Source: Gammaproteobacteria bacterium
Lineage (GTDB): Bacteria; Pseudomonadota; Gammaproteobacteria; Pseudomonadales; Azotimanducaceae
Direction of reading: 5' to 3'
Length of the DNA: 55,190 nt
Assembly (NCBI GenBank): GCA_012269545.1
Contig: JAAXKB010000008.1
Location: forward strand, 112,667-167,856
Shown here piece after piece: positions 1 through 55,190 of the stretch (within the stretch, counting starts at the first letter, position 1; the number at the start of each line of letters is the position of its first letter). The notes under the pieces are model-generated. The model was not told the origin of the DNA. It did no database searches and saw only the letters and a program-made list of their open reading frames with translations. The translations under genes were made by a program, and so were the position numbers.

Positions 1-548
1 AATACCTCAATGTATTGATGCCGCTGTTGCGCGGTGAAACCGCCAGCTATCAGGGTGAGCAATACAATGTGCAGGGCCTGACGCTGGATGTTCCAGGCGT
101 GACGGATCTGCCCGTGGTTGTCGCAGCCTTGGGTCCGGCGATGATCAAGCTCACTGCAGAACTGGCGGATGGCACCAACACCTGGATGGTGGGGCCGAAG
201 ACAATGGAAGAGCACATTATTCCAAGCTTTCACGCCGCAGGTCGGCAAGATCCCGCAATTGTTGCCGGTATGCCCATCGTGCTGACCACCAACGTTGATC
301 AAGCCAAGGAGAAAATTGCCCAAGACCTGACGGTGTACGGCCAGCTGCCCAGCTATCGGGCCATGCTTGATCGGGAAGGTGCGGCAGGACCTGCGGATAT
401 CGCCATCGTTGGTGATGAAAACCAGCTGCGCGGTCAGATCAAACGCTTTGAAGACTTGGGAGTCACCGACTTCAATGCCGCCATCATGGATACCGAAGAC
501 GGTGCGTACGCACGAACCCTAGAGTTCTTGGGCAGCATCAACGGGTAA
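1..548 (+). CDS. LLM-class F420/flavin-dependent oxidoreductase, C-terminal part (5' end outside window)
   Basis: The reading frame is open to the left edge (first full codon at base 3), so this is the last ~182 residues of a longer gene. It reads YLNVLMPLLRGE and then a G-rich stretch ending VVVAALGPAMIKLTAELADGTNTWMVGP. That order is typical of the C-terminal half of luciferase-like monooxygenases that use F420 or FMN: substrate-capping loop, then the GP.M..L..E.ADG cofactor-side strand. The substrate is unknown. A second LLM protein lies at 4485-5408 on the other strand. The family call is firm, but the cofactor (F420 or FMN) cannot be settled because the N-terminal half is missing. Confidence 0.85.
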   Translation, partial: YLNVLMPLLRGETASYQGEQYNVQGLTLDVPGVTDLPVVVAALGPAMIKLTAELADGTNTWMVGPKTMEEHIIPSFHAAGRQDPAIVAGMPIVLTTNVDQAKEKIAQDLTVYGQLPSYRAMLDREGAAGPADIAIVGDENQLRGQIKRFEDLGVTDFNAAIMDTEDGAYARTLEFLGSING

Positions 549-559
549 CCGGCCGGGTT

Positions 560-814
560 CTAATAGTGAGGCGGCGGCGGTTCCACTTGGTTGGGGTCGG
601 CGCCGTCCTCGTCGCCTGCCGCTGCCTTTAGACGGTCCATCAGGCGTTTGAGTTGTTTGTCTTGAGCAAACAGCTTGCCCTGTAGCTGCACCATTTCATC
701 GCTGAGCTTTTGAATGGTCTCGTCTTGGAACTCCAGTCGCGACTCCAGCTCGCTGATGCGTGCATCTTGCCGTGCAAGTTCGTCCTTGCCGGGAGCGTTG
801 GGTACCTGATCCAT
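560..814 (-). CDS. slyX: SlyX family protein
   Basis: An 84-residue, highly charged protein. Residues ~15-68 form a continuous coiled coil (RISELESRLEFQDETIQKLSDE and following heptads), and the C-terminus is proline-rich, ending PPPPHY. The coiled coil, the length and the terminal PPPHY tail are the SlyX signature in Gammaproteobacteria and Betaproteobacteria. The molecular function is not established; E. coli slyX was named for its position beside slyD/slyA. Neither slyD nor slyA is visible here. The gene converges on the LLM gene (12-bp gap) and lies downstream of the leftward deacetylase gene. Confidence 0.85.
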   Translation of the reverse strand: MDQVPNAPGKDELARQDARISELESRLEFQDETIQKLSDEMVQLQGKLFAQDKQLKRLMDRLKAAAGDEDGADPNQVEPPPPHY

Positions 815-849
815 GCGGGTTTATTTCCTTGTTGTCGAGATGCGCGGGC

Positions 850-1671
850 CTAAAGATAGCCGCGAAAGCCAATACGCATACGGATTTTAAACGCCCAAAA
901 GTTGTCCTTGCCGGACACCTTAATTCGCCGCAGACGCCAAGGGTCTGCCATGCTGCCACCGGCTCCATCAATACCTTCATCGGTGGTGACCGCGTTGCTG
1001 AAACCGGCTTGCTGCACCAAGTCGACATCCTCGGCGCTGAACATACCGAACGGATAGGCAAAGGAGGTGACGCTGGTTTGAAAGGTTTCTTCCAAGACGC
1101 GTCGGCAGGCACTGATTTCTTCCGCTTTTTGCTCCAACGGTGTACTGGGCAAATGACAGTGGGTCAGCGTGTGGCCGCCAAGCTCAAAGACACCGCTGTC
1201 GATCAATTGCCGCACTTGTGTATCGGAAAGTTTGGGTTCAGCCGCCAATTCGCCAGTGTTGTGGTGGGCTTTTTTCTTTACCGACCAGTCGTTGTTGTGT
1301 CGGTCCACGACGAGGTAAAGCGTGGCCTTGGCACCGTACTTTTGCAGCACCGGCAAGGCGTTCAGGGCATTGTCCTCGTAGCCATCATCAAAGGTAATCG
1401 CGACCTGCTTGCCGCCACGAAAACCACCCCCGGTCAGCGTCGACAGCGTAACGAATTCCCAACCGTTGCTGGCCAGCCAGGCGATCTGTCGTTCGAACAT
1501 GGTGGGATCGACCCGCAAGCCACGGTGTTTTTTCGAGGTCCCTTGCGGACTGATCATGTGATACATCAGAACGCGCGGCAGATCATCGGGTAGGGCAGGT
1601 TTCCACCACGCGTAACGGGCGGATATCGCCAACATTACGATCAAGGCTGGTAGCCACCACCACAAGCTCAT
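850..1671 (-). CDS. Polysaccharide deacetylase (NodB-fold) with N-terminal membrane anchor
   Basis: The product is 273 aa. The start is taken at the ATG at 1671, which overlaps the stop of the upstream glycosyltransferase as ATGA; a longer frame exists but would run into that gene. Residues ~4-22 are one hydrophobic segment (WWWLPALIVMLAISARYAWW), so the enzyme is probably anchored in the inner membrane facing the periplasm. NodB motif 1 is TFDDG at ~93-97 (catalytic Asp and metal Asp), and motif 2 is HTLTH at ~167-171 (metal His residues). Later FAYPFG matches the motif 3 region. It likely removes N- or O-acetyl groups from a surface glycan. It is translationally coupled to the GT4 gene, so the two probably work on the same polysaccharide. 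Confidence 0.87.
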   Translation of the reverse strand: MSLWWWLPALIVMLAISARYAWWKPALPDDLPRVLMYHMISPQGTSKKHRGLRVDPTMFERQIAWLASNGWEFVTLSTLTGGGFRGGKQVAITFDDGYEDNALNALPVLQKYGAKATLYLVVDRHNNDWSVKKKAHHNTGELAAEPKLSDTQVRQLIDSGVFELGGHTLTHCHLPSTPLEQKAEEISACRRVLEETFQTSVTSFAYPFGMFSAEDVDLVQQAGFSNAVTTDEGIDGAGGSMADPWRLRRIKVSGKDNFWAFKIRMRIGFRGYL

Positions 1672-2807
1672 GGCTGCGTTTCCCCTTGGTCTATCAGTTC
1701 CGCGTAGGTTTGCAGCGTCTGCTGGCACATGTTGCTGAGCAGGAATTCCGTGTTTGGCGCGATGGGCGGCACGGGCGCGGTTAGCAGTCCTGCAACGGTA
1801 TCCACGAGGGCTTGGCAGTCTTGGTTGGGCACGCGGCCGGCAGGGAACAGTGCAGCCAAAATTTCGCCCACGCCGCCCAAATCAAAGCCGACCGTTGGCG
1901 TGCCGATGCACAGGGGCTCTAATGCCGTTCGACCAAAGGACTCGGCTTTGTTTGAGACGGCAAGCACCACGGCTGATATTGCGTAAATCTCTCGCATGTC
2001 GGTTCGGTGGCCGGTGAAAACGATCTCTTCGTTTAGCCCGGCCTCGTCGATGCTGGCCTTGAGTTGGCTAACGTAGCCCTCGTGCTGGGCGTCCATGCCG
2101 CCCACAATGATTCCGGCGACATCGGTGATGCCCCGGCTTTTAAGCTCACCAATCAGGTTGATCAAATGGTGGTGTGCCTTCAGGCGTGACAGCCGACCGG
2201 GCAAGGCGATGAGGCGCTTGCCCTGGAGTTGCGGAAAATCCGCCCGCCAGTTGGCAAGCCACAAGTCACTGGGCTGATAATCTCGGGGAAAGTCCTCGGG
2301 GTCTGTGCCGCGATAAATCACGCGAATCAATTCCGGCGGCACGTCGCAGTGATCGAGCAAATACTGTTTCGCGGTTTGTGACACCGCGATGGCCCGTTCG
2401 CCGCGCCCCATGATTTTACTGTACCAAGAAACCGAGTGCAGTCCGTGCAGGGTGGTGACAAAACGTGGCCGGGTTGCGGGATTCATGCTGCGCCATGCCA
2501 GCCAGACGATCCAAGCCGGCATGCGTGATCGAACATGCACGATGTCCGGCTGTAATGCTTCCAGCCAGCGTCTCAAAGCGCGAACCCGCAGCAGGGTGGC
2601 GGGTGACTTGCGATGCAGCGGCCAGTGATGATGGCTGCTGCCTTGAGACACCAAGGTTTCCACCAAACGGCCGCCGTTGGATGCGACGTGGGAGCGGTGG
2701 CCGGCGTCCACCAAGGCCTTGGCGATCTCTAGGGTGCCGCGTTCGACGCCGCCGCTGTCGAGGTTGGGCACGAACTGCACAACCGTCATGTGGTTTTGCA
2801 TCGTCAC
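1668..2807 (-). CDS. Glycosyltransferase family 4 (GT-B fold)
   Basis: A 379-aa protein opening with VVQFVPNLDSGGVERGTLEIA, the classic GT4 N-terminal glycine loop. The C-terminal half carries IALPGRLSRLKAHHHLI and the donor-binding E-x7-E region KAESFGRTALEPLCIGTPTVGF. It should transfer a sugar from a nucleotide donor in the cytoplasm, for LPS core, exopolysaccharide or another surface glycan. The GTG at 2807 directly abuts the TAA of the dioxygenase gene; in-frame ATGs at 2801 and 2789 are alternative starts. It overlaps the deacetylase start by 4 nt, giving a compact leftward unit. The sugar specificity cannot be read from the sequence. Confidence 0.9.
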   Translation of the reverse strand: MTMQNHMTVVQFVPNLDSGGVERGTLEIAKALVDAGHRSHVASNGGRLVETLVSQGSSHHHWPLHRKSPATLLRVRALRRWLEALQPDIVHVRSRMPAWIVWLAWRSMNPATRPRFVTTLHGLHSVSWYSKIMGRGERAIAVSQTAKQYLLDHCDVPPELIRVIYRGTDPEDFPRDYQPSDLWLANWRADFPQLQGKRLIALPGRLSRLKAHHHLINLIGELKSRGITDVAGIIVGGMDAQHEGYVSQLKASIDEAGLNEEIVFTGHRTDMREIYAISAVVLAVSNKAESFGRTALEPLCIGTPTVGFDLGGVGEILAALFPAGRVPNQDCQALVDTVAGLLTAPVPPIAPNTEFLLSNMCQQTLQTYAELIDQGETQP

Positions 2808-3620
2808 TTAGGAAGGTGGCAAGTCTGGCCGATACTTGCGGCCTTTATAGGATTGATCGATCAGCTTTTTGGGATGCACGCCGTCAACATAGCCCATGAA
2901 GCTGGGTTCGATGATGTTGTATCCGAGCATGTTCTGAATACGCTCACTGTAGTTGCGGGCGATGTCCGGCGGCACTGCCAGCACCATGTTTTCGATTTGG
3001 CGCAGTCCCGGGTTGCAGTATTGGGGTGTAATTGCCAGTCGGTCCGCGGCAGACGTGTTAGCACCTCCGCGGTGGATCAGGGCGCCGTCGAAGACCACGA
3101 CAGAACCCGCGGGCATCAGCACTTTGACCACTTCCGCTTCCCGGGGTTCGCGATCCTCGGCCCATCGGTGGCTGCCGGGTATGACTTCCGTGGCGCCATT
3201 GATCTCGGTGAAGTCATCAAATGCCCAGATGGTGCTCACGCCAAAACGGCAGCGAGGTTTGATGACGGGCAGGCCAGCGATACCGTCGTCGTAATGAAAC
3301 GGTTGGGGCGTTTCACCCGGGTGAACTAAAATCGATAACGCAGCAGACAGCAAATAATTTGGCGGCAGTAGTTGGTCGATCAGTGCAAGAGTCGCTGGGT
3401 GCTCAACGATTTCAGCAATGGAAGGAGCCTTGGCAAGCAAAGCATAGACGCGCTCTGTGTGAGTGCCTTCGAAATTGTTTCTGCCCAGCAGCTTACCCTG
3501 GCAGTAGGGGGCCAGCTCTTCTCGAATGCGCGACATCAAATCGTCGCTCATGACATTTTCAATAATGGTATAGCCGTCATTCTCGATTTCGGCCAACCGG
3601 GTAGCTATGTCACTGCCCAT
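2808..3620 (-). CDS. Phytanoyl-CoA dioxygenase (PhyH) family Fe(II)/2-oxoglutarate oxygenase
   Basis: The product is 270 aa, starting at the ATG at 3620 behind AGGAGA. The iron-binding facial triad is visible: HxD at H109/D111 (FHYDDG) and the distal His ~183 in LIHRGG, followed by R194 (DRLAITPQY), which would bind 2-oxoglutarate. The family hydroxylates a carbon next to a CoA thioester or modifies small molecules; the substrate here is unknown. It is the first gene of a leftward unit with the GT4 and deacetylase genes (0-bp gap to the former). It may therefore act in the same surface-molecule pathway, though that is inference. It is divergent from the SDR gene at 3689. Confidence 0.88.
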   Translation of the reverse strand: MGSDIATRLAEIENDGYTIIENVMSDDLMSRIREELAPYCQGKLLGRNNFEGTHTERVYALLAKAPSIAEIVEHPATLALIDQLLPPNYLLSAALSILVHPGETPQPFHYDDGIAGLPVIKPRCRFGVSTIWAFDDFTEINGATEVIPGSHRWAEDREPREAEVVKVLMPAGSVVVFDGALIHRGGANTSAADRLAITPQYCNPGLRQIENMVLAVPPDIARNYSERIQNMLGYNIIEPSFMGYVDGVHPKKLIDQSYKGRKYRPDLPPS

Positions 3621-3688
3621 ATCTTCTCCTGTTTGCTGGCGTGCTATGGTCATTGCGAACCAAACATAGACACGACGGGAGAGAGAAT

Positions 3689-4450
3689 ATGCTGCGTAAC
3701 CTAGAAAACAAAGTCGCATGGGTCACGGGCGCTGGTACGGGGATTGGCGAGGCCGGCGCGATCGCCCTAGCGGAAGCCGGTATGCATGTGGTGTTGTCCG
3801 GCAGACGCATGGCCAAGCTCGAAGAAGTGGCAGCAAAATGCGGAGGCTCCACCAGTATCGAAATGCTCGATGTGGCGGATAAAGATGCCGTTACCGATGT
3901 GGCCCAACGCATCATTGCCACCCACGGTCGTATCGACGTGCTGGTGGCGTCCGCTGGCATCAATGTCAAAAATCGCAATTGGCACAACGTCAGCCTCGAC
4001 GACTGGGATTCCGTGATCCGCATTGATCTAGACGGGGCTTTCTACTGCTGCAAGGCGGTTCTGCCAACCATGAAGGCGCAGGGTGAAGGCCTGATCATCA
4101 ATATTTCGTCTTGGGCGGGTAAGCATGTGAGTGTGGTGACCGGGCCGGCCTACACTGCCGCCAAACACGCGATGAATGCCATGAACGAAAGCATCAATAT
4201 GGAAGCTGGTGTGCATGGCGTGCGTGCTTGTGCGGTTTGTCCCGGCGAGGTGGCGACACCGATCTTGGATAATCGGCCGGTACCGGTCTCAGCTGAAGAT
4301 CGGGCGCAGATGGTGCAGCCTGAAGACTGCGGTGAGTTGATTCGGTTTTTGGCGCAAATGCCCAATCACGTCTGCATCAACGACCTGACCATCAGCCCCA
4401 CGTTCAATCGAGGCTACGCGGCCCAGGCCCGAGGGCTGGAAAAACTCTAA
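3689..4450 (+). CDS. Short-chain dehydrogenase/reductase (SDR)
   Basis: A 253-aa classical SDR. The start ATG at 3689 follows GGGAGAGAG. The Rossmann glycine motif TGAGTGIG is at residues 13-20. The NNAG-like element is altered to ASAG (~87-90), which keeps the Ala-Gly. The catalytic Ser is in INISSW (~140) and the Y-x3-K pair is Y155/K159 (YTAAK). It should oxidise a hydroxyl or reduce a carbonyl with NAD(P)H. It is divergently transcribed from the PhyH gene across 68 bp and converges on the LLM gene at 4485. No substrate can be assigned. Confidence 0.92.
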   Translation: MLRNLENKVAWVTGAGTGIGEAGAIALAEAGMHVVLSGRRMAKLEEVAAKCGGSTSIEMLDVADKDAVTDVAQRIIATHGRIDVLVASAGINVKNRNWHNVSLDDWDSVIRIDLDGAFYCCKAVLPTMKAQGEGLIINISSWAGKHVSVVTGPAYTAAKHAMNAMNESINMEAGVHGVRACAVCPGEVATPILDNRPVPVSAEDRAQMVQPEDCGELIRFLAQMPNHVCINDLTISPTFNRGYAAQARGLEKL

Positions 4451-4484
4451 TGGGACAGTCCCCTGCGCTTGAGGGGATGCTCGC

Positions 4485-5408
4485 TCAGTTCATTGCACTG
4501 ATGGCAGGCAGCAGTTGCTCGACCATCAGTTGGGTCTGTTCCATCATGTCAGCTGCACCCAGGGCGATAGGACGCAGAATGAACTTATGCGCGCCGGCGC
4601 GGTGAAAGTCTTCCACTAAGGCCATCATCTCGTCGACGCCGCCAACGGCGCTGTAACCCTCGGGCTGCTTGACCAATCGTTTTTCCAGTGCGGCATGGTG
4701 ACGCTGCACGACGGGGTCATCGACACTGCCGAAGCGAAAACCAAAGCCGGCCCCAAAATGATCGTCATCGATTTTGCGGTCTAACTCGGCTGCGCGTTTT
4801 TTTATGGCCGTAATCACGGGTTCGATTTCGGCTGCAGTCTCAATTCCCGCTTGCCAACCCGTGCCCCAGCGAGCAGTGCGCTCAATGGCCGCTGGCGCAG
4901 AGCCGCCTACCCAGAGTGGAAGTGGGTTTTGTACGGGTTTGGGGGCGATGGTGGCGTCTTCCAGCCGGTAGTATTCCCCTTCAAAATTGACGCTGTCCTC
5001 GCTCCACAGGCGGGCCATGATTTGCAGGCCCTCGGCGGTACGCTTGCCGCGGCCCTTGGTGTCTCGGCCAGTGGCGATAAAGTCCCTTGAAAAGGCGCTG
5101 CCCACACCAAAAGCGGGAAGCAGTCGGCCATTGGACAGTACGTCGATGGTCGCGCATGCCTTGGCCATCAGTACCGGATCGCGTAGAGCCATGCTGGCAA
5201 CGTTCATACCAAACTTCAGCCGTTTGCTGCCGCCGGCAAGTGCGGCCATCACGCTCATGGTTTCCAGATTCGGTGTTTTCTCGATGATGCGATCGCTTTG
5301 CCAAATGGAATCCACGCCACCGTTGTCGCAAAGACTGACCCACTCCCAAAAACCGTCGCCATCTTCAAAGGTGAAATTCGCGATACCAATGCCTGCGCCA
5401 ATGGTCAT
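4485..5408 (-). CDS. LLM-class flavin-dependent oxidoreductase (luciferase-like)
   Basis: The product is 307 aa. The start ATG at 5408 has GGAGAG 6 nt upstream; a longer frame to 5435 lacks a ribosome site. The sequence follows the bacterial luciferase fold: an early strand GAGIGIANFTFEDGDGFWEW, the ETMSVMAALAGGSKRLKFGM strand-helix, the ATIDVLSNGRLLPAFGVGSA loop (typical D.LS.GR...G.G), and PLWVGGSAPAAIERTARWGT near the C-terminus. It probably reduces or oxygenates an organic substrate with reduced FMN or F420. It is the second such gene within 5 kb and is on the opposite strand from the first. Confidence 0.9.
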   Translation of the reverse strand: MTIGAGIGIANFTFEDGDGFWEWVSLCDNGGVDSIWQSDRIIEKTPNLETMSVMAALAGGSKRLKFGMNVASMALRDPVLMAKACATIDVLSNGRLLPAFGVGSAFSRDFIATGRDTKGRGKRTAEGLQIMARLWSEDSVNFEGEYYRLEDATIAPKPVQNPLPLWVGGSAPAAIERTARWGTGWQAGIETAAEIEPVITAIKKRAAELDRKIDDDHFGAGFGFRFGSVDDPVVQRHHAALEKRLVKQPEGYSAVGGVDEMMALVEDFHRAGAHKFILRPIALGAADMMEQTQLMVEQLLPAISAMN

Positions 5409-5575
5409 GATGCTCTCCGCTGTTCTGCCTAACACTCAAGCCCGCCAGCTTATCAGTTCAACTGGCCTCGTATAGTGCAACGACGGGTGAAGAGCGGTTT
5501 GGATCGGAAGTGTCAATGTAGTCGCTGAAAAGGCAAGTGCGCTAACCTGCGGCTCTCAACCATGGGACAGTCATC

Positions 5576-6547
5576 ATGAGTACAGCGCCAACGGGCGAAG
5601 ACGCGGGATTCGGTTTGGTCGGGGACGTTGGCGCGACCAACGCTCGTTTTCGTTTGGTCAATCAACAGCATGAGTGGGCCAGCGATCTGCTGATTCTGCC
5701 AACCTCCCAGTTCGAAAAAGGCGCGGATTTGTTGCGCGCAGCCCATGCTCACTTTAACAGCCCGGCGCTTGCTCAGTGTGTGTTGGCAGTGGCGGGGCCG
5801 GTGAGCCCCGACGGCTCGTCCATTCAAGTGATCAATACCGGTTTGTCATTCGAGCAGGCTTTGGCTCAAGCGGCCATCGGTGTGCCCCCTATTTTTCACA
5901 ACGACTTTTTTGCTCAGGCTAAGTCGGTGCCGTATCTCAAGGAGCTTGTGCAGATTGGCGGTAACGAGGGTGCAGAGGGGGTGAAGGCCATTCTGGGTCC
6001 GGGGTCAGGTTTGGGTATGGCGACCTTGGTGCCGGAGATTGCAGGTAAGCTGACCGTTTTGCCCTCGGAAGGCGGGCATGGCGATCTTGCTCCGGGTTCT
6101 TTCTTGGAGGCGGAGCTTTGGTCGGTGCTGGCGCAAACGCACCTGCATGTGAGCTGGGAGACCGTGCTCAGCGGGCCCGGAATCGTTAACTTGTATCAGG
6201 CCATGAGCAGCGTCTGGGGCATTGAATCAGAGCCTAAAACCGCCGAGGAGATTGTGCATGAAGGCTTGTCCGCCGAACCGCTGTGCCATCAGACGCTGGA
6301 AACCTTCGCGGGTTTGCTGGGTGGCGCTGCGGGTAATCTGGCCTTAACGGTGGGCGCGCGGGGAGGTGTGTACATCAGCGGTGGTATTGCGCCGCAACTG
6401 GTGGGCATGCTGCCAGCAAGCCCCTTGCGAAGGCGTTTCGACGAACGCGGGGATATGTCGGACTATGCTAGGGCGATTCCCTTGTTCGTGGTCATGGACG
6501 AACATCCGGGGCTGTTGGGAGCCCGACAGACGCTGATCGACCCTTAG
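5576..6547 (+). CDS. glk: Glucokinase (hexokinase-fold, Glk type)
   Basis: A 323-aa cytoplasmic kinase phosphorylating glucose to glucose-6-phosphate. GLVGDVGATNARFRLV near the N-terminus is the phosphate-1 loop of E. coli-type Glk. LAVAGPV, FHNDFFAQA (catalytic Asp), ILGPGSGLGMATLV (phosphate 2), LPSEGGHGDLAP (sugar-binding E-G-GH) and VYISGGIAPQ (adenosine motif) follow in order, and the end reads DEHPGLLGA. The length matches E. coli Glk (321 aa). It stands alone, with the next gene converging 1 bp after its stop, and no sugar transporter adjoins it. The ROK motif set is absent. Confidence 0.93.
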   Translation: MSTAPTGEDAGFGLVGDVGATNARFRLVNQQHEWASDLLILPTSQFEKGADLLRAAHAHFNSPALAQCVLAVAGPVSPDGSSIQVINTGLSFEQALAQAAIGVPPIFHNDFFAQAKSVPYLKELVQIGGNEGAEGVKAILGPGSGLGMATLVPEIAGKLTVLPSEGGHGDLAPGSFLEAELWSVLAQTHLHVSWETVLSGPGIVNLYQAMSSVWGIESEPKTAEEIVHEGLSAEPLCHQTLETFAGLLGGAAGNLALTVGARGGVYISGGIAPQLVGMLPASPLRRRFDERGDMSDYARAIPLFVVMDEHPGLLGARQTLIDP

Positions 6548-6548
6548 T

Positions 6549-7334
6549 CTAACCGCCGCTTTGGTCTCGGCCCCGATCTTGAATTTGCTGTCGGCGCGAG
6601 GCGACTTGTTCAGATGGTCTTTGGTTTTTCGCGTGGGCGCGGTTCGCCGTGTTTTCGATGGCAAGACCTTCACTGAGTGTCGCCGCCCAGCCCTCATCCA
6701 TGATGCGTCGTATTTCGGCGCGTGTAACCGGCTCGGTGGACACGATGTCTCGGGCCAGCTGCTCGCAGGTTTGCAGCAGTTCGTCTGCGCTAACGACCTT
6801 GTTGACCAAGCCCCAGGCGCAGGCTGTTTCGGCATCCAGATAGTTACCGGTCAGGCTCAGTTCCTTGGCTCGATTGATACCGATTAGCCTAGGCAGTCGC
6901 TGCGAAAGCCCCCAGCCGGGTACAACGCCAACTCGCGCATGGGTGTCTGCAAAGCGGGCGTCGGGGCTTGCGATCAAAAAGTCGCACATCAGGGCGATCT
7001 CAAAGCCACCGGTGATCGCGAAACCATTGATCGCACCGATAACAGGTTTGCCCACGTTGGCGACGGCCTCGCCTAAATCGCGATCGGTGATCGCGTCGCT
7101 TTTGCTGGACTGCGTCTCGCCACCCAACTCTTTGAGGTCCAGACCGACGGTGAACGCACGTCCGGCACCGGTCAGAATGATGACTTGGGTGTCTGCGTCA
7201 TCGCGCAGTTGGTAAAAGGTTTCGGCCAACGTTTGTCGCAGTGCGCCGGAAAGTGCATTGAGTGCCTCTGGACGATTCAGGGTTACGGTGGTAACGCCCT
7301 GATTTCTTGCCACCAGTACCAAATTAGTCGTCAT
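6549..7334 (-). CDS. Enoyl-CoA hydratase/isomerase (crotonase family)
   Basis: A 261-aa protein with the crotonase order: TVTLNRPEALNALSG, the oxyanion-hole strand RAFTVGLDLKEL (~65), and the second half VIGAINGFAITGGFEIALMCD (~100-120), followed by FADTHARVGVVPGWGLSQRLPR. The position of the first catalytic Glu of true hydratases falls in ITGGFEIALMCD, and the second falls in ARVGVVPGWG, where Glu is replaced. The reaction may thus be isomerisation or hydrolysis rather than standard hydration. It is monocistronic and convergent with glk. Its role in acyl-CoA degradation is inferred from the many related genes nearby. Confidence 0.9.
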   Translation of the reverse strand: MTTNLVLVARNQGVTTVTLNRPEALNALSGALRQTLAETFYQLRDDADTQVIILTGAGRAFTVGLDLKELGGETQSSKSDAITDRDLGEAVANVGKPVIGAINGFAITGGFEIALMCDFLIASPDARFADTHARVGVVPGWGLSQRLPRLIGINRAKELSLTGNYLDAETACAWGLVNKVVSADELLQTCEQLARDIVSTEPVTRAEIRRIMDEGWAATLSEGLAIENTANRAHAKNQRPSEQVASRRQQIQDRGRDQSGG

Positions 7335-7504
7335 TCTTGTGCTCCTGCCGAGTAGGTTAAAAGCTTATCGGATGCAAGGGCGTGGGCACACCTTGACTAT
7401 CACGCAAATTGAGTGATTCGAGCTTGACCGAGCTGGTTCTGTTGGTCGGATAGGCGCAACTTGGCTGCACCGCCCAGATGCAAAAAGGCGCTTTGAGGAA
7501 AGTC

Positions 7505-8119
7505 ATGAACTGGATTCCACAGAGTAAACATGGGTTACTGCGGGCCTCTGGCGCAGCGACCCTTTTGGTGACCGTGCTGTCGACCGCTGCGCCCTTTGCG
7601 CAGGCGGACCAAGGGGACTATGCGGATGCTTGGGGCCCCAGTCTTAATGCTCCCATACCCTTGCTGGCAGCCTCTGATCAGAATGGTGAGCTGCAGGATA
7701 TAGCGAGTCTGACTGGCGAGAACGGCTTGCTGGTGCTGTTTAACCGCTCGGCGGTTTGGTGACCCTACTGCAAGCGCCAGTTCGTGGAACTGGCTTCGTG
7801 GCAAGAGCAATTCGACGGTCTGGGCATCAACGTGGCTGGCATGACCTATGATTCGGTCTTGGATTTGAAGACCTTTCACGACAAAGTGTCACTGGGTTAT
7901 CCACTACTGCACGACGAAGCGGCTACCCATGTGACCGTCTTAGGTATTCTCAATGAGGAATATCCGGAAGGGCACCGCGCCTATGGAATACCGCATCCGG
8001 GTGCCTTGCTGCTGGATGCAGATGGCGTAGTGCGCGGCAAGTTCGCCATTGCAGGGTACAAGGAGCGACCCGCTTTTGAGGTGATGCTGCAGGCGGCATC
8101 AAAACTGGTTCAGAAATAG
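7505..8119 (+). CDS. Exported redoxin (AhpC/TSA-like) with in-frame UGA; candidate selenoprotein, UxxC motif
   Basis: Reading through the TGA at 7760-7762 gives one 204-residue protein (start ATG 7505 behind GAGGAAA). The UGA falls at residue 86 in RSAVW-U-PYCKRQF, exactly where family members have Cys in RSADWCPYCK. A UxxC redox pair would replace CxxC. Residues 1-38 form a signal peptide (hydrophobic ATLLVTVLS, then AQA-D), so it acts in the periplasm. The thioredoxin fold continues past the UGA without a break: ELASWQEQF, VAGMTYDS, PLLHDEAATH, YGIPHPGALLLDADGVV, GYKERPAFEVML. The downstream part begins mid-fold with no start or ribosome site of its own. A perfect hairpin sits 21 nt after the UGA. 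A sequencing error (TGY read as TGA) is the main alternative. Confidence 0.85.
7776..7794 (+). promoter_or_regulatory. SECIS-like hairpin downstream of in-frame UGA
   Basis: GCCAGTTC (7776-7783) and GAACTGGC (7787-7794) form a perfect 8-bp stem closed by the 3-nt loop GTG. The loop begins 21 nt after the UGA (7760-7762) and starts with G. Bacterial SECIS elements are known to lie in the coding region just after the UGA, with the apical loop roughly 16-37 nt away and a G among the first two loop bases, where SelB binds. The element meets all three criteria while still coding for RQFVELA. Function in Sec insertion is inferred. Confidence 0.75.
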
Positions 8120-8251
8120 TGGAATCGTCTTGTTTGCCGTTGCTGTTGTTTTAGGGCGTTCATTGGGGTGCTGTCGACGTTTCAAGGTTGATTTACACCA
8201 GCGGCATTGTTTTCATTGCGACAGAAGCACGTCTACAAGGATCCAAAACCG

Positions 8252-9130
8252 ATGAACACGCTCCTTCGCCTTTACCAAGTCAAGGTAAGGGACTGTCTGC
8301 TGCTTGCCAGTGTTGTGCTGCTTAGCGGGTGCGCCAGTATCGTCGGTTCGTTAACCGGTGGATTGGCGGCCAACCTGTCAACGGCCATTTTGGAAAGCGA
8401 CGACCCGGCGATGATCCGTGATGGCGCGCCGTCCTTCCTCATATTGATCGACTCCTTGTTGGCTGGCTCGCCTGATAACGCAGCCTTGCTGGCGCAGTCG
8501 GCGGAATTGCATTCGGCCTACGCCGGAGCCTTCGTGGCGGAACCCCAGCGAGCAGCGCAACTGCACAGCAAGGCGAAGAGTCAAATACTGCGTTCAACTT
8601 GCCTGTCACTGAAAGATGCCTGTGATTTAGAGAACCGCGACTTCGACGAGTTCTCTGCGTGGGTGCAGGCGCAGGACGAAAAAAGCGTGGCGGCACTGTA
8701 TAACTTAGGCAGCATTTGGGCTGGATGGATACAGGCAAATAGCGCGGACTTTACCGCCATAGCCCAGCTGGCCAGAGTCAAAGCCTTGATACAGCGCGTT
8801 GCTGAATTGGAACCGGAACACGCCAATGGCGGCGCCTTCCTCTATTTGGGCGTATTTGAAACCTTGCTGCCGCCAGCCATGGGCGGTCGCCCAGAGTTGG
8901 GGCGACAGCACTTTGAGCGGGCTCTGGCCATTTCCAACGAACGGAACCTAATTGTGAAGGTTATGCTGGCAGACCAATACGGACGGCTCATGTTCGACCG
9001 AGACCTGCACGACCGCCTTTTGAACGAGGTGATGGCGGCTCCGGCAACAGCGCCGGGGCTCACGCTGATGAATACCGTGGCGAAGGAACGCGCCCAACAA
9101 TTGCTGGACAGTGCCGATGATTACTTCTAG
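8252..9130 (+). CDS. TatT-like lipoprotein, TRAP transporter-associated component
   Basis: A 292-aa protein. The N-terminal signal ends in the lipobox LLSG-C with Cys27 as lipidation site, so it is a lipoprotein. The rest is helical with TPR-like repeats: FLILIDSLLAGSPDNAALLAQSAELHSAYAGAF, EKSVAALYNLGSIWAGWIQ, VAELEPEHANGGAFLYLGVFETLLPPAMGGRPE and HFERALAISN. PPAMGGRPE...FERA is characteristic of the TatT family, first described in Treponema as the periplasmic T component of a TRAP system. The start ATG 8252 follows AAGGA. It lies 10 bp before the DctP-type gene, which supports the assignment. In Treponema TatT trimers bind the P subunit; the ligand here is unknown. Confidence 0.87.
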   Translation: MNTLLRLYQVKVRDCLLLASVVLLSGCASIVGSLTGGLAANLSTAILESDDPAMIRDGAPSFLILIDSLLAGSPDNAALLAQSAELHSAYAGAFVAEPQRAAQLHSKAKSQILRSTCLSLKDACDLENRDFDEFSAWVQAQDEKSVAALYNLGSIWAGWIQANSADFTAIAQLARVKALIQRVAELEPEHANGGAFLYLGVFETLLPPAMGGRPELGRQHFERALAISNERNLIVKVMLADQYGRLMFDRDLHDRLLNEVMAAPATAPGLTLMNTVAKERAQQLLDSADDYF

Positions 9131-9140
9131 GAGACAAGGA

Positions 9141-10166
9141 ATGCATGTGTTGAACCGAGGGATCGCTGGATTGGTCGTTGTTACAACGGCGTTGCTATTG
9201 AGTGTGGGAGCTCAGGCGGCCACCACATTGAAAATCGCCACCCTCTCCCCAGAAGGCACAGGCTGGATGATCGAGCTGCGCAAAGCGGCCAAGAATATCC
9301 GCGAGCGCACCAATGACGAAGTCAAACTCAAAATCTACCCCGGCGGCGTCATGGGCGATGACAAGGCCGTGCTGCGAAAGCTCCGTGTCGGCCAACTGCA
9401 CGGTGCGGCCATGACCTCAGGCGGAGTACTACAGCCCTATCCGGATATCGCCCTCTACAATCTGCCGCTGGTCTTTCGCAATGCCGAAGAAGTGGACTAT
9501 GTGCGGGCGCGGCTGGATGAAAAGCTGATGGCCGGTCTGCGGGAAAATAAGTTTGTGGGTTTTGGTCTGGCGGAAGTGGGCTTCGCCTATCCCATGATGA
9601 AAGACCCCATCACCGCAGTGGATCAGTTTCAAAACCGCCGGGTTTGGGCGCCGGACAATGATCCGGGCGCGTTGAAGGCCTACGCGTCATTCAATATTTC
9701 GCCAGTCCCGCTGCCAATAGCCGACGTGCTCACCGGGTTGCAAACCGGCTTGATTGATACCATCGGTTCGCCGTCCATTGGCGCCATTGCCCTGCAGTGG
9801 CATACCCAAGTGGACTACGCCTTGGAGTTGCCGCTGATGTACGTCTACGGTTTGTTCGCGCTAACCGAGCGAGCCTTTAATCGTATGGATGAAGCAGAGC
9901 AGGCTATCGTCACGGAAGAACTGGAAGCCGCGGTCGCCCGCGTCGATGCCATGTCGCGAAAGGACAACGTTGCTGCTGACAAGGCTCTGCAAAGTACGGG
10001 CTTGCAGTGGCTTCAGCCGTCGGATGAAGAACGTCGCCAGTGGTACGCCATGGCGGATGAAGCCAATTTGAAACTCAAAGCAAATGCCTACGTTTCCGCA
10101 GAAATGTTTGATGAGCTGATGACGTTGTTGGGAGAGTATCGCAGCGGCGCTGTAACCGAGCCGTGA
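9141..10166 (+). CDS. TRAP transporter solute-binding protein (DctP/TatP family)
   Basis: The product is 341 aa. The start ATG 9141 has AGGAG 7 nt upstream. A Sec signal peptide ends near VGAQA-A (~residue 27). The mature part begins TTLKIATLSPEGTGWMIELR and contains EVKLKIYPGGVMGDDKAVLRKLRVGQ and the conserved ligand-binding arginine region FQNRRVWAP. IADVLTGLQTGLIDTIGSP is the standard DctP.LQTG.ID motif. It captures the substrate in the periplasm and delivers it to the membrane subunits. Pairing with TatT suggests a hydrophobic or aromatic ligand rather than a C4-dicarboxylate, but that is inference. Confidence 0.93.
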   Translation: MHVLNRGIAGLVVVTTALLLSVGAQAATTLKIATLSPEGTGWMIELRKAAKNIRERTNDEVKLKIYPGGVMGDDKAVLRKLRVGQLHGAAMTSGGVLQPYPDIALYNLPLVFRNAEEVDYVRARLDEKLMAGLRENKFVGFGLAEVGFAYPMMKDPITAVDQFQNRRVWAPDNDPGALKAYASFNISPVPLPIADVLTGLQTGLIDTIGSPSIGAIALQWHTQVDYALELPLMYVYGLFALTERAFNRMDEAEQAIVTEELEAAVARVDAMSRKDNVAADKALQSTGLQWLQPSDEERRQWYAMADEANLKLKANAYVSAEMFDELMTLLGEYRSGAVTEP

Positions 10167-10630
10167 CCGGCGGAATCGACAAAGCACTGGGGCTTTTGCG
10201 CCGGTTTGAAGATGGGATATTGGTGGCGTTGTTGATCACCATGGTCGGTATGGCGGCCAGTCAGGTGGTGCTGCGTAATTTCTTCGACTCCGGTCTGTAT
10301 TGGAGCGACAGTCTCGTCAGGGTGGCGGTACTTTGGGTTGCCTTAGTGGGCGCCATGGTGGCCTCCCGGGATGACAGCCACATCCGCATCGATTTGGTGA
10401 GCCGGCTGGTGCCTTCTCAATATCGGCAGTGGATTGAACGAGTTACGCGTTTGTTTACTTTCGCGGTGCTGTGTTTGTTTACGTGGGGAAGCGGCAGCTT
10501 CGTCTATTACGAGTATGTGGATCAGGCCATCGCCTTCGGTGATGTGCCGGCATGGGCGCTTGAAATTATCATGCCCATTGGCGGCGCCGTGATGGCGATT
10601 CGATACCTGTTGCTGACGGTGAAGCCATGA
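10163..10630 (+). CDS. TRAP transporter small permease subunit (DctQ family)
   Basis: A 155-aa membrane protein starting with GTG inside the stop of the P-subunit gene (GTGA overlap). Four hydrophobic segments are visible: GILVALLITMVGMAASQVVL, LVRVAVLWVALVGAMVAS, VTRLFTFAVLCLFTWGSGSF, and the C-terminal LEIIMPIGGAVMAIRYLLL. The DctQ hallmarks R.FF..G..W.....R (LRNFFDSGLYWSDSLVRVAV) and the charged HIRIDLVSRL loop are present. It forms the TRAP membrane complex with the M subunit encoded immediately downstream. Confidence 0.92.
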   Translation: MTGGIDKALGLLRRFEDGILVALLITMVGMAASQVVLRNFFDSGLYWSDSLVRVAVLWVALVGAMVASRDDSHIRIDLVSRLVPSQYRQWIERVTRLFTFAVLCLFTWGSGSFVYYEYVDQAIAFGDVPAWALEIIMPIGGAVMAIRYLLLTVKP

Positions 10631-11907
10631 TTTGGCTGGGCGTGATCGTCATTCTTGCGATGGCGGCGTTGGGAGCGCCATTGTTTGCGGTGCTGATGGG
10701 CGCCGCGATGTTGGGCTTCTACAGCGCCGATATCGACCTCGCCATCATTGCCATCGAGCTGTACCGCATCGTCGACACGCCATTGTTGGTGGCACTGCCG
10801 CTGTTTACCTTCAGCGGCTATTTGCTCAGCGAATCCAACACTTCCACACGACTGGTAAATTTAATGCAAAGTCTGTTTGGTTGGTTGCCCAGCGGATTGG
10901 CCATCGTCGCGTTCATTGCGTGCTCAATTTTTACCGCTCTCACCGGCGCTTCCGGGGTCACCATCGTCGCCTTGGGCGCTCTGTTACTGCCGGCTCTCAA
11001 ACAAGCGGGTTTCGCGGATAAATACAGCTTGGGTTTGGTCACCACTTCCGGCAGCTTGGGCTTGCTGCTGGTCCCTTCTGTGCCCCTGATTCTGTACGGC
11101 GTGATAGCCCAGCAGCTGGACGTCGGGGAATCTTTCACCATTGTCGAGCTGTTCATTGCGGGTGTCGTCCCACTGTGTCTGATGCTGTCGCTGCTCATCC
11201 TATGGACGCTTTGGCATCATCGTGGCGGCGTGATTCCCAAGGTTCCCTTCACCACGGGCAACTTGCGCGCCGCGCTGTGGGATGCCCGTTGGGAGTTGCC
11301 CTTACCCTTTGTGGTTCTTGGCGGGGTGTTTGGCGGCGTTTTTGCGATTTCAGAAGCCGCGGCGGTGACTGCTGCCTACGTGATCTTGGCGGAAGTACTG
11401 CTATACAAAGAAGTGGCTTGGCGTCAGCTGTCCAAGGTGGCCGTTGAATCCATGGTCATGGTGGGTGGCATCCTGCTGATCTTGGGTATTGCTTTGGCGT
11501 TTACGAATTTTCTGGTGGATGCCGAGGTACCGCAACAACTGTTGGTCTTTATCAACCAGTACATTGAGGACCCTCTCAGCTTTTTGATCTTGCTCAATAT
11601 TCTGCTGCTGGCGCTGGGCGCCATGCTGGATATCTTCTCTGCGCTGGTGATCATGGTGCCACTGCTGCTGCCGGTGGCGGTGGGGTATGGGATTCATCCG
11701 GTGCATCTGGGCATTATCTTTTTGGCCAACATGCAAATCGGATATTTCACACCTCCCGTGGGCATGAATCTGTTTATTGCCAGCTATCGGTTCAAAAAGC
11801 CCTTAACCGAGCTGTATACCGCAACGCTGCCGTTTTTCATGGTGCTGCTGTTTGCGCTGATGTTGATCACTTACTTTCCCTACCTCAGCCTATGGCATAT
11901 GGAATGA
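10627..11907 (+). CDS. TRAP transporter large permease subunit (DctM family)
   Basis: A 426-aa polytopic protein (about 11-13 helices), starting at the ATG that overlaps the Q-subunit stop (ATGA). Features include GAPLFAVLMGAAMLGFYS, PLFTFSGYLLSES, the conserved GASGVTIVALGALLLPALKQAGF and SGSLGLLLVPSVPLILYG stretches, and the second-repeat signature HPVHLGIIFLANMQIGYFTPPVGMN. These match the ion-transporter-superfamily fold of DctM, which drives Na+-coupled uptake. It is 3 bp from yjbQ, so one transcript from 8252 to 12321 is likely. Confidence 0.94.
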   Translation: MIWLGVIVILAMAALGAPLFAVLMGAAMLGFYSADIDLAIIAIELYRIVDTPLLVALPLFTFSGYLLSESNTSTRLVNLMQSLFGWLPSGLAIVAFIACSIFTALTGASGVTIVALGALLLPALKQAGFADKYSLGLVTTSGSLGLLLVPSVPLILYGVIAQQLDVGESFTIVELFIAGVVPLCLMLSLLILWTLWHHRGGVIPKVPFTTGNLRAALWDARWELPLPFVVLGGVFGGVFAISEAAAVTAAYVILAEVLLYKEVAWRQLSKVAVESMVMVGGILLILGIALAFTNFLVDAEVPQQLLVFINQYIEDPLSFLILLNILLLALGAMLDIFSALVIMVPLLLPVAVGYGIHPVHLGIIFLANMQIGYFTPPVGMNLFIASYRFKKPLTELYTATLPFFMVLLFALMLITYFPYLSLWHME

Positions 11908-11910
11908 CCC

Positions 11911-12321
11911 ATGAGTAACCACAGTTTCGATGTGTCGGTAAACGGGCAGGGTCTTTACGACATTACCCCGCAAGTGGGCCAGGCATTGCAGGCCAGTGGC
12001 GTCTGGGATGGGTTGGCGACGGTGTTTATTCAACACACGTCCGCCAGTTTGCTGATTCAGGAAAATGCCGATCCGGCGGTTCAGGTAGACCTGCAAAACT
12101 GGCTGTCGCGCCTAGTCCCGGAGCTGGATTCGCTCTATACCCACACCGAGGAAGGCCCTGACGATATGCCCGCTCATATTAAGGGGGCGCTGACTGCGGT
12201 ACAGGTGTCGGTGCCCGTGATGCAGGGCAAATTGGCGCTGGGACTATGGCAGGGGATTTATTTGTGGGAACACCGCCACAGTCCTCGCACTCGGTCGGTG
12301 ATCGTTAATCTGATGGGTTAG
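11911..12321 (+). CDS. yjbQ: YjbQ family (UPF0047) protein
   Basis: A 136-aa single-domain protein. The family pattern is complete: GLYDITPQVGQAL, ATVFIQHTSASLLIQENADP (conserved H-T-S and Glu), DDMPAHIKGALT (conserved D-D.P.H.K), LALGLWQGIYLWEHRH (GtwQgi.l.E.d). YjbQ proteins form trimers with a metal-binding pocket. E. coli YjbQ was linked to weak thiamine-phosphate synthase activity, and the physiological role is unclear. It is the last gene of the TRAP unit and converges on the next gene with no gap (stop to stop). Confidence 0.92.
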   Translation: MSNHSFDVSVNGQGLYDITPQVGQALQASGVWDGLATVFIQHTSASLLIQENADPAVQVDLQNWLSRLVPELDSLYTHTEEGPDDMPAHIKGALTAVQVSVPVMQGKLALGLWQGIYLWEHRHSPRTRSVIVNLMG

Positions 12322-12807
12322 CTACAGCTTCTCGCGGATTTCATCCATCCACTTCTTGTGTCCGTCTGGGTCGAGAATCATGCTGGAAAAGTACTGCAGC
12401 AGGTCCTTGTGGGTTTGGTTCAACTTGGCTTCCACCATGGCCTGCTCGCCTGCTTTGCTGCTGATAAAGGTAAATACCGTGGTGAGGTCTTCTTCTTGGC
12501 CGAGCACCGTTTTGATTTCTCCAACCACTAAATCGTGCAGCCCCTCCAGATCATCCTCTTCAATACCCGCTTCGCCGGGCGATAGCACGACGTTGGACCA
12601 TAGCGTTGCGACATAGACCTGATAAAGGTTCCGGTCGATAAAGCGGTCCACCACCGTTGAGCGTTCTTTGATGTCCGCAAAGACGGGTTCGAAGGCGTAA
12701 CTGAGTTCGGTTGGGTCAAGCATCAGCAGATGGTGCCATACCTGCCGTGTCAGCTCTATGGGTGGCACGAGGGCTGTACAACTTTCGGACCAATGACAAG
12801 ATTGCAT
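12322..12807 (-). CDS. Hypothetical acidic helical protein
   Basis: A 161-aa protein I do not recognise. The start ATG 12807 follows AGGAAAA. It is acidic and looks mostly helical, with no signal peptide or membrane segment. Visible stretches are LSYAFEPVFADIKERSTVVD, NLYQVYVATLWSNVVLSP and the C-terminal SMILDPDGHKKWMDEIREKL. Three Cys/His-rich residues near the N-terminus (SCHWSESC) lie before the likely folded core, so a start at 12723 (MLDPTEL) is possible. Divergent from the acyl-CoA dehydrogenase pair (53 bp) and convergent with yjbQ, it stands alone. Confidence 0.6.
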   Translation of the reverse strand: MQSCHWSESCTALVPPIELTRQVWHHLLMLDPTELSYAFEPVFADIKERSTVVDRFIDRNLYQVYVATLWSNVVLSPGEAGIEEDDLEGLHDLVVGEIKTVLGQEEDLTTVFTFISSKAGEQAMVEAKLNQTHKDLLQYFSSMILDPDGHKKWMDEIREKL

Positions 12808-12860
12808 CAACTTTTCCTGCTCAGTAGTGTGGGACGCCTAAGGGCAATGTGAGAGAGACA

Positions 12861-14006
12861 ATGTTGCAATTTGATCGAGTGAGCTTGGACTCCGAATCCC
12901 AAGTACTGCGCCAACAGGTTAGGGATTTTATTGAGGACAATCGGAGGCACTTGCCGAAACCAAACTCCGACTTCGTTACCGGGCACGATGCCGAATTTTC
13001 CCAAAAGCTCGGGGAACAGGGTTGGATCGGCATGACCTGGCCCGAAGCCTACGGCGGCGGGGAAAAGAGTAATTTTGACCGCCTTGTAGTCACCGAAGAA
13101 TTGCTGGCTGCCGGCGCTCCGGTCAGCGCCCATTGGATCGCTGATCGTCAAAGCGGGCCTGTCCTGCTGCGTTTTGGAACACAAGAGCAGCGGCAGAAAT
13201 ATCTGCCTGGCATCGCCCGCGGTGAAAGTTATTTTTCCATCGGGATGAGCGAGCCGGACACCGGATCGGACTTGGCATCTGTGCGGACCACGGCCACGGC
13301 GGAAGGCGATGCCTATCGCATCAATGGCACTAAAATCTGGACCACAGACGCTCATCGAAACCACTACATCATTTGTCTGGTGCGCACAGAAGCGCCATCA
13401 GAAAATCGTCACGCCGGTTTTTCCCAGATTATCGTTGATTTGAAAAACGACGGCGTCAAGGTGCGGCCCATTCGCAACATGGCGGGTGGCGAAGATTTCA
13501 ACGAAGTCGTTTTCGACAATGTACTGGTCCCCAAGGATCGCATTGTGGGTGAGCCGGGCAATGGCTGGCAGCAGGTAACGTCGGAACTGGCCTACGAGCG
13601 CAGCGGTCCGGAACGCTTCCTGTCTTCTTTTCGAGTATTTGTCGAATTGGTGCGAATTTGCGGCGAGGCGCCGACACCCCATCAAGCCGCCGCCGTCGGC
13701 CGAATTGCTTCTCACTTTATGACCCTCCGGCGCATGTCGCTCTCGGTTGCCGGTATGTTGGAATCTGGTAAGGACGTAAGCGTGGAGGCGGCGTTGGTCA
13801 AAGAGCTGGGCAATAATTTCGAAAAATTGCTGCCGGAAATTGCGCGGCTTGTGGTGCCGGATCTCAGCGCCGTTGACCCTGATAAGCAGCGACTGTTTCG
13901 GGAGACCTTTGAAGAAACCCTCATGCTGTCGCCGTCGTTCACGTTGCGCGGCGGGACTCGGGAAATCATGCGAGGCGTCATCGCCCGCGGGCTGGGTTTG
14001 CGATAG
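12861..14006 (+). CDS. Acyl-CoA dehydrogenase, larger subunit of a two-gene pair
   Basis: A 381-aa flavoprotein. The start ATG 12861 follows GAGAGAG; a GTG at 12849 is an alternative. ACAD domains are in order: N-terminal helices with QGWIGMTWPEAYGGG, the middle barrel with GMSEPDTGSDLASVRTTA (FAD and substrate contacts) and GTKIWTTDAH, then a C-terminal helical bundle ending LRGGTREIMRGVIARGLGL. At the site where MCAD-type enzymes have the catalytic Glu (YEGT) this protein has RGGT. It lies 8 bp before a shorter ACAD gene. The pair resembles the alpha-2 beta-2 dehydrogenases (FadE type) acting on steroid or cyclic acyl-CoAs, but the substrate is unproven. Confidence 0.9.
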   Translation: MLQFDRVSLDSESQVLRQQVRDFIEDNRRHLPKPNSDFVTGHDAEFSQKLGEQGWIGMTWPEAYGGGEKSNFDRLVVTEELLAAGAPVSAHWIADRQSGPVLLRFGTQEQRQKYLPGIARGESYFSIGMSEPDTGSDLASVRTTATAEGDAYRINGTKIWTTDAHRNHYIICLVRTEAPSENRHAGFSQIIVDLKNDGVKVRPIRNMAGGEDFNEVVFDNVLVPKDRIVGEPGNGWQQVTSELAYERSGPERFLSSFRVFVELVRICGEAPTPHQAAAVGRIASHFMTLRRMSLSVAGMLESGKDVSVEAALVKELGNNFEKLLPEIARLVVPDLSAVDPDKQRLFRETFEETLMLSPSFTLRGGTREIMRGVIARGLGLR

Positions 14007-14014
14007 GTAGCGTC

Positions 14015-14977
14015 ATGGATACATCACAACTCATTATCGACAGCGCAGAAAAGATCTTTTCCGATCACTGCGACAAGGGCCTGCTGGATGCGACAGAGCA
14101 AGGGACCTTTCCCCAGGCTCTGTGGCAGCAAATTGTAGACAACGGGTTTCACCAGTTGGGCAGCCCGAACAGCGGTACCGAAACACGCGATTTGTTCGCC
14201 TTCCTGAAAGTATGCGGACGTTATGCCGTGCCGCTGCCCATGGCCGAAATTCTACTGGCGAATCAATGGCTGGGTGGCAACGCGCCGGCTCAGGGTTTCG
14301 CCACCATCGGACTGCAAACCGCAAAAGGTGTCGTTCAGGCGGCCTGGGGTCGTCAGGCTGAGACGGTGCTTGGCGTTTCAGCAGATAGCGTAGACGTCAG
14401 CGTCTACCGAGGTGCGGCGGTGAGGGAACAGGGTGCAAACTTGGCCGGTGAGGCACGAGACACGGTAACCGGGGCTGCGGAGACGCAGGCTATCGATACC
14501 TTGGAGGCGCCTTACGCGCAGCTGGCACTTGCCCGAGCCAATTTGATGGCCGGTGGCCTGCAGGCGGTTCTGGATCTCGGTCTGCAATTTGCCTCGGAGC
14601 GCAGTCAGTTCGGGCGTTCCATTAGCAAGTTTCAGGCGATCCAACATGCGCTGGCCGTGGTTGGTACCGAAGTTGCTGCGTCTCAGCGGGCGGCGGATGC
14701 CGGAGTGGATGCCATGGGGACCGATCGCTTCGAGCAAGAAGTAGCCGCAGCCAAAGCCAGAGTCGGTGAGGCCGTAGGCATTGTCGCCGAGCAAGTGCAT
14801 CAGGTGCATGGTGCGATGGGCTATACCTACGAGCATCGCTTGCATCACTTCACGCGCAGGCTGTGGGCCTGGCGGGACGAGTGGGGCAATGAGTTCTACT
14901 GGCAAGCCAAGTTGGGCCAGCATTTGGCGGGCCTGGGGGCGGATCAGGTTTGGGGCTATATCGCCACGCCCAGTTAG
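14015..14977 (+). CDS. Acyl-CoA dehydrogenase, smaller partner subunit
   Basis: A 320-aa ACAD-fold protein with a reduced middle domain. The C-terminal half is clear: ARANLMAGGLQAVLDLGLQFASERSQFGRSISKFQAIQHALA (FAD-binding R..FG..I..FQ..QH), then QVHGAMGYTYEHRLHHFTRRLWAWRDEWG. The N-terminal half lacks the full MSEP.aGSD flavin motif. The protein is therefore best explained as the partner of the preceding gene in a heteromeric enzyme sharing one FAD site across subunits. The start ATG 14015 follows TAGGTAG. Its stop overlaps the convergent nucleotidyltransferase stop. Confidence 0.88.
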   Translation: MDTSQLIIDSAEKIFSDHCDKGLLDATEQGTFPQALWQQIVDNGFHQLGSPNSGTETRDLFAFLKVCGRYAVPLPMAEILLANQWLGGNAPAQGFATIGLQTAKGVVQAAWGRQAETVLGVSADSVDVSVYRGAAVREQGANLAGEARDTVTGAAETQAIDTLEAPYAQLALARANLMAGGLQAVLDLGLQFASERSQFGRSISKFQAIQHALAVVGTEVAASQRAADAGVDAMGTDRFEQEVAAAKARVGEAVGIVAEQVHQVHGAMGYTYEHRLHHFTRRLWAWRDEWGNEFYWQAKLGQHLAGLGADQVWGYIATPS

Positions 14978-15516
14978 GCCGTAGAGTTGGCAATGCGTTG
15001 TAGGCGCACTAGGCGAGGGTCATCCTCGCCTAAGTAATGCCCGATCACGCTGGCAACAAACGAATGGTCCAGCGTGCCGGCTTCCTGCATGGCCTCTAAA
15101 TCCGCCCAATCCTTAGTGCGATTAAAAAAGACTTTGAAGACTGCCAAATCCTGACAGCTGAGAAAGGGTACCTTGGTGCCAGCAAAGTCCTCCCAATGGA
15201 TGCGGTCAAGCAAGCCGTCATGGAAGTCCGTGCTGTTGAAGAAAACATCCAACGGTGTTTGTTGCCACCACAGCCGGTGTTGCAAATCCCGCTGCAGCCT
15301 TTTTACGTCAGAGCGGTTCCACGATATACCCTCGGGTAAAGCATCGAGCGCCCTCTGGATACCCTCCTTGCCGACGAATAAATTCAGGTCGATATCAATG
15401 GTGCCCCGCGCACTGCCAGTGCACCACGCCAAGGCCAAGGCACCGCCAAAGGCATGAGGTATCTCGGCGGCGGCTAATGCCTCGTGACACATACGAATTT
15501 TCTCTACGAGATTCAC
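14974..15516 (-). CDS. AbiEii-like nucleotidyltransferase (probable toxin of a toxin-antitoxin pair)
   Basis: A 180-aa cytoplasmic protein. IPHAFGGALALAWCTGSARGT followed by IDIDL matches the DNA polymerase beta-type nucleotidyltransferase motif of the AbiEii/MNT group: GG, ~10 residues, R.T.DIDL with two metal-binding Asp. Later LSCQDLAVFKVFFNRTKDWADLEAM matches the K...R.KD..D helix of AbiEii proteins. It lies 9 bp downstream of an XRE-type regulator gene on the same strand. AbiEii toxins transfer nucleotides to tRNA or other targets and are neutralised by a co-encoded regulator. Toxicity here is inferred from family and context. Confidence 0.82.
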   Translation of the reverse strand: MNLVEKIRMCHEALAAAEIPHAFGGALALAWCTGSARGTIDIDLNLFVGKEGIQRALDALPEGISWNRSDVKRLQRDLQHRLWWQQTPLDVFFNSTDFHDGLLDRIHWEDFAGTKVPFLSCQDLAVFKVFFNRTKDWADLEAMQEAGTLDHSFVASVIGHYLGEDDPRLVRLQRIANSTA

Positions 15517-15525
15517 GGTCCAAAC

Positions 15526-15861
15526 CTAGGAGATACGTGGAAACACCGGCAAAGGTGGGGTCTTGGTTTGCCGGGTGGGAAACTGTTCAGCTAAGGCCAG
15601 TACTGCCGCCAGCTCTTCGCCACGAGGCACTCCGTTGCTGAAGCGAATGCGTGGTCGCAGGGCGATGTCCAAGGTGAAGCCGCAGGCATCGATAATGCGC
15701 TCGAGAGTAGTGGTGCTGGGGGATTTGCTGCCCTTGATGTAGGCGTTCAAGGTCGCGTGGGACGTGTTCGCTTGACGCGCCAACTGGCGCAGGCTCAAGC
15801 CACTGTCCTGCCACGCTTGATAGAGCAGTTTGCAGGCAAAGCTATTGGAGACTTGATTCAT
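15526..15861 (-). CDS. XRE-family helix-turn-helix regulator (probable antitoxin/autorepressor)
   Basis: A 111-aa DNA-binding protein. The HTH spans residues ~20-60: GLSLRQLARQANTSHATLNA and YIKGSKSPSTTTLERIIDACGFTLDI. It is followed by a proline-rich tail (TRQTKTPPLPVFPRIS) that may contact the partner protein. The start ATG is at 15861, with a perfect palindrome beginning 5 bp upstream, as expected for an autoregulated operon. Its gene precedes the nucleotidyltransferase gene by 9 bp. The antitoxin role is inferred; canonical AbiEi antitoxins are longer and carry a winged-helix domain, so this is a variant arrangement. Confidence 0.85.
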   Translation of the reverse strand: MNQVSNSFACKLLYQAWQDSGLSLRQLARQANTSHATLNAYIKGSKSPSTTTLERIIDACGFTLDIALRPRIRFSNGVPRGEELAAVLALAEQFPTRQTKTPPLPVFPRIS

Positions 15862-15866
15862 CGTAA

Positions 15867-15900
15867 GCCCATCATGGTATTCAATTGAATACCATGATGG
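15867..15900. promoter_or_regulatory. 34-bp perfect palindrome, likely operator of the XRE/nucleotidyltransferase operon
   Basis: The two 17-bp halves are exact reverse complements, with no spacer, centred on CAATTG. The core GGTATTCAATTGAATACC holds a TATTC/GAATA dyad of the kind bound by dimeric XRE repressors. It ends 5 bp before the regulator's start codon. It would overlap the promoter or 5' leader, so binding would repress the operon. It could also act as an RNA hairpin, but no U-tract follows. Confidence 0.75.
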
Positions 15901-15975
15901 GGGGATTTTTCACGACTGTAAACCGAGTCATCTGCCAAAAATGACGGCCTCGGACCGCCATAGATTCAGGGCGGT

Positions 15976-16971
15976 TTAGAAATTAACGATCATCTTGCCG
16001 GTGTTAGCGCCGGTGAACAAACCAATAAAGGCTTCCGGCGCCTGATCGATACCTTCGTAAATTGTTTCCTTGGTTGTGACTTCACCGCTGGCAACCCACT
16101 TCTCCATGTCAGCCCGGAATTGTGGTGCCATATGCGCGAAATTACTGACGATAAATCCGCGCAGGGTGAGGCCTAGACCAATGGCCATGGACAAGTTGTT
16201 CGGGCCCGGGCGGGCTTCGGTGTCGTTATAGGTGGCAATGGCACCACACAGGGGAATACGTCCGTTGGGTCGCATGCACATAATCGCCGCCTGCAGATGT
16301 TCAGCGCCCACGTTATCGAAGTAGACGTCAATACCGGCAGGAGCGGCCTCTTTTAAATGTCCGACAATGCTGCCGTCGTTGTAGTTAAAACCATAGTCAA
16401 AGCCCAACTCGTCTTTGAGCAGTTGGGCTTTGTCATCGGAGCCTGCGCTGCCAATGACCGTGCAGCCTTTGAGCTTAGCAATTTGCCCAACGATACTGCC
16501 TACCGCGCCAGCGGCACCGGACACAAAGACGGTCTCACCATCTTTTAACGCACCGACTTCGAGCAACCCGACATAGGCTGTCATTCCCGGCATGCCGATG
16601 GCTCCGATGTACTGGGAGGGCGCGGCAGCGATATCGCCCAGCCGCTCAATGCCTTGCGCCGATGCGGTGAACGCCTCACGCCAGCCCCAACTGCTGGAAA
16701 CATAGTCTCCCTCGTTGAAGTCTGGGTGAGCGGAAGCGGTAACCTGACCGATGCAGCCGCCAGTAAGGACCTCGCCGATTTGAAAGGGCGGCACATAGGA
16801 TTTGCGGTCGTACATGCGGCCGCGCATGTAGGGGTCGACAGACATACTGACGTTCTTAACCTGTATTTCGCCGTCCTTAGGCTCTGGCACATCGATTTCG
16901 ATGATTTCAAAGTCGTCTGTTTTTGGCATACCCACTGGGCGGGACTTCAGGGCTACAGCGCGTGCTTTCAT
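15976..16971 (-). CDS. NADP-dependent MDR-family oxidoreductase (zinc-free, CurA/leukotriene B4 reductase type)
   Basis: A 331-aa protein of the medium-chain dehydrogenase/reductase superfamily. It opens RAVALKSRPVGMP..DDFEI and contains the family signature VSVDPYMRGRM-like SMSVDPYMRGRMYD and the NADP site VFVSGAAGAVGSIVGQIAKLKG (AAGAVG). YFDNVGAEHLQAAI and RIPLCGAIATYND follow. The zinc ligands of true alcohol dehydrogenases are missing. Relatives reduce the C=C bond of alpha,beta-unsaturated carbonyls. It lies 49 bp downstream of the leftward ThDP enzyme and could share its transcript. Confidence 0.92.
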   Translation of the reverse strand: MKARAVALKSRPVGMPKTDDFEIIEIDVPEPKDGEIQVKNVSMSVDPYMRGRMYDRKSYVPPFQIGEVLTGGCIGQVTASAHPDFNEGDYVSSSWGWREAFTASAQGIERLGDIAAAPSQYIGAIGMPGMTAYVGLLEVGALKDGETVFVSGAAGAVGSIVGQIAKLKGCTVIGSAGSDDKAQLLKDELGFDYGFNYNDGSIVGHLKEAAPAGIDVYFDNVGAEHLQAAIMCMRPNGRIPLCGAIATYNDTEARPGPNNLSMAIGLGLTLRGFIVSNFAHMAPQFRADMEKWVASGEVTTKETIYEGIDQAPEAFIGLFTGANTGKMIVNF

Positions 16972-17020
16972 GTTTTTTCTCTTCGTTTGTTGGTTTGGCT
17001 GAGTGCAGGGTTAGGCTTGA

Positions 17021-18664
17021 TTATTCATTGCTGATGTCAATTTCCTGGCTGGTAATGAACTCCAGCAGGGCGGCTTGACCGTTGCGGGTCGCCTCAATGC
17101 CACGCTCCAGCGCCGCGACAATATCGTTTGGATCCGTTACCCGTTCTCCATAGCCGCCAAAGGCTTTCGCCATGTCGGCGTAGTGGCCGGAAATTTCTAT
17201 GGCCCCATACTTCTCTTGAGACACCGGCATGATTGGAATTTCGATAGCCATGGAGAAGTTGTTAAACAAAATCGACAAAATGGGGATGTTCTCGCGCACA
17301 GCGGTTTCAAAGTCCATGCCGGTAAAGCCGATGGCAGCGTCACCCCAGACGTTGATGCACAGCTTCTCTGGAGCCGCCAGCTTCGCGCCCATCGCAAGGC
17401 CCAGGCCATAGCCAAGCTGAGTCGTCTTGCCCCAACCGATGTAGGACAGCGGTGTCGTGGATTCCCAGAACGGCGTCGTCTGATCGCGTGGGCTGCCAGC
17501 GTCGTGAGTAATGACCACATTGTTTTTATCCACCAAGCGATCCAGTTCCGCAATTACGCGGTAGGGGTTGATGGGGGTGTCGTTGCTGGTCAGCTTGGGC
17601 AGCCATTCGCTGCGCCATTCGGCCTTGATCGCCGCAATGTTCTCCGGCTCGTTTGCCCGTAGCTCGGCTGGTGCCTTGGAGTAGCTTTCCATAGCCGAAC
17701 TTAGGGCTTGCAGGGTGAGCTTGGCATCGCCAATCAGACCATGTTGGGCGGGTACATCCTTGTTTAAATCCATGGGATCCAAGGTGGCGTGAATGATGGT
17801 TTTCGAACCGTCCTTGTTGGCAGGCATTGGCACACCAAAAGCCGTCAGCGCAAAGGACACGCCAATACCGAAGATCACGTCAGCATCCGCCAAGTACTTT
17901 TTCACCTGCCGCGAATTGGCCCGGCCACCGCTGCCCAAGGACAGAGGATGGTTTTCCGGAAAGGCGCTCTTACCCTCAATACTGGTGGTGACTGGAATGT
18001 TCCAGTCTTCGGCGAGCGCCCTCAACTCATCCCACGCCTTGGCGTAGTGCACGCCCTGACCGGCGTAAATCACCGGCCGTTCCGCGCCTGCTAATGCTTG
18101 GGCTGCTGCAGCTATATCGTCTGGCGCCGGTGCCGTTTTGGCACTGAAAGACGGTACATAGGTCCAGTTGTCCGGGACTTCCTCGTTCATGACGTCCAGC
18201 GGTACTTCCAGCATCACCGGTCCGGGTCGACCGTTACGCAGCTGGAAAAACGCCCGCCGCAGAATTTCCGGCACCGCCTTGCCCATGGTGATGGGCTCCG
18301 CCCACTTGGTGATGTGCTGCATGTTCAGTGTGGAGTTGAAGTTCGGGTAGTAATGGGCCAAGCGGCGGGGGTAACCCGCAGGAATAACCAAAATCGGCAC
18401 CGACTCCGAATAAGCCTGAGCCACACCGCCAAAGGCGTTTTCAGCGCCCGGGCCGTGCTGCATGCAGAACACGCCGATCTTGTCACCGGACGAGAGGCGC
18501 GAATACGCGTCCGCCATGTGCAGGCCAATACGTTCCTGCCGAACGATTATGGTTCGAATATCAAGTTTCGCGGCGGCTTCGATCAGTGGATTGACTGGGT
18601 ACGCAAACAGCGTATCGATTCCTTCAGCCTTCATCGCATGGGCGATGGCATCAACAACGTTCAT
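17021..18664 (-). CDS. Thiamine diphosphate-dependent enzyme (acetolactate synthase-like family)
   Basis: The product is 547 aa. The start ATG 18664 follows AGGAGAGC, rejecting a longer frame. N-terminal PYR domain: MNVVDAIAHAMKAEGIDTLFAYPVN, catalytic Glu in VRQERIGLHMADAYSR, then CMQHGPGAENAF. Central domain: DDIAAAAQALAGAERPVIYAG. C-terminal PP domain: GDAAIGFTGMDFETAVRENIP then ILFNN, the GDG...NN ThDP/Mg motif with GDA for GDG. Members ligate or decarboxylate 2-keto acids; the substrate is unknown and no small regulatory subunit adjoins, so it is not a biosynthetic IlvB. A second relative lies at 51444. Confidence 0.88.
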   Translation of the reverse strand: MNVVDAIAHAMKAEGIDTLFAYPVNPLIEAAAKLDIRTIIVRQERIGLHMADAYSRLSSGDKIGVFCMQHGPGAENAFGGVAQAYSESVPILVIPAGYPRRLAHYYPNFNSTLNMQHITKWAEPITMGKAVPEILRRAFFQLRNGRPGPVMLEVPLDVMNEEVPDNWTYVPSFSAKTAPAPDDIAAAAQALAGAERPVIYAGQGVHYAKAWDELRALAEDWNIPVTTSIEGKSAFPENHPLSLGSGGRANSRQVKKYLADADVIFGIGVSFALTAFGVPMPANKDGSKTIIHATLDPMDLNKDVPAQHGLIGDAKLTLQALSSAMESYSKAPAELRANEPENIAAIKAEWRSEWLPKLTSNDTPINPYRVIAELDRLVDKNNVVITHDAGSPRDQTTPFWESTTPLSYIGWGKTTQLGYGLGLAMGAKLAAPEKLCINVWGDAAIGFTGMDFETAVRENIPILSILFNNFSMAIEIPIMPVSQEKYGAIEISGHYADMAKAFGGYGERVTDPNDIVAALERGIEATRNGQAALLEFITSQEIDISNE

Positions 18665-18871
18665 GGTGCTCTCCTCCGTTAGGCGTCTCATGTTGCCAAA
18701 GAGTGGGCTGATGAGCCAATGCAGAAAGGGGCTGGCGGCAAAGTCGCATTTTGCTTTGCACGCTACGAAGTCCTTGCCCAAAAGACAAAATCGTCTTATC
18801 CAGTGTCGCGACCGCCCCAAGTCTTATCTGCGGAATACAGTAATGGGGCTCGCTGGAAAATAAACGAGCAC

Positions 18872-18898
18872 AAAAAAGGGCGGTAAACCGCCCTTTTT
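18872..18898. terminator. Bidirectional-looking intrinsic terminator between aceA and the ThDP gene
   Basis: GGGCGG (18878-18883), a TAAA loop and CCGCCC (18888-18893) form a 6-bp GC stem. It is flanked by AAAAAA on the left and TTTTT on the right, so both strands have a U-tract after the stem. It lies 33 bp beyond the stop of the leftward aceA gene and is best read as its terminator on the minus strand. Confidence 0.85.
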
Positions 18899-18930
18899 AT
18901 TGCCCAGCATCGCTGGGTTCATTGAACCTG

Positions 18931-20529
18931 TTAGAACTGGTTCATGGTGTTGGCGGCACCGCCTGCCAGCAGCGCTTTTTCGCCAAGGAAGTACTCTTTG
19001 TGGTCATCGCCCACGTTCGAGCCGGCAAGGTCTTGGTGCTTCACAGAAGCAAGGTTCTTGCGAATTTCCTGACGCTGTACGTCGCGTACGTAGGCCAGCA
19101 TGCCCAGATCACCGAAGTAACCTTCAGACAGCACGTCGGTAGACAGTGCTGCGGTATGGTAGGTGGGCAGCGTAATCAGGTGATGGAAAATGCCTGCTTC
19201 CCGGGCCGCATCGGCTTGGAACGTACGTACCAAGGCATCGGCTGCATCGGAAAGTTCAGTGCCGTCAATGGCCGCATCCATCAAGCCCATGGGGTTGACC
19301 TCTGGGTCTGGGTAGGCGGACAAGTCTTTGCCTGCTGCCTTCCACTCGCCGTAAACCTGCTCGCGGAATTTCAGCGTCCAGTTGAAGGACGGCGAGTTGT
19401 TGTACACCAACTTGGCTTCTGGGCGCACTTCGCGGATCGCATTAACCATGGCCGCGATTTGTTCCACGTTGGGCTTCTCGGTCTCGATCCAAAGCAGGTC
19501 TGCGCCGTGTTCTAGGCTGGTGATGCAGTCGAGTACGACCCGGTCAAAACCAGTGTCGTCCTTGAAGGCGTACAGGCCGTTGTCCAAACGCTTGGGCTTA
19601 GCCAGCTTGCCGTTGGCGCGAATGGTGATATCACCGTCCTGCAGTTCCGAGACGTCTTCGATGATCTCGGTATCCAAGAACTCATTGTACTTGCTGCCGA
19701 GGTCTCCTGGCTGAATAGAGACGGGCACTTTTTGCGTCAGGCCAGCGCCCAGCGAGTCGGTGCGCGCAACGATAATGCCGTTGTCGATGCCCAACTCCAA
19801 GAATGCATAGCGCACTGCATTGATCTTTGAGACGAAGTCTTCGTGAGGAACGGTGACCTTGCCGGCTTGGTGCCCGCACTGCTTGGCGTCGGAGACTTGG
19901 TTTTCGATCTGAATGGCGCAAGCGCCGGCTTCGATCATGCGCTTGGCAAGTAAGTAAGTAGCCTCTTCGTTACCGAACCCTGCGTCGATGTCGGCGATAA
20001 TTGGCACAACATGAGTCTCGTAGTCATCAATGCGCTGGATGATGCTATCTGCGTCGCCGCCATTGGCGCGCGCTTCGTCCAGTTCCACAAACATGTGGCG
20101 CAGTTCGCGTGCATCGGCCTGCTTCAAGAAGGTGTAAATCTCTTCGATCAGATCAGATACCGACGTCTTTTCATGCATGCTCTGATCAGGCAGTGGACCG
20201 AATTGCGAACGCAGCGCGGCGACCATCCAGCCAGACAGATAAATGTAGCTGCGATCTGTGGTTTGCTGATGTTTCTTTACGCTCATCATGACTTGCTGAG
20301 CAACGAAACCATGCCAGCAGCCCAGTGATTGAGTGTATTTGCTTGGATCTGCGTCGTAATTCGCCATATCGCGTCGCATGATGTCAGCAGTGTATTGGGC
20401 GATTTCCAAACCGGTTTTAAAACGGTTTTGCAATTGCATTCGAACGGCGTATTCAGCGTTGATCGCGCTCCACTCCTGCTTAGCGCCAATGGTCTGACGA
20501 GTCTGTTCGATAAGGTCGAGATAAGACAT
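18931..20529 (-). CDS. aceA: Isocitrate lyase, long Pseudomonas-type
   Basis: A 532-aa enzyme cleaving isocitrate to glyoxylate and succinate, the first step of the glyoxylate bypass needed for growth on acetate and fatty acids. The start ATG 20529 has GAGGAAC 5 nt upstream. SLGCWHGFVAQQV is near the N-terminus. IIADIDAGFGNEEATYLLAKRMIEAGA is the Mg/substrate barrel part, and KQCGHQAGK (K216, C218, H220) is the catalytic loop in the Pseudomonas-type variant (KKCGH in E. coli). The C-terminal extension ends NTMNQF. It is monocistronic with its own terminator and fits the fatty-acid degradation genes around it. Confidence 0.96.
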   Translation of the reverse strand: MSYLDLIEQTRQTIGAKQEWSAINAEYAVRMQLQNRFKTGLEIAQYTADIMRRDMANYDADPSKYTQSLGCWHGFVAQQVMMSVKKHQQTTDRSYIYLSGWMVAALRSQFGPLPDQSMHEKTSVSDLIEEIYTFLKQADARELRHMFVELDEARANGGDADSIIQRIDDYETHVVPIIADIDAGFGNEEATYLLAKRMIEAGACAIQIENQVSDAKQCGHQAGKVTVPHEDFVSKINAVRYAFLELGIDNGIIVARTDSLGAGLTQKVPVSIQPGDLGSKYNEFLDTEIIEDVSELQDGDITIRANGKLAKPKRLDNGLYAFKDDTGFDRVVLDCITSLEHGADLLWIETEKPNVEQIAAMVNAIREVRPEAKLVYNNSPSFNWTLKFREQVYGEWKAAGKDLSAYPDPEVNPMGLMDAAIDGTELSDAADALVRTFQADAAREAGIFHHLITLPTYHTAALSTDVLSEGYFGDLGMLAYVRDVQRQEIRKNLASVKHQDLAGSNVGDDHKEYFLGEKALLAGGAANTMNQF

Positions 20530-20731
20530 GAAAGTTCCTCGATTGAAGTTCACGGGATTGTTTTCTGCTTCAGCGCTTTGGCAAGGCGAAAGCAATACAG
20601 TAATGGCGCGGCATCCTAACCGCGGGGCACTTCCAATTAAAAGGAATAACTGACAAGCAATATATTCTCGGCGGGAAAAACATCCGTTAACAGAGAACTT
20701 TTTCGAGCGGGTTTGGATAGCATGCCGGATC

Positions 20732-21520
20732 TCAATTCAGCCTGAACGCCAGTTCCCCTAACTCACCAAAGCGCCCTCGATAGTCGCCCGGTGCACCGGG
20801 ATGCATATTGCCAATGGAGCCAGTCATCAAGACGTGGCCGGGGGCTAGGGAGTAGCCTTTCGCCAATACGGTGTTGACCAACCAAGCCAAGGCATGCAGT
20901 TGGCCCTGCATGACGGTGCCTGCCCGGACGCTGTGCAATGTCTCCTCCAAAGAACCTAGCCGCGTCAGAGACACCGCCAATGTGTCCAAGTCCAATTGCG
21001 TGGGATCGAAGCTGGTATTCGCAGCAAGGCAGCCATAGGAGGCGGAGTTACTGGAAATCAGATCGATACTGGACGGGCGCTGCTGCAGGTTGGGTGCTGC
21101 CAGTTCAATCATGCCCCGGCATTCACTGACTGAGTTGAGCACGTTGCCTGCGGTAACGGGCTCAGTAATCGCCTTGCTTAGCCTAAAGCCAAGTTCGGTT
21201 TCCAGCAGCACGGGTCGGTCAGCTTGAACCGCTGTTTGAACATTGGCCTGTTGTGCTCCGTGCTGGAATAACGCGCCGATGATGGGCTCGTCAATGCCCA
21301 TGGCGTCTTGTGCTGCTTGAGCTGTCAGGGCAGCTTTGTAGCCGTAAATCTCGCCCCAGCCTCCATTTGCTTGAAGGCGTTTGATGAGTTGATGTTGCAG
21401 GTGATAGGCAGCTTCGGTCGTAAGGTCCGGCTGAGTGAGGCTGATGTTCTCGATGGGCCTGCCCGCCAGAACGTTTTTCAGGGCGGCGTCGAGCCATGGA
21501 TCATTTTTTTCTGTGCTCAT
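20732..21520 (-). CDS. 2-keto-4-pentenoate hydratase-like protein (MhpD/FAH superfamily)
   Basis: A 262-aa cytoplasmic enzyme. The start ATG 21520 follows AGGACTCACC. AAYHLQHQLIKRL and EIYGYKAALTAQAAQDAMGIDEPIIGAL match the MhpD/4-oxalocrotonate decarboxylase pattern. PVLLETELGFRLSKAI (metal-binding E.E) and GHVLMTGSIGNMHPGAPGDYRGRFGELG (GS..G at the active site) also match. These enzymes hydrate 2-hydroxypentadienoate from aromatic meta-cleavage or decarboxylate related acids. No meta-cleavage dioxygenase is nearby, so the pathway is uncertain. Confidence 0.87.
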   Translation of the reverse strand: MSTEKNDPWLDAALKNVLAGRPIENISLTQPDLTTEAAYHLQHQLIKRLQANGGWGEIYGYKAALTAQAAQDAMGIDEPIIGALFQHGAQQANVQTAVQADRPVLLETELGFRLSKAITEPVTAGNVLNSVSECRGMIELAAPNLQQRPSSIDLISSNSASYGCLAANTSFDPTQLDLDTLAVSLTRLGSLEETLHSVRAGTVMQGQLHALAWLVNTVLAKGYSLAPGHVLMTGSIGNMHPGAPGDYRGRFGELGELAFRLN

Positions 21521-21663
21521 GGTGAGTCCTACTCATATTTCCTTCGAATGTGCGCCATTTTGTGCGGGTTGGCCATTCACTTGCGTTAGTATCACGGCGA
21601 CGGGCGACACGCACAATCCAGTTGTCCACTCCATCTGTTTTTTGATTTGGCCGAGAACCCAAT

Positions 21664-22584
21664 ATGTCTGAAACGTCACTCAGTCGTGCAAGCAAACTGC
21701 TTAAGGTGCTAGACCTGAAGCAGATCGAAGAAAACCTCTATCAGGGGCAGAACGAAACCGAAAACGGCAGCCGTTTATTCGGGGGGCAGGTATTGGCGCA
21801 AGCGTCTGCTGCCGCGTATCGAACGGTGGACAAGGTGCATTTGCACTCGCTCCATGCGTATTTTTTGCGTCCGGGGCGGGTGGATCTTCCGGTCCTTTAT
21901 GAGGTTGAACGGGTGCGGGATGGCCGATCCTTTACGACGCGCCGGGTAGTTGCCATCCAAAAGGGTCAGGCTATTTTTAACATGGACGCCTCCTTTCAGG
22001 GCGACGAGATCGGCTTGGAGCACAGCGCGCCCATGCCCAATGTGCCGGTGCCCAAAGAGTTGCGTGAAGACGTCGAGGTCGCGCGCGAGCTTGGTGGCCC
22101 CAAGGCTGACCCGCGGATGAGCCCGATGGCCAAGGTAGAGCGCCCGTTTCATTTGCGTTCGGTGTTCGAACTGGGCAGCGACGCTTGGGGCGATGATCGA
22201 TTTTGGAATCCGACCTGGATTAAATTTCGCGAGGCGGTATCGCTGCCGAGAGCGATTGACGAGCCGGGAGAAGCTGCCTTTCGACTGCAGGCCCTGTCTC
22301 GTTGTTTGATCGCCTATGCGTCTGATATGGGCCTTGTCAGCACGGCGGTGCTGCCTCATCAGTCCGGTACCAATCGGAGTGATTTGCAAATGGCCAGTCT
22401 CGATCACAGCCTGTGGATTCACCGCGGCGTATCGCTGGATCAGTGGTTGCTGTTCCACAAGCGCACGTCCACGGCTCAAGGTTCTCGAGGCATGGTGCAC
22501 TCCGAATTCTTCGGTGAAAACGGCACCCTAGTGGCCTCAATGACCCAAGAGGGGTTGCTGCGCCAACGCAAGGAAGCCTCTTAG
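21664..22584 (+). CDS. tesB: Acyl-CoA thioesterase II
   Basis: A 306-aa double-hotdog protein. The first hotdog has LYQGQNETENGSRLFGGQVLAQA (the GGQ..aQ motif) and HSLHAYFLRPGR. The second has ASLDHSLWIHRG (catalytic Asp in LDHS), then SRGMVHSEFFGENGTLVASMTQEGLLRQ, with the Gln of the Asp/Ser-Thr/Gln triad in TQEG. It hydrolyses medium and long acyl-CoAs to free acids and CoA. The length is slightly above E. coli TesB (286 aa). It is divergent from the hydratase gene across 143 bp and convergent with the transglutaminase-like gene. Confidence 0.94.
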   Translation: MSETSLSRASKLLKVLDLKQIEENLYQGQNETENGSRLFGGQVLAQASAAAYRTVDKVHLHSLHAYFLRPGRVDLPVLYEVERVRDGRSFTTRRVVAIQKGQAIFNMDASFQGDEIGLEHSAPMPNVPVPKELREDVEVARELGGPKADPRMSPMAKVERPFHLRSVFELGSDAWGDDRFWNPTWIKFREAVSLPRAIDEPGEAAFRLQALSRCLIAYASDMGLVSTAVLPHQSGTNRSDLQMASLDHSLWIHRGVSLDQWLLFHKRTSTAQGSRGMVHSEFFGENGTLVASMTQEGLLRQRKEAS

Positions 22585-22603
22585 CGAAAAAATAAAACGA
22601 GGA

Positions 22604-24019
22604 TCAAAGTGCATCGCTGCGGTAATCCCACGTCAAGGGCGTAAATGCGATCGCCTCTCGCTGCATGGCATTGGCCAGTGCAGCCAGTGTTTGATCACTC
22701 AGGGGTATGTGAGTCGCGTCTGCCACGGACTGATTCCACGTCGGGTCAACCGAATGCCACTGGTCGTTATGTAAAATTTCGTTCCAAGCGTGAAAACGGA
22801 AGCCGGGGCTGGGCAATGCGCTGTAGGCAATACCGTACACCGTGCGACTGGCAATGCCTTCGGTACGGGCCAGCGTAGTAAACAAGTCTGCAAAATCCAC
22901 ACATTCGCCGCGCCCCTTCTTCAACGAGGCTAACACCGAACCTGCGGGCTGATTTTCTGCATAGAGCAACTGATTGCGGGTGATATCGATTAACTGCTGT
23001 GACAGCGAGAGCAGACTGGGGGAATCGCCCGGACCGCGCGGCGCCAGCAGGGCCAGGATTTGCGGATGACCTACGGGTAATGTCAGTGATGAATCGAGAA
23101 ATCCCGCAGGTTGGACCGCCGCACGTTTGGGGCTGGCTGAGGCGCTCAGCGTGTCCGGAAGCCCTTGTTGCTGCAGCGATAAGGGCCCCGTGGTGTTGAG
23201 CGCCAAGGTCAATGTGCTGAGTTTGGCTGGATGCAGCAGGTCCTGTGTGAGCGGAGCTACCGCGGTTTTTGCTGTCCATTCGGCAGCCCGGGGAGCGATG
23301 CGATGCTGCAATGTATTCTGGTGACTCTGCGTCAGCTGAAAGCTGAACTGATGCGGCGCGGTGAAGCGGGTTAGCCGCCGCTGGATATCCAGCTCGGTTA
23401 CGCTGTCGTTCTCGTCGGATGTCAGGATGAAGCCCAGCGGACTGCGCCGTTCGAGCGTGTGCTCGCGCTCACTGACTCGAAGCTGCTGCATGTCCAGATA
23501 TTTGGCTGTCACCGAGCTGCCGACTGGTGTTTGTTCTGTCAGCTGTCGTTCCAAGCTCAGCTGATCTTTCAATGTGAACGTCCAATCGACGGTGGAGCGG
23601 TCGGTCGAGTCACTTTCTGTTGTGCCGCTTCGCTGAATGCTGGCCGAGTACCCGCTGTCGATTTTTTCTAGGGTGACTTGTTGGTCCAGTGCCCGACTTT
23701 GCCGGCTGAAATTTGCGCTGATCAGTTCGTAGGGCGGAACGCCGGAAAACACCATCACTTGGGTGGAGGTATACCCCGGCGCATTAAGCATATTGATCTG
23801 CAAATTCTGGGTCATTTCCCAGTGTCTCTCTTTTGTTTGTCGTGTAGTGGTGCGCAAAAAGCCAACGCGCTGGCCCTGTTGCAGCACCTCATAGGTTCGC
23901 TGTCCCAGCTGGTTGCTCATCAAGTGATCTGTCTCGCTTGGAGCGAACTGTGTCGCGAGCCAAAATAGGCCGAGTGCTGCGATGATCGCGACGCTGGATG
24001 TTTTCATGTGCGGTAGCAT
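22604..24019 (-). CDS. Exported transglutaminase-like (papain-fold) protein
   Basis: About 471 aa from the ATG at 24019 (24007 is an alternative). An N-terminal hydrophobic segment, SVAIIAALGLFWLATQF, suggests export or membrane anchoring. Residues ~40-300 are a beta-rich region with YEVLQQGQRVGFLR and many internal strands. The transglutaminase-like core follows: C373 in GRGECVDFADLF, H410 in FHAWNEI, D425 in HSVDPTWN, a complete Cys-His-Asp triad. Such proteins are probably proteases or amidases of the cell envelope, not crosslinkers, in bacteria. It is divergent from glnS. Confidence 0.85.
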   Translation of the reverse strand: MLPHMKTSSVAIIAALGLFWLATQFAPSETDHLMSNQLGQRTYEVLQQGQRVGFLRTTTRQTKERHWEMTQNLQINMLNAPGYTSTQVMVFSGVPPYELISANFSRQSRALDQQVTLEKIDSGYSASIQRSGTTESDSTDRSTVDWTFTLKDQLSLERQLTEQTPVGSSVTAKYLDMQQLRVSEREHTLERRSPLGFILTSDENDSVTELDIQRRLTRFTAPHQFSFQLTQSHQNTLQHRIAPRAAEWTAKTAVAPLTQDLLHPAKLSTLTLALNTTGPLSLQQQGLPDTLSASASPKRAAVQPAGFLDSSLTLPVGHPQILALLAPRGPGDSPSLLSLSQQLIDITRNQLLYAENQPAGSVLASLKKGRGECVDFADLFTTLARTEGIASRTVYGIAYSALPSPGFRFHAWNEILHNDQWHSVDPTWNQSVADATHIPLSDQTLAALANAMQREAIAFTPLTWDYRSDAL

Positions 24020-24160
24020 GATTTTTTGCCTAGTGATCTGATGACTGCAAAAAGTGTCTGAAATTTGTGATGGCAAACATGGTTTTTCCTGTCTTTACCT
24101 TTCACAATTGCGTATTGGCCAGTATAGACACTGACGTCATTCCTCACACTAAAGGCAGTA

Positions 24161-25789
24161 ATGGACAACGAAACCACGGATTTTATTCGTCAGCGCATTG
24201 AAGCGGATCTGGCGGACAACACACTGGCTCGGGGTGTGATCACGCGATTCCCCCCGGAACCTAACGGATTTTTGCATATTGGCCACGCCAAGAGTATCTG
24301 TCTGAACTTCGGGGTCGCTCAGGAGTACGGCGGTGAGACGTTTCTGCGCTTTGATGACACCAACCCGGTGAAAGAGAGCGATGAGTTCGTCGAATCGATT
24401 AAGCGTGATGTGGCGTGGCTCGGTTTCGAGTGGAAGGCGATTACGCATGCCTCGGATTATTTCGAGCAGATTTATCAGTTTGCTGAAGCCCTGATTCGTG
24501 ACGGCAAAGCCTACATCTGTTCCTTGGATCCTGAACAAATGCGCGCCACCCGAGGCACATTGACCGAGCCCGGTGAGAACAGCCCCTACCGCGATCGAAC
24601 GGTTGAAGAAAATGTGGATCTGTTCCAGCGCATGCGCGCCGGCGAGTTTCCCGATGGCAGCCATGTGGCGCGATTGAAGATCGATATGGCGTCGCCCAAC
24701 CTGAACATGCGCGATCCTGTGATTTATCGCATTCGCCACGCGACCCACCAACGCACCGGTGATGCATGGTGTATTTACCCGATGTACGACTTTACACACG
24801 GTATCTGCGACGCCATCGAACATATCTCGCACTCGCTGTGCACGTTGGAGTTTGCGGATCACCGCCCACTTTATGATTGGGTACTGGACAACATTGCCAT
24901 CAATTATCACCCGCCTCAGATCGAGTTTTCGCGTCTGGGTCTCGAATACACGGTAATGAGTAAACGACTGCTGCATCGCTTGGTCGACGAGCAGTTGGTC
25001 GGTGGTTGGGACGATCCCCGTATGCCGACGCTGGCGGGTTTGCGCCGCCGGGGGGTACCTGCCAGTGCAATTCGAGAGTTTTGTCATCGTGTCGGTGTAA
25101 CTAAGCAAGATAATGTGATTGAGATGAATCTGTTGGACTTTTGTATCCGTCAGGATCTTGAGGCCAGTGCCCCGCGGGGTATGGCGGTGCTGAAACCGCT
25201 CAAAGTGGTGATCACCAACTATGACGGCACCGAATCTCTGGACGGGCCGTGGCATGCGCAGAACGATACGTTGGGCCGTCGCGAGCTGCCCTTTGGTGCG
25301 GAGATTTTTATTGAACAAGAGGACTTTGCGCTAGAGCCACCGCCCAAATGGAAACGACTGTCGCCGGGCCAAATGGTGCGTCTTCGATATGCCTACATCA
25401 TTCGCTGTGATGAGGTGGTGGAGGACGAACAAGGAAATGTTGTGCAGCTGAACTGCACGTACTTTGCGGATTCAAAGAGTGGGCAAGATACCTCGGGCCT
25501 AAAGCCCAAGGGCGTGGTCCACTGGGTCGATGCTCAGAGCGGTGTGCCCGTGCGGGTGATGGACTATGGCCGGTTGTTCAAGGTGCCGAACCCGTCCTCT
25601 AAAACGTTTTTGAATGACATCAATACACAATCGCTGACGGTGCTGGACGCGGTAGCAGAGCCTGCGATTATCAGTCATGAGGCCGAGCGTTTTCAGTTCG
25701 AGCGCCAGGGGTATTTTTTCAAGGATGTGCCCAGTGCCGACGGTACCCCTGTTTTCAACAAAACCGTGAGTTTGCGCGAAGGTTTCTAG
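24161..25789 (+). CDS. glnS: Glutaminyl-tRNA synthetase
   Basis: A 542-aa class I synthetase. The signature HIGH is in PPEPNGFLHIGHAKSICLNF, and the KMSKS equivalent is VMSKR in LEYTVMSKRLLHRLV. GlnRS-specific features are FDDTNP, WLGFEW, the GTLTEPGENSPYRDR stretch, VYPMYDF-like CIYPMYDFTHGICDAIEHISHSLCTLEF, and the C-terminal anticodon barrels with YSKRDVIE-type EIFIEQEDF and FEDVP-like FKDVPSADG. It charges tRNA-Gln directly, which is typical of Gammaproteobacteria. It may be cotranscribed with mvaB (20-bp gap). Confidence 0.97.
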   Translation: MDNETTDFIRQRIEADLADNTLARGVITRFPPEPNGFLHIGHAKSICLNFGVAQEYGGETFLRFDDTNPVKESDEFVESIKRDVAWLGFEWKAITHASDYFEQIYQFAEALIRDGKAYICSLDPEQMRATRGTLTEPGENSPYRDRTVEENVDLFQRMRAGEFPDGSHVARLKIDMASPNLNMRDPVIYRIRHATHQRTGDAWCIYPMYDFTHGICDAIEHISHSLCTLEFADHRPLYDWVLDNIAINYHPPQIEFSRLGLEYTVMSKRLLHRLVDEQLVGGWDDPRMPTLAGLRRRGVPASAIREFCHRVGVTKQDNVIEMNLLDFCIRQDLEASAPRGMAVLKPLKVVITNYDGTESLDGPWHAQNDTLGRRELPFGAEIFIEQEDFALEPPPKWKRLSPGQMVRLRYAYIIRCDEVVEDEQGNVVQLNCTYFADSKSGQDTSGLKPKGVVHWVDAQSGVPVRVMDYGRLFKVPNPSSKTFLNDINTQSLTVLDAVAEPAIISHEAERFQFERQGYFFKDVPSADGTPVFNKTVSLREGF

Positions 25790-25809
25790 TCAAGGTAAGG
25801 GGAGTCGAC

Positions 25810-26736
25810 ATGCTGCCAACCTCGGTCACCGTGATGGAAGTCAGTCCTCGAGACGGACTGCAAAATGAAGACGTCTTGGTATCTACCGAAGACAAGTTGC
25901 GACTGATCGATCACGCACTTGCCGCTGGCAGTCGGCGCATCGAAGTCACCAGTTTTGTGCACCCTCAGCGCGTGCCGCAAATGGCTGACGCAGAAGCGGT
26001 ATGTGCCGGTCTGCCGAAGCGGACCGACGTACGCTACACCGGTTTGGTTTTGAACGAGCGGGGTTATCGTCGATTGCGTGACACGTCGCTGGACGAAGCT
26101 GGTCTGGTGGTGCCGGTAAGCGATACGTTTGGCGAGCGCAATCAGGGGCAGCGTGTGGCGGATGCTGTTGCCATGGCTCGCGAGGTGATCCGTGATGGCA
26201 AACTGACCGGCTTCCCGGTTCAAGTGACCTTGGCGGTGGCCTTCGGTTGTCCCTTTGAAGGCGAGGTGCCTCTGACGAATCTGCTGGCAGCGGCTGAAGC
26301 CTTGCTGGAAGCCGGGCCCGTAGAAATCGCCCTTGCCGATACAATTGGCGTCGGCGTCCCGTGGCAGGTGCAGCGAACCTTCGAGGCGCTGGGCGAAATA
26401 GCCGGTGATGTGCCGATGCGGGCGCACTTTCATGACACTCGAAATACGGGTATCGGCAATGCGTTTGCCAGTCTGCTTGCTGGTGTAACGACACTCGACG
26501 CCAGTATTGGTGGTATTGGCGGGTGCCCGTTCGCGCCCAATGCCAGTGGTAACATCGCGACGGAAGACTTGGTCTATATGCTCAATCGCAGCGACGTGCA
26601 TCACGACGTGGCCATGCAGCCCTTGTTGCGCGGGGCAGCATGGCTTGAAGCGATCTTGGGCCAACGATTACCTTCCATGCTGTTGAAGGCCGGCGATTGG
26701 CCGGCGGCGAGCGCTGAAAGACTGTCGACGACCTAA
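25810..26736 (+). CDS. mvaB: Hydroxymethylglutaryl-CoA lyase
   Basis: A 308-aa TIM-barrel enzyme splitting HMG-CoA into acetoacetate and acetyl-CoA, the last step of leucine catabolism. EVSPRDGLQNE is the metal and catalytic start. ITSFVHP-like VTSFVHPQRVPQMADAE, ALADTIGVGVP, MRAHFHDTRNTGIGNA (catalytic His and metal HxH region) and GGIGGCPFAPNASGNIATEDLVYML (catalytic Cys in GGCP) are all present. The start ATG 25810 follows AAGGGGAG. No other leucine-degradation genes (liuA-D) adjoin. Confidence 0.95.
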   Translation: MLPTSVTVMEVSPRDGLQNEDVLVSTEDKLRLIDHALAAGSRRIEVTSFVHPQRVPQMADAEAVCAGLPKRTDVRYTGLVLNERGYRRLRDTSLDEAGLVVPVSDTFGERNQGQRVADAVAMAREVIRDGKLTGFPVQVTLAVAFGCPFEGEVPLTNLLAAAEALLEAGPVEIALADTIGVGVPWQVQRTFEALGEIAGDVPMRAHFHDTRNTGIGNAFASLLAGVTTLDASIGGIGGCPFAPNASGNIATEDLVYMLNRSDVHHDVAMQPLLRGAAWLEAILGQRLPSMLLKAGDWPAASAERLSTT

Positions 26737-26765
26737 TGCGATAACGGCTACCTGAGGACTGATAC

Positions 26766-28256
26766 ATGACCGCGAGTAACGCTGAGTTTTTTGGCCATCC
26801 AATGGGGCTTCGAACCCTCTTTCTGACCGAGATGTGGGAGCGCATGTCCTACTACGGGATGCGCGCATTACTGGTCTTGTACATGACCGGCGCGGTGAGC
26901 TCAGCCAACCCAGGCTTGGGTATGAGCCAACTCGAAGCCCAAGCCATCTACGGTATATACGTCGGTATGGTGTACTTCCTCGCCGTTCCCGGAGGCTGGC
27001 TGGCGGATAATCTGTTGGGTCATCAGCGGGCAGTGCTCTATGGCGCGATGGTTATTGCCTTGGGTCACCTGACCTTGGCGGTTCCCATAGAGTCCAGTCT
27101 GTTTCTCGGACTGGGGTTGGTGGCCATTGGCACAGGGCTGCTGAAGAGCAATATCTCGACCATCGTAGGCAAACTCTATGCGGACGAGGACCCTCGCCGT
27201 GATGCAGGTTTTACGATTTTTTACATGTCGATCAATATCGGGTCCATGGTGGGCTTCGGCATTTGTGGTTACTTGGGCGAAAAAGTGGGTTGGCATTGGG
27301 GCTTTGGTGCGGCCGGTGTCGGTATGACGTTGGGCGTGCTGCAGTTTGTGCGCACGCGCCACTTGCTGGGTGATGCTGGTTTGGCGCCCAATGCCATGAC
27401 CGAGCAACGCCGCCGCCGGCTAAACAACTGGGCGCTGCTCGTTGGCGTGCTGGCGGCTCTGGTGGTGCTGTTGTTCGGCACCGGGATCATCGAGGTCAAG
27501 GCCAGTGTCTTTGCTGAGAATTTTGCTTACTTTTTGACCACGATTGCTGGTCTGTATTTCATCTACCTTTATGCCTTTGCCGGCCTTAGTGCAGTTGAGC
27601 GTAAAAATGTTCTGCTGCTGTTTTTTCTATTTATTGCTGCAGGCGCTTTCTGGTCTGGGTTCGATCAATCCGGCGGCTCTCTGAACTTGTTTGCCCGGGA
27701 CTACACTGACTTGAATTTCATGGGCTTTGATATGCCGGTGTCTTGGGTGCAGTTTTTCAACCCGATCTACGTGGTCCTTTTCGCCCCGCTGTTTGCCGCC
27801 TTTTGGGCATTTCTCGGCCGGCGTAATCTGGACCCGTCACTGCCACTGAAGTTTGCCTTGGGTCTGGTGTTTATGGGCCTGAGCTTCTTGGTTATGTTGC
27901 TCGCGGTGGGCGTTGCGCTTGAATCCGCGCCGATAGGCCTGCAGTGGCTGCTGATCACTTATTTGCTGCAAACCTTTGGGGAACTTGCATTGTCGCCGAT
28001 CGGGCTATCCGCTTTTTCACGCTACTCCCCCAAACGTTACGTCGGGCAGATGTTTGGTCTGTGGTTTTTGGCCTCGGCCATTGGCGGTGTGTTAGCGGGT
28101 CTGCTGGGCGGTGAGGCCACCGACGGCGGTCTGCAAAGTATGTCGCCAGTTTTTTCCTACATGATTCAGTACTACTTCGGTATCGCGGTGGTCCTCGTGA
28201 TCCTCGCTTATTTTTTCCGACAAAAAACTGACGAGGGACGTGGCCAAGAAGAGTAG
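26766..28256 (+). CDS. POT/PTR2-family proton-dependent oligopeptide transporter
   Basis: A 496-aa MFS protein with about 14 membrane segments. The ExxER motif lies in LFLTEMWERMSYYGMRALLVLYM (proton coupling). The second PTR2 signature is FYMSINIGSMVGFGICGYLGE. The helix 7 region has FWSGFDQSGGSLNLFARDYTD and helix 10 QTFGELALSPIGLSAFSR. It takes up di- and tripeptides with protons across the inner membrane. The start ATG 26766 has CTGAGGACT upstream. It lies 29 bp after mvaB. Confidence 0.95.
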   Translation: MTASNAEFFGHPMGLRTLFLTEMWERMSYYGMRALLVLYMTGAVSSANPGLGMSQLEAQAIYGIYVGMVYFLAVPGGWLADNLLGHQRAVLYGAMVIALGHLTLAVPIESSLFLGLGLVAIGTGLLKSNISTIVGKLYADEDPRRDAGFTIFYMSINIGSMVGFGICGYLGEKVGWHWGFGAAGVGMTLGVLQFVRTRHLLGDAGLAPNAMTEQRRRRLNNWALLVGVLAALVVLLFGTGIIEVKASVFAENFAYFLTTIAGLYFIYLYAFAGLSAVERKNVLLLFFLFIAAGAFWSGFDQSGGSLNLFARDYTDLNFMGFDMPVSWVQFFNPIYVVLFAPLFAAFWAFLGRRNLDPSLPLKFALGLVFMGLSFLVMLLAVGVALESAPIGLQWLLITYLLQTFGELALSPIGLSAFSRYSPKRYVGQMFGLWFLASAIGGVLAGLLGGEATDGGLQSMSPVFSYMIQYYFGIAVVLVILAYFFRQKTDEGRGQEE

Positions 28257-28344
28257 GCGATCAAAGGTAGCTTTTTGCCGATGAGTGGTTATGCATTCAT
28301 GCTCAAAATGATTTGCAATGGGGATGCTTATTTTGGTGTCTCTG

Positions 28345-28950
28345 ATGCAAGTGGATATTCGACCTTTCAAACTATCTGATGCTGGCGAACTGCAGCGTGC
28401 GGTGCTCGTTGCCGTCGGTCACATCAGTCCTTGGCTGGACTGGTGCAGCCCCGGCTACTCGTTAAGAGATGCTCAGATGTGGGTGGCGGAAAGTATGGCC
28501 CTTTGGCAGCAAGGCCGGGCGTTTCGGTGGGTGATGCTGGGAGAGGACAGGCGCAAAATTTTAGGCAGCGTTGAGGTCAGTGTGCCCACCCTTGAAGCCC
28601 CAGTCGGTCGCATGGGCTATTGGGTGAGGCGCGGTGCATCGGGTCAGGGGGTATGCAGTCGGGCCGCCGCTCAGGCCTTGGACTTGGTGTTTTCGTCTCT
28701 GGGTTTACAGCGAGTCGAACTGTTTATTCAGCCGGCCAATGAAGCGAGCATCCGCGTCGCGCGAAAGCTCGGCGCAGAGTTTATTGACCAGCAACACGAT
28801 GAAGTCGTCTATCAGGGCGAAAGCAGAGTCGCCAACCGTTATCAGGTGAAAGCAGAGAGCTCACGCTGGGTCGAGCTGCTGCCAGCTCGCCGCCGATGGC
28901 CGCTGATGCCCGAATACGCGGATGGCACAGGCAACAGGCTGCCCGTCTAA
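28345..28950 (+). CDS. GNAT-family N-acetyltransferase (RimJ/RimL-like)
   Basis: About 201 aa from the ATG at 28345 (28318 and 28324 are other in-frame starts; no strong ribosome site decides). IRPFKLSDAGEL is beta-1 of the GNAT fold. AVGHISPWLDWC and SLRDAQMWVAESM resemble RimJ/L proteins. The acetyl-CoA loop is MGYWVRRGASGQGVCSRAAAQALDLVF, and LGLQRVELFIQPANEASIRVARKLGAEF is the conserved C-terminal half. It probably acetylates a protein N-terminus or a small amine. It converges on the hydrolase gene at 28962. Confidence 0.9.
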   Translation: MQVDIRPFKLSDAGELQRAVLVAVGHISPWLDWCSPGYSLRDAQMWVAESMALWQQGRAFRWVMLGEDRRKILGSVEVSVPTLEAPVGRMGYWVRRGASGQGVCSRAAAQALDLVFSSLGLQRVELFIQPANEASIRVARKLGAEFIDQQHDEVVYQGESRVANRYQVKAESSRWVELLPARRRWPLMPEYADGTGNRLPV

Positions 28951-28961
28951 ACCGAGTGTTG

Positions 28962-29915
28962 CTACGCATTCAGAAGGTCAGAAAAAAAAGCCTGAGCGTA
29001 GTCGTCAACCCAGCTTTCAAGATGCCAATTCTTGATGTACGCGGTGTGTCCACCGCGCTCGGTAAGATCAACAGTGATAGAGGGTGGAAGCGCGCTGTAA
29101 TGCTCGGGAGGGATAATTGGATCATCCTCCGCAGCTAGAATGGTCGCATTGACGCCGCTCAGCCGAGAGCCGCGTAAATCGTAAGCGGCGTAATACTCGG
29201 ATAGATCGGAAAAGTGAGTGTGGTCGGCGATGAATAACTCCGTAAGCGTTTGAATACTGCGAATGCCGTTCATTGCCGAAAAATCATACTGATCAGGAAA
29301 GGCTGCCTGTTTTTGTTCCCACAGCGTCCGCCACTTACCCATGAAATAGCGTTCATAAACCACGCTGCCGCCGATTTGATCCACCGTGTGCTGGGGGCTG
29401 ATGGCCGGACAGACGGCTAGCGTATGCAGTTTCGGCAGGGCGGCCGCGAGTCGCAGAGCAAAATTGCCCCCCATGGAAAATCCCAGCAAGCCAGCCTCGC
29501 TGCGTTTGAAATCATCGATGACGAATTGCGCTGCCGCCACGACCTCGTCCGTCATGGCGGAGTGAAACAGCCCTTGGTTGAGATCAGCGGTATTACCGTG
29601 ATCCCGCAACGTCAGTCTGGCCACATGAAAGCCGGCTTGATGTAGTGCGTATGCGGCCGAAACCACATAAGTCGATTCGGCGCTGCCAAGCCAGCCGTGA
29701 ATAATCATCACCAGCGGAGCATTGGCTTCACTGGCCCGATCGTATCGGGCGGTGAGATGTTGGCCCTGCACATGGATATCGCGTAGCTCTGAGTGGCGTT
29801 CGAAATCCGCAAGCCACGCGGGCTTAAAGAATTTTCGGCCTACGCTGCTGACAATGGTTTGCAGGTTTGGATTCGCCAGACCGATTGCAGGCCGAAAAGA
29901 AGTTAGCTTTGTCAT
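28962..29915 (-). CDS. Alpha/beta hydrolase, YheT/ABHD1-3 type
   Basis: A 317-aa hydrolase. The family start is NPNLQTIVSSVGRKFFKPAW. PLVMIIHGWLGSAESTYV is the oxyanion strand and LLGFSMGGNFALRLAAALP the nucleophile elbow (GFSMGG, catalytic Ser). ILAAEDDPIIPPEHYSALP carries the acid, and ERGGHTAYIKNWHLESWVDDY the catalytic His. It is likely a lipase or esterase on lipids. It overlaps the TraB-family gene stop by 4 nt (ATGA), so it is the last member of a leftward unit. Confidence 0.92.
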   Translation of the reverse strand: MTKLTSFRPAIGLANPNLQTIVSSVGRKFFKPAWLADFERHSELRDIHVQGQHLTARYDRASEANAPLVMIIHGWLGSAESTYVVSAAYALHQAGFHVARLTLRDHGNTADLNQGLFHSAMTDEVVAAAQFVIDDFKRSEAGLLGFSMGGNFALRLAAALPKLHTLAVCPAISPQHTVDQIGGSVVYERYFMGKWRTLWEQKQAAFPDQYDFSAMNGIRSIQTLTELFIADHTHFSDLSEYYAAYDLRGSRLSGVNATILAAEDDPIIPPEHYSALPPSITVDLTERGGHTAYIKNWHLESWVDDYAQAFFSDLLNA

Positions 29916-31033
29916 GGATTGTTATGGGTTCTCATAAGGGATTGGTTTGAATGAATCCTAACGCCAGAAAAACCGGCCTTTGACAACAGCGCGACGATCC
30001 CTTGAGGGCCGATTAAATGGGCGGCGCCAACCAATACAAGATAGCTGTCGGCGGTTTGCAGATACCCCTGTATTTTTGCCGTCATGCTGCGATTGCGTTG
30101 GTCGATCAACTGTTGGTGGAAGGCCTTGGTCAGGGGGTTGTCGCCAGCTTGATTCGCTAGCAGCACGCCCAGAGCGTCATCATCGCCGCTGAAATAGGCT
30201 TTCATCAGATCCCGAGTGATCGTTGGCAAATCGTCGAGTTCATCCAGAGATTGCTTGAGTACCGCGGCCTGCACGTCGAGCGGCTGGTTGAACAGAAGGT
30301 TTAACTGCAGCTCCAAGGTTTCCAGCTGCAGAATGTGCTCGGGTTGGCGCAAGCCGAGTTGGCCGAAGTAGTGATCAACACCAAAGTCAGGATCGTAGCC
30401 CATGGCGAGTAAACCCATGACGCTGAGCTGCTGAAAAGCCAGCATGGGTTTAAATCCCTGCATTTGGCCTACCGGCATACCGTAGCGCATGCCCGCCTCA
30501 ACAAGTCGTTGATAGGTGTCATCCGGTAAACTTTGGCGTAACGATAGTGCCGAGAGTTTCGCGTATTCGAGGGTTTTCTGCTGGACCTCGGCGGGATGAT
30601 ATCGACTCAGATCTACCTCGAAGACCAGATTTTCGGAGGCGTGATAAGCGTCTTCATACTGTCGCGGCAGGGGGTGCAGGCTTTCTTTGAGAATGTGGAC
30701 GGTTCCCGCGAGGTATACCGTGGCATCGCCGTTTTGAAAACGCCACAGGTAGAGCGGAGAGGCCGCGCTCGTTTGAGCCAGTAACTGCTGGGCCGTGGCA
30801 ATGGGTATGTTATCCATCGAGATCAGTTCGCAGGCGCCGCTTACCCGTTGTTCGGCATGGGTGCGCTGGCAATTACCCATGGCGTTCTGCGCTGCCAGTA
30901 CCCGATTTGGCTGGGTGCCGCTGCTATACAAAGTCGATGGGTCGCTCGTGTGGTGCGCCACCGAAACATGCGCGTGCAGGCGAGGGCTCACTAGTACCAG
31001 CAGCAAGCCGATCAGCTTGATGACTCGGCTCAT
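29912..31033 (-). CDS. TraB/GumN family protein, exported
   Basis: The product is 373 aa. The start ATG 31033 is chosen because it begins a signal peptide (MSRVIKLIGLLLVLVSPRLHA), with cleavage near LHA-H. The TraB/GumN fold follows: LYLWRFQNGDATVYLAGTVHIL (conserved GT.H metal-like motif), LVFEVDLSRY (E.D), and the C-terminal YLVLVGAAHLIGPQGIVALLSKAGF (conserved GA.H..G..G). The family resembles Tiki-type metalloproteases, and the His/Glu motifs match, though protease activity is not shown for bacterial members. The first ~90 mature residues before the domain are unusual and contain two Cys. Confidence 0.88.
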   Translation of the reverse strand: MSRVIKLIGLLLVLVSPRLHAHVSVAHHTSDPSTLYSSGTQPNRVLAAQNAMGNCQRTHAEQRVSGACELISMDNIPIATAQQLLAQTSAASPLYLWRFQNGDATVYLAGTVHILKESLHPLPRQYEDAYHASENLVFEVDLSRYHPAEVQQKTLEYAKLSALSLRQSLPDDTYQRLVEAGMRYGMPVGQMQGFKPMLAFQQLSVMGLLAMGYDPDFGVDHYFGQLGLRQPEHILQLETLELQLNLLFNQPLDVQAAVLKQSLDELDDLPTITRDLMKAYFSGDDDALGVLLANQAGDNPLTKAFHQQLIDQRNRSMTAKIQGYLQTADSYLVLVGAAHLIGPQGIVALLSKAGFSGVRIHSNQSLMRTHNNP

Positions 31034-31059
31034 CCCCGTTTTGCAACAGATCACAGCGA

Positions 31060-31827
31060 TCAGGCCTTCGCGTCAGCATCCAGACCGAGATCCTCTGGGT
31101 CTTCGCCAATGGCGCGTATCGCATCCATCACCTGCGCTGCAATTCGGGCGAGCAATTCGGTGTCAGCCCCCCGAATCACCAAGTGCGTGCCGTAGCGGTC
31201 ATCGCGTAAAAACGGATAGCTGCCGATGTCCGCGTCAGGATGATCGTTCTGGATTCGCGCTAGCGCATCAGCAATGGAGCTTTCACCCGTGTATGCGCGC
31301 ACGGTGTGGCTGCGAATGACGTACCCGCTGCGCAGCTTGCCTTCAAGAGTTGATAGCATGGCCTGCATGACCCGAGGAATGCCCGCCATAACGTAAACGT
31401 TTTCCATCGCAAAACCCTGAGGTCCGCCGCTCGGGTTGTCGATTAACGCTGCGCCTTGAGGTACCCGGGCCATTAACAGACGCGACGCCATGATGTCATC
31501 GGGCGCAGGACGCTGTCGAATTCGATCGGCGATCTCTGGATGCTGAATCACAGGCACGGCAAACGCCTTGGCGATGCATACCGCTGTAATGTCGTCGTGG
31601 GTCGGGCCGATTCCGCCGGTGGTGAAAACGTAATCGTAGGCCGCCCGCACTTCGTTAACGGTATTGACGATGATCGTTTCATCGTCGGGAATCACGCGAG
31701 CGTGGTGAACTTGTATTCCCCAGTCACCCAGCGTGGTCGCGATATGGCTCACGTTTATGTCTTGGGTCCGGCCTGAGAGGATCTCATTGCCGATAACGAT
31801 GACGCATGCGGTGACGGCTGGGTTCAT
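31060..31827 (-). CDS. CinA-like N-terminal molybdopterin-binding-fold protein
   Basis: A 255-aa protein from ATG 31827, consisting only of the MoaB/MogA-like domain found at the CinA N-terminus. CVIVIGNEILSGRTQDINVSHIA is the first signature, DETIIVNTVNEV follows, and YVFTTGGIGPTHDDITAVCIAKAF is the second (TGG.GPT.DD). MAGIPRVMQAML also fits. It lacks the C-terminal PncC amidohydrolase domain of full CinA. Relatives include nucleotide pyrophosphatases acting on ADP-ribose and NAD by-products. It leads a leftward unit with the TraB-like and hydrolase genes. Confidence 0.9.
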   Translation of the reverse strand: MNPAVTACVIVIGNEILSGRTQDINVSHIATTLGDWGIQVHHARVIPDDETIIVNTVNEVRAAYDYVFTTGGIGPTHDDITAVCIAKAFAVPVIQHPEIADRIRQRPAPDDIMASRLLMARVPQGAALIDNPSGGPQGFAMENVYVMAGIPRVMQAMLSTLEGKLRSGYVIRSHTVRAYTGESSIADALARIQNDHPDADIGSYPFLRDDRYGTHLVIRGADTELLARIAAQVMDAIRAIGEDPEDLGLDADAKA

Positions 31828-31899
31828 GGCGTTTTTCTCTTTTGAGCAAACGGCAATGTTAGCAGATGCGGGTTGAAAGCAGAGGCACAAGCCTACCGA

Positions 31900-32712
31900 T
31901 TAACGGTTTTTGAATTCGGGCGTTCGTTTGCTCGCAAACGCCTTGCGCCCCTCTCGATAATCCTCACTGTTGAAACAAGCATCGACCATGGCGCGAACCG
32001 CTGCGACTTCATCAGCGCGGCTGCCTCGCTCCCAGGCGTTAATCGCGGCCTTGGCGGTCTTGACGGTTAGCGGTGCGTTGCTGGCGATGGTTTTAGCGTA
32101 ATCGATACAGGCGGATTCGATCACGTCCCGCTCGTGAATGAAGTTGACCAGGCCCATGTCGTAGGCTTCGCTGGCGGGCATAAACCGTGCCGAAAACATG
32201 ATGTCTCGTGCACGGCTTGGACCAACCAAGCGAGCGAGTTTGGCTAGACCCTCGAATTCATAGCCGAGACCGAGCTTCGCCGCAGGAATGCCAAAACGCG
32301 AGTCCGGTGTGGCGAAACGCACGTCTGCTGATAGCGCGGTTGCCAGCCCGCCGCCAATGCAATAGCCCTCGATAAGGCCAATTAGCGGTTTTTCGATTTT
32401 TCCCAGCCATTGGGTCGCTCTTCCAGCAACTACGCCGTAGCTTGCACGCTGTTCCGCGTTCGCACGTGACTTATCAAATTCCGAAATATCTGCGCCAGAC
32501 ACGAAGGATTTGCCGCCAGCACCACGCATGACGATGACGCGCACAGCGTCGTTGCTGGCGAAGTGCTCTAGGATGTCGCCCATACCCTCCCACATTTCCA
32601 GCGATAGCGCGTTGTGACGTGCAGGATTGTTGAACACCATCCAGCCGATGCCGTCTTCGATTTTTGCTTGCATGCGTTCCGTTTGAAGGGTCAGCTCGTG
32701 GTCAGACGCCAT
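31900..32712 (-). CDS. Enoyl-CoA hydratase/isomerase (crotonase family)
   Basis: A 270-aa crotonase: GWMVFNNPARHNALSLEMWEGM at the N-terminus, the oxyanion strand KSFVSGADISEF, and LIGLIEGYCIGGGLATALSADVRFA with FGIPAAKLGLGYEFEGLAKLARLVG. The first catalytic Glu position reads GGGLATALS (no Glu) and the second AKLGLGYEFEG, so the reaction may not be standard hydration. It is divergent from the acyl-CoA dehydrogenase gene at 32790 across 77 bp and 72 bp upstream of the CinA-like gene. Confidence 0.9.
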   Translation of the reverse strand: MASDHELTLQTERMQAKIEDGIGWMVFNNPARHNALSLEMWEGMGDILEHFASNDAVRVIVMRGAGGKSFVSGADISEFDKSRANAEQRASYGVVAGRATQWLGKIEKPLIGLIEGYCIGGGLATALSADVRFATPDSRFGIPAAKLGLGYEFEGLAKLARLVGPSRARDIMFSARFMPASEAYDMGLVNFIHERDVIESACIDYAKTIASNAPLTVKTAKAAINAWERGSRADEVAAVRAMVDACFNSEDYREGRKAFASKRTPEFKNR

Positions 32713-32726
32713 AGATTCCTCAGCTG

Positions 32727-32755
32727 TCGGTGGTAACGTGGGAGGTTTCTATAAT
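32727..32755 (+). promoter_or_regulatory. Candidate promoter for the acyl-CoA dehydrogenase gene
   Basis: A perfect TATAAT hexamer lies at 32750-32755 in the 77-bp divergent intergenic region, 34 bp before the ATG at 32790. The bases about 17-18 bp further upstream (TCGGTG) are a poor -35 element, so an activator may be needed. The call rests mainly on the -10 match and its position. Confidence 0.35.
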
Positions 32756-32789
32756 GCAGAATACGTCAGCTGACAAACAAGGGGGAGCC

Positions 32790-33956
32790 ATGGATTTTTC
32801 ACTCACCGAGGAACAAGACCTGATTCGAGATGCTGTCCGCAAGGTCTGCGAGAATTTCTCGGATGAATATTGGGCACAAAAAGACGCGGATCACGAGTTC
32901 CCCTGGGACTTTTACAACACCATGTCCGAGGCCGGCTGGATAGGCATCGCCATACCAGAAGCCTATGGTGGCAGCGGCCGAGGCATTACCGAAGCGAGCA
33001 TTGTACTGGAGGAAGTTGCAGCCTCTGGTGCGGCGATGAATGGAGCAACCCCGTTGCACCTGTCCATGTTTGGTATGGAGCCTGTTGTGAAATATGGCTC
33101 AGAGGAGATGAAACAAAAATATCTCCCTGCCGTCGCTCGGGGCGAGCTGCACGTCGCTTTCGGTGTAACGGAGCCCGATGCGGGTACGGACACCACATCG
33201 ATCAAAACCGCTGCCCGCAAAGAGGGCGATCACTACATCGTGCGGGGGCGTAAAGTCTGGACAACGAAGGCGTTGCAGTCCGAGCGGGTTTTACTGCTTA
33301 CGCGCACGACGCCGCGAGATGAAGTGGAGCGCCGCACCGATGGTATGACGTTGCTGCTCGCAGAATTGCAGCGTGACGAAGTTTCCATCTCGCCCATTGA
33401 TAAGGTCGGTCGCAACGCTGTTGCGACGTGTGAGGTGGTGTATGACGACCTGCCGGTAAACATTACCGACCGTGTTGGTGAAGAGGGCAAGGGCTTTCAG
33501 TATTTGATTTCTGGGCTAAACGCCGAGCGCATTTTGATTGCTGCGGAAGCACTGGGCATCGGCAAGGCCGCTTTGCGCCGTGCCGTTGGCTACGCCAATG
33601 AGCGCGTCGTATTTGGTAGACCCATTGGTAAAAACCAAGGCGTGGCGTTTCCCTTGGCTGAAGCGAAAATGCGATTGGACGCCGCGGAACTGATGATCCG
33701 CAAAGCGGCCTGGATGCTGGACAGCGGCATACCCTGCGGTGCTGAAGCGAATATGGCCAAATGGTTGGCTGCTGACGCAGGCTTTCAGGCGGCGGATCAA
33801 GCGATGCAGACCCATGGCGGTTTTGGCTATGCCAAGGAATACCACGTGGAGCGCTACTGGCGGGAAGCGCGGCTGATGCGTATCGCGCCTATTTCCCAAG
33901 AGATGATCTGCAATTTTGTGTCCGAGCACGTGTTGGACCTGCCGCGATCTTATTGA
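32790..33956 (+). CDS. Acyl-CoA dehydrogenase
   Basis: A 388-aa flavoprotein. The start ATG 32790 is set by GGGGGAG just upstream and by the standard opening MDFSLTEEQDLIRDAVR. FGVTEPDAGTDTTSIKT is the FAD/substrate motif, VRGRKVWTTKA the middle barrel, and ANERVVFGRPIGKNQGVAFPLAEA the C-terminal FAD contact. MQTHGGFGYAKEYHVERYWREARLMRIAPISQEM is next, and the tail ends LDLPRSY. The YEGT catalytic Glu site reads IAPI, a trait of this particular subfamily. It is probably cotranscribed with the small gene at 33983. Confidence 0.93.
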   Translation: MDFSLTEEQDLIRDAVRKVCENFSDEYWAQKDADHEFPWDFYNTMSEAGWIGIAIPEAYGGSGRGITEASIVLEEVAASGAAMNGATPLHLSMFGMEPVVKYGSEEMKQKYLPAVARGELHVAFGVTEPDAGTDTTSIKTAARKEGDHYIVRGRKVWTTKALQSERVLLLTRTTPRDEVERRTDGMTLLLAELQRDEVSISPIDKVGRNAVATCEVVYDDLPVNITDRVGEEGKGFQYLISGLNAERILIAAEALGIGKAALRRAVGYANERVVFGRPIGKNQGVAFPLAEAKMRLDAAELMIRKAAWMLDSGIPCGAEANMAKWLAADAGFQAADQAMQTHGGFGYAKEYHVERYWREARLMRIAPISQEMICNFVSEHVLDLPRSY

Positions 33957-33982
33957 GTAAAACCAAGCAGAAGGAGCAGCAT

Positions 33983-34357
33983 ATGACAAGTAACGCAGAG
34001 ATTATCCGTGACTTTATTGGCGCGTGGTCGCGTTTGGACCCGGTAGAACTCGCCAGCTATTTCACCGCCGATGGCTGCTACTACAACATGCCGACACAGC
34101 CGGTAAAGGGCCGAGATAACGTACAGAAATTTATCGCAGGCTTTATCGCCAACTGGTCCTCAACCGATTGGGAAATCCTGCACTTGGTAGCTCAAGGTGA
34201 TGTGGTGTTTTGCGAGCGGGTTGATCGCACCTCCTTCGCATCGGGCGGGGTCGATTTACCTTGTTTGGGTGTGTTCGAAATGTCCGGCGGCAAAATCAAG
34301 GAGTGGCGAGACTATTTTGACCTAAACACTTTTATGCGCGCCGCTCCGCAGTCTTAG
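33983..34357 (+). CDS. Limonene-1,2-epoxide hydrolase/SnoaL-like (NTF2-fold) protein
   Basis: A 124-aa protein; the start ATG 33983 follows AAGGAG. The NTF2-like cone fold is indicated by IIRDFIGAWSRLDPVELASYFTADGCYYNMP, VKGRDNVQKFIAGF, DVVFCERVDRTSFASGGVDLPCLGVFEMSGGKIKEWRDYFDLNTFM. The residues Asp (DYFD), Arg (ERVDR) and Asp (KEWRDY) that LEH enzymes use for epoxide hydration fall at matching places. The true substrate is unknown. It lies 26 bp after the acyl-CoA dehydrogenase gene, and its stop overlaps the convergent UDG stop. Confidence 0.85.
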   Translation: MTSNAEIIRDFIGAWSRLDPVELASYFTADGCYYNMPTQPVKGRDNVQKFIAGFIANWSSTDWEILHLVAQGDVVFCERVDRTSFASGGVDLPCLGVFEMSGGKIKEWRDYFDLNTFMRAAPQS

Positions 34358-34962
34358 TTGCTGCCTTTGTCGAGCAGTTGGGCTACCCGTTCTTGCAGTG
34401 CGGGTACGATTGTTTCCTCGATCCAGGGACGCTGGCTGATCCAATAGGTGTTGCGAGGACTCGGGTGTGGCAGCACGATGGTATCTGGCCAGCGGTCCCG
34501 CCAGCTTTTTGTCAGATCTCCGAGGCTTACCCTTGGTTTATTCATATGCCAATTCACGGCATGGGCCCCAACCAGCAGCGTAAGCTGCACGTTGTTGAGT
34601 CTAGCAAGCAGTTCGTTTCGCCAACGTTTGGCGCATTCGGGTCGCGGGGGCAAATCGCCGCCCTTGCCCTTTCCGGGATAACAAAGTCCCATCGGCAGAA
34701 GGGAAAAGTGTTCGAGGTTATAGAAACTGTCTGGGCTGACGCCTAGCCATCGGCGCAGCCGGTCGCCGCTGGGATCGTCAAAGGGCATGCCGCTACTGTG
34801 GGCTGCCGCACCCGGAGCCTGACTGACAAGCAAAATGGGCGCGTCGGCACCAAATTGAAATACCGGCTTGGGTCCCAGCGGCAGTTGCCCGGCGCACTCG
34901 GTGCAGTGCCGTATCTGCTGAAGCAATGAAGCCGTAGAGGTGTTGTTGGTGCCTAAGCTCAT
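34354..34962 (-). CDS. Uracil-DNA glycosylase family protein with 4Fe-4S-type cysteine set
   Basis: A 202-aa DNA repair enzyme of the UDG superfamily (family 4/5-like). SQAPGAAAHSSGMPFDDPSGDRLRRWLG is motif 1 (APG with general-base region), and LPHPSPRNTYW is motif 2 (HPSPRN leucine-loop). Four cysteines in CTEC (19, 22) and GLCYPGKG...PEC form C-x2-C-xn-C-x16-C, the family-4 iron-sulphur spacing. It removes uracil from deaminated DNA. The start overlaps the upstream CitE-like gene's stop by 4 nt, so both are on one leftward transcript. Confidence 0.88.
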   Translation of the reverse strand: MSLGTNNTSTASLLQQIRHCTECAGQLPLGPKPVFQFGADAPILLVSQAPGAAAHSSGMPFDDPSGDRLRRWLGVSPDSFYNLEHFSLLPMGLCYPGKGKGGDLPPRPECAKRWRNELLARLNNVQLTLLVGAHAVNWHMNKPRVSLGDLTKSWRDRWPDTIVLPHPSPRNTYWISQRPWIEETIVPALQERVAQLLDKGSN

Positions 34963-35870
34963 AAGCCGAGCAAGTCGGCTCTATCCAGCAAGCTCTGCGT
35001 AATGCGTATGCTGGCGGCGTCCACCATGACGCCGTCTACGCTGATCGCGCCCAGCCCGTCTCGCTGCGCCTGTTGATAGGCGGCGTGCTGCTTGCGCGCT
35101 GCGGCAATACGCTCGGGTGACGGCGTGAAGATACGTTGAACCGGGTCAGCTTGCGATGGATGAATGGCCCACTTACCGGCCATGCCCAAGACCTGCGCCC
35201 GCTTTGCTTCAAGCACCAAGGTGTCGGTGTCGTTAAAATCGGCAAGAGGCCCGTCGATGGGTTCGATATCGTTGGCACGACACGCCATGGTTAGTTTGAA
35301 ACGAGGGTAGTGCCAAAGGTCGCCAGCATAGCCCTCTGTGCTGCCCACTGAGGCCAGCTGCATTTGCTGGCTGGCGGCATAGTCTCCAACGCCAAAAATC
35401 AGTGTTTCGATGCGATCGGAACACGCAGCGATTTCTTCGACCCGCATCAGGCCCTCAACGTCTTCGATCAGACACTCGATGCCGATCCGCTTGCTCAGAC
35501 CCAGCTTGCGCTCCAGCTGGTTCAGCAAGAGGTGCACGAAGCGAACGTCGCTGATGGATTTCGTCTTCGTCAGAACGATGGTGTCCAGACGTTCGCCCGC
35601 CTGCGTAACCACATCAATGATGTCGTCATGGCACCACGGGGTCTCTACGTCATTGATGCGCAGGCTGACGGTGTGTGCTGCCCAACGCTGTTGATTTAAC
35701 GCGTCAATGACCGTGGCTCGGGCTTCGACCTTGGTGTCCAGCGCGACGGCATCTTCCAAATCCAGCAACACTTGGTCCACCGTCAGGGTTGCGGCCTTGC
35801 TAATCATTTTGGAGGAACTGCCGGGCACCGAGAGAGTGCAGCGTCTTGGACGATTGGGTTGCTTTGGCAT
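34959..35870 (-). CDS. HpcH/HpaI aldolase, CitE-like CoA lyase
   Basis: A 303-aa TIM-barrel enzyme. LSVPGSSSKMISKA is the CoA-binding start, TVDQVLLDLEDAVALDTKVEAR the metal-binding strand (catalytic LEDAV), SLRINDVETPWCHDDI follows, IGIECLIEDVEGLMRVEEIA carries the metal Glu, and GKWAIHPSQADPVQRIFTPS is the conserved end. Relatives cleave malyl-CoA, methylmalyl-CoA or citramalyl-CoA. No CitF/CitD genes are nearby, so it is a stand-alone CoA lyase, not citrate lyase. It is translationally coupled to the UDG gene. Confidence 0.9.
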   Translation of the reverse strand: MPKQPNRPRRCTLSVPGSSSKMISKAATLTVDQVLLDLEDAVALDTKVEARATVIDALNQQRWAAHTVSLRINDVETPWCHDDIIDVVTQAGERLDTIVLTKTKSISDVRFVHLLLNQLERKLGLSKRIGIECLIEDVEGLMRVEEIAACSDRIETLIFGVGDYAASQQMQLASVGSTEGYAGDLWHYPRFKLTMACRANDIEPIDGPLADFNDTDTLVLEAKRAQVLGMAGKWAIHPSQADPVQRIFTPSPERIAAARKQHAAYQQAQRDGLGAISVDGVMVDAASIRITQSLLDRADLLGL

Positions 35871-35903
35871 GGTGTTTTCTCGTTGCTTTTTTGTTAGGCG
35901 TCT

Positions 35904-36707
35904 TTAGGGACGCCTGTGTTGGCGGATAAAGTCGCAGACATGCCGATCAAACGCTTCCGCACCATCCATATTAACCCCGTGACCTGCGTCAATTTCGACG
36001 ATGGACAGATTGGCCATCTGTTCTTCCGCCCACGCCTTGTTACCAGCAAAGCGGCGTTCTTTTACGCCATAGCACAGCAAAGCAGGTCTCGGATTCGTCG
36101 CCGCTAAGTGTCGAATGCTGGTGTAAGGATTAGTGAATTCCAGCGTATTGGCCACACCTTCGGGCTTTATGTTGGCACAATCCTCCATGAGCTGTTCTTT
36201 GACCACTGCTGGCAAATTTCGCGCGCGACGGGGATGTACAGGTATGCGGTTAATGGCAGTCAGCCCGCCTCTGCGGATATTACGCGCCGACTTAGCTGCG
36301 GTATCCCGCCACTCCTGAATTTGCGCGGGATCGGCCAAGGCCGAGTTGGAGTTAGTAAAAATATGTGCGTAAACACGTTGGGCGAATTCATGAGCGTAGC
36401 GGATCGTCAGACCAGCACCGAGGGAGTAGCCGCAAACAAACCAACGCTCAATGCCAAGTTGTGCGCGGATTTGTTCGAATTGCTCTAGATAAGCCTCTGG
36501 TGCATAAAGAGAGGTATCTGCTGGTGCAGGCGAACTGCCGTGCCCCCAAAGCTCTGCTGTCACCGGGCGGCATACGCTGCCAAGGGCCTCAAGGTTTGCC
36601 AGCCACTGGGCGTTGGAGGATAAAAAACCGTGCACCATGAGTAGATATGGCCCGGTGCCCGGATGTTCTTTAAAGGCCAGTCTGGGTGAGTTGTCGGTGT
36701 ATTGCAT
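35904..36707 (-). CDS. Alpha/beta hydrolase
   Basis: A 267-aa protein. PYLLMVHGFLSSNAQWLANL is the oxyanion strand with HGF, FVCGYSLGAGLTIRYAHEF the nucleophile elbow (GYSLG, catalytic Ser), and the C-terminal LSIVEIDAGHGVNMDGAEAFDRHVCDFIRQH carries the catalytic His. A long cap domain lies between. It is probably an esterase or C-C hydrolase with unknown substrate. It lies 33 bp upstream of the CitE-like gene on the same strand and is divergent from the amidohydrolase. Confidence 0.9.
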   Translation of the reverse strand: MQYTDNSPRLAFKEHPGTGPYLLMVHGFLSSNAQWLANLEALGSVCRPVTAELWGHGSSPAPADTSLYAPEAYLEQFEQIRAQLGIERWFVCGYSLGAGLTIRYAHEFAQRVYAHIFTNSNSALADPAQIQEWRDTAAKSARNIRRGGLTAINRIPVHPRRARNLPAVVKEQLMEDCANIKPEGVANTLEFTNPYTSIRHLAATNPRPALLCYGVKERRFAGNKAWAEEQMANLSIVEIDAGHGVNMDGAEAFDRHVCDFIRQHRRP

Positions 36708-36785
36708 GTTGCGGTACTAAGCCAGAGCCTGAATACGCCATGCTAACATGGTGCTGAGTTGGAGTTTGCGCATGAGGGAGAGGAC

Positions 36786-38477
36786 ATGACCTACGACTTA
36801 CTGATCAAAAATGGAACCGTCGTGGACGGTTCGGGCAATCCGGGTTATCGCGCCGACGTAGCGGTCAGCGGTGGCAAAATTGCAGCCATCGGGCGGATTA
36901 ACGAGCGAGCCAAGCAGACCATTGATGCCGAGGGCCATATTGTTTCGCCGGGTTTCGTGGATGGTCACACGCATATGGACGCCCAGATTTTTTGGGACCC
37001 GATTGGCTCCTGCTCCTCCTATCACGGTGTCACCAGCGTGGTGATGGGCAACTGCGGCTTCACCCTTGCGCCCTGCAAGCAAGAGGATGCGGACATGGTT
37101 TTTCGCAATCTGGAACGTGCGGAAGACCTCTCAAGGGAGGCCATGCTGGAGGGTATCGACTGGCGCTGGGAGACCTTTCCGGAATTTCTGGATGTTATTG
37201 ACGAGTTACCCAAGGGCATCAATTACGCCGGCTACATTGGTCATTCGGCGCTACGCACCTATGTTATGGGCGAGCGCGCTTTTTCCGACGCCGCAGGCGA
37301 AGACGATGTGCGACACATGCAGCATCTGGTGAAGCAGGCCATGCATGCGGGTGCCATTGGCTTTTCCACTTCTCGTACCTTTAACCACCTGACGGCAGAT
37401 GATCGGCCCGTGGCCAGCCGACTGGCAGAGTGGGATGAGGTGCGTGCCATCGTGAACGCGGTAGGCGAAACCGGTAAGGGATTGTTTGAGATTGCGGGCG
37501 AGGCGCCGGGCCGAGATCCGACCCGCATTGCCGAGTATCACGGTCGACTCAGAGACTTGGCGGTGGAATCCGGCGTGCCTCAAACCTGGGGCATGTTCAG
37601 TGTGCGCGCCGCACCGGATCTGTGGCGTCCTTATTTTGATTTGCTGGATGAGACCGCGGCGGCAGGCGGGCGCATGTTTGCTCAGGTGCACAGTCGCGCG
37701 CTGTCGAGTTTGCTGTCTTTCGAAAGTAATACACCGTTTGATGCTTGGGAGTACTGGTCAGATTTCCGCCAGTTACCGCTGGCGGAGCAGGCTGCCAAAA
37801 TGCGCGATCCTGAAATCAAGGCGAAGCTGATTGAGGTGGCCAGCCGAGAATATACCGGACCGCGAGTGGTAGGGGCCGAGGCGCGACCACCGGAGTGGGA
37901 TTACATCTACCCGATGGACGACATGGTCTACGACAAGCCTTCAATGGCGGAGCTGGCTCAAGCCAAGGGCGTGCATCCGGTGGAGCTGATGATCGATATG
38001 GCGCTGGAGCGAGACCTGAAAATGTTCTTTCGCCAGCCGATCGCCAACGAAGATCAATCTCAAGTACTGGACATGATGAAACATCCCCGTTCAGTGATCA
38101 CCTTCTCGGATTCAGGAGCCCACGTATCGCAGATTATGGATTCGTCCCTGCAAACCCATTTGCTGAGCTACTGGGTTCGAGAGAAACAGGCGATGACGCT
38201 GGAAGAAGCGGTGAAGCAGATCACCTACAACACGGCAACCATGTGGGGGCTCCACGACCGCGGCTTGCTGCGAGAGGGTATGGCGGCGGATCTGGTGGTG
38301 TTCGATGCGAACACCATTGGCGCGCGCATGCCCGATGTCGTGCACGATTTGCCCGCAGGCGCAAAGCGTCTGAAGCAGACGGCGGACGGTATCCTCAACA
38401 CCGTCGTGAATGGAGAGATCTTACTGACGAACAACGAACACAGCGGCGCAGTGCCCGGTCGTTTGTTACGAAGTTAG
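36786..38477 (+). CDS. Amidohydrolase, N-acyl-D-amino-acid deacylase-like
   Basis: A 563-aa metal-dependent hydrolase. The start ATG 36786 follows GAGGGAGAGG. YDLLIKNGTVVDGSGNPGYRADVAVSGGKIAAIG is the N-terminal beta-sandwich, VSPGFVDGHTHMDAQIFWDP the HxH metal site, and SVVMGNCGFTLAPC the Cys/Asn-rich strand typical of D-aminoacylases. The C-terminal sandwich has GLLREGMAADLVVFD. The large size and NCGF motif set it apart from dihydroorotase/hydantoinase. Substrates might be N-acyl D-amino acids or lactams. Confidence 0.92.
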   Translation: MTYDLLIKNGTVVDGSGNPGYRADVAVSGGKIAAIGRINERAKQTIDAEGHIVSPGFVDGHTHMDAQIFWDPIGSCSSYHGVTSVVMGNCGFTLAPCKQEDADMVFRNLERAEDLSREAMLEGIDWRWETFPEFLDVIDELPKGINYAGYIGHSALRTYVMGERAFSDAAGEDDVRHMQHLVKQAMHAGAIGFSTSRTFNHLTADDRPVASRLAEWDEVRAIVNAVGETGKGLFEIAGEAPGRDPTRIAEYHGRLRDLAVESGVPQTWGMFSVRAAPDLWRPYFDLLDETAAAGGRMFAQVHSRALSSLLSFESNTPFDAWEYWSDFRQLPLAEQAAKMRDPEIKAKLIEVASREYTGPRVVGAEARPPEWDYIYPMDDMVYDKPSMAELAQAKGVHPVELMIDMALERDLKMFFRQPIANEDQSQVLDMMKHPRSVITFSDSGAHVSQIMDSSLQTHLLSYWVREKQAMTLEEAVKQITYNTATMWGLHDRGLLREGMAADLVVFDANTIGARMPDVVHDLPAGAKRLKQTADGILNTVVNGEILLTNNEHSGAVPGRLLRS

Positions 38478-38570
38478 TAAAACCCTGAGGAATTGTTGCC
38501 ATGGTCTTGCGTGTGCATCGAGGCTGGTGCAACATCTCGACCCCTCGGGGGGATCTTCTCCCGAAACAGC

Positions 38571-38647
38571 GCACCTGTAGTTCAACTGGATAGAATACCA
38601 GGCTTCGAACCTGGGGGTTGCAGGTTCGAGTCCTGCCGGGTGCGCCA
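38571..38647 (+). tRNA. tRNA-Arg (anticodon TCG, reads CGA)
   Basis: A 77-nt cloverleaf. Acceptor GCACCTG pairs with CGGGTGC (one T-G wobble), with discriminator G and encoded CCA at 38645-38647. TA are positions 8-9, the D arm is GTTC/GAAT, and anticodon stem CCAGG/CCTGG encloses loop CTTCGAA with anticodon TCG. T stem GCAGG/CCTGC encloses TTCGAGT. The structure resembles E. coli tRNA-Arg isoacceptors. It lies 93 bp after the amidohydrolase gene, and its 3' end is duplicated 113 bp downstream. Confidence 0.95.
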
Positions 38648-38684
38648 CATTCTCGCTTGTCGGTTATTGCCGGACTCCTGCTCG
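38623..38684 (+). repeat. Copy 1 of a 62-bp direct repeat: tRNA-Arg 3' end plus 37 bp downstream
   Basis: It begins in the T arm of tRNA-Arg (GGTTCGA) and ends at CCTGCTCG. The second copy is at 38736-38797 with about four mismatches and no gap. After the repeat the two flanks diverge completely. Confidence 0.85.
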
Positions 38685-38735
38685 CTTGATCAACATCGCT
38701 GGTAAGCGATGTTGCGCTCACACCGTCGAACCGGT

Positions 38736-38797
38736 GGTTCGACGTCTGCCGGGTGCGCCACATTCTCGCTTGTCGGTTATTGCCGGGCTCCTGCTCG
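38736..38797 (+). repeat. Copy 2 of the tRNA-Arg 3'-end repeat (remnant without a tRNA 5' half)
   Basis: It contains CTGCCGGGTGCGCCA including CCA, but what precedes it cannot form the 5' acceptor, D or anticodon arms. The region between the copies (38688-38745) instead holds two perfect hairpins: CAACATCGCT/AGCGATGTTG with loop GGTA, and CGTCGAACC/GGTTCGACG with loop GGT. The rest of the 318-bp gap to the next gene shows nothing I can identify. Confidence 0.8.
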
Positions 38798-38965
38798 TAA
38801 AGCCAAAAGTCTGCGGTATTTATCGGCAGCTGAAGGCGCTTGGTATTGAAACGCGATTCCCGGCATTGTCTGTCTTTGTATCTTGTACCAGAATCAATCC
38901 ATTGGTTAATGATGAGCTGGCAGATGTCAGGCGGAACCAATCTAAGCGTTTTTGCGGGGAATACC

Positions 38966-41032
38966 ATGTCCAATCGAATTGCCAGCCGAGTACTGGGTAC
39001 TGCTTTTTTATTGCTGGTTTCCGCCCTGTTCCTAGGAAGTTGCAGCAGTACAGATTTCGCCAGACTCCAAGCCGATGCCGATACCTCAGCGGAGCCTCGG
39101 CAGACCACACCTTGGCCCAGTTATGCCGGTCCCGGCAGTGCGCGGTTTACCGACGCTGCTTTGATTTCGGCAAGTAATGTTGACCAGCTCAAACCAGCTT
39201 GGTCTTTTCGTACCGGTGACGCGAACGCTATTTTTCAAAACACGCCCATACTGGCCAACGGCCTGCTGATCGTTTGCAGTCCGTTTAACAAGGTCTCCGC
39301 ATTGGACCCTCTTACCGGCGCCGTAGTTTGGAACTTTGACGCCGAAATCGGCGAGGGACCCTATTCCAATCAGGCGAACTGCCGGGCCTTGGCTCAATGG
39401 TCGAGTAGCGGGGATACGGCCAAAACCGAGTCAGCGTCAAAGGGAGACTGTACGAGCCGCTTGTTTCTAGGTACCAACGATGCGCGTCTGATCGCCCTAG
39501 ACGGACTCAGCGGTGCGGTGTGCTCGGGCTTTGGTGACGGCGGCGAGATCAATCTGGTTGCCGGCATAGGTAAACTGTTGTGGGCTCAGGAATATCAGGT
39601 GACATCACCGCCGGCTGTTGTAGGCGATGTGGTCGTGGTGGGTTCTGCGGTAGCAGACAATCAGCGGATTGATGCACCCAGCGGTGTGGTCCGGGGTTTT
39701 GATGTGCGCACGGGAGAACTGGTGTGGGCTTTTGATCTGGCACCGCCTGATTTCGACTACGCGACAGGATTGGTCAGCGAGGCGGGATATGCCCTCGGCA
39801 CGCCCAATGTTTGGGCGGGCTTTGCGATAGATCAGCAGCGAGACATGGTGTTCTTGCCTACTGGAAATCCCGCGCCGGACTATTTCCGTAATGCAGGTCC
39901 TGATATGGCGTATTACGGTTCCTCGGTGATCGCCTTGCGGGGCAGTACCGGCGAAATACTCTGGCATTTTAAGACCGTCGAACGGGATTTTTGGGACTTT
40001 GATGTACCGTCGATACCGTCTGTCGTGGATCTTCAGCTTGATGGCGAGCCGGTGCCGGCGCTGATTCAAAGCACCAAGATGGGCTTTATTTTTGTGCTCA
40101 ATCGCGAAACTGGCGAGCCGCTGATCGATGTGGAACATCGGCCGGTGCCGCGTTATGGACCTTTAGAGGATCAACTGTCCCCCACTCAGCCGTTTCCGCC
40201 GGGAGCCTTTCAGGTGTCTCGTGGCTACGTAGCGGGTCAATCGCCGCTCGGGCTGTGCAGTCGCTTCGAGGAAGAGTCTCAGATTGGCGACATTTATACG
40301 CCGATTACTGAGCAATGGACTATTGGTCTGCCAAGTAATATGGGTGCGACAAATTGGGGCGGTGTGGCGGTAGACGCGCAGCGCGGTTTGATCGCCTTAC
40401 ATGCGAACAGCCTGGCATTTCGCACCAAACTGTTGGATCAATCCAAGGCGCCGCCGGAGTTTATTCGCACAATGAACGACACCCAGCTACCTTTAGACGA
40501 GCGTCGTGAGGCCTATTTTGCTCTGCGGGATTTCTTCGAGCTAGCCTCTGATGTTGAGGTTGGTGTGCAGACTGGCACGGCTTTTTCTGTGGCGCGCCAC
40601 ACGATGTTTGACCCCTACCTCGGTATCGTGCCCTGTGCGGGTTTTCCGCTGGGTGAAGTGCTGGTCATTGATCTGAATCAGCGTAAGCAGTTGTGGCGGC
40701 AACCCCACGGGCAATATCCGGGCTTTCTGAAAGGCATGTTTAACGCGGGATTACCGCAGATGGGCGGGCCGCTGTTGACGTCAACAGGTATGTTTTTTAT
40801 CGGCTCCCTGTTTGACAGTTCGCTGCGGGCCTACGATGTAGACAACGGCGAACTGCTCTGGAAACACGCTCTGCCGGCACCCGGGGCGGCGACGCCCATG
40901 AGCTATTCGGTCAAAGATGATCAAGGCAGGGTGCGTCAGTTTGTTGTGATCGCTGCAGGAGGGGATGCCCGCGTGCCCTTGGGCGGCAGCTCGGACTATG
41001 TGGTGGCTTTTGCCATCGACAGCGAGGGTTGA
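38966..41032 (+). CDS. PQQ-dependent dehydrogenase, lipoprotein, glucose-dehydrogenase-like beta-propeller
   Basis: A 688-aa protein. The start ATG 38966 follows GCGGGGA. A lipoprotein signal with lipobox LGS-C (Cys26) replaces the five membrane helices of classical membrane glucose dehydrogenase. The mature part is an eight-bladed propeller: WPSYAGPGSARFTDAALIS, VVWNFDAEIG, DFWDFDVPSIPSVVDLQLDGE, LIQSTKMGFIFVLNRETGEPLIDVEHRPVPR, DQLSPTQPFPPG, and PQMGGPLLTSTGMFFIGS near the end. The WDFDVP and STK.GFIFVLNR stretches match the Gcd group. It oxidises an alcohol or sugar in the periplasm and passes electrons to ubiquinone or cytochrome; no heme motif is present. Confidence 0.88.
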   Translation: MSNRIASRVLGTAFLLLVSALFLGSCSSTDFARLQADADTSAEPRQTTPWPSYAGPGSARFTDAALISASNVDQLKPAWSFRTGDANAIFQNTPILANGLLIVCSPFNKVSALDPLTGAVVWNFDAEIGEGPYSNQANCRALAQWSSSGDTAKTESASKGDCTSRLFLGTNDARLIALDGLSGAVCSGFGDGGEINLVAGIGKLLWAQEYQVTSPPAVVGDVVVVGSAVADNQRIDAPSGVVRGFDVRTGELVWAFDLAPPDFDYATGLVSEAGYALGTPNVWAGFAIDQQRDMVFLPTGNPAPDYFRNAGPDMAYYGSSVIALRGSTGEILWHFKTVERDFWDFDVPSIPSVVDLQLDGEPVPALIQSTKMGFIFVLNRETGEPLIDVEHRPVPRYGPLEDQLSPTQPFPPGAFQVSRGYVAGQSPLGLCSRFEEESQIGDIYTPITEQWTIGLPSNMGATNWGGVAVDAQRGLIALHANSLAFRTKLLDQSKAPPEFIRTMNDTQLPLDERREAYFALRDFFELASDVEVGVQTGTAFSVARHTMFDPYLGIVPCAGFPLGEVLVIDLNQRKQLWRQPHGQYPGFLKGMFNAGLPQMGGPLLTSTGMFFIGSLFDSSLRAYDVDNGELLWKHALPAPGAATPMSYSVKDDQGRVRQFVVIAAGGDARVPLGGSSDYVVAFAIDSEG

Positions 41033-41091
41033 GTCACCTCGGTTCATAACTCTGTAGCGGTTGGCCTTCACGGTTTGCACATATGTGGCTG

Positions 41092-41100
41092 TGCTATGGT
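41092..41100 (+). promoter_or_regulatory. Candidate extended -10 promoter for the ribB-like gene
   Basis: TGCTATGGT lies 32 bp before the ATG at 41132 and fits a TGnTATnnT extended -10 element; no good -35 is present at the usual distance. The 99-bp intergenic region is too short for an FMN riboswitch and shows none of its conserved helices. Confidence 0.3.
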
Positions 41101-41131
41101 TTCCGACCTGTTTGGACTAAGCGATGATGTC

Positions 41132-42241
41132 ATGAGCGACGAAAGCACCCCGAATGTCTTCAACACCATTGAAGAAGCCCTGACGGCAATACGACAGGGT
41201 GAAATGATTATGGTTGTTGATGACGATGATCGTGAAAACGAAGGTGATCTGATCATGGCCGCGAGCAAGGCGACGCCTGAAGCAGTCGCTTTCATGATTC
41301 GCCACACCAGCGGCATTTTGTGCACCCCGATTCTTCAGGAACAGGCAGTAAAGCTGCATCTGGATCCAATGGTCTCGCGCAACGATGCGCCGATGAGCAC
41401 TGCGTTTACGGTCTCGATTGACTACAAAGAAGGTTTGACAACGGGTATCTCGGCAGAGGAACGGGCGGCGACCACTCAGGCACTGACTAACAGCAACGTA
41501 ACGGCAAACGATTTCGTTCGACCCGGCCATATTTTCCCGTTGGTTGCGCGACAAGGTGGCGTGCTTGTGCGCTCGGGTCATACTGAGGCCGGGACCGACC
41601 TAGCGATGCTTGCGGGTCTGCCGCCTGTTGGCTTACTGGCGGAGTTGGTCAACGACGATGGTACGGTGCAGCGAATGCCCGAACTCATGGCTTTCTCCCG
41701 TGAACACGACCTGAAAATCATCACCATTGCGGACTTGATTGCTTATCGTCAGCAACGCGAGCAACTGGTGCAGCGAAGCTACGAGTTCGCGATTTCTACT
41801 GCCGTTGGTGATGCCCAAGCCTTTGGCTATAAAACCAAATTTGAGGATGCGGAGCATATTGCCTTGGTATTTGGCGATATCCATGCCATGGAGTCTGTGC
41901 CCGTGCGGATACACCGCGAAAAACTGGTAGAAGATCTGTTTGGTGCCCAGAGCGAGGAGCATCCGGACAGCCTGCTTAATGCAGCCATGAAGCGCATCGA
42001 AACGTTGGGCGGTGGTGTGCTGATCTATTTGCGAACGGGTTTTGTCGGGGTGCCGCTGGAGGATTTTGAATCTCAAAGCCGAGAAGACGAGCGACGCAGC
42101 CAGTGGCTTGAAGTTGGTGTCGGGGCGCAAATTTTGCGCGATCTGGGGTTGACCAAAATCCGACTCATCGCCGGTCGTTCTGTCGACTACGTGGGTGTGG
42201 AGGGTTTCGGCCTGACCTTGGTTGATACCGAGATGCTCTAA
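41132..42241 (+). CDS. ribB: 3,4-dihydroxy-2-butanone 4-phosphate synthase fused to a degenerate GTP cyclohydrolase II domain (RibBX type)
   Basis: A 369-aa protein. Residues ~1-200 are an intact RibB: MIMVVDDDDRENEGDLIMAA (metal and substrate DDDRENEGD), GILCTPI, DAPMSTAFTVSID, RPGHIFPLVARQGGVLVRSGHTEAGTDLA. It makes the four-carbon unit of riboflavin from ribulose 5-phosphate. Residues ~205-369 align with RibA, but all three zinc cysteines are gone (VRIHREKLVEDLFGAQSEEH instead of SECLTGD...CDC), and the RQEGRG motif reads RTGFVG, so this half should lack cyclohydrolase activity. Such RibBX proteins are known in Proteobacteria and need a separate RibA. The start at 41132 is chosen by alignment; upstream in-frame ATGs exist. 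Confidence 0.92.
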   Translation: MSDESTPNVFNTIEEALTAIRQGEMIMVVDDDDRENEGDLIMAASKATPEAVAFMIRHTSGILCTPILQEQAVKLHLDPMVSRNDAPMSTAFTVSIDYKEGLTTGISAEERAATTQALTNSNVTANDFVRPGHIFPLVARQGGVLVRSGHTEAGTDLAMLAGLPPVGLLAELVNDDGTVQRMPELMAFSREHDLKIITIADLIAYRQQREQLVQRSYEFAISTAVGDAQAFGYKTKFEDAEHIALVFGDIHAMESVPVRIHREKLVEDLFGAQSEEHPDSLLNAAMKRIETLGGGVLIYLRTGFVGVPLEDFESQSREDERRSQWLEVGVGAQILRDLGLTKIRLIAGRSVDYVGVEGFGLTLVDTEML

Positions 42242-42256
42242 TCGCGTCGCGGTTGT

Positions 42257-42493
42257 TCAGCGTCGATACTGAAAAATGGCTTCCTGATCTTTCTTTCCGA
42301 CATAGACAATACGTAAATCTTCGGTGCGCGTGCCGCAGACTCGGCAGCGCAGCTTCGAGCGCATTTTGTGTACTTGAGTCTCTGCGCCCAAGAGTTTGAT
42401 GAGTTTTTGTACGTTCAGCTTGGTCTGCCGCTGACAGGACTCGCAGACGGCATAGAGATTAAAACTGTCGATTAAGTCGCGGAGGGATTGCAT
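42257..42493 (-). CDS. Small zinc-ribbon protein, SOS-controlled by position
   Basis: A 78-aa basic protein with two CxxC knuckles: C17-x2-C20 (AVCESCQRQTKLN) and C50-x2-C53 (LRCRVCGTRTEDLRIVYVG). These make a zinc ribbon with helix VQKLIKLLGAETQVHKM between them. Similar short double-CxxC proteins are widespread in Proteobacteria without known function. The gene is convergent with ribB (15-bp gap). Its start codon is 37 bp from a near-consensus LexA box, and the leader contains a long inverted repeat, so DNA-damage induction is likely. A role in DNA repair or replication checkpoint is a guess. Confidence 0.82.
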   Translation of the reverse strand: MQSLRDLIDSFNLYAVCESCQRQTKLNVQKLIKLLGAETQVHKMRSKLRCRVCGTRTEDLRIVYVGKKDQEAIFQYRR

Positions 42494-42494
42494 G

Positions 42495-42533
42495 GTAAAG
42501 CGCCTATTTGAGAAATCCTGCTAGGCGCTTTAC
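42495..42533 (-). promoter_or_regulatory. 12-bp inverted repeat in the leader of the small zinc-ribbon gene
   Basis: GTAAAGCGCCTA (42495-42506) and TAGGCGCTTTAC (42522-42533) are perfect reverse complements around a 15-nt loop. On the minus strand the right stem ends 1 nt before the ATG, and the only good ribosome-binding sequence (AGGA) sits in the loop. If transcription starts near 42527 only a 7-bp GC-rich stem would form in the RNA. It may modulate translation or be a protein-binding site. Confidence 0.55.
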
Positions 42534-42550
42534 TGTATAAATATACAGCC
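42531..42550 (-). promoter_or_regulatory. LexA (SOS) box overlapping the promoter of the small zinc-ribbon gene
   Basis: TACTGTATAAATATACAG matches the E. coli SOS consensus (CTG-N10-CAG with an AT-rich core) at 17 of 20 positions. On the minus strand a TTGATT -35 (42560-42555) and TATACA -10 (42539-42534) with 16-bp spacing overlap the box, the usual arrangement for LexA repression. The gene downstream starts at 42493. pdxA lies 153 bp away on the other side, so control of pdxA is less likely. Confidence 0.8.
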
Positions 42551-42702
42551 ATAAAAATCAACTAAAATGTTAACTTTTAGTGGTCGAATTGGTCGTTTCA
42601 GTTCCTACCTTCCTCCCGGCAAATACCTTGGGGCAATGATGGCTTGGCTAACCAAGCATTCGGTGCGACATTACAAATCGGTCCTTCAACGGTAAGGCGA
42701 GC

Positions 42703-43746
42703 ATGTCAACAACAGCCCAGAATTCATCACTGCCCATTGCCATCACCATGGGCGATCCCGCCGGCGTCGGGCCGGAAATTCTAGCGCGCACGTTGGCGGC
42801 TTCGGCAACAGATCAGCACGGCGTGCTCCAGCAGTCCGGAACTCGGTGGGTTTTGGTTGGGACTCGCTGGGCTTTGGAAAAAGGCGCAGCCTGTGTCGGG
42901 CAGTCCTTACCGGCTTTGAATGCCATTGACGCTCCGGCGGATGCAGAGCCCGGGTGGAATTTGCTCGATCTGGGCATCCCAGAACCTGAAGATTTTAGAT
43001 TTGGTCAGGTGCAGGCGCACTGCGGTGAGCTAGCCGTGCAGGCGGTGGAGTGGGCGGCTACGCGCTGTTTGCGCGACGAGTTAGCGGCCATGGTCACTGC
43101 GCCCATCAACAAGGAAGCCATTCACGCCGCAGGCTACGTGAACGATATTGGCCATCAGGAGATTTTGGCGCGTCTGGCCGGTGTGAGCCAAACCGCTACG
43201 ATGCTGATGACTCCGGGCTTGCGGGTAGTGCACCTGTCCACCCACAAATCCTTGGCCGAAGCCGTGCGCTTTGTCACCGCGGAGCAGGTATTGGGCAAAC
43301 TGCACTTAATCCACCAAACCCTGAGCCAGTGGGGCTTGAGTAACCCGCGCATCGCCGTGGCGGCCCTGAACCCTCACGGTGGGGAAGGCGGGTTGCTGGG
43401 CCGGGAAGAAATCGAGGAACTGATGCCGGCGGTGAATCAGGCTCAGCAAGACGGCATACAGGCCACAGGCCCACTCCCTGCCGATTCGGTCTTTAATCGG
43501 GCCATTGCCGGCGAATTCGATGTAGTACTAGCCCTCTATCACGACCAAGGACACATCGCGATCAAGGTGCACAATTTCCATGAATCCACGACGGCAACGC
43601 TAGGTGTGCCGATGGTGCGCACGTCGGTAGATCACGGTACCGCCTTCGACATTGCGGGTAAGGGCATCGCCGATGCCACCGGCATGCGCGCGGCCATTGC
43701 TGCCGCTCAGGCCATCGTGGCAGCGGATTTGGGCGGTTTGTCCTAG
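42703..43746 (+). CDS. pdxA: 4-hydroxythreonine-4-phosphate dehydrogenase
   Basis: A 347-aa enzyme of pyridoxal 5'-phosphate synthesis, oxidising 4-phosphohydroxy-L-threonine with NAD. AITMGDPAGVGPEILAR is the PdxA N-terminal signature. MVTAPINKEAIHAAGYVNDIGHQEILA carries the phosphate/metal-binding His, and VVLALYHDQGHIAIKVHNF the second (HDQGHI, metal His). DHGTAFDIAGKGIAD is the conserved end. The start ATG 42703 has GGTAAGGCG upstream. The 208-bp upstream region also holds a small hairpin, GCTTGG/CCAAGC, at 42643-42660 without a U-tract. Confidence 0.96.
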   Translation: MSTTAQNSSLPIAITMGDPAGVGPEILARTLAASATDQHGVLQQSGTRWVLVGTRWALEKGAACVGQSLPALNAIDAPADAEPGWNLLDLGIPEPEDFRFGQVQAHCGELAVQAVEWAATRCLRDELAAMVTAPINKEAIHAAGYVNDIGHQEILARLAGVSQTATMLMTPGLRVVHLSTHKSLAEAVRFVTAEQVLGKLHLIHQTLSQWGLSNPRIAVAALNPHGGEGGLLGREEIEELMPAVNQAQQDGIQATGPLPADSVFNRAIAGEFDVVLALYHDQGHIAIKVHNFHESTTATLGVPMVRTSVDHGTAFDIAGKGIADATGMRAAIAAAQAIVAADLGGLS

Positions 43747-43906
43747 CTCGGCTTTACGCGCTACTCCTTTTTGGACTGCGATTTATGTGCCGCCGGATCC
43801 TCTCGACGGCAAAAAAAAATTCCTGCGGGTCAACAGACGATTACATATTCTTTTGCCCCAATGCCTATGGCACACTCGAAGCTCATTCGAATGTTGGGGA
43901 GTCGAC

Positions 43907-44989
43907 ATGAAAGCAGCGGTATTTCGTGAGGTAAATGTGCCGATGGAAATCGAAGAAGTAACGGTTTCCAAGCCCGGTCCGAGAGAGGTTTTGATTCGTA
44001 CGCAGGCTGCGGGCATCTGCCACAGTGATATGCATTTTTTCAACGGCAGCTACCCGGGCAAGTTACCCATGGTATTGGGTCACGAGAGTGCCGGTATCGT
44101 TGAACAGGTCGGCAGCGACGTGCATTACGTTAAGCCCGGCGATCATGTGATCACCTGTTTGTCGGTTTTTTGCGGTCATTGCGAACAGTGCTTGACCGGC
44201 CATCTGTCTCTCTGCCAAGAACCGGAAACGAATCGCACCAAGGATGAGGAACCCCGCCTGAGTCAGGCCGAACAGCCGTTAACGCCGTTTGCCCAACTGG
44301 GCTCGTTTGCAGAAATGATGTTGGTGCATGAACACGCGCTGGTGAAAGTGCGCGAAGACATGCCCATGGACCGTGCCGCCTTGATTGGCTGCGGTGTCAC
44401 CACGGGTATCGGTGCGGTAATTCATACCGCGGCCGTGGAGCCGGGGTCCACTGTGGCAGTGATTGGTTGCGGCGGCATTGGTTTGTCGGCGATCAACGGG
44501 GCGGCGTTGGCCGGCGCTTCGCGCATTATCGCGGTGGATATGGTGGCGTCAAAGTTGGAACTCGCTCGTAAATTCGGGGCAACGGATCTGGTGGACGCCA
44601 GTGACGGAGAGGCCGTCGATAAAGTGAAAGAGCTGACTGGCGGTGGTGTGCATTATTCCTTCGAGGCAATTGGTCTGAAAGCCACAGCCGAAGAAGCGTT
44701 TCGTATGCTGCGCGCCGGTGGCACGGCCACGGTGATCGGCATGATCCCTCCAGGCCAGATGGTTTCCTTGCACGGGGTGGATTTCTTGTCTGAGAAGAAA
44801 ATACAGGGTTCGATGATGGGCTCTAACCGCTTCCGTGTGGACATGCCGCGGTTTGTCGATTTCTACCTGCAAGGCAAACTGCATTTGGACGATATGATTT
44901 CTAATCGAATCGCACTGGCTGACATCAATGAAGGCATGGCAGCGCTGGAAACGGGTGAAATTGCCCGCAGCGTTATCATCTTCGACTAA
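43907..44989 (+). CDS. Zinc-dependent alcohol dehydrogenase (MDR family)
   Basis: A 360-aa protein from ATG 43907, set by GGGGAG and the family opening MKAAVFREVNVPMEIEEV. Catalytic zinc ligands are in AGICHSDMHF (Cys), VLGHESAGIVEQVG (His-Glu) and later Cys in LIGCGVTTGIG. The structural zinc lobe is CLSVFCGHCEQCLTGHLSLC. The NAD site is VAVIGCGGIGLSAINGA. It oxidises alcohols to aldehydes or the reverse. It lies 26 bp before the FAH gene, which itself precedes the CoxL-like gene, so an alcohol/aldehyde oxidation unit is plausible. Confidence 0.94.
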   Translation: MKAAVFREVNVPMEIEEVTVSKPGPREVLIRTQAAGICHSDMHFFNGSYPGKLPMVLGHESAGIVEQVGSDVHYVKPGDHVITCLSVFCGHCEQCLTGHLSLCQEPETNRTKDEEPRLSQAEQPLTPFAQLGSFAEMMLVHEHALVKVREDMPMDRAALIGCGVTTGIGAVIHTAAVEPGSTVAVIGCGGIGLSAINGAALAGASRIIAVDMVASKLELARKFGATDLVDASDGEAVDKVKELTGGGVHYSFEAIGLKATAEEAFRMLRAGGTATVIGMIPPGQMVSLHGVDFLSEKKIQGSMMGSNRFRVDMPRFVDFYLQGKLHLDDMISNRIALADINEGMAALETGEIARSVIIFD

Positions 44990-45015
44990 CAACCGGCAGA
45001 AAAGAGGATTCGACG

Positions 45016-45879
45016 ATGCGTTGGCTTTCATTTTTACGCGGTGGCAATGAGACGTTTGGGTATGTGGTTGCGGATGCTGACGGCAGCGAAGGTGTTGTCG
45101 ATGCCGGTGCGCGCAGTGAATTTGTCTCTCTGCGCGAGGCCATTGAGGCAGATGCGCTGGCGCATTTGCCGGACAGCTGCGGCAACCAAGCCGATGTGTC
45201 TCTGGCGGATATTGATTATCTGCCCACCATAACGGATCCCGCGAAAATCCTCTGTGTGGGCCTGAACTACAGGGCGCACCAAGAAGAAACGGGTCGTGGA
45301 GGCGAGGGCTACCCAACGATCTTCGTGCGTTTTGCCGACGCGCAAATGGGGCATAACGCGCCCATGGTGCGACCGCTGGAATCGACCTCTCTAGATTTTG
45401 AAGGCGAGATTGCCTTGATCATCGGCAAGGCTGGCCGGCGCATTAAGCCTGCTGATGCCATGTCTCATGTCGCAGGGTTTTCCATATATAACGACGGCAG
45501 CGTGCGCGACTACCAGCGTCAAACCAGTCAATTTACGCCGGGCAAAAATTTCGCCAACACGGGTGGTTTCGGCCCTTGGATGATGACCATGGATGAGATC
45601 GGTGATCTGGATGCGATGGAAATCACCACCCGTCTTAATGGCGAGGTGATGCAGAACGCTACCGCGGATTTACTCGTACATGGATTTGCCGAGATTCTGG
45701 AATACTGTTCCACCTTCGTGGAACTCAAGCCCGGTGACGTGCTGGTAACCGGCACACCGGGTGGCGTGGGGGCCGCCCGCAAGCCGCCAGTCTTTATGGA
45801 TGAAGGCGATTTGATCGAAGTGGAAGTCAAACCCATTGGCACGTTGAGCAACCCCGTGGTCGCCGAGGTCGCACCTTAG
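45016..45879 (+). CDS. Fumarylacetoacetate hydrolase (FAH) family protein
   Basis: A 287-aa protein. ADIDYLPTITDPAKILCVGLNYRAHQEE is the start of the FAH fold (catalytic His region). SLDFEGEIALIIGKAGRRI carries the metal E.E pair, and AGFSIYNDGSVRDYQR the metal Asp. KNFANTGGFGPWMMTMDEIGD and TGTPGGVGAARKPPVFMDEGDLIEVEV complete the C-terminal signature. Members hydrolyse C-C bonds or decarboxylate/tautomerise 2-oxo acids. It is cotranscribed with the alcohol dehydrogenase by spacing. Confidence 0.94.
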   Translation: MRWLSFLRGGNETFGYVVADADGSEGVVDAGARSEFVSLREAIEADALAHLPDSCGNQADVSLADIDYLPTITDPAKILCVGLNYRAHQEETGRGGEGYPTIFVRFADAQMGHNAPMVRPLESTSLDFEGEIALIIGKAGRRIKPADAMSHVAGFSIYNDGSVRDYQRQTSQFTPGKNFANTGGFGPWMMTMDEIGDLDAMEITTRLNGEVMQNATADLLVHGFAEILEYCSTFVELKPGDVLVTGTPGGVGAARKPPVFMDEGDLIEVEVKPIGTLSNPVVAEVAP

Positions 45880-45945
45880 TTTGCTCAAAAAAAATAAAAT
45901 GATGCGGCGTGGCCGCGACGTTGCAGCACGGGAGAGTCGTTAGTC

Positions 45946-48243
45946 GTGAAGTTTGGTATTGGCCAGAGCGTGCCGCGCAGTGAAGACCCGCGTTTGATTA
46001 CCGGTGGTGGTCAATACACCGACGACATCAATCGACCGAACCAACTCTACCTTCGTATTCTGCGTTCGCCCTATGCTCATGGGCAGATAACCGAACTTGA
46101 TGTCAGTTCGGCGCGCAACCGGCCCGGGGTTGAGGCCGTCTATACGGCACAGGACTTACACACTCTCGGAGGTCTGCCGTGCCGCGCGGTACTCAAGAAT
46201 GCCCAAGGCGAACCGGCTTTTATCCCGCGCCGACCGATTTTAGCAGAACGAAGCGTGCTCTTTGTGGGCCAAGCCATTGCAGCTGTAGTTGCTCAGACGC
46301 CGGAACAGGCGCTGGATGCCATAGAAGCCATAGAGCTCAGCGTCGTCGATCTGCCTGCCTGCAGTGATCCTGCTAAGGCGCTGGATCCGGACACTCAGCC
46401 CTTGCACGAAGGCCAGTCAGACAATCTGTGCGTGCATTTTGAGCAAGGCTCCGCTGCGGATGTGGATGAGTCTCTGACATCAGCCGAGCATGTGGTAAGC
46501 GTTAAGTTAGTCAATAATCGGGTCGTGCCCAGTCCGCTGGAGCCGCGCGCCACGCTGGTAGAACCGACGGAAGACGGGTTTACCCTCTACAACCCAAGCC
46601 AAGGTGCCTTGGGTCAGCGTGCTGTTTTGGCACATGTGTTTTCCATGCCATCCGCCCAGATCCGGGTGGTTTCGCCAGATACCGGTGGCGGCTTCGGCGT
46701 GCGCGGCGAGGTGCATTCGGAAGTCTGTGTGGCGGCCTTTGCTGCCATGGCCCTAGGCCGCCCGATTAAGTACACCGGCGACCGCTCGGAAATGTTTCTC
46801 AGCGATAATCACGGGCGCGACAATCTTACCCAAGTGACGGGCAGCTTTGACGCTCAGGGCAATATTTTGGCTGTTCGAGTAGAAACCACGGCGAACCTAG
46901 GCGCCTATTGCTCGAACGCTGGGCCCTTTGTGCCGACGATGGCCGGCGGCCGTATCGTGGGTTCGGTATATCGCATACCCAATTTGCATCAGTCTGTGCG
47001 CTGCGTGTTTACCAACACCATGCCAGTGGGCGCCTATCGCGGAGCTGGTCGGCCCGAAGCCTGTTATGTCATGGAGCGCCTGTTTGATGCGGCGGCTCAG
47101 CAGATGAATAAAGATGCCATAGAACTGCGTAAACGCAATTTTATCGCGCCGTCTGATATGCCTTATCAGTTGCCCTCCGGCGTCACCGTGAGCAGTGGAG
47201 AATTTAGCGCCACACTGGATATGGCGCTGCAGCGCAGCGACTGGGACGGTTTTGCCAAGCGCGCAGAAGTCAGCGCGTCCAAGGGCTTGCTGCGGGGCCG
47301 CGGTGTTGGGTTTTACGTGGAATCCAGTGGCGGAGGCCCGGAAGAGGAAGCCGCCATTAGCGTTGGCGAAGATGGTCGTATTGATGTGGTGGTCGGCACG
47401 TTTTCCCACGGGCAAGGACATCGAACGACCTACGCGCAAATTCTCAGCGACACGTTGGGTGTCGAATTTGAAGACATCAACATCATTCAAGGCGATACCG
47501 ACGTTGTCGCCTTTGGTGGCGGTACCGGCGGGTCACGCTCATCGCAAATGGGTGGTGTCGCAGTGAAACGTGCTGGTCTCGCCCTGGTGGATGAAGCCAA
47601 AACCATCGCTGCGGAGTTGATTCAGACGGCTGTCGAGCAAGTGGACTACGCTGATGGTTTGTTCACAGCTCGGGATACTGATGCGCAGGTTTCCCTGCAG
47701 CAGGTGGCGCAGGCCTCCCAGCAGCCCCAATTTGGCGGTCGCAGGCTGGCGAAAACCCTGCGCTACAATCGTGGTGGGGGCTTTACCTTCCCGAATGGCG
47801 CGCACATCGCCGAAGTGGAAATTGACCCGGACACTGGCGTGGTGGAAGTGGCTCGCTACACAGCGGTCGACGATTGCGGTCGTGTGATCAATCCGCTGTT
47901 AGCCGCCGGACAGGTTCACGGCGGTGTCGCCATGGGTATTGGACAGGCCCTGCTGGAGAATGCGATCTACGATGATGAGGGCCAGCTACTGAGCGGCAGT
48001 CTGATGGACTACGCCATGCCCCGGGCGACCCATATCTGCGATATGGACGTGAGTTTTCACGAAGTGTTGGATCCGAACAACGAACTTGGGGTCAAGGGCA
48101 TCGGTGAGGGCGGTGCCTGTGCCGCGCCATCGGCGGTGGTGATTGCGGCGATCGATGCGCTCAAACACTTGGGTGTTACGGCACTGGATATGCCGATGAC
48201 GCCTGAACGTATTTGGCGGGTGATGAACAGCGCCAAGGGCTAA
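45946..48243 (+). CDS. Molybdenum hydroxylase large subunit, xanthine dehydrogenase/CoxL family (form II-like)
   Basis: A 765-aa protein from GTG 45946 (GGGAGAG upstream). IGQSVPRSEDPRLITGGGQYTDDI is the standard start. DTGGGFGVRGEVHSEV is the Moco loop. MPVGAYRGAGRPEACYVMERL is the AYRGAGR form of the active-site loop, unlike AYRCSFR of true CO dehydrogenase. VKGIGEGGACAAPS carries the catalytic Glu. The enzyme hydroxylates an aldehyde or heterocycle using MCD/Moco. No medium (FAD) or small (2Fe-2S) subunit genes lie beside it, though they are required. The last 145 bp and the following 97 bp are repeated at 51189-51430. Confidence 0.92.
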   Translation: MKFGIGQSVPRSEDPRLITGGGQYTDDINRPNQLYLRILRSPYAHGQITELDVSSARNRPGVEAVYTAQDLHTLGGLPCRAVLKNAQGEPAFIPRRPILAERSVLFVGQAIAAVVAQTPEQALDAIEAIELSVVDLPACSDPAKALDPDTQPLHEGQSDNLCVHFEQGSAADVDESLTSAEHVVSVKLVNNRVVPSPLEPRATLVEPTEDGFTLYNPSQGALGQRAVLAHVFSMPSAQIRVVSPDTGGGFGVRGEVHSEVCVAAFAAMALGRPIKYTGDRSEMFLSDNHGRDNLTQVTGSFDAQGNILAVRVETTANLGAYCSNAGPFVPTMAGGRIVGSVYRIPNLHQSVRCVFTNTMPVGAYRGAGRPEACYVMERLFDAAAQQMNKDAIELRKRNFIAPSDMPYQLPSGVTVSSGEFSATLDMALQRSDWDGFAKRAEVSASKGLLRGRGVGFYVESSGGGPEEEAAISVGEDGRIDVVVGTFSHGQGHRTTYAQILSDTLGVEFEDINIIQGDTDVVAFGGGTGGSRSSQMGGVAVKRAGLALVDEAKTIAAELIQTAVEQVDYADGLFTARDTDAQVSLQQVAQASQQPQFGGRRLAKTLRYNRGGGFTFPNGAHIAEVEIDPDTGVVEVARYTAVDDCGRVINPLLAAGQVHGGVAMGIGQALLENAIYDDEGQLLSGSLMDYAMPRATHICDMDVSFHEVLDPNNELGVKGIGEGGACAAPSAVVIAAIDALKHLGVTALDMPMTPERIWRVMNSAKG

Positions 48244-48340
48244 TAGCGATCGAATCTTTGCCCGTGCTCACATGCGCTCAAGGGTAAGGCGAATTGTCAT
48301 AGCGGCAGTTCTGCCGTCACGGTATCTTTGCACGCTCGAC
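48099..48340 (+). repeat. Direct repeat copy A: 3' end of the CoxL-like gene and its downstream flank
   Basis: It matches copy B at 51189-51430 over 242 bp without gaps, with about 22 mismatches (roughly 91% identity). It covers the last ~48 codons plus the tandem TAA-TAG end and 97 bp of non-coding DNA. The remaining bases to the SDR gene (48341-48506) show nothing recognisable. Confidence 0.93.
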
Positions 48341-48506
48341 AAATTGATCGATCGTAATATCGATTGGTTTGGCAGGTGTAGAGGGCACGCTTGAACCATC
48401 CCAGGATTGATCGATAACAAACGACTTAGGTCTGGGTCTGACGGCAAACGTCAAAAGCCTCGACAGGATCAACGAGAGCTGGCGACATGGTCGAAGCAGC
48501 CAGATC

Positions 48507-49265
48507 CTAAAAGACGGTATAACCCCCATCCACAACCACTTCCTGTCCGGTATGGAAGGACAGCGAGGTATCCGCCAAAAAAGCACCTACTTCCCGAAAC
48601 TCGCTGGGATCGGCCCAACGCCGTACCGGGGTGCGTTTGGTGGTTACCGTGCGAAAGGTATCGTTTTCATAGCCGCCAGCGGCTAGGTCGGTTTTGGTCC
48701 AGCCGGGTAAAAGAGAGTTCACGCGAATATTGTGGCGGGCAAGACCCACGGCAAGGGCGCGGACCAAGCCATTCAAGCCTGTTTTCGCGGTGCCGTATGC
48801 CTCGTTACCTGCGGCACCGTGAATGGCCGATGTTGACGAGACCGCGACTAAGCTACCGCCTTCACCTTGCTCGATCAGTACCCTGGCCGCTTCTCGCAGC
48901 GTGAGAAAAACGCCGTCTAGATTAACTGCCATGACGGATCGCCAGTCCGCCAGAGACATATCAACGAAGGACTTGCCGGTGCCGCCACGGCCGGCGTTGG
49001 CGAACAGTCCGTCCAAGCGACCAAAATCGTCCGTGGTTTGGTTCATGCTCTGAACAATCTGTGCTTCGTCGCCTACATCGCAAACGTAGGCGCGGTGGTT
49101 GCCGCCCAAGGCGTTGAGAGTCTCCAGAGCCTCAGCATTCTTGGTCTCGTTTCGGCCCCAAACCGCCACCGAGCCGCCGGCGGCCGCAATTCCTTCTGCC
49201 ATGCCAAGGCCAATACCACCGTTGCCGCCGGTAATGATAAAAACTTTGTTGGTTAGATCTGTCAT
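48507..49265 (-). CDS. Short-chain dehydrogenase/reductase (SDR)
   Basis: A 252-aa classical SDR from ATG 49265 behind AGGAAGAGCT. TGGNGGIG at 12-19 is the cofactor motif, NAG ~90-92, catalytic S143/S144 in AVSST, Y157 and K161 (YGTAK). NSLLPGWTKT and VVVDGGYTVF are standard C-terminal parts. An NAD(P) oxidoreductase of unknown substrate, lying within the segment bounded by the 242-bp repeats and transcribed opposite to its neighbours. The 272-bp gap to the next gene (49266-49537) holds a short CCTTT/AAAGG hairpin and nothing else that I can name. Confidence 0.92.
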   Translation of the reverse strand: MTDLTNKVFIITGGNGGIGLGMAEGIAAAGGSVAVWGRNETKNAEALETLNALGGNHRAYVCDVGDEAQIVQSMNQTTDDFGRLDGLFANAGRGGTGKSFVDMSLADWRSVMAVNLDGVFLTLREAARVLIEQGEGGSLVAVSSTSAIHGAAGNEAYGTAKTGLNGLVRALAVGLARHNIRVNSLLPGWTKTDLAAGGYENDTFRTVTTKRTPVRRWADPSEFREVGAFLADTSLSFHTGQEVVVDGGYTVF

Positions 49266-49537
49266 AGCTCTTCCTAAAAACTGAACGCGTTGTAGCTCCC
49301 AATTACGACCTACCACAGGGGTCCGCCGGCCTTTGAAAGGCGGTCGGTCGGGGTTAAGCAGTGTAATCGTCATCGGCACCATGGGTCACGCACAGTTGCT
49401 AGCGCCTAATCGCGGCGTAACACTCTGGCTTGAACCTATTTGACGTTCGGCTAGGGTGATAGGGTGTGTAGAAGGCCTTGGCGGTACATTTGCGAAGCAA
49501 CAGCCGCAAGTAAAAACGGCGGATTGAGGAGGGTCGT

Positions 49538-50665
49538 GTGTCAAATTTGCTAGAACGAGCTGAGGCTCTGGTGCCTTTGTTTCGTGACAATGCTCGAGCT
49601 GCGGAGTCTGCTCGCCGGCCGTCAGAACACGTGATTCAGGCGATTAAGGAAAGCGGATTGTTTGCCTTGATGGTGCCAAAGGCTTACGGCGGCCACGAGG
49701 CAGACTTGGATACCTTTTTCGATGTTGTGCTGACCCTGTCTCGGGCTGATGCTTCCATGGGCTGGCTTACAGGGTTTCTTATTGAACACAATTTGTGGAT
49801 GCTGAATTACTCTGATCAGGTCTGCAGCACTGTCTTTGGTGATGATAACTATGCGCTTGCTCCTGCCACCCTAAATGTGGGCGCTGGAACTGCCCAAGCT
49901 GTTAACGGTGGTTACCGGCTAAGCGGACAGTGGCAATGGGGCACCGGCATTTTACACAGCCGATGGGTGTTAGCCGGCGGTATCGCCATGGTTGAGCAGA
50001 CGCCAACGCCTACGTTCTTTCTCTTGCCCATCGAAGAAGTCGAGCTAGTCGACACGTGGTTTATGAGCGGCATGTGCGCCACCGGCTCGTGGGATTTCAA
50101 AGTGGACGACGTCTTCATACCCCAAGATCGTGCCTTGCCCTTTCAGAGCATTCTGGATGCCACCAGCGGCATATCCGAGCGCTTTGGCGGGCCGCTTTAT
50201 CGCACGCCTTTGATGCCGGTTCTTGGTTTTGCTGCTGGGCTGCCCATTTTGGGGGCGGCCCAGTCGGCGCTCTCGAACTTTGCCGAGCAAATGCGGGTCA
50301 AGCTGGAGAGCAAGACCTTGCGCTCGGGCATGCCGCAACCGGACGTCAGTAAGATTCTCGGTGAGGTTTCGCTGAAAGTTGAGACCGCAGAGCTGCTGAT
50401 GCGAAGCGTGCTGCAAGACGTGATGAGTAAGCGCAGTGAGGCAAACTCAGAAGAGCGGACTCATTGGCTGTCTCAAATCGCTTACGCCGTGCACACCTGT
50501 AAGGAGGCCTCTATCCAAATCGCCGATGTGACCGGAGCTAGTGGCGGCCACTTGGATAATCCGGTGCAGCGGGCGGTAAGGGATATTGCCGTAGCCTCGA
50601 ATCACGTGGTGTTTTCAAAAGACAGCCAATACACCGCGGTGGGCCGCAACTTGCTTGGTCAATGA
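49538..50665 (+). CDS. Acyl-CoA dehydrogenase-fold flavin monooxygenase-like protein (group D, HsaA type)
   Basis: A 375-aa protein starting with GTG 49538 after GGAGGG. The N-terminal helices are ARPSEHVI-like RRPSEHVIQAIKESGLFALMVPKAYGGHEADL, followed by ADASMGWLTGF. The barrel part is YRLSGQWQWGTGILHSRWVLAGG, with DVFIPQDRALPF. There is no MSEP.aGSD substrate loop and no YEGT Glu; the pattern instead fits HsaA/HpaB-C-type two-component monooxygenases that use reduced flavin to hydroxylate aromatic rings. It needs a separate flavin reductase, which is not visible here. Confidence 0.82.
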   Translation: MSNLLERAEALVPLFRDNARAAESARRPSEHVIQAIKESGLFALMVPKAYGGHEADLDTFFDVVLTLSRADASMGWLTGFLIEHNLWMLNYSDQVCSTVFGDDNYALAPATLNVGAGTAQAVNGGYRLSGQWQWGTGILHSRWVLAGGIAMVEQTPTPTFFLLPIEEVELVDTWFMSGMCATGSWDFKVDDVFIPQDRALPFQSILDATSGISERFGGPLYRTPLMPVLGFAAGLPILGAAQSALSNFAEQMRVKLESKTLRSGMPQPDVSKILGEVSLKVETAELLMRSVLQDVMSKRSEANSEERTHWLSQIAYAVHTCKEASIQIADVTGASGGHLDNPVQRAVRDIAVASNHVVFSKDSQYTAVGRNLLGQ

Positions 50666-50751
50666 GAGCTTGGATCTCGGACCGGCGTTTTCGCTTGCAT
50701 GAAGTAGGACGGTAAAGCTGAGGGTCGCGTTACGTTTTCAAATTACGGCAC

Positions 50752-50997
50752 TCATTCCCGAGAGAAAAAGAACCCTACCGACGTTAGAAATAAAGCAGTG
50801 AACATTGGTATAAAAATCGCGTTCGGCTCAAGAACGACTAAAGGTATGAGCACTACAAACACGAACAGCAATACAAACGCGCAGCAGAAGATTAGTACGC
50901 GTTTACCTAAAGAGAGTTTGCGATAGGACTCTGCAATAAGCCTTCGCCTGCTGTCCATAAACCGAATTAAACCAAGCATGAAAAACCAATGTTTCAC
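50752..50997 (-). CDS. Small membrane protein, unknown
   Basis: An 81-aa protein, GTG start at 50997 (AGG ~8 nt upstream) or ATG at 50979. After a basic N-terminal region (DSRRRLIAESYRKLSLGKR) come two hydrophobic segments: VLIFCCAFVLLFVFVVLIPLVV and IFIPMFTALFLTSVGFFF. This suggests a two-helix inner-membrane hairpin. I do not recognise the family. It lies inside the repeat-bounded segment and its 5' end overlaps the transposase-like remnant on the other strand. Confidence 0.5.
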   Translation of the reverse strand: MKHWFFMLGLIRFMDSRRRLIAESYRKLSLGKRVLIFCCAFVLLFVFVVLIPLVVLEPNAIFIPMFTALFLTSVGFFFSRE

Positions 50998-51168
50998 GGA
51001 CCTAACCCGCTAGAAGATGTGTGGTGGGCCGGTCAGAATCTCTGCACCATAGAGAATTTTGATGTTGTTCGGAAGATCTTGAGGCACTTGGGAGTGGATC
51101 GGCCTGTTGACCCACGAAACCGCTCGCCGTCAGCGGACCTGAGCGATCAACTAGCGACGCTGTTGTGA
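50989..51168 (+). pseudogene. Remnant of an IS91-type transposase C-terminus
   Basis: A 59-residue open frame. TIENFDVVRKILRHLGVDRPVDP resembles the VI.KIL.HLGL..PP ending of IS91/Y2-type transposases, but the whole catalytic part is missing. Upstream sequence is unrelated. It lies 20 bp before copy B of the 242-bp repeat. Resemblance is by eye and short, so this is tentative. Confidence 0.4.
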
Positions 51169-51188
51169 ATTCCAGTACATTGACGATT

Positions 51189-51430
51189 CATCGGTGACGA
51201 TGGTGCCCGTGTCGCGCCATCGGCGGTGGTGATTGCGGCGATCGATGCGCTCAAGCACTTGGGTGTTGCGGCGCTGGATATGCCGATGACGTCTGAGCGT
51301 ATTTGGCGAGAAATGAACAGCGCCAAGGGCTAATAGCGACCGGATCTTTGCCCGTGCTCACATGCGCTTAAGGTTAAAACGAATTGTCATAGCGGCGCTT
51401 CTGCCGTCACGGTATCTTTGCAGGCTCGAC
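51189..51430 (+). pseudogene. Truncated duplicate of the CoxL-like gene 3' end plus flank (repeat copy B)
   Basis: The duplicated last ~46 codons stay in frame (GDDGARVAPS, then AVVIAAIDALKHLGV, ending MNSAKG and TAA-TAG), but no start or upstream part exists. It is followed after 13 bp by the ThDP enzyme start, with AAGGAG between. This implies an ancestral order of CoxL-like gene then ThDP enzyme. The 20-bp stretch before the repeat (51169-51188) and the rest of the 446-bp gap hold nothing else besides the transposase-like remnant. Confidence 0.88.
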
Positions 51431-51443
51431 GAAGGAGACTCGG

Positions 51444-53096
51444 ATGGAAGACTTTAGCGGCGCAGATCTGATTGCCGATGCATTAGCGCAGATGGAGGTG
51501 GAGCATGTCTTCGCCATTGTCAGTATCCACAATATGCCAATTTTGGATGCGATTAACCGCTTGGGTAAAACCAAGATTGTTGATGTCAGGCACGAGCAAG
51601 CCGGTACTCACGCAGCGGACGGCTACGCGCGCGCCAGCGGCAAGCTGGGTGTCATGATTGCCTCAACCGGGCCGGGCACATCCAATACCGTCACCGGCTT
51701 GTATGAAGCCCAGTATGGCTCCTCTCGCGTGTTAGTCATCACCGGCCAAGCGGAAACGGCGTTTTATGGCAAGGGATTGGCCTACGTGCATGAGGCTGAA
51801 AAACAGGTGCCCATGCTCGCGTCAGTATGCCGCCGGGTTGAAAGTCCTCGCTCCCCGTCGCAACTGGGACCGGCGTTGCAGAGCGTCCTCAGTGATATGT
51901 ACACCGGGCGCGGTGCGCCGGGGGCGTTAGAGATTCCCATCGACATTCAATACGCAGGCAACCAAGCGATGACTGTGACGCTGCCGAATAACGCCCAGTT
52001 TGTGCCGGACGACAAAGGCTTGGATCAGGTCATTGACGCATTGGCTCAAGCCCGTCGCCGCATATTGCTCGTAGGCGGAGGCGTCATTGCGGCGGGTGCC
52101 CATGCAGAGGTGCAGGCGCTTGCAGAGCAACTGCAGATTCCCGTACTTACGACTGTGGATGGCCGCGGCGTCATGCCAGAAGATCACCCGCTGTGCATCG
52201 GCAACTATTACAACTCCGCTGGCATGTACAAAGCCATTGCCGATGCCGATCTCACCCTAGCCATTGGGACTAAATTCGCTGTTGGCGTGGATGGACAGTT
52301 TGCAGCGCAAACACCCCCCGGCAAGCTGGTGCACATCGATATCGACAGCAACATGATTGGCCGAACCCATCAAGCGCAGGTGGGCTTAGCTGCGGATGCA
52401 CGCATGGCGTTGCTGGGTATCAATCAGCGTCTGCCCGAGTTGCAGGCAAACGACGCCCAGTTCTCAGACAAAATTTTGCATGCCGGTGAGGGTATCCGGC
52501 AGGCCATGCGGGACCGACTGGGCAGCGACTGGCCGCAGGTGATGGACTGTATTCGTGAGAAACTACCCCGTAAATCGGTGTTCGTTCGCGATCAGACCAT
52601 TTCCGCCTATAACTGGGGCAATCAGCAGTTCCCCATTATGGAGCCGCGAACGTCAATCAATCCGACCTCTGGTGCCATTGGCCCGGGCTTTCCCATGAGC
52701 ATGGGTGCAGCGATTGCCTCCCAGCGTTCGACAGACGCAAAGACGCTGGTGATTCATGGCGACGGGGGCTTTATGTTCCACGCTACTGAGTTAGCCACCT
52801 GCGCTCAATACCAAGTGCCCTTGATCATTTGCGTGTTCAATGATTCCGGCTACGGGGTCCTGCGCTATTTGCAGCAGAATCGCTTTGGGCGCATCAACGA
52901 AACCGATTTGGGCAAGGTGGCCTTTGCGCAAATGGCAGAAAGCATGGGTGTGCCCGGTGAACGCGTGGCCAGTGTCGATGCCTTTGCTCAAGCGCTGGAC
53001 AATGCTTTGGCAGCGACGGGGCCCTATCTCATTGATGTGGACATGGAGCACTTTGCGCCCATGGAAATTTCGGTGATGCCGAAATCGAAAAACTGA
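51444..53096 (+). CDS. Thiamine diphosphate-dependent enzyme (acetolactate synthase/decarboxylase-like)
   Basis: A 550-aa protein from ATG 51444 (AAGGAGAC upstream). PYR domain: SGADLIADALAQMEVEHVFAI and VDVRHEQAGTHAADGYARASG (catalytic Glu), GVMIASTGPGTSNTVTG. Middle domain: ARRRILLVGGGVIAAGAH. PP domain: LVIHGDGGFMFHATELATCAQYQVPLIICVFNDSGYG (GDGG...ND..YG). It decarboxylates or ligates a 2-keto acid or acyl-CoA. It shares the fold but not close motifs with the protein at 17021. It probably once followed the CoxL-like gene directly. Confidence 0.9.
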   Translation: MEDFSGADLIADALAQMEVEHVFAIVSIHNMPILDAINRLGKTKIVDVRHEQAGTHAADGYARASGKLGVMIASTGPGTSNTVTGLYEAQYGSSRVLVITGQAETAFYGKGLAYVHEAEKQVPMLASVCRRVESPRSPSQLGPALQSVLSDMYTGRGAPGALEIPIDIQYAGNQAMTVTLPNNAQFVPDDKGLDQVIDALAQARRRILLVGGGVIAAGAHAEVQALAEQLQIPVLTTVDGRGVMPEDHPLCIGNYYNSAGMYKAIADADLTLAIGTKFAVGVDGQFAAQTPPGKLVHIDIDSNMIGRTHQAQVGLAADARMALLGINQRLPELQANDAQFSDKILHAGEGIRQAMRDRLGSDWPQVMDCIREKLPRKSVFVRDQTISAYNWGNQQFPIMEPRTSINPTSGAIGPGFPMSMGAAIASQRSTDAKTLVIHGDGGFMFHATELATCAQYQVPLIICVFNDSGYGVLRYLQQNRFGRINETDLGKVAFAQMAESMGVPGERVASVDAFAQALDNALAATGPYLIDVDMEHFAPMEISVMPKSKN

Positions 53097-53135
53097 TGCG
53101 CTAGCCATGCAAGCCCCATGGCAGTCTGCAGAGGT

Positions 53136-54290
53136 TTAGCCGCTGTTGGGGGTTTCGTAGCGCACCTGAAAAATCTGGCCGGTGCGGTCGTCTGAAATCA
53201 GCAGGCTGCCGTCCGGCGCAACCATCACGTCGTTGGGGCGGCCCCAGGCTTCTTCACCTTCAAGCCAGCCCGTCACGAAGGGTTGGTATGAGCGTTGGCC
53301 GTTCTCATCTTCCGTCATCACGGCAACCTGATAACCGACCTTAGACGAGCGGTTCCATGAGCCGTGCTCGGCGACAAACAGCGCGCTACGATAGGCTTGC
53401 GGGAATGCCTCGTCGGTGTAAAAGGTCATACCCAGAGGCGCAGCATGAGCTTGAATGCGCACGGCTGCGGGCACCATCGCATCGGGTCGAGCCGGGTTAT
53501 CACCAAATTTAGGGTCATCAATCACGCCAGCAGCCGCGCTGGCATCGTTGGAATGTACAAACGGATAGCCGTAGTGGGGGGCTCGGTCGCCAATATCCTT
53601 GGAATCCGCGGGAACGATATTGAGTTCATCGGCGGGAATGTCGTCGCCCAGCATGTCCCTGCCGTTGTTGCTTACCCACAGGTCGCCGGTCTCGGGGTGC
53701 CAGTCCATGCCAACAATGTTGCGAATGCCTTGCGCGATAATTTCGTGGGCTCCCGTTTGCGGCTCCATTCGCAATAGGGACGCGAAGCGCGGATCGTCTG
53801 ACAAACAGATGTTGCACGGTGCGCCTACGGGCACGTAGAGCCGTCCAAGGTCATCGAATTTTATGTACTTCCAGCCGTGATGACTTTTTTTCGGCAGCGC
53901 ATCGGTCACCACGTCGGCGTCTGGGTCGGCCATGATGGATTGATCAATGTCGTTCACGCGCAGGACTGTATTTTTTGCCGCAATGTACAAATCGCCGTCA
54001 TAGACTGCCACACCACTGGGCATGGTCAGATCGTCAAACAGGGTGACGATTTCCGGCGAATCCGCAGTTAGCGCATGTTTCACCGCGTAAACATTGCCAA
54101 GCTTTCGCGTACCGATGATCAGATGGCCTGCATCCGTCAATGCCATCTGTCGTGCATTCGGCACAGAAAAAGGCAGCGCGTGAACGCTGAAACCCGCTGG
54201 CGCGGTCAGTTTACTACTGTCGTCGGCAAGACTTTGTGTGGCGGACAGCGCCAGTAGCATTAAAGGCAGTGTGTGGCGGTGTAAAGTCAT
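53136..54290 (-). CDS. Periplasmic PQQ-dependent sugar dehydrogenase-like protein (sorbosone dehydrogenase/sGDH fold)
   Basis: The product is 384 aa. The start at ATG 54290 begins a signal peptide (LPLMLLALSATQSLA-D). The six-bladed propeller carries LTAPAGFSVHALPFSVPNARQMAL, PSGVAVYDGDLYIAA, YVPVGAPCNICLSDD (conserved Gly-Ala-Pro-Cys-N-x-C), RNIVGMDWHPETGDLWVSNNGRDMLGDDIP, and LFVAEHGSWNRS near the C-terminus (E.GSW). This matches L-sorbosone dehydrogenase-like proteins. It probably oxidises a sugar or alcohol in the periplasm. With the lipoprotein at 38966, the window has two PQQ-fold proteins but no pqq biosynthesis genes. It is divergent from dinG. Confidence 0.9.
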   Translation of the reverse strand: MTLHRHTLPLMLLALSATQSLADDSSKLTAPAGFSVHALPFSVPNARQMALTDAGHLIIGTRKLGNVYAVKHALTADSPEIVTLFDDLTMPSGVAVYDGDLYIAAKNTVLRVNDIDQSIMADPDADVVTDALPKKSHHGWKYIKFDDLGRLYVPVGAPCNICLSDDPRFASLLRMEPQTGAHEIIAQGIRNIVGMDWHPETGDLWVSNNGRDMLGDDIPADELNIVPADSKDIGDRAPHYGYPFVHSNDASAAAGVIDDPKFGDNPARPDAMVPAAVRIQAHAAPLGMTFYTDEAFPQAYRSALFVAEHGSWNRSSKVGYQVAVMTEDENGQRSYQPFVTGWLEGEEAWGRPNDVMVAPDGSLLISDDRTGQIFQVRYETPNSG

Positions 54291-54439
54291 AGTCACACCC
54301 AAGGTTCGTAAATAAGCAAGGGCCGTCAAAATGACATAGGGATCAGCTAGGGGCAACAATTCCCTGTGCGACTTTGCCTACCCAGACGAAAGATTTTTTC
54401 TCTTGGCTCATTCGGGCTTTTGCTTCACAGTGCCGCGCT

Positions 54440-55190
54440 ATGACCGCCCTTACCGATGCCGTTAAAGACCAAATTCAAACCGCCTACCGCACTTGGTTGG
54501 CGGCGCGGGACTTCAAACCCAGAAGCGGCCAGCGGCAGATGATCGCTCAAATCGCACGCAGCCTGGCAGCAAAAAGTGATCGAGTCGCCGTAGTAGAAGC
54601 AGGCACCGGCACGGGTAAAACGGCAGCTTATTGCCTGGCAGCCATTCCCGTTGCTCAGAGCCTAAACAAAACCATTGTGCTGAGCACTGCGACGGTAGCC
54701 CTGCAAGAGCAGGTCATTCTTCAGGACTTGCCGGACATTCAGCAGCGGGCAGGTTTGAAGTTCAGTCTGACGCTGGCCAAGGGTCGGGGACGTTATTTGT
54801 GCCTGAAGCGATTGGACGACCATCTCAAATACCAAGACCAGCAGGAAATACCGATATTTGATGCGTCAGATGAAGACCATACCGTCCTGTATCAGGAAAT
54901 GCTCAACCGTTTTTCTCAAGGGCAGTGGGATGGCGAAGTCGACAGCTGGCCGGAGGGAATGTCTGATTCAGCGTGGTCCGGTGTCACCACCGATCACCGG
55001 GGCTGCAGTAACAACCGTTGTTCCTTTTTTAAGCAGTGCCCGTTCTTTCGTGCCCGGGCCAATCTCGAAGGCTCGGACGTCATTGTTGCAAATCACGATT
55101 TGGTGTTAGCGGATTTGGCCCTGGGTGGCGGAGCTGTGCTGCCAGAGCCAGAGGACTGTATTTATATTCTGGACGAAGCCCATCACATTG
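54440..55190 (+). CDS. dinG: ATP-dependent DNA helicase DinG, N-terminal part (3' end outside window)
   Basis: The frame from ATG 54440 is open to the right edge (250 codons). The Q-like motif RSGQRQMIAQIA precedes Walker A VVEAGTGTGKTAAYCLA. VLSTATVALQEQVILQDLP is motif Ia, the Fe-S cysteines appear as GRYLCLKR and GCSNNRCSFFKQCPFF, DVIVANHDLVLADLAL follows, and the DEAH box ILDEAHHI ends the window. DinG is an Fe-S XPD-like 5'-3' helicase that removes R-loops and resolves G4 and replication conflicts. No LexA box is visible in its 149-bp upstream region, unlike E. coli dinG. Confidence 0.95.
   Translation, partial: MTALTDAVKDQIQTAYRTWLAARDFKPRSGQRQMIAQIARSLAAKSDRVAVVEAGTGTGKTAAYCLAAIPVAQSLNKTIVLSTATVALQEQVILQDLPDIQQRAGLKFSLTLAKGRGRYLCLKRLDDHLKYQDQQEIPIFDASDEDHTVLYQEMLNRFSQGQWDGEVDSWPEGMSDSAWSGVTTDHRGCSNNRCSFFKQCPFFRARANLEGSDVIVANHDLVLADLALGGGAVLPEPEDCIYILDEAHHI

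Follow-up and report, generated by a model that had tools for sequence, protein, structure and literature searches.

A redoxin gene with a single in-frame TGA

The 55,190-nucleotide stretch of DNA analysed here (the window) contains a redoxin-like gene whose reading frame is interrupted once, and the question this locus raises is whether the interrupting TGA ends the protein, reflects an error or a broken gene, or is read as selenocysteine (Sec). The gene (7505–8119, + strand) runs from ATG 7505 through 204 codons to a TAG at 8117–8119, and its sole internal stop is the TGA at 7760–7762 (+ strand; codon 86), which lies in the context FNRSAVW-U-PYCKRQF and would make Sec the first residue of a UxxC motif (U86-P-Y-C89). 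The initial annotation had reported a frame of 204 codons open apart from this TGA, and both the frame and the UxxC context were reproduced from our translation. We note that there is an alternative in-frame ATG at 7478, and that a GAGGA sequence at 7495–7499 sits directly 5' of ATG 7505. The part downstream of the TGA had also been described as having no start signal, which is nearly right: GTG 7784 does begin a 111-amino acid frame, but this is the Val94 codon inside the loop of the hairpin described below, and no ribosome-binding sequence is visible upstream of it. Conventional gene prediction would probably break the gene in two, giving an exported stub and a separate downstream piece.

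The product is probably exported, with a probable signal at 7505–7606 (+ strand) recognised by eye and cleavage guessed to follow AQA at residue 34, and the N-termini of relatives, also judged by eye, likewise look hydrophobic. A Pfam search placed the redoxin in AhpC-TSA (PF00578, 67.6 bits compared to a cut-off of 26) and Redoxin (PF08534, 34.6 bits compared to a cut-off of 26.6), while an NCBIfam search of the protein returned no family above cut-off and PADLOC detected none. An AlphaFold2 model built from 18 sequences has the thioredoxin/peroxiredoxin fold (mean pLDDT 87.5) with residue 86 immediately preceding a helix formed by residues 87–105, and the solved folds ranked best by Foldseek were PrxQ/Bcp/AhpE and other peroxiredoxins, with ResA placed lower. 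On the evidence of the frame, the conservation of the codon 86 column, hairpin covariation, the Sec machinery, purifying selection and the predicted fold, we consider it highly probable that the gene encodes an exported AhpC/TSA thioredoxin-fold protein in which UGA 7760–7762 is read as Sec by means of SelB and tRNA-Sec and under the direction of the hairpin; Sec insertion, export, redox chemistry and the reducing partner are the parts of this explanation that we infer.

Conservation of the TGA among homologues

Codon 86 was TGA in 47, TGC in 22 and TGT in 11 of 80 relatives found by scanning contigs with two search patterns (the 80 loci being the best 80 of 244). It should be noted that the share of Cys in this set does not represent a natural frequency because one of the two patterns requires Cys at codon 86, and 28 of the 33 loci with Cys matched no other. 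The 52 loci matching the pattern which makes no requirement at codon 86 comprised 47 with TGA and five with Cys; only in this subset could another residue have come to light, and none was seen. The homologue column is therefore Sec or Cys in 80/80 loci, or in 52/52 when only those free of search bias are considered, with one decayed copy carrying TGG besides.

Matches to the redoxin were found in 123 of 150 genomes from the same family, and codon 86 was TGA in all 30 of the same-family loci that were fetched (the window's own gene included). Among the matches listed, nearly all same-family rows spanning residue 86 report one TGA; one (in G004) reports one TGA plus one TAG, another (G052:C11:1200695) is a stop-free match beginning at residue 86 itself, and four other stop-free rows cover only the portion past residue 102. 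An identical TGA is present in two close relatives from separate assemblies (L052 and L053, 79 and 82% identical to the window's redoxin), and comparison with these gave dN/dS values of 0.055 and 0.070 for the part after the TGA and of 0.23 and 0.29 for the part before it, which includes the signal region. Codons 91–98 are wholly unchanged. The frame past the TGA is, on these sequence comparisons, under purifying selection.

A sequencing error at the TGA is very unlikely given the same codon in close relatives, the low dN/dS values and the 30/30 family loci. More generally, the view that translation truly ends at the TGA, or that the codon is an error, and that the gene is a broken Cys-redoxin has in its favour that decay does happen in this family, as the G016 counterpart has TGG at codon 86 and further in-frame TAA and TAG codons. 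We nevertheless consider this very improbable for the window's gene, since an identical TGA recurs in 47/80 homologues and in every fetched family locus, selection persists past it, the frame has no other stop, and the hairpin that follows covaries; the conserved TGA, purifying selection and covariation led us to reject both the read error and the pseudogene. The decayed G016 gene (L181, G016:C49) is still located upstream of a TAtT gene (see below), and its genome has tRNA-Sec but no selB match at 1e-40.

The open frame past the UGA would also be expected if the codon had been reassigned genome-wide to another amino acid such as Trp. Against this, TGA terminates 15/30 of the same-family copies of the redoxin gene and 13/39 of the long frames in a mechanical listing for the window, indicating that UGA has not been reassigned wholesale; the other 33 of the 80 homologues have Cys in the column, the single Trp codon there belongs to the decayed G016 copy, and both tRNA-Sec and SelB are present. 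We regard the probability of reassignment as very low.

A phylogenetic tree of 90 distinct sequences (57 Sec and 33 Cys forms remaining from 110 loci after the removal of duplicates) needs only three changes between Sec and Cys. One supported branch holds 31 of the 33 Cys forms together with two Sec forms (L092 and L101), and many of the rows in it are titled Pseudohongiella. These two Sec forms are nested among Cys forms and have a six-pair hairpin with a GU loop, so that the Sec codon was either regained or retained. The redoxin of a record titled Klebsiella pneumoniae (L111, CAMCRC010000007.1) sits deep among the Pseudohongiella-like sequences, and this record is probably a mislabelled bin.

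Selenocysteine machinery

The search for selA, selB, selD and tRNA-Sec proposed in the initial annotation found all four in the source genome (2.85 Mb, 99% complete), each above its curated cut-off: tRNA-Sec at 72.4 bits (also called tRNA-SeC with anticodon tca by ARAGORN), selB at 406.5 bits (C50 42051–43877), selA at 518.1 bits (C50 40697–42022) and selD at 260.1 bits, with selA and selB adjoining each other on the shared contig. The selD gene (L049, G000:C34:734–1639) lies within a 742-amino acid open frame which may be an Ndh–SelD fusion like those described in the GOS survey (PMC2398784).

Across the homologues, selB scored above cut-off in 16/17 genomes with Sec forms, hand-picked out of the 47 Sec loci, compared to 9/32 genomes with Cys forms. 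In the same family it was above cut-off in 120/150 genomes, and 14 of the 30 without it still show a UGA-containing match, although these matches include distant paralogues and the genomes are drafts. Six selB-less genomes were checked for tRNA-Sec by scoring the top 150 candidates per genome, and it was found in one; no selB was found in G182, the assembly from which the near relative L052 comes. As the selB-less family genomes are drafts, missing contigs are a likely explanation.

A SECIS-like hairpin follows the UGA

A SECIS-like hairpin of eight pairs with a GUG loop (7784–7786) is located at 7776–7794 (+ strand), with the stem starting 13–14 nt and the GU(N) loop 21 nt after the TGA. Among 30 aligned sequences (28 distinct), 96.4% of the hairpin cells are paired and both partners have changed in four of seven pairs, with synonymous Leu and Gln codons varying jointly across the stem. 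None of 500 shuffles reached the observed number of paired cells, number of both-sided cells or covariation score, and structures slid along the alignment were 4.6–43.9% paired. The other two measures were less striking: the number of pairs changed on both sides was attained in 24/500 shuffles, and that of further pair types in 162/500.

The hairpin fits the bacterial SECIS model summarised in the Fig. 2 legend of a review (PMC13188914), which gives a loop of 3–9 nt, a stem of 4–16 bp, G in loop positions 1–2, a spacing from the UGA of 16–37 nt and a minimum free energy of -7.5 kcal/mol or lower; the corresponding values in the window are a loop of 3 nt (GUG), a stem of 8 bp, a spacing of 21 nt and -11.0 kcal/mol. 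When the stem is taken as uninterrupted, 23 of the 57 Sec hairpins reach -7.5 kcal/mol and 52 reach -5 kcal/mol. The folding energy of the window sequence alone is not unusual (z 0.09), and mean z values relative to synonymous shuffles were only mildly low (-0.76 for Sec forms, -0.42 for Cys forms and -0.8 for the window). An Rfam search at the hairpin gave nothing above threshold, with one chance snoRNA match far under the gathering score.

The six core pairs are retained by 57/57 distinct Sec forms (13.6 expected from synonymous codon shuffling) and by 3/33 Cys forms (3.6 expected), and Val94, whose GTN codon makes the loop, is found in 57/57 Sec forms compared to 2/33 Cys forms; pairs and GU loop together occur in 57/57 and 0/33, respectively, a contrast which cannot reach significance because the three changes in the tree amount to two or three independent pairs. 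This clean split suggests that an RNA signal is fixing a protein residue. Together, the Sec machinery, the TGA/Cys column and the covarying SECIS-like hairpin support the candidate selenoprotein proposed in the initial annotation. Two of the outcomes named there as refuting it, a genome lacking SelB and tRNA-Sec and homologues with neither Cys nor Sec in this column, were looked for and the results favoured the proposal. A marine lineage that has been little studied thereby gains a well-supported selenoprotein.

Oxidoreductase or peroxidase

In thioredoxin-fold proteins with a UxxC motif the first residue attacks and the Cys resolves, while the peroxiredoxin motif is PxxxT/SxxC. By analogy, Sec86 would be the likely attacking residue on a disulfide or peroxide, with the U-x-x-C pair beginning the first active-site helix; Cys89 would then resolve the intermediate to give a selenenylsulfide with Sec86, which might be reduced by a putative periplasmic thiol donor resembling DsbD. 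The predicted fold also permits a different function, in which the selenoprotein is a peroxidase with Cys89 at the peroxidatic place: phmmer puts Cys89 opposite the Cys of an Aeropyrum peroxiredoxin, and the top structural matches are mostly PrxQ/Bcp/AhpE and other peroxiredoxins. The peroxiredoxin motif itself is absent, however, with Ser82 and Sec86 in the places of the Pro and Thr, and UxxC resembles the thioredoxin motif, a point made in the Sargasso Sea paper (PMC1088965) for its Prx-like family. Peroxidase action therefore seems rather unlikely and, as the Pro and Thr are not kept, we favour thiol-disulfide exchange as the probable chemistry.

Association with a TPAT transporter cluster

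The redoxin gene is followed on the + strand by genes for a TRAP transporter T-component (TAtT) lipoprotein (8252–9130; PF16811, 217.9 bits; LSGC lipobox identified by eye), the substrate-binding protein DctP (9141–10166; PF03480, 103.6 bits; NF037995, 269.8 bits and above cut-off), the small permease DctQ (10163–10630; PF04290, 90.4 bits) and the large permease DctM (10627–11907; PF06808, 245.5 bits; TIGR00786, 331.5 bits and above cut-off). An in-frame GTG at 9111 belongs to the DctP frame. The initial annotation had placed the redoxin next to a TRAP operon, and this neighbour is borne out by our analysis, with the position recurring in relatives, but the type needs correcting as the single cluster of TAtT with DctP, DctQ and DctM identifies a TPR-protein-associated TRAP transporter (TPAT). 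No promoter-like site was found in 7330–9200 and two terminator-like sites at 9174–9191 are at chance level only, and for these reasons we refer to the transcription unit as putative.

We determined how often this arrangement recurs by examining the 41 of 47 Sec loci and 27 of 33 Cys loci whose sequence extends 2.5 kb or more past the redoxin, and found TAtT and DctP downstream in the same orientation in 33/41 Sec loci compared to 0/27 Cys loci. With TAtT as the starting point, 30 family loci were fetched, the best-scoring of 51 listed, and 18 of them have the redoxin upstream in the same orientation; 16 of these 18 have W-U-P-F/Y-C, one is cut by a contig end and one is decayed. By position, the redoxin is upstream in about 21 of the 51 TAtT rows among the matches listed, so the fetched subset flatters the association, and this slightly lowers the probability we would assign to a dedicated partnership. 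In the wider class, 30 fetched loci (from 64 TAtT-bearing genomes among 274, examined with 1.5 kb flanks and the redoxin-family profile only) contained no redoxin upstream of TAtT on the same strand, and the one WCPPC protein found near TAtT was unrelated and on the opposite strand. The association is then common in the family but neither obligate nor general, and the general link between TPATs and redoxins which we had expected found no support in the class-wide set (0/30 fetched loci).

As to function, we lean slightly towards gene order inherited without any shared role, as the redoxin is missing upstream of TAtT in 12/30 fetched family loci (about 30/51 of those listed) and, in the wider class, in all 30, the crotonase gene flanking the redoxin opposite the cluster is likewise often retained, and paralogous and Cys copies are located elsewhere. 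What counts against inherited order is the retention of redoxin–TAtT–DctP in 33/41 Sec loci, including relatives down to about 46% identity. In PMC5812351 and PMC10942540, TPATs are presumed to move hydrophobic molecules, and no cargo had been determined for the transporter studied. A task shared by redoxin and TPAT, for example keeping the thiols of the transporter's periplasmic parts or an oxidised hydrophobic substrate reduced, is a hypothesis. A stronger proposal, which we regard as unlikely, is that in this family the TPAT has the Sec redoxin as its own dedicated partner in the periplasm, and that Sec is kept because the redoxin repairs or activates transporter parts or oxidised (e.g. peroxidised) cargo; if true, it would amount to a selenium-dependent transport system. 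Any functional tie would link selenium to the uptake of hydrophobic compounds, an idea open to testing in a class of transporters with unsettled cargo.

Relationship to known selenoproteins

The initial annotation had suggested that this class of protein may be undescribed, which does not hold, as Prx-like UxxC selenoproteins (PF00578) have been listed since 2005–2008. Of the 22 Prx-like selenoprotein sequences in the Sargasso Sea set (PMC1088965), 21 have UXXC; the GOS survey (PMC2398784) reports 225 'Prx-like 1' sequences with UxxC, and two reviews (PMC9312934, PMC13188914) list a Prx-like (thiol:disulfide oxidoreductase) family. The redoxin appears to be a further member of this class, known since 2005, which it resembles in scoring above the PF00578 cut-off, in having UxxC in place of TxxC/TxxU, in having a stem-loop right after the UGA and Cys homologues, and in its occurrence in marine bacteria; this likeness is judged from the published descriptions. 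Those descriptions make no mention of an export signal, of Sec as the usual form in a family, or of a TPAT neighbourhood.

Other known proteins are less similar. The motif of SelL is UxxU, and although the SelL-related family NF040769 has a Prx-like thioredoxin fold in common with the redoxin, residues 52–142 of which align to it, the score falls below the cut-off (32.2 compared to 120 bits). PrxQ/Bcp/AhpE peroxiredoxins share the fold and have their peroxidatic Cys at the place of Cys89, but the Pro and Thr of their PxxxTxxC motif are replaced in the redoxin, which has the thioredoxin-like UxxC instead. The transporter genes are clustered as in TPATs of the TatT/Tp0956 type, with the difference that here a selenoprotein redoxin precedes them, and no redoxin is named in the accounts of these clusters in PMC5812351 and PMC10942540.

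A passage from the section of PMC13188914 on selenoprotein operons names none with a TRAP transporter, and the deep-Sep paper (PMC12013277) uses none of the words Prx-like, redoxin and AhpC in its main text. In the open-licence literature we found nothing linking selenoproteins or Sec to HTCC2089, Pseudohongiella or Azotimanduca, and, among the papers listed, no redoxin or selenoprotein tied to a TAtT-type TRAP cluster, in a search made mostly by title and the opening of abstracts. The Sec form as the usual one in the family and its frequent position before a TPAT cluster may be new.

Further TGA-bearing redoxins

Four more AhpC/TSA-domain genes in the source genome (G000) have one in-frame TGA each, in a W-U-P-x-C context (C55:4103–4492, C71:6008–6388, C48:102257–102619 and C66:4943–5161), such that five of the 11 PF00578 matches in this genome have an in-frame TGA when the window's redoxin is counted. 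The C55 gene (NRSVDW-U-PFC) is related to the window's redoxin gene, and inverted repeats could be seen by eye past the TGA in the C66 and C48 genes. The family also has a second, longer redoxin-like group with frames of about 390–590 amino acids (e.g. G031:C174 and G082:C124), which is distant from the first (about 31–36% identical) and whose members, among the matches listed, have one in-frame TGA each.
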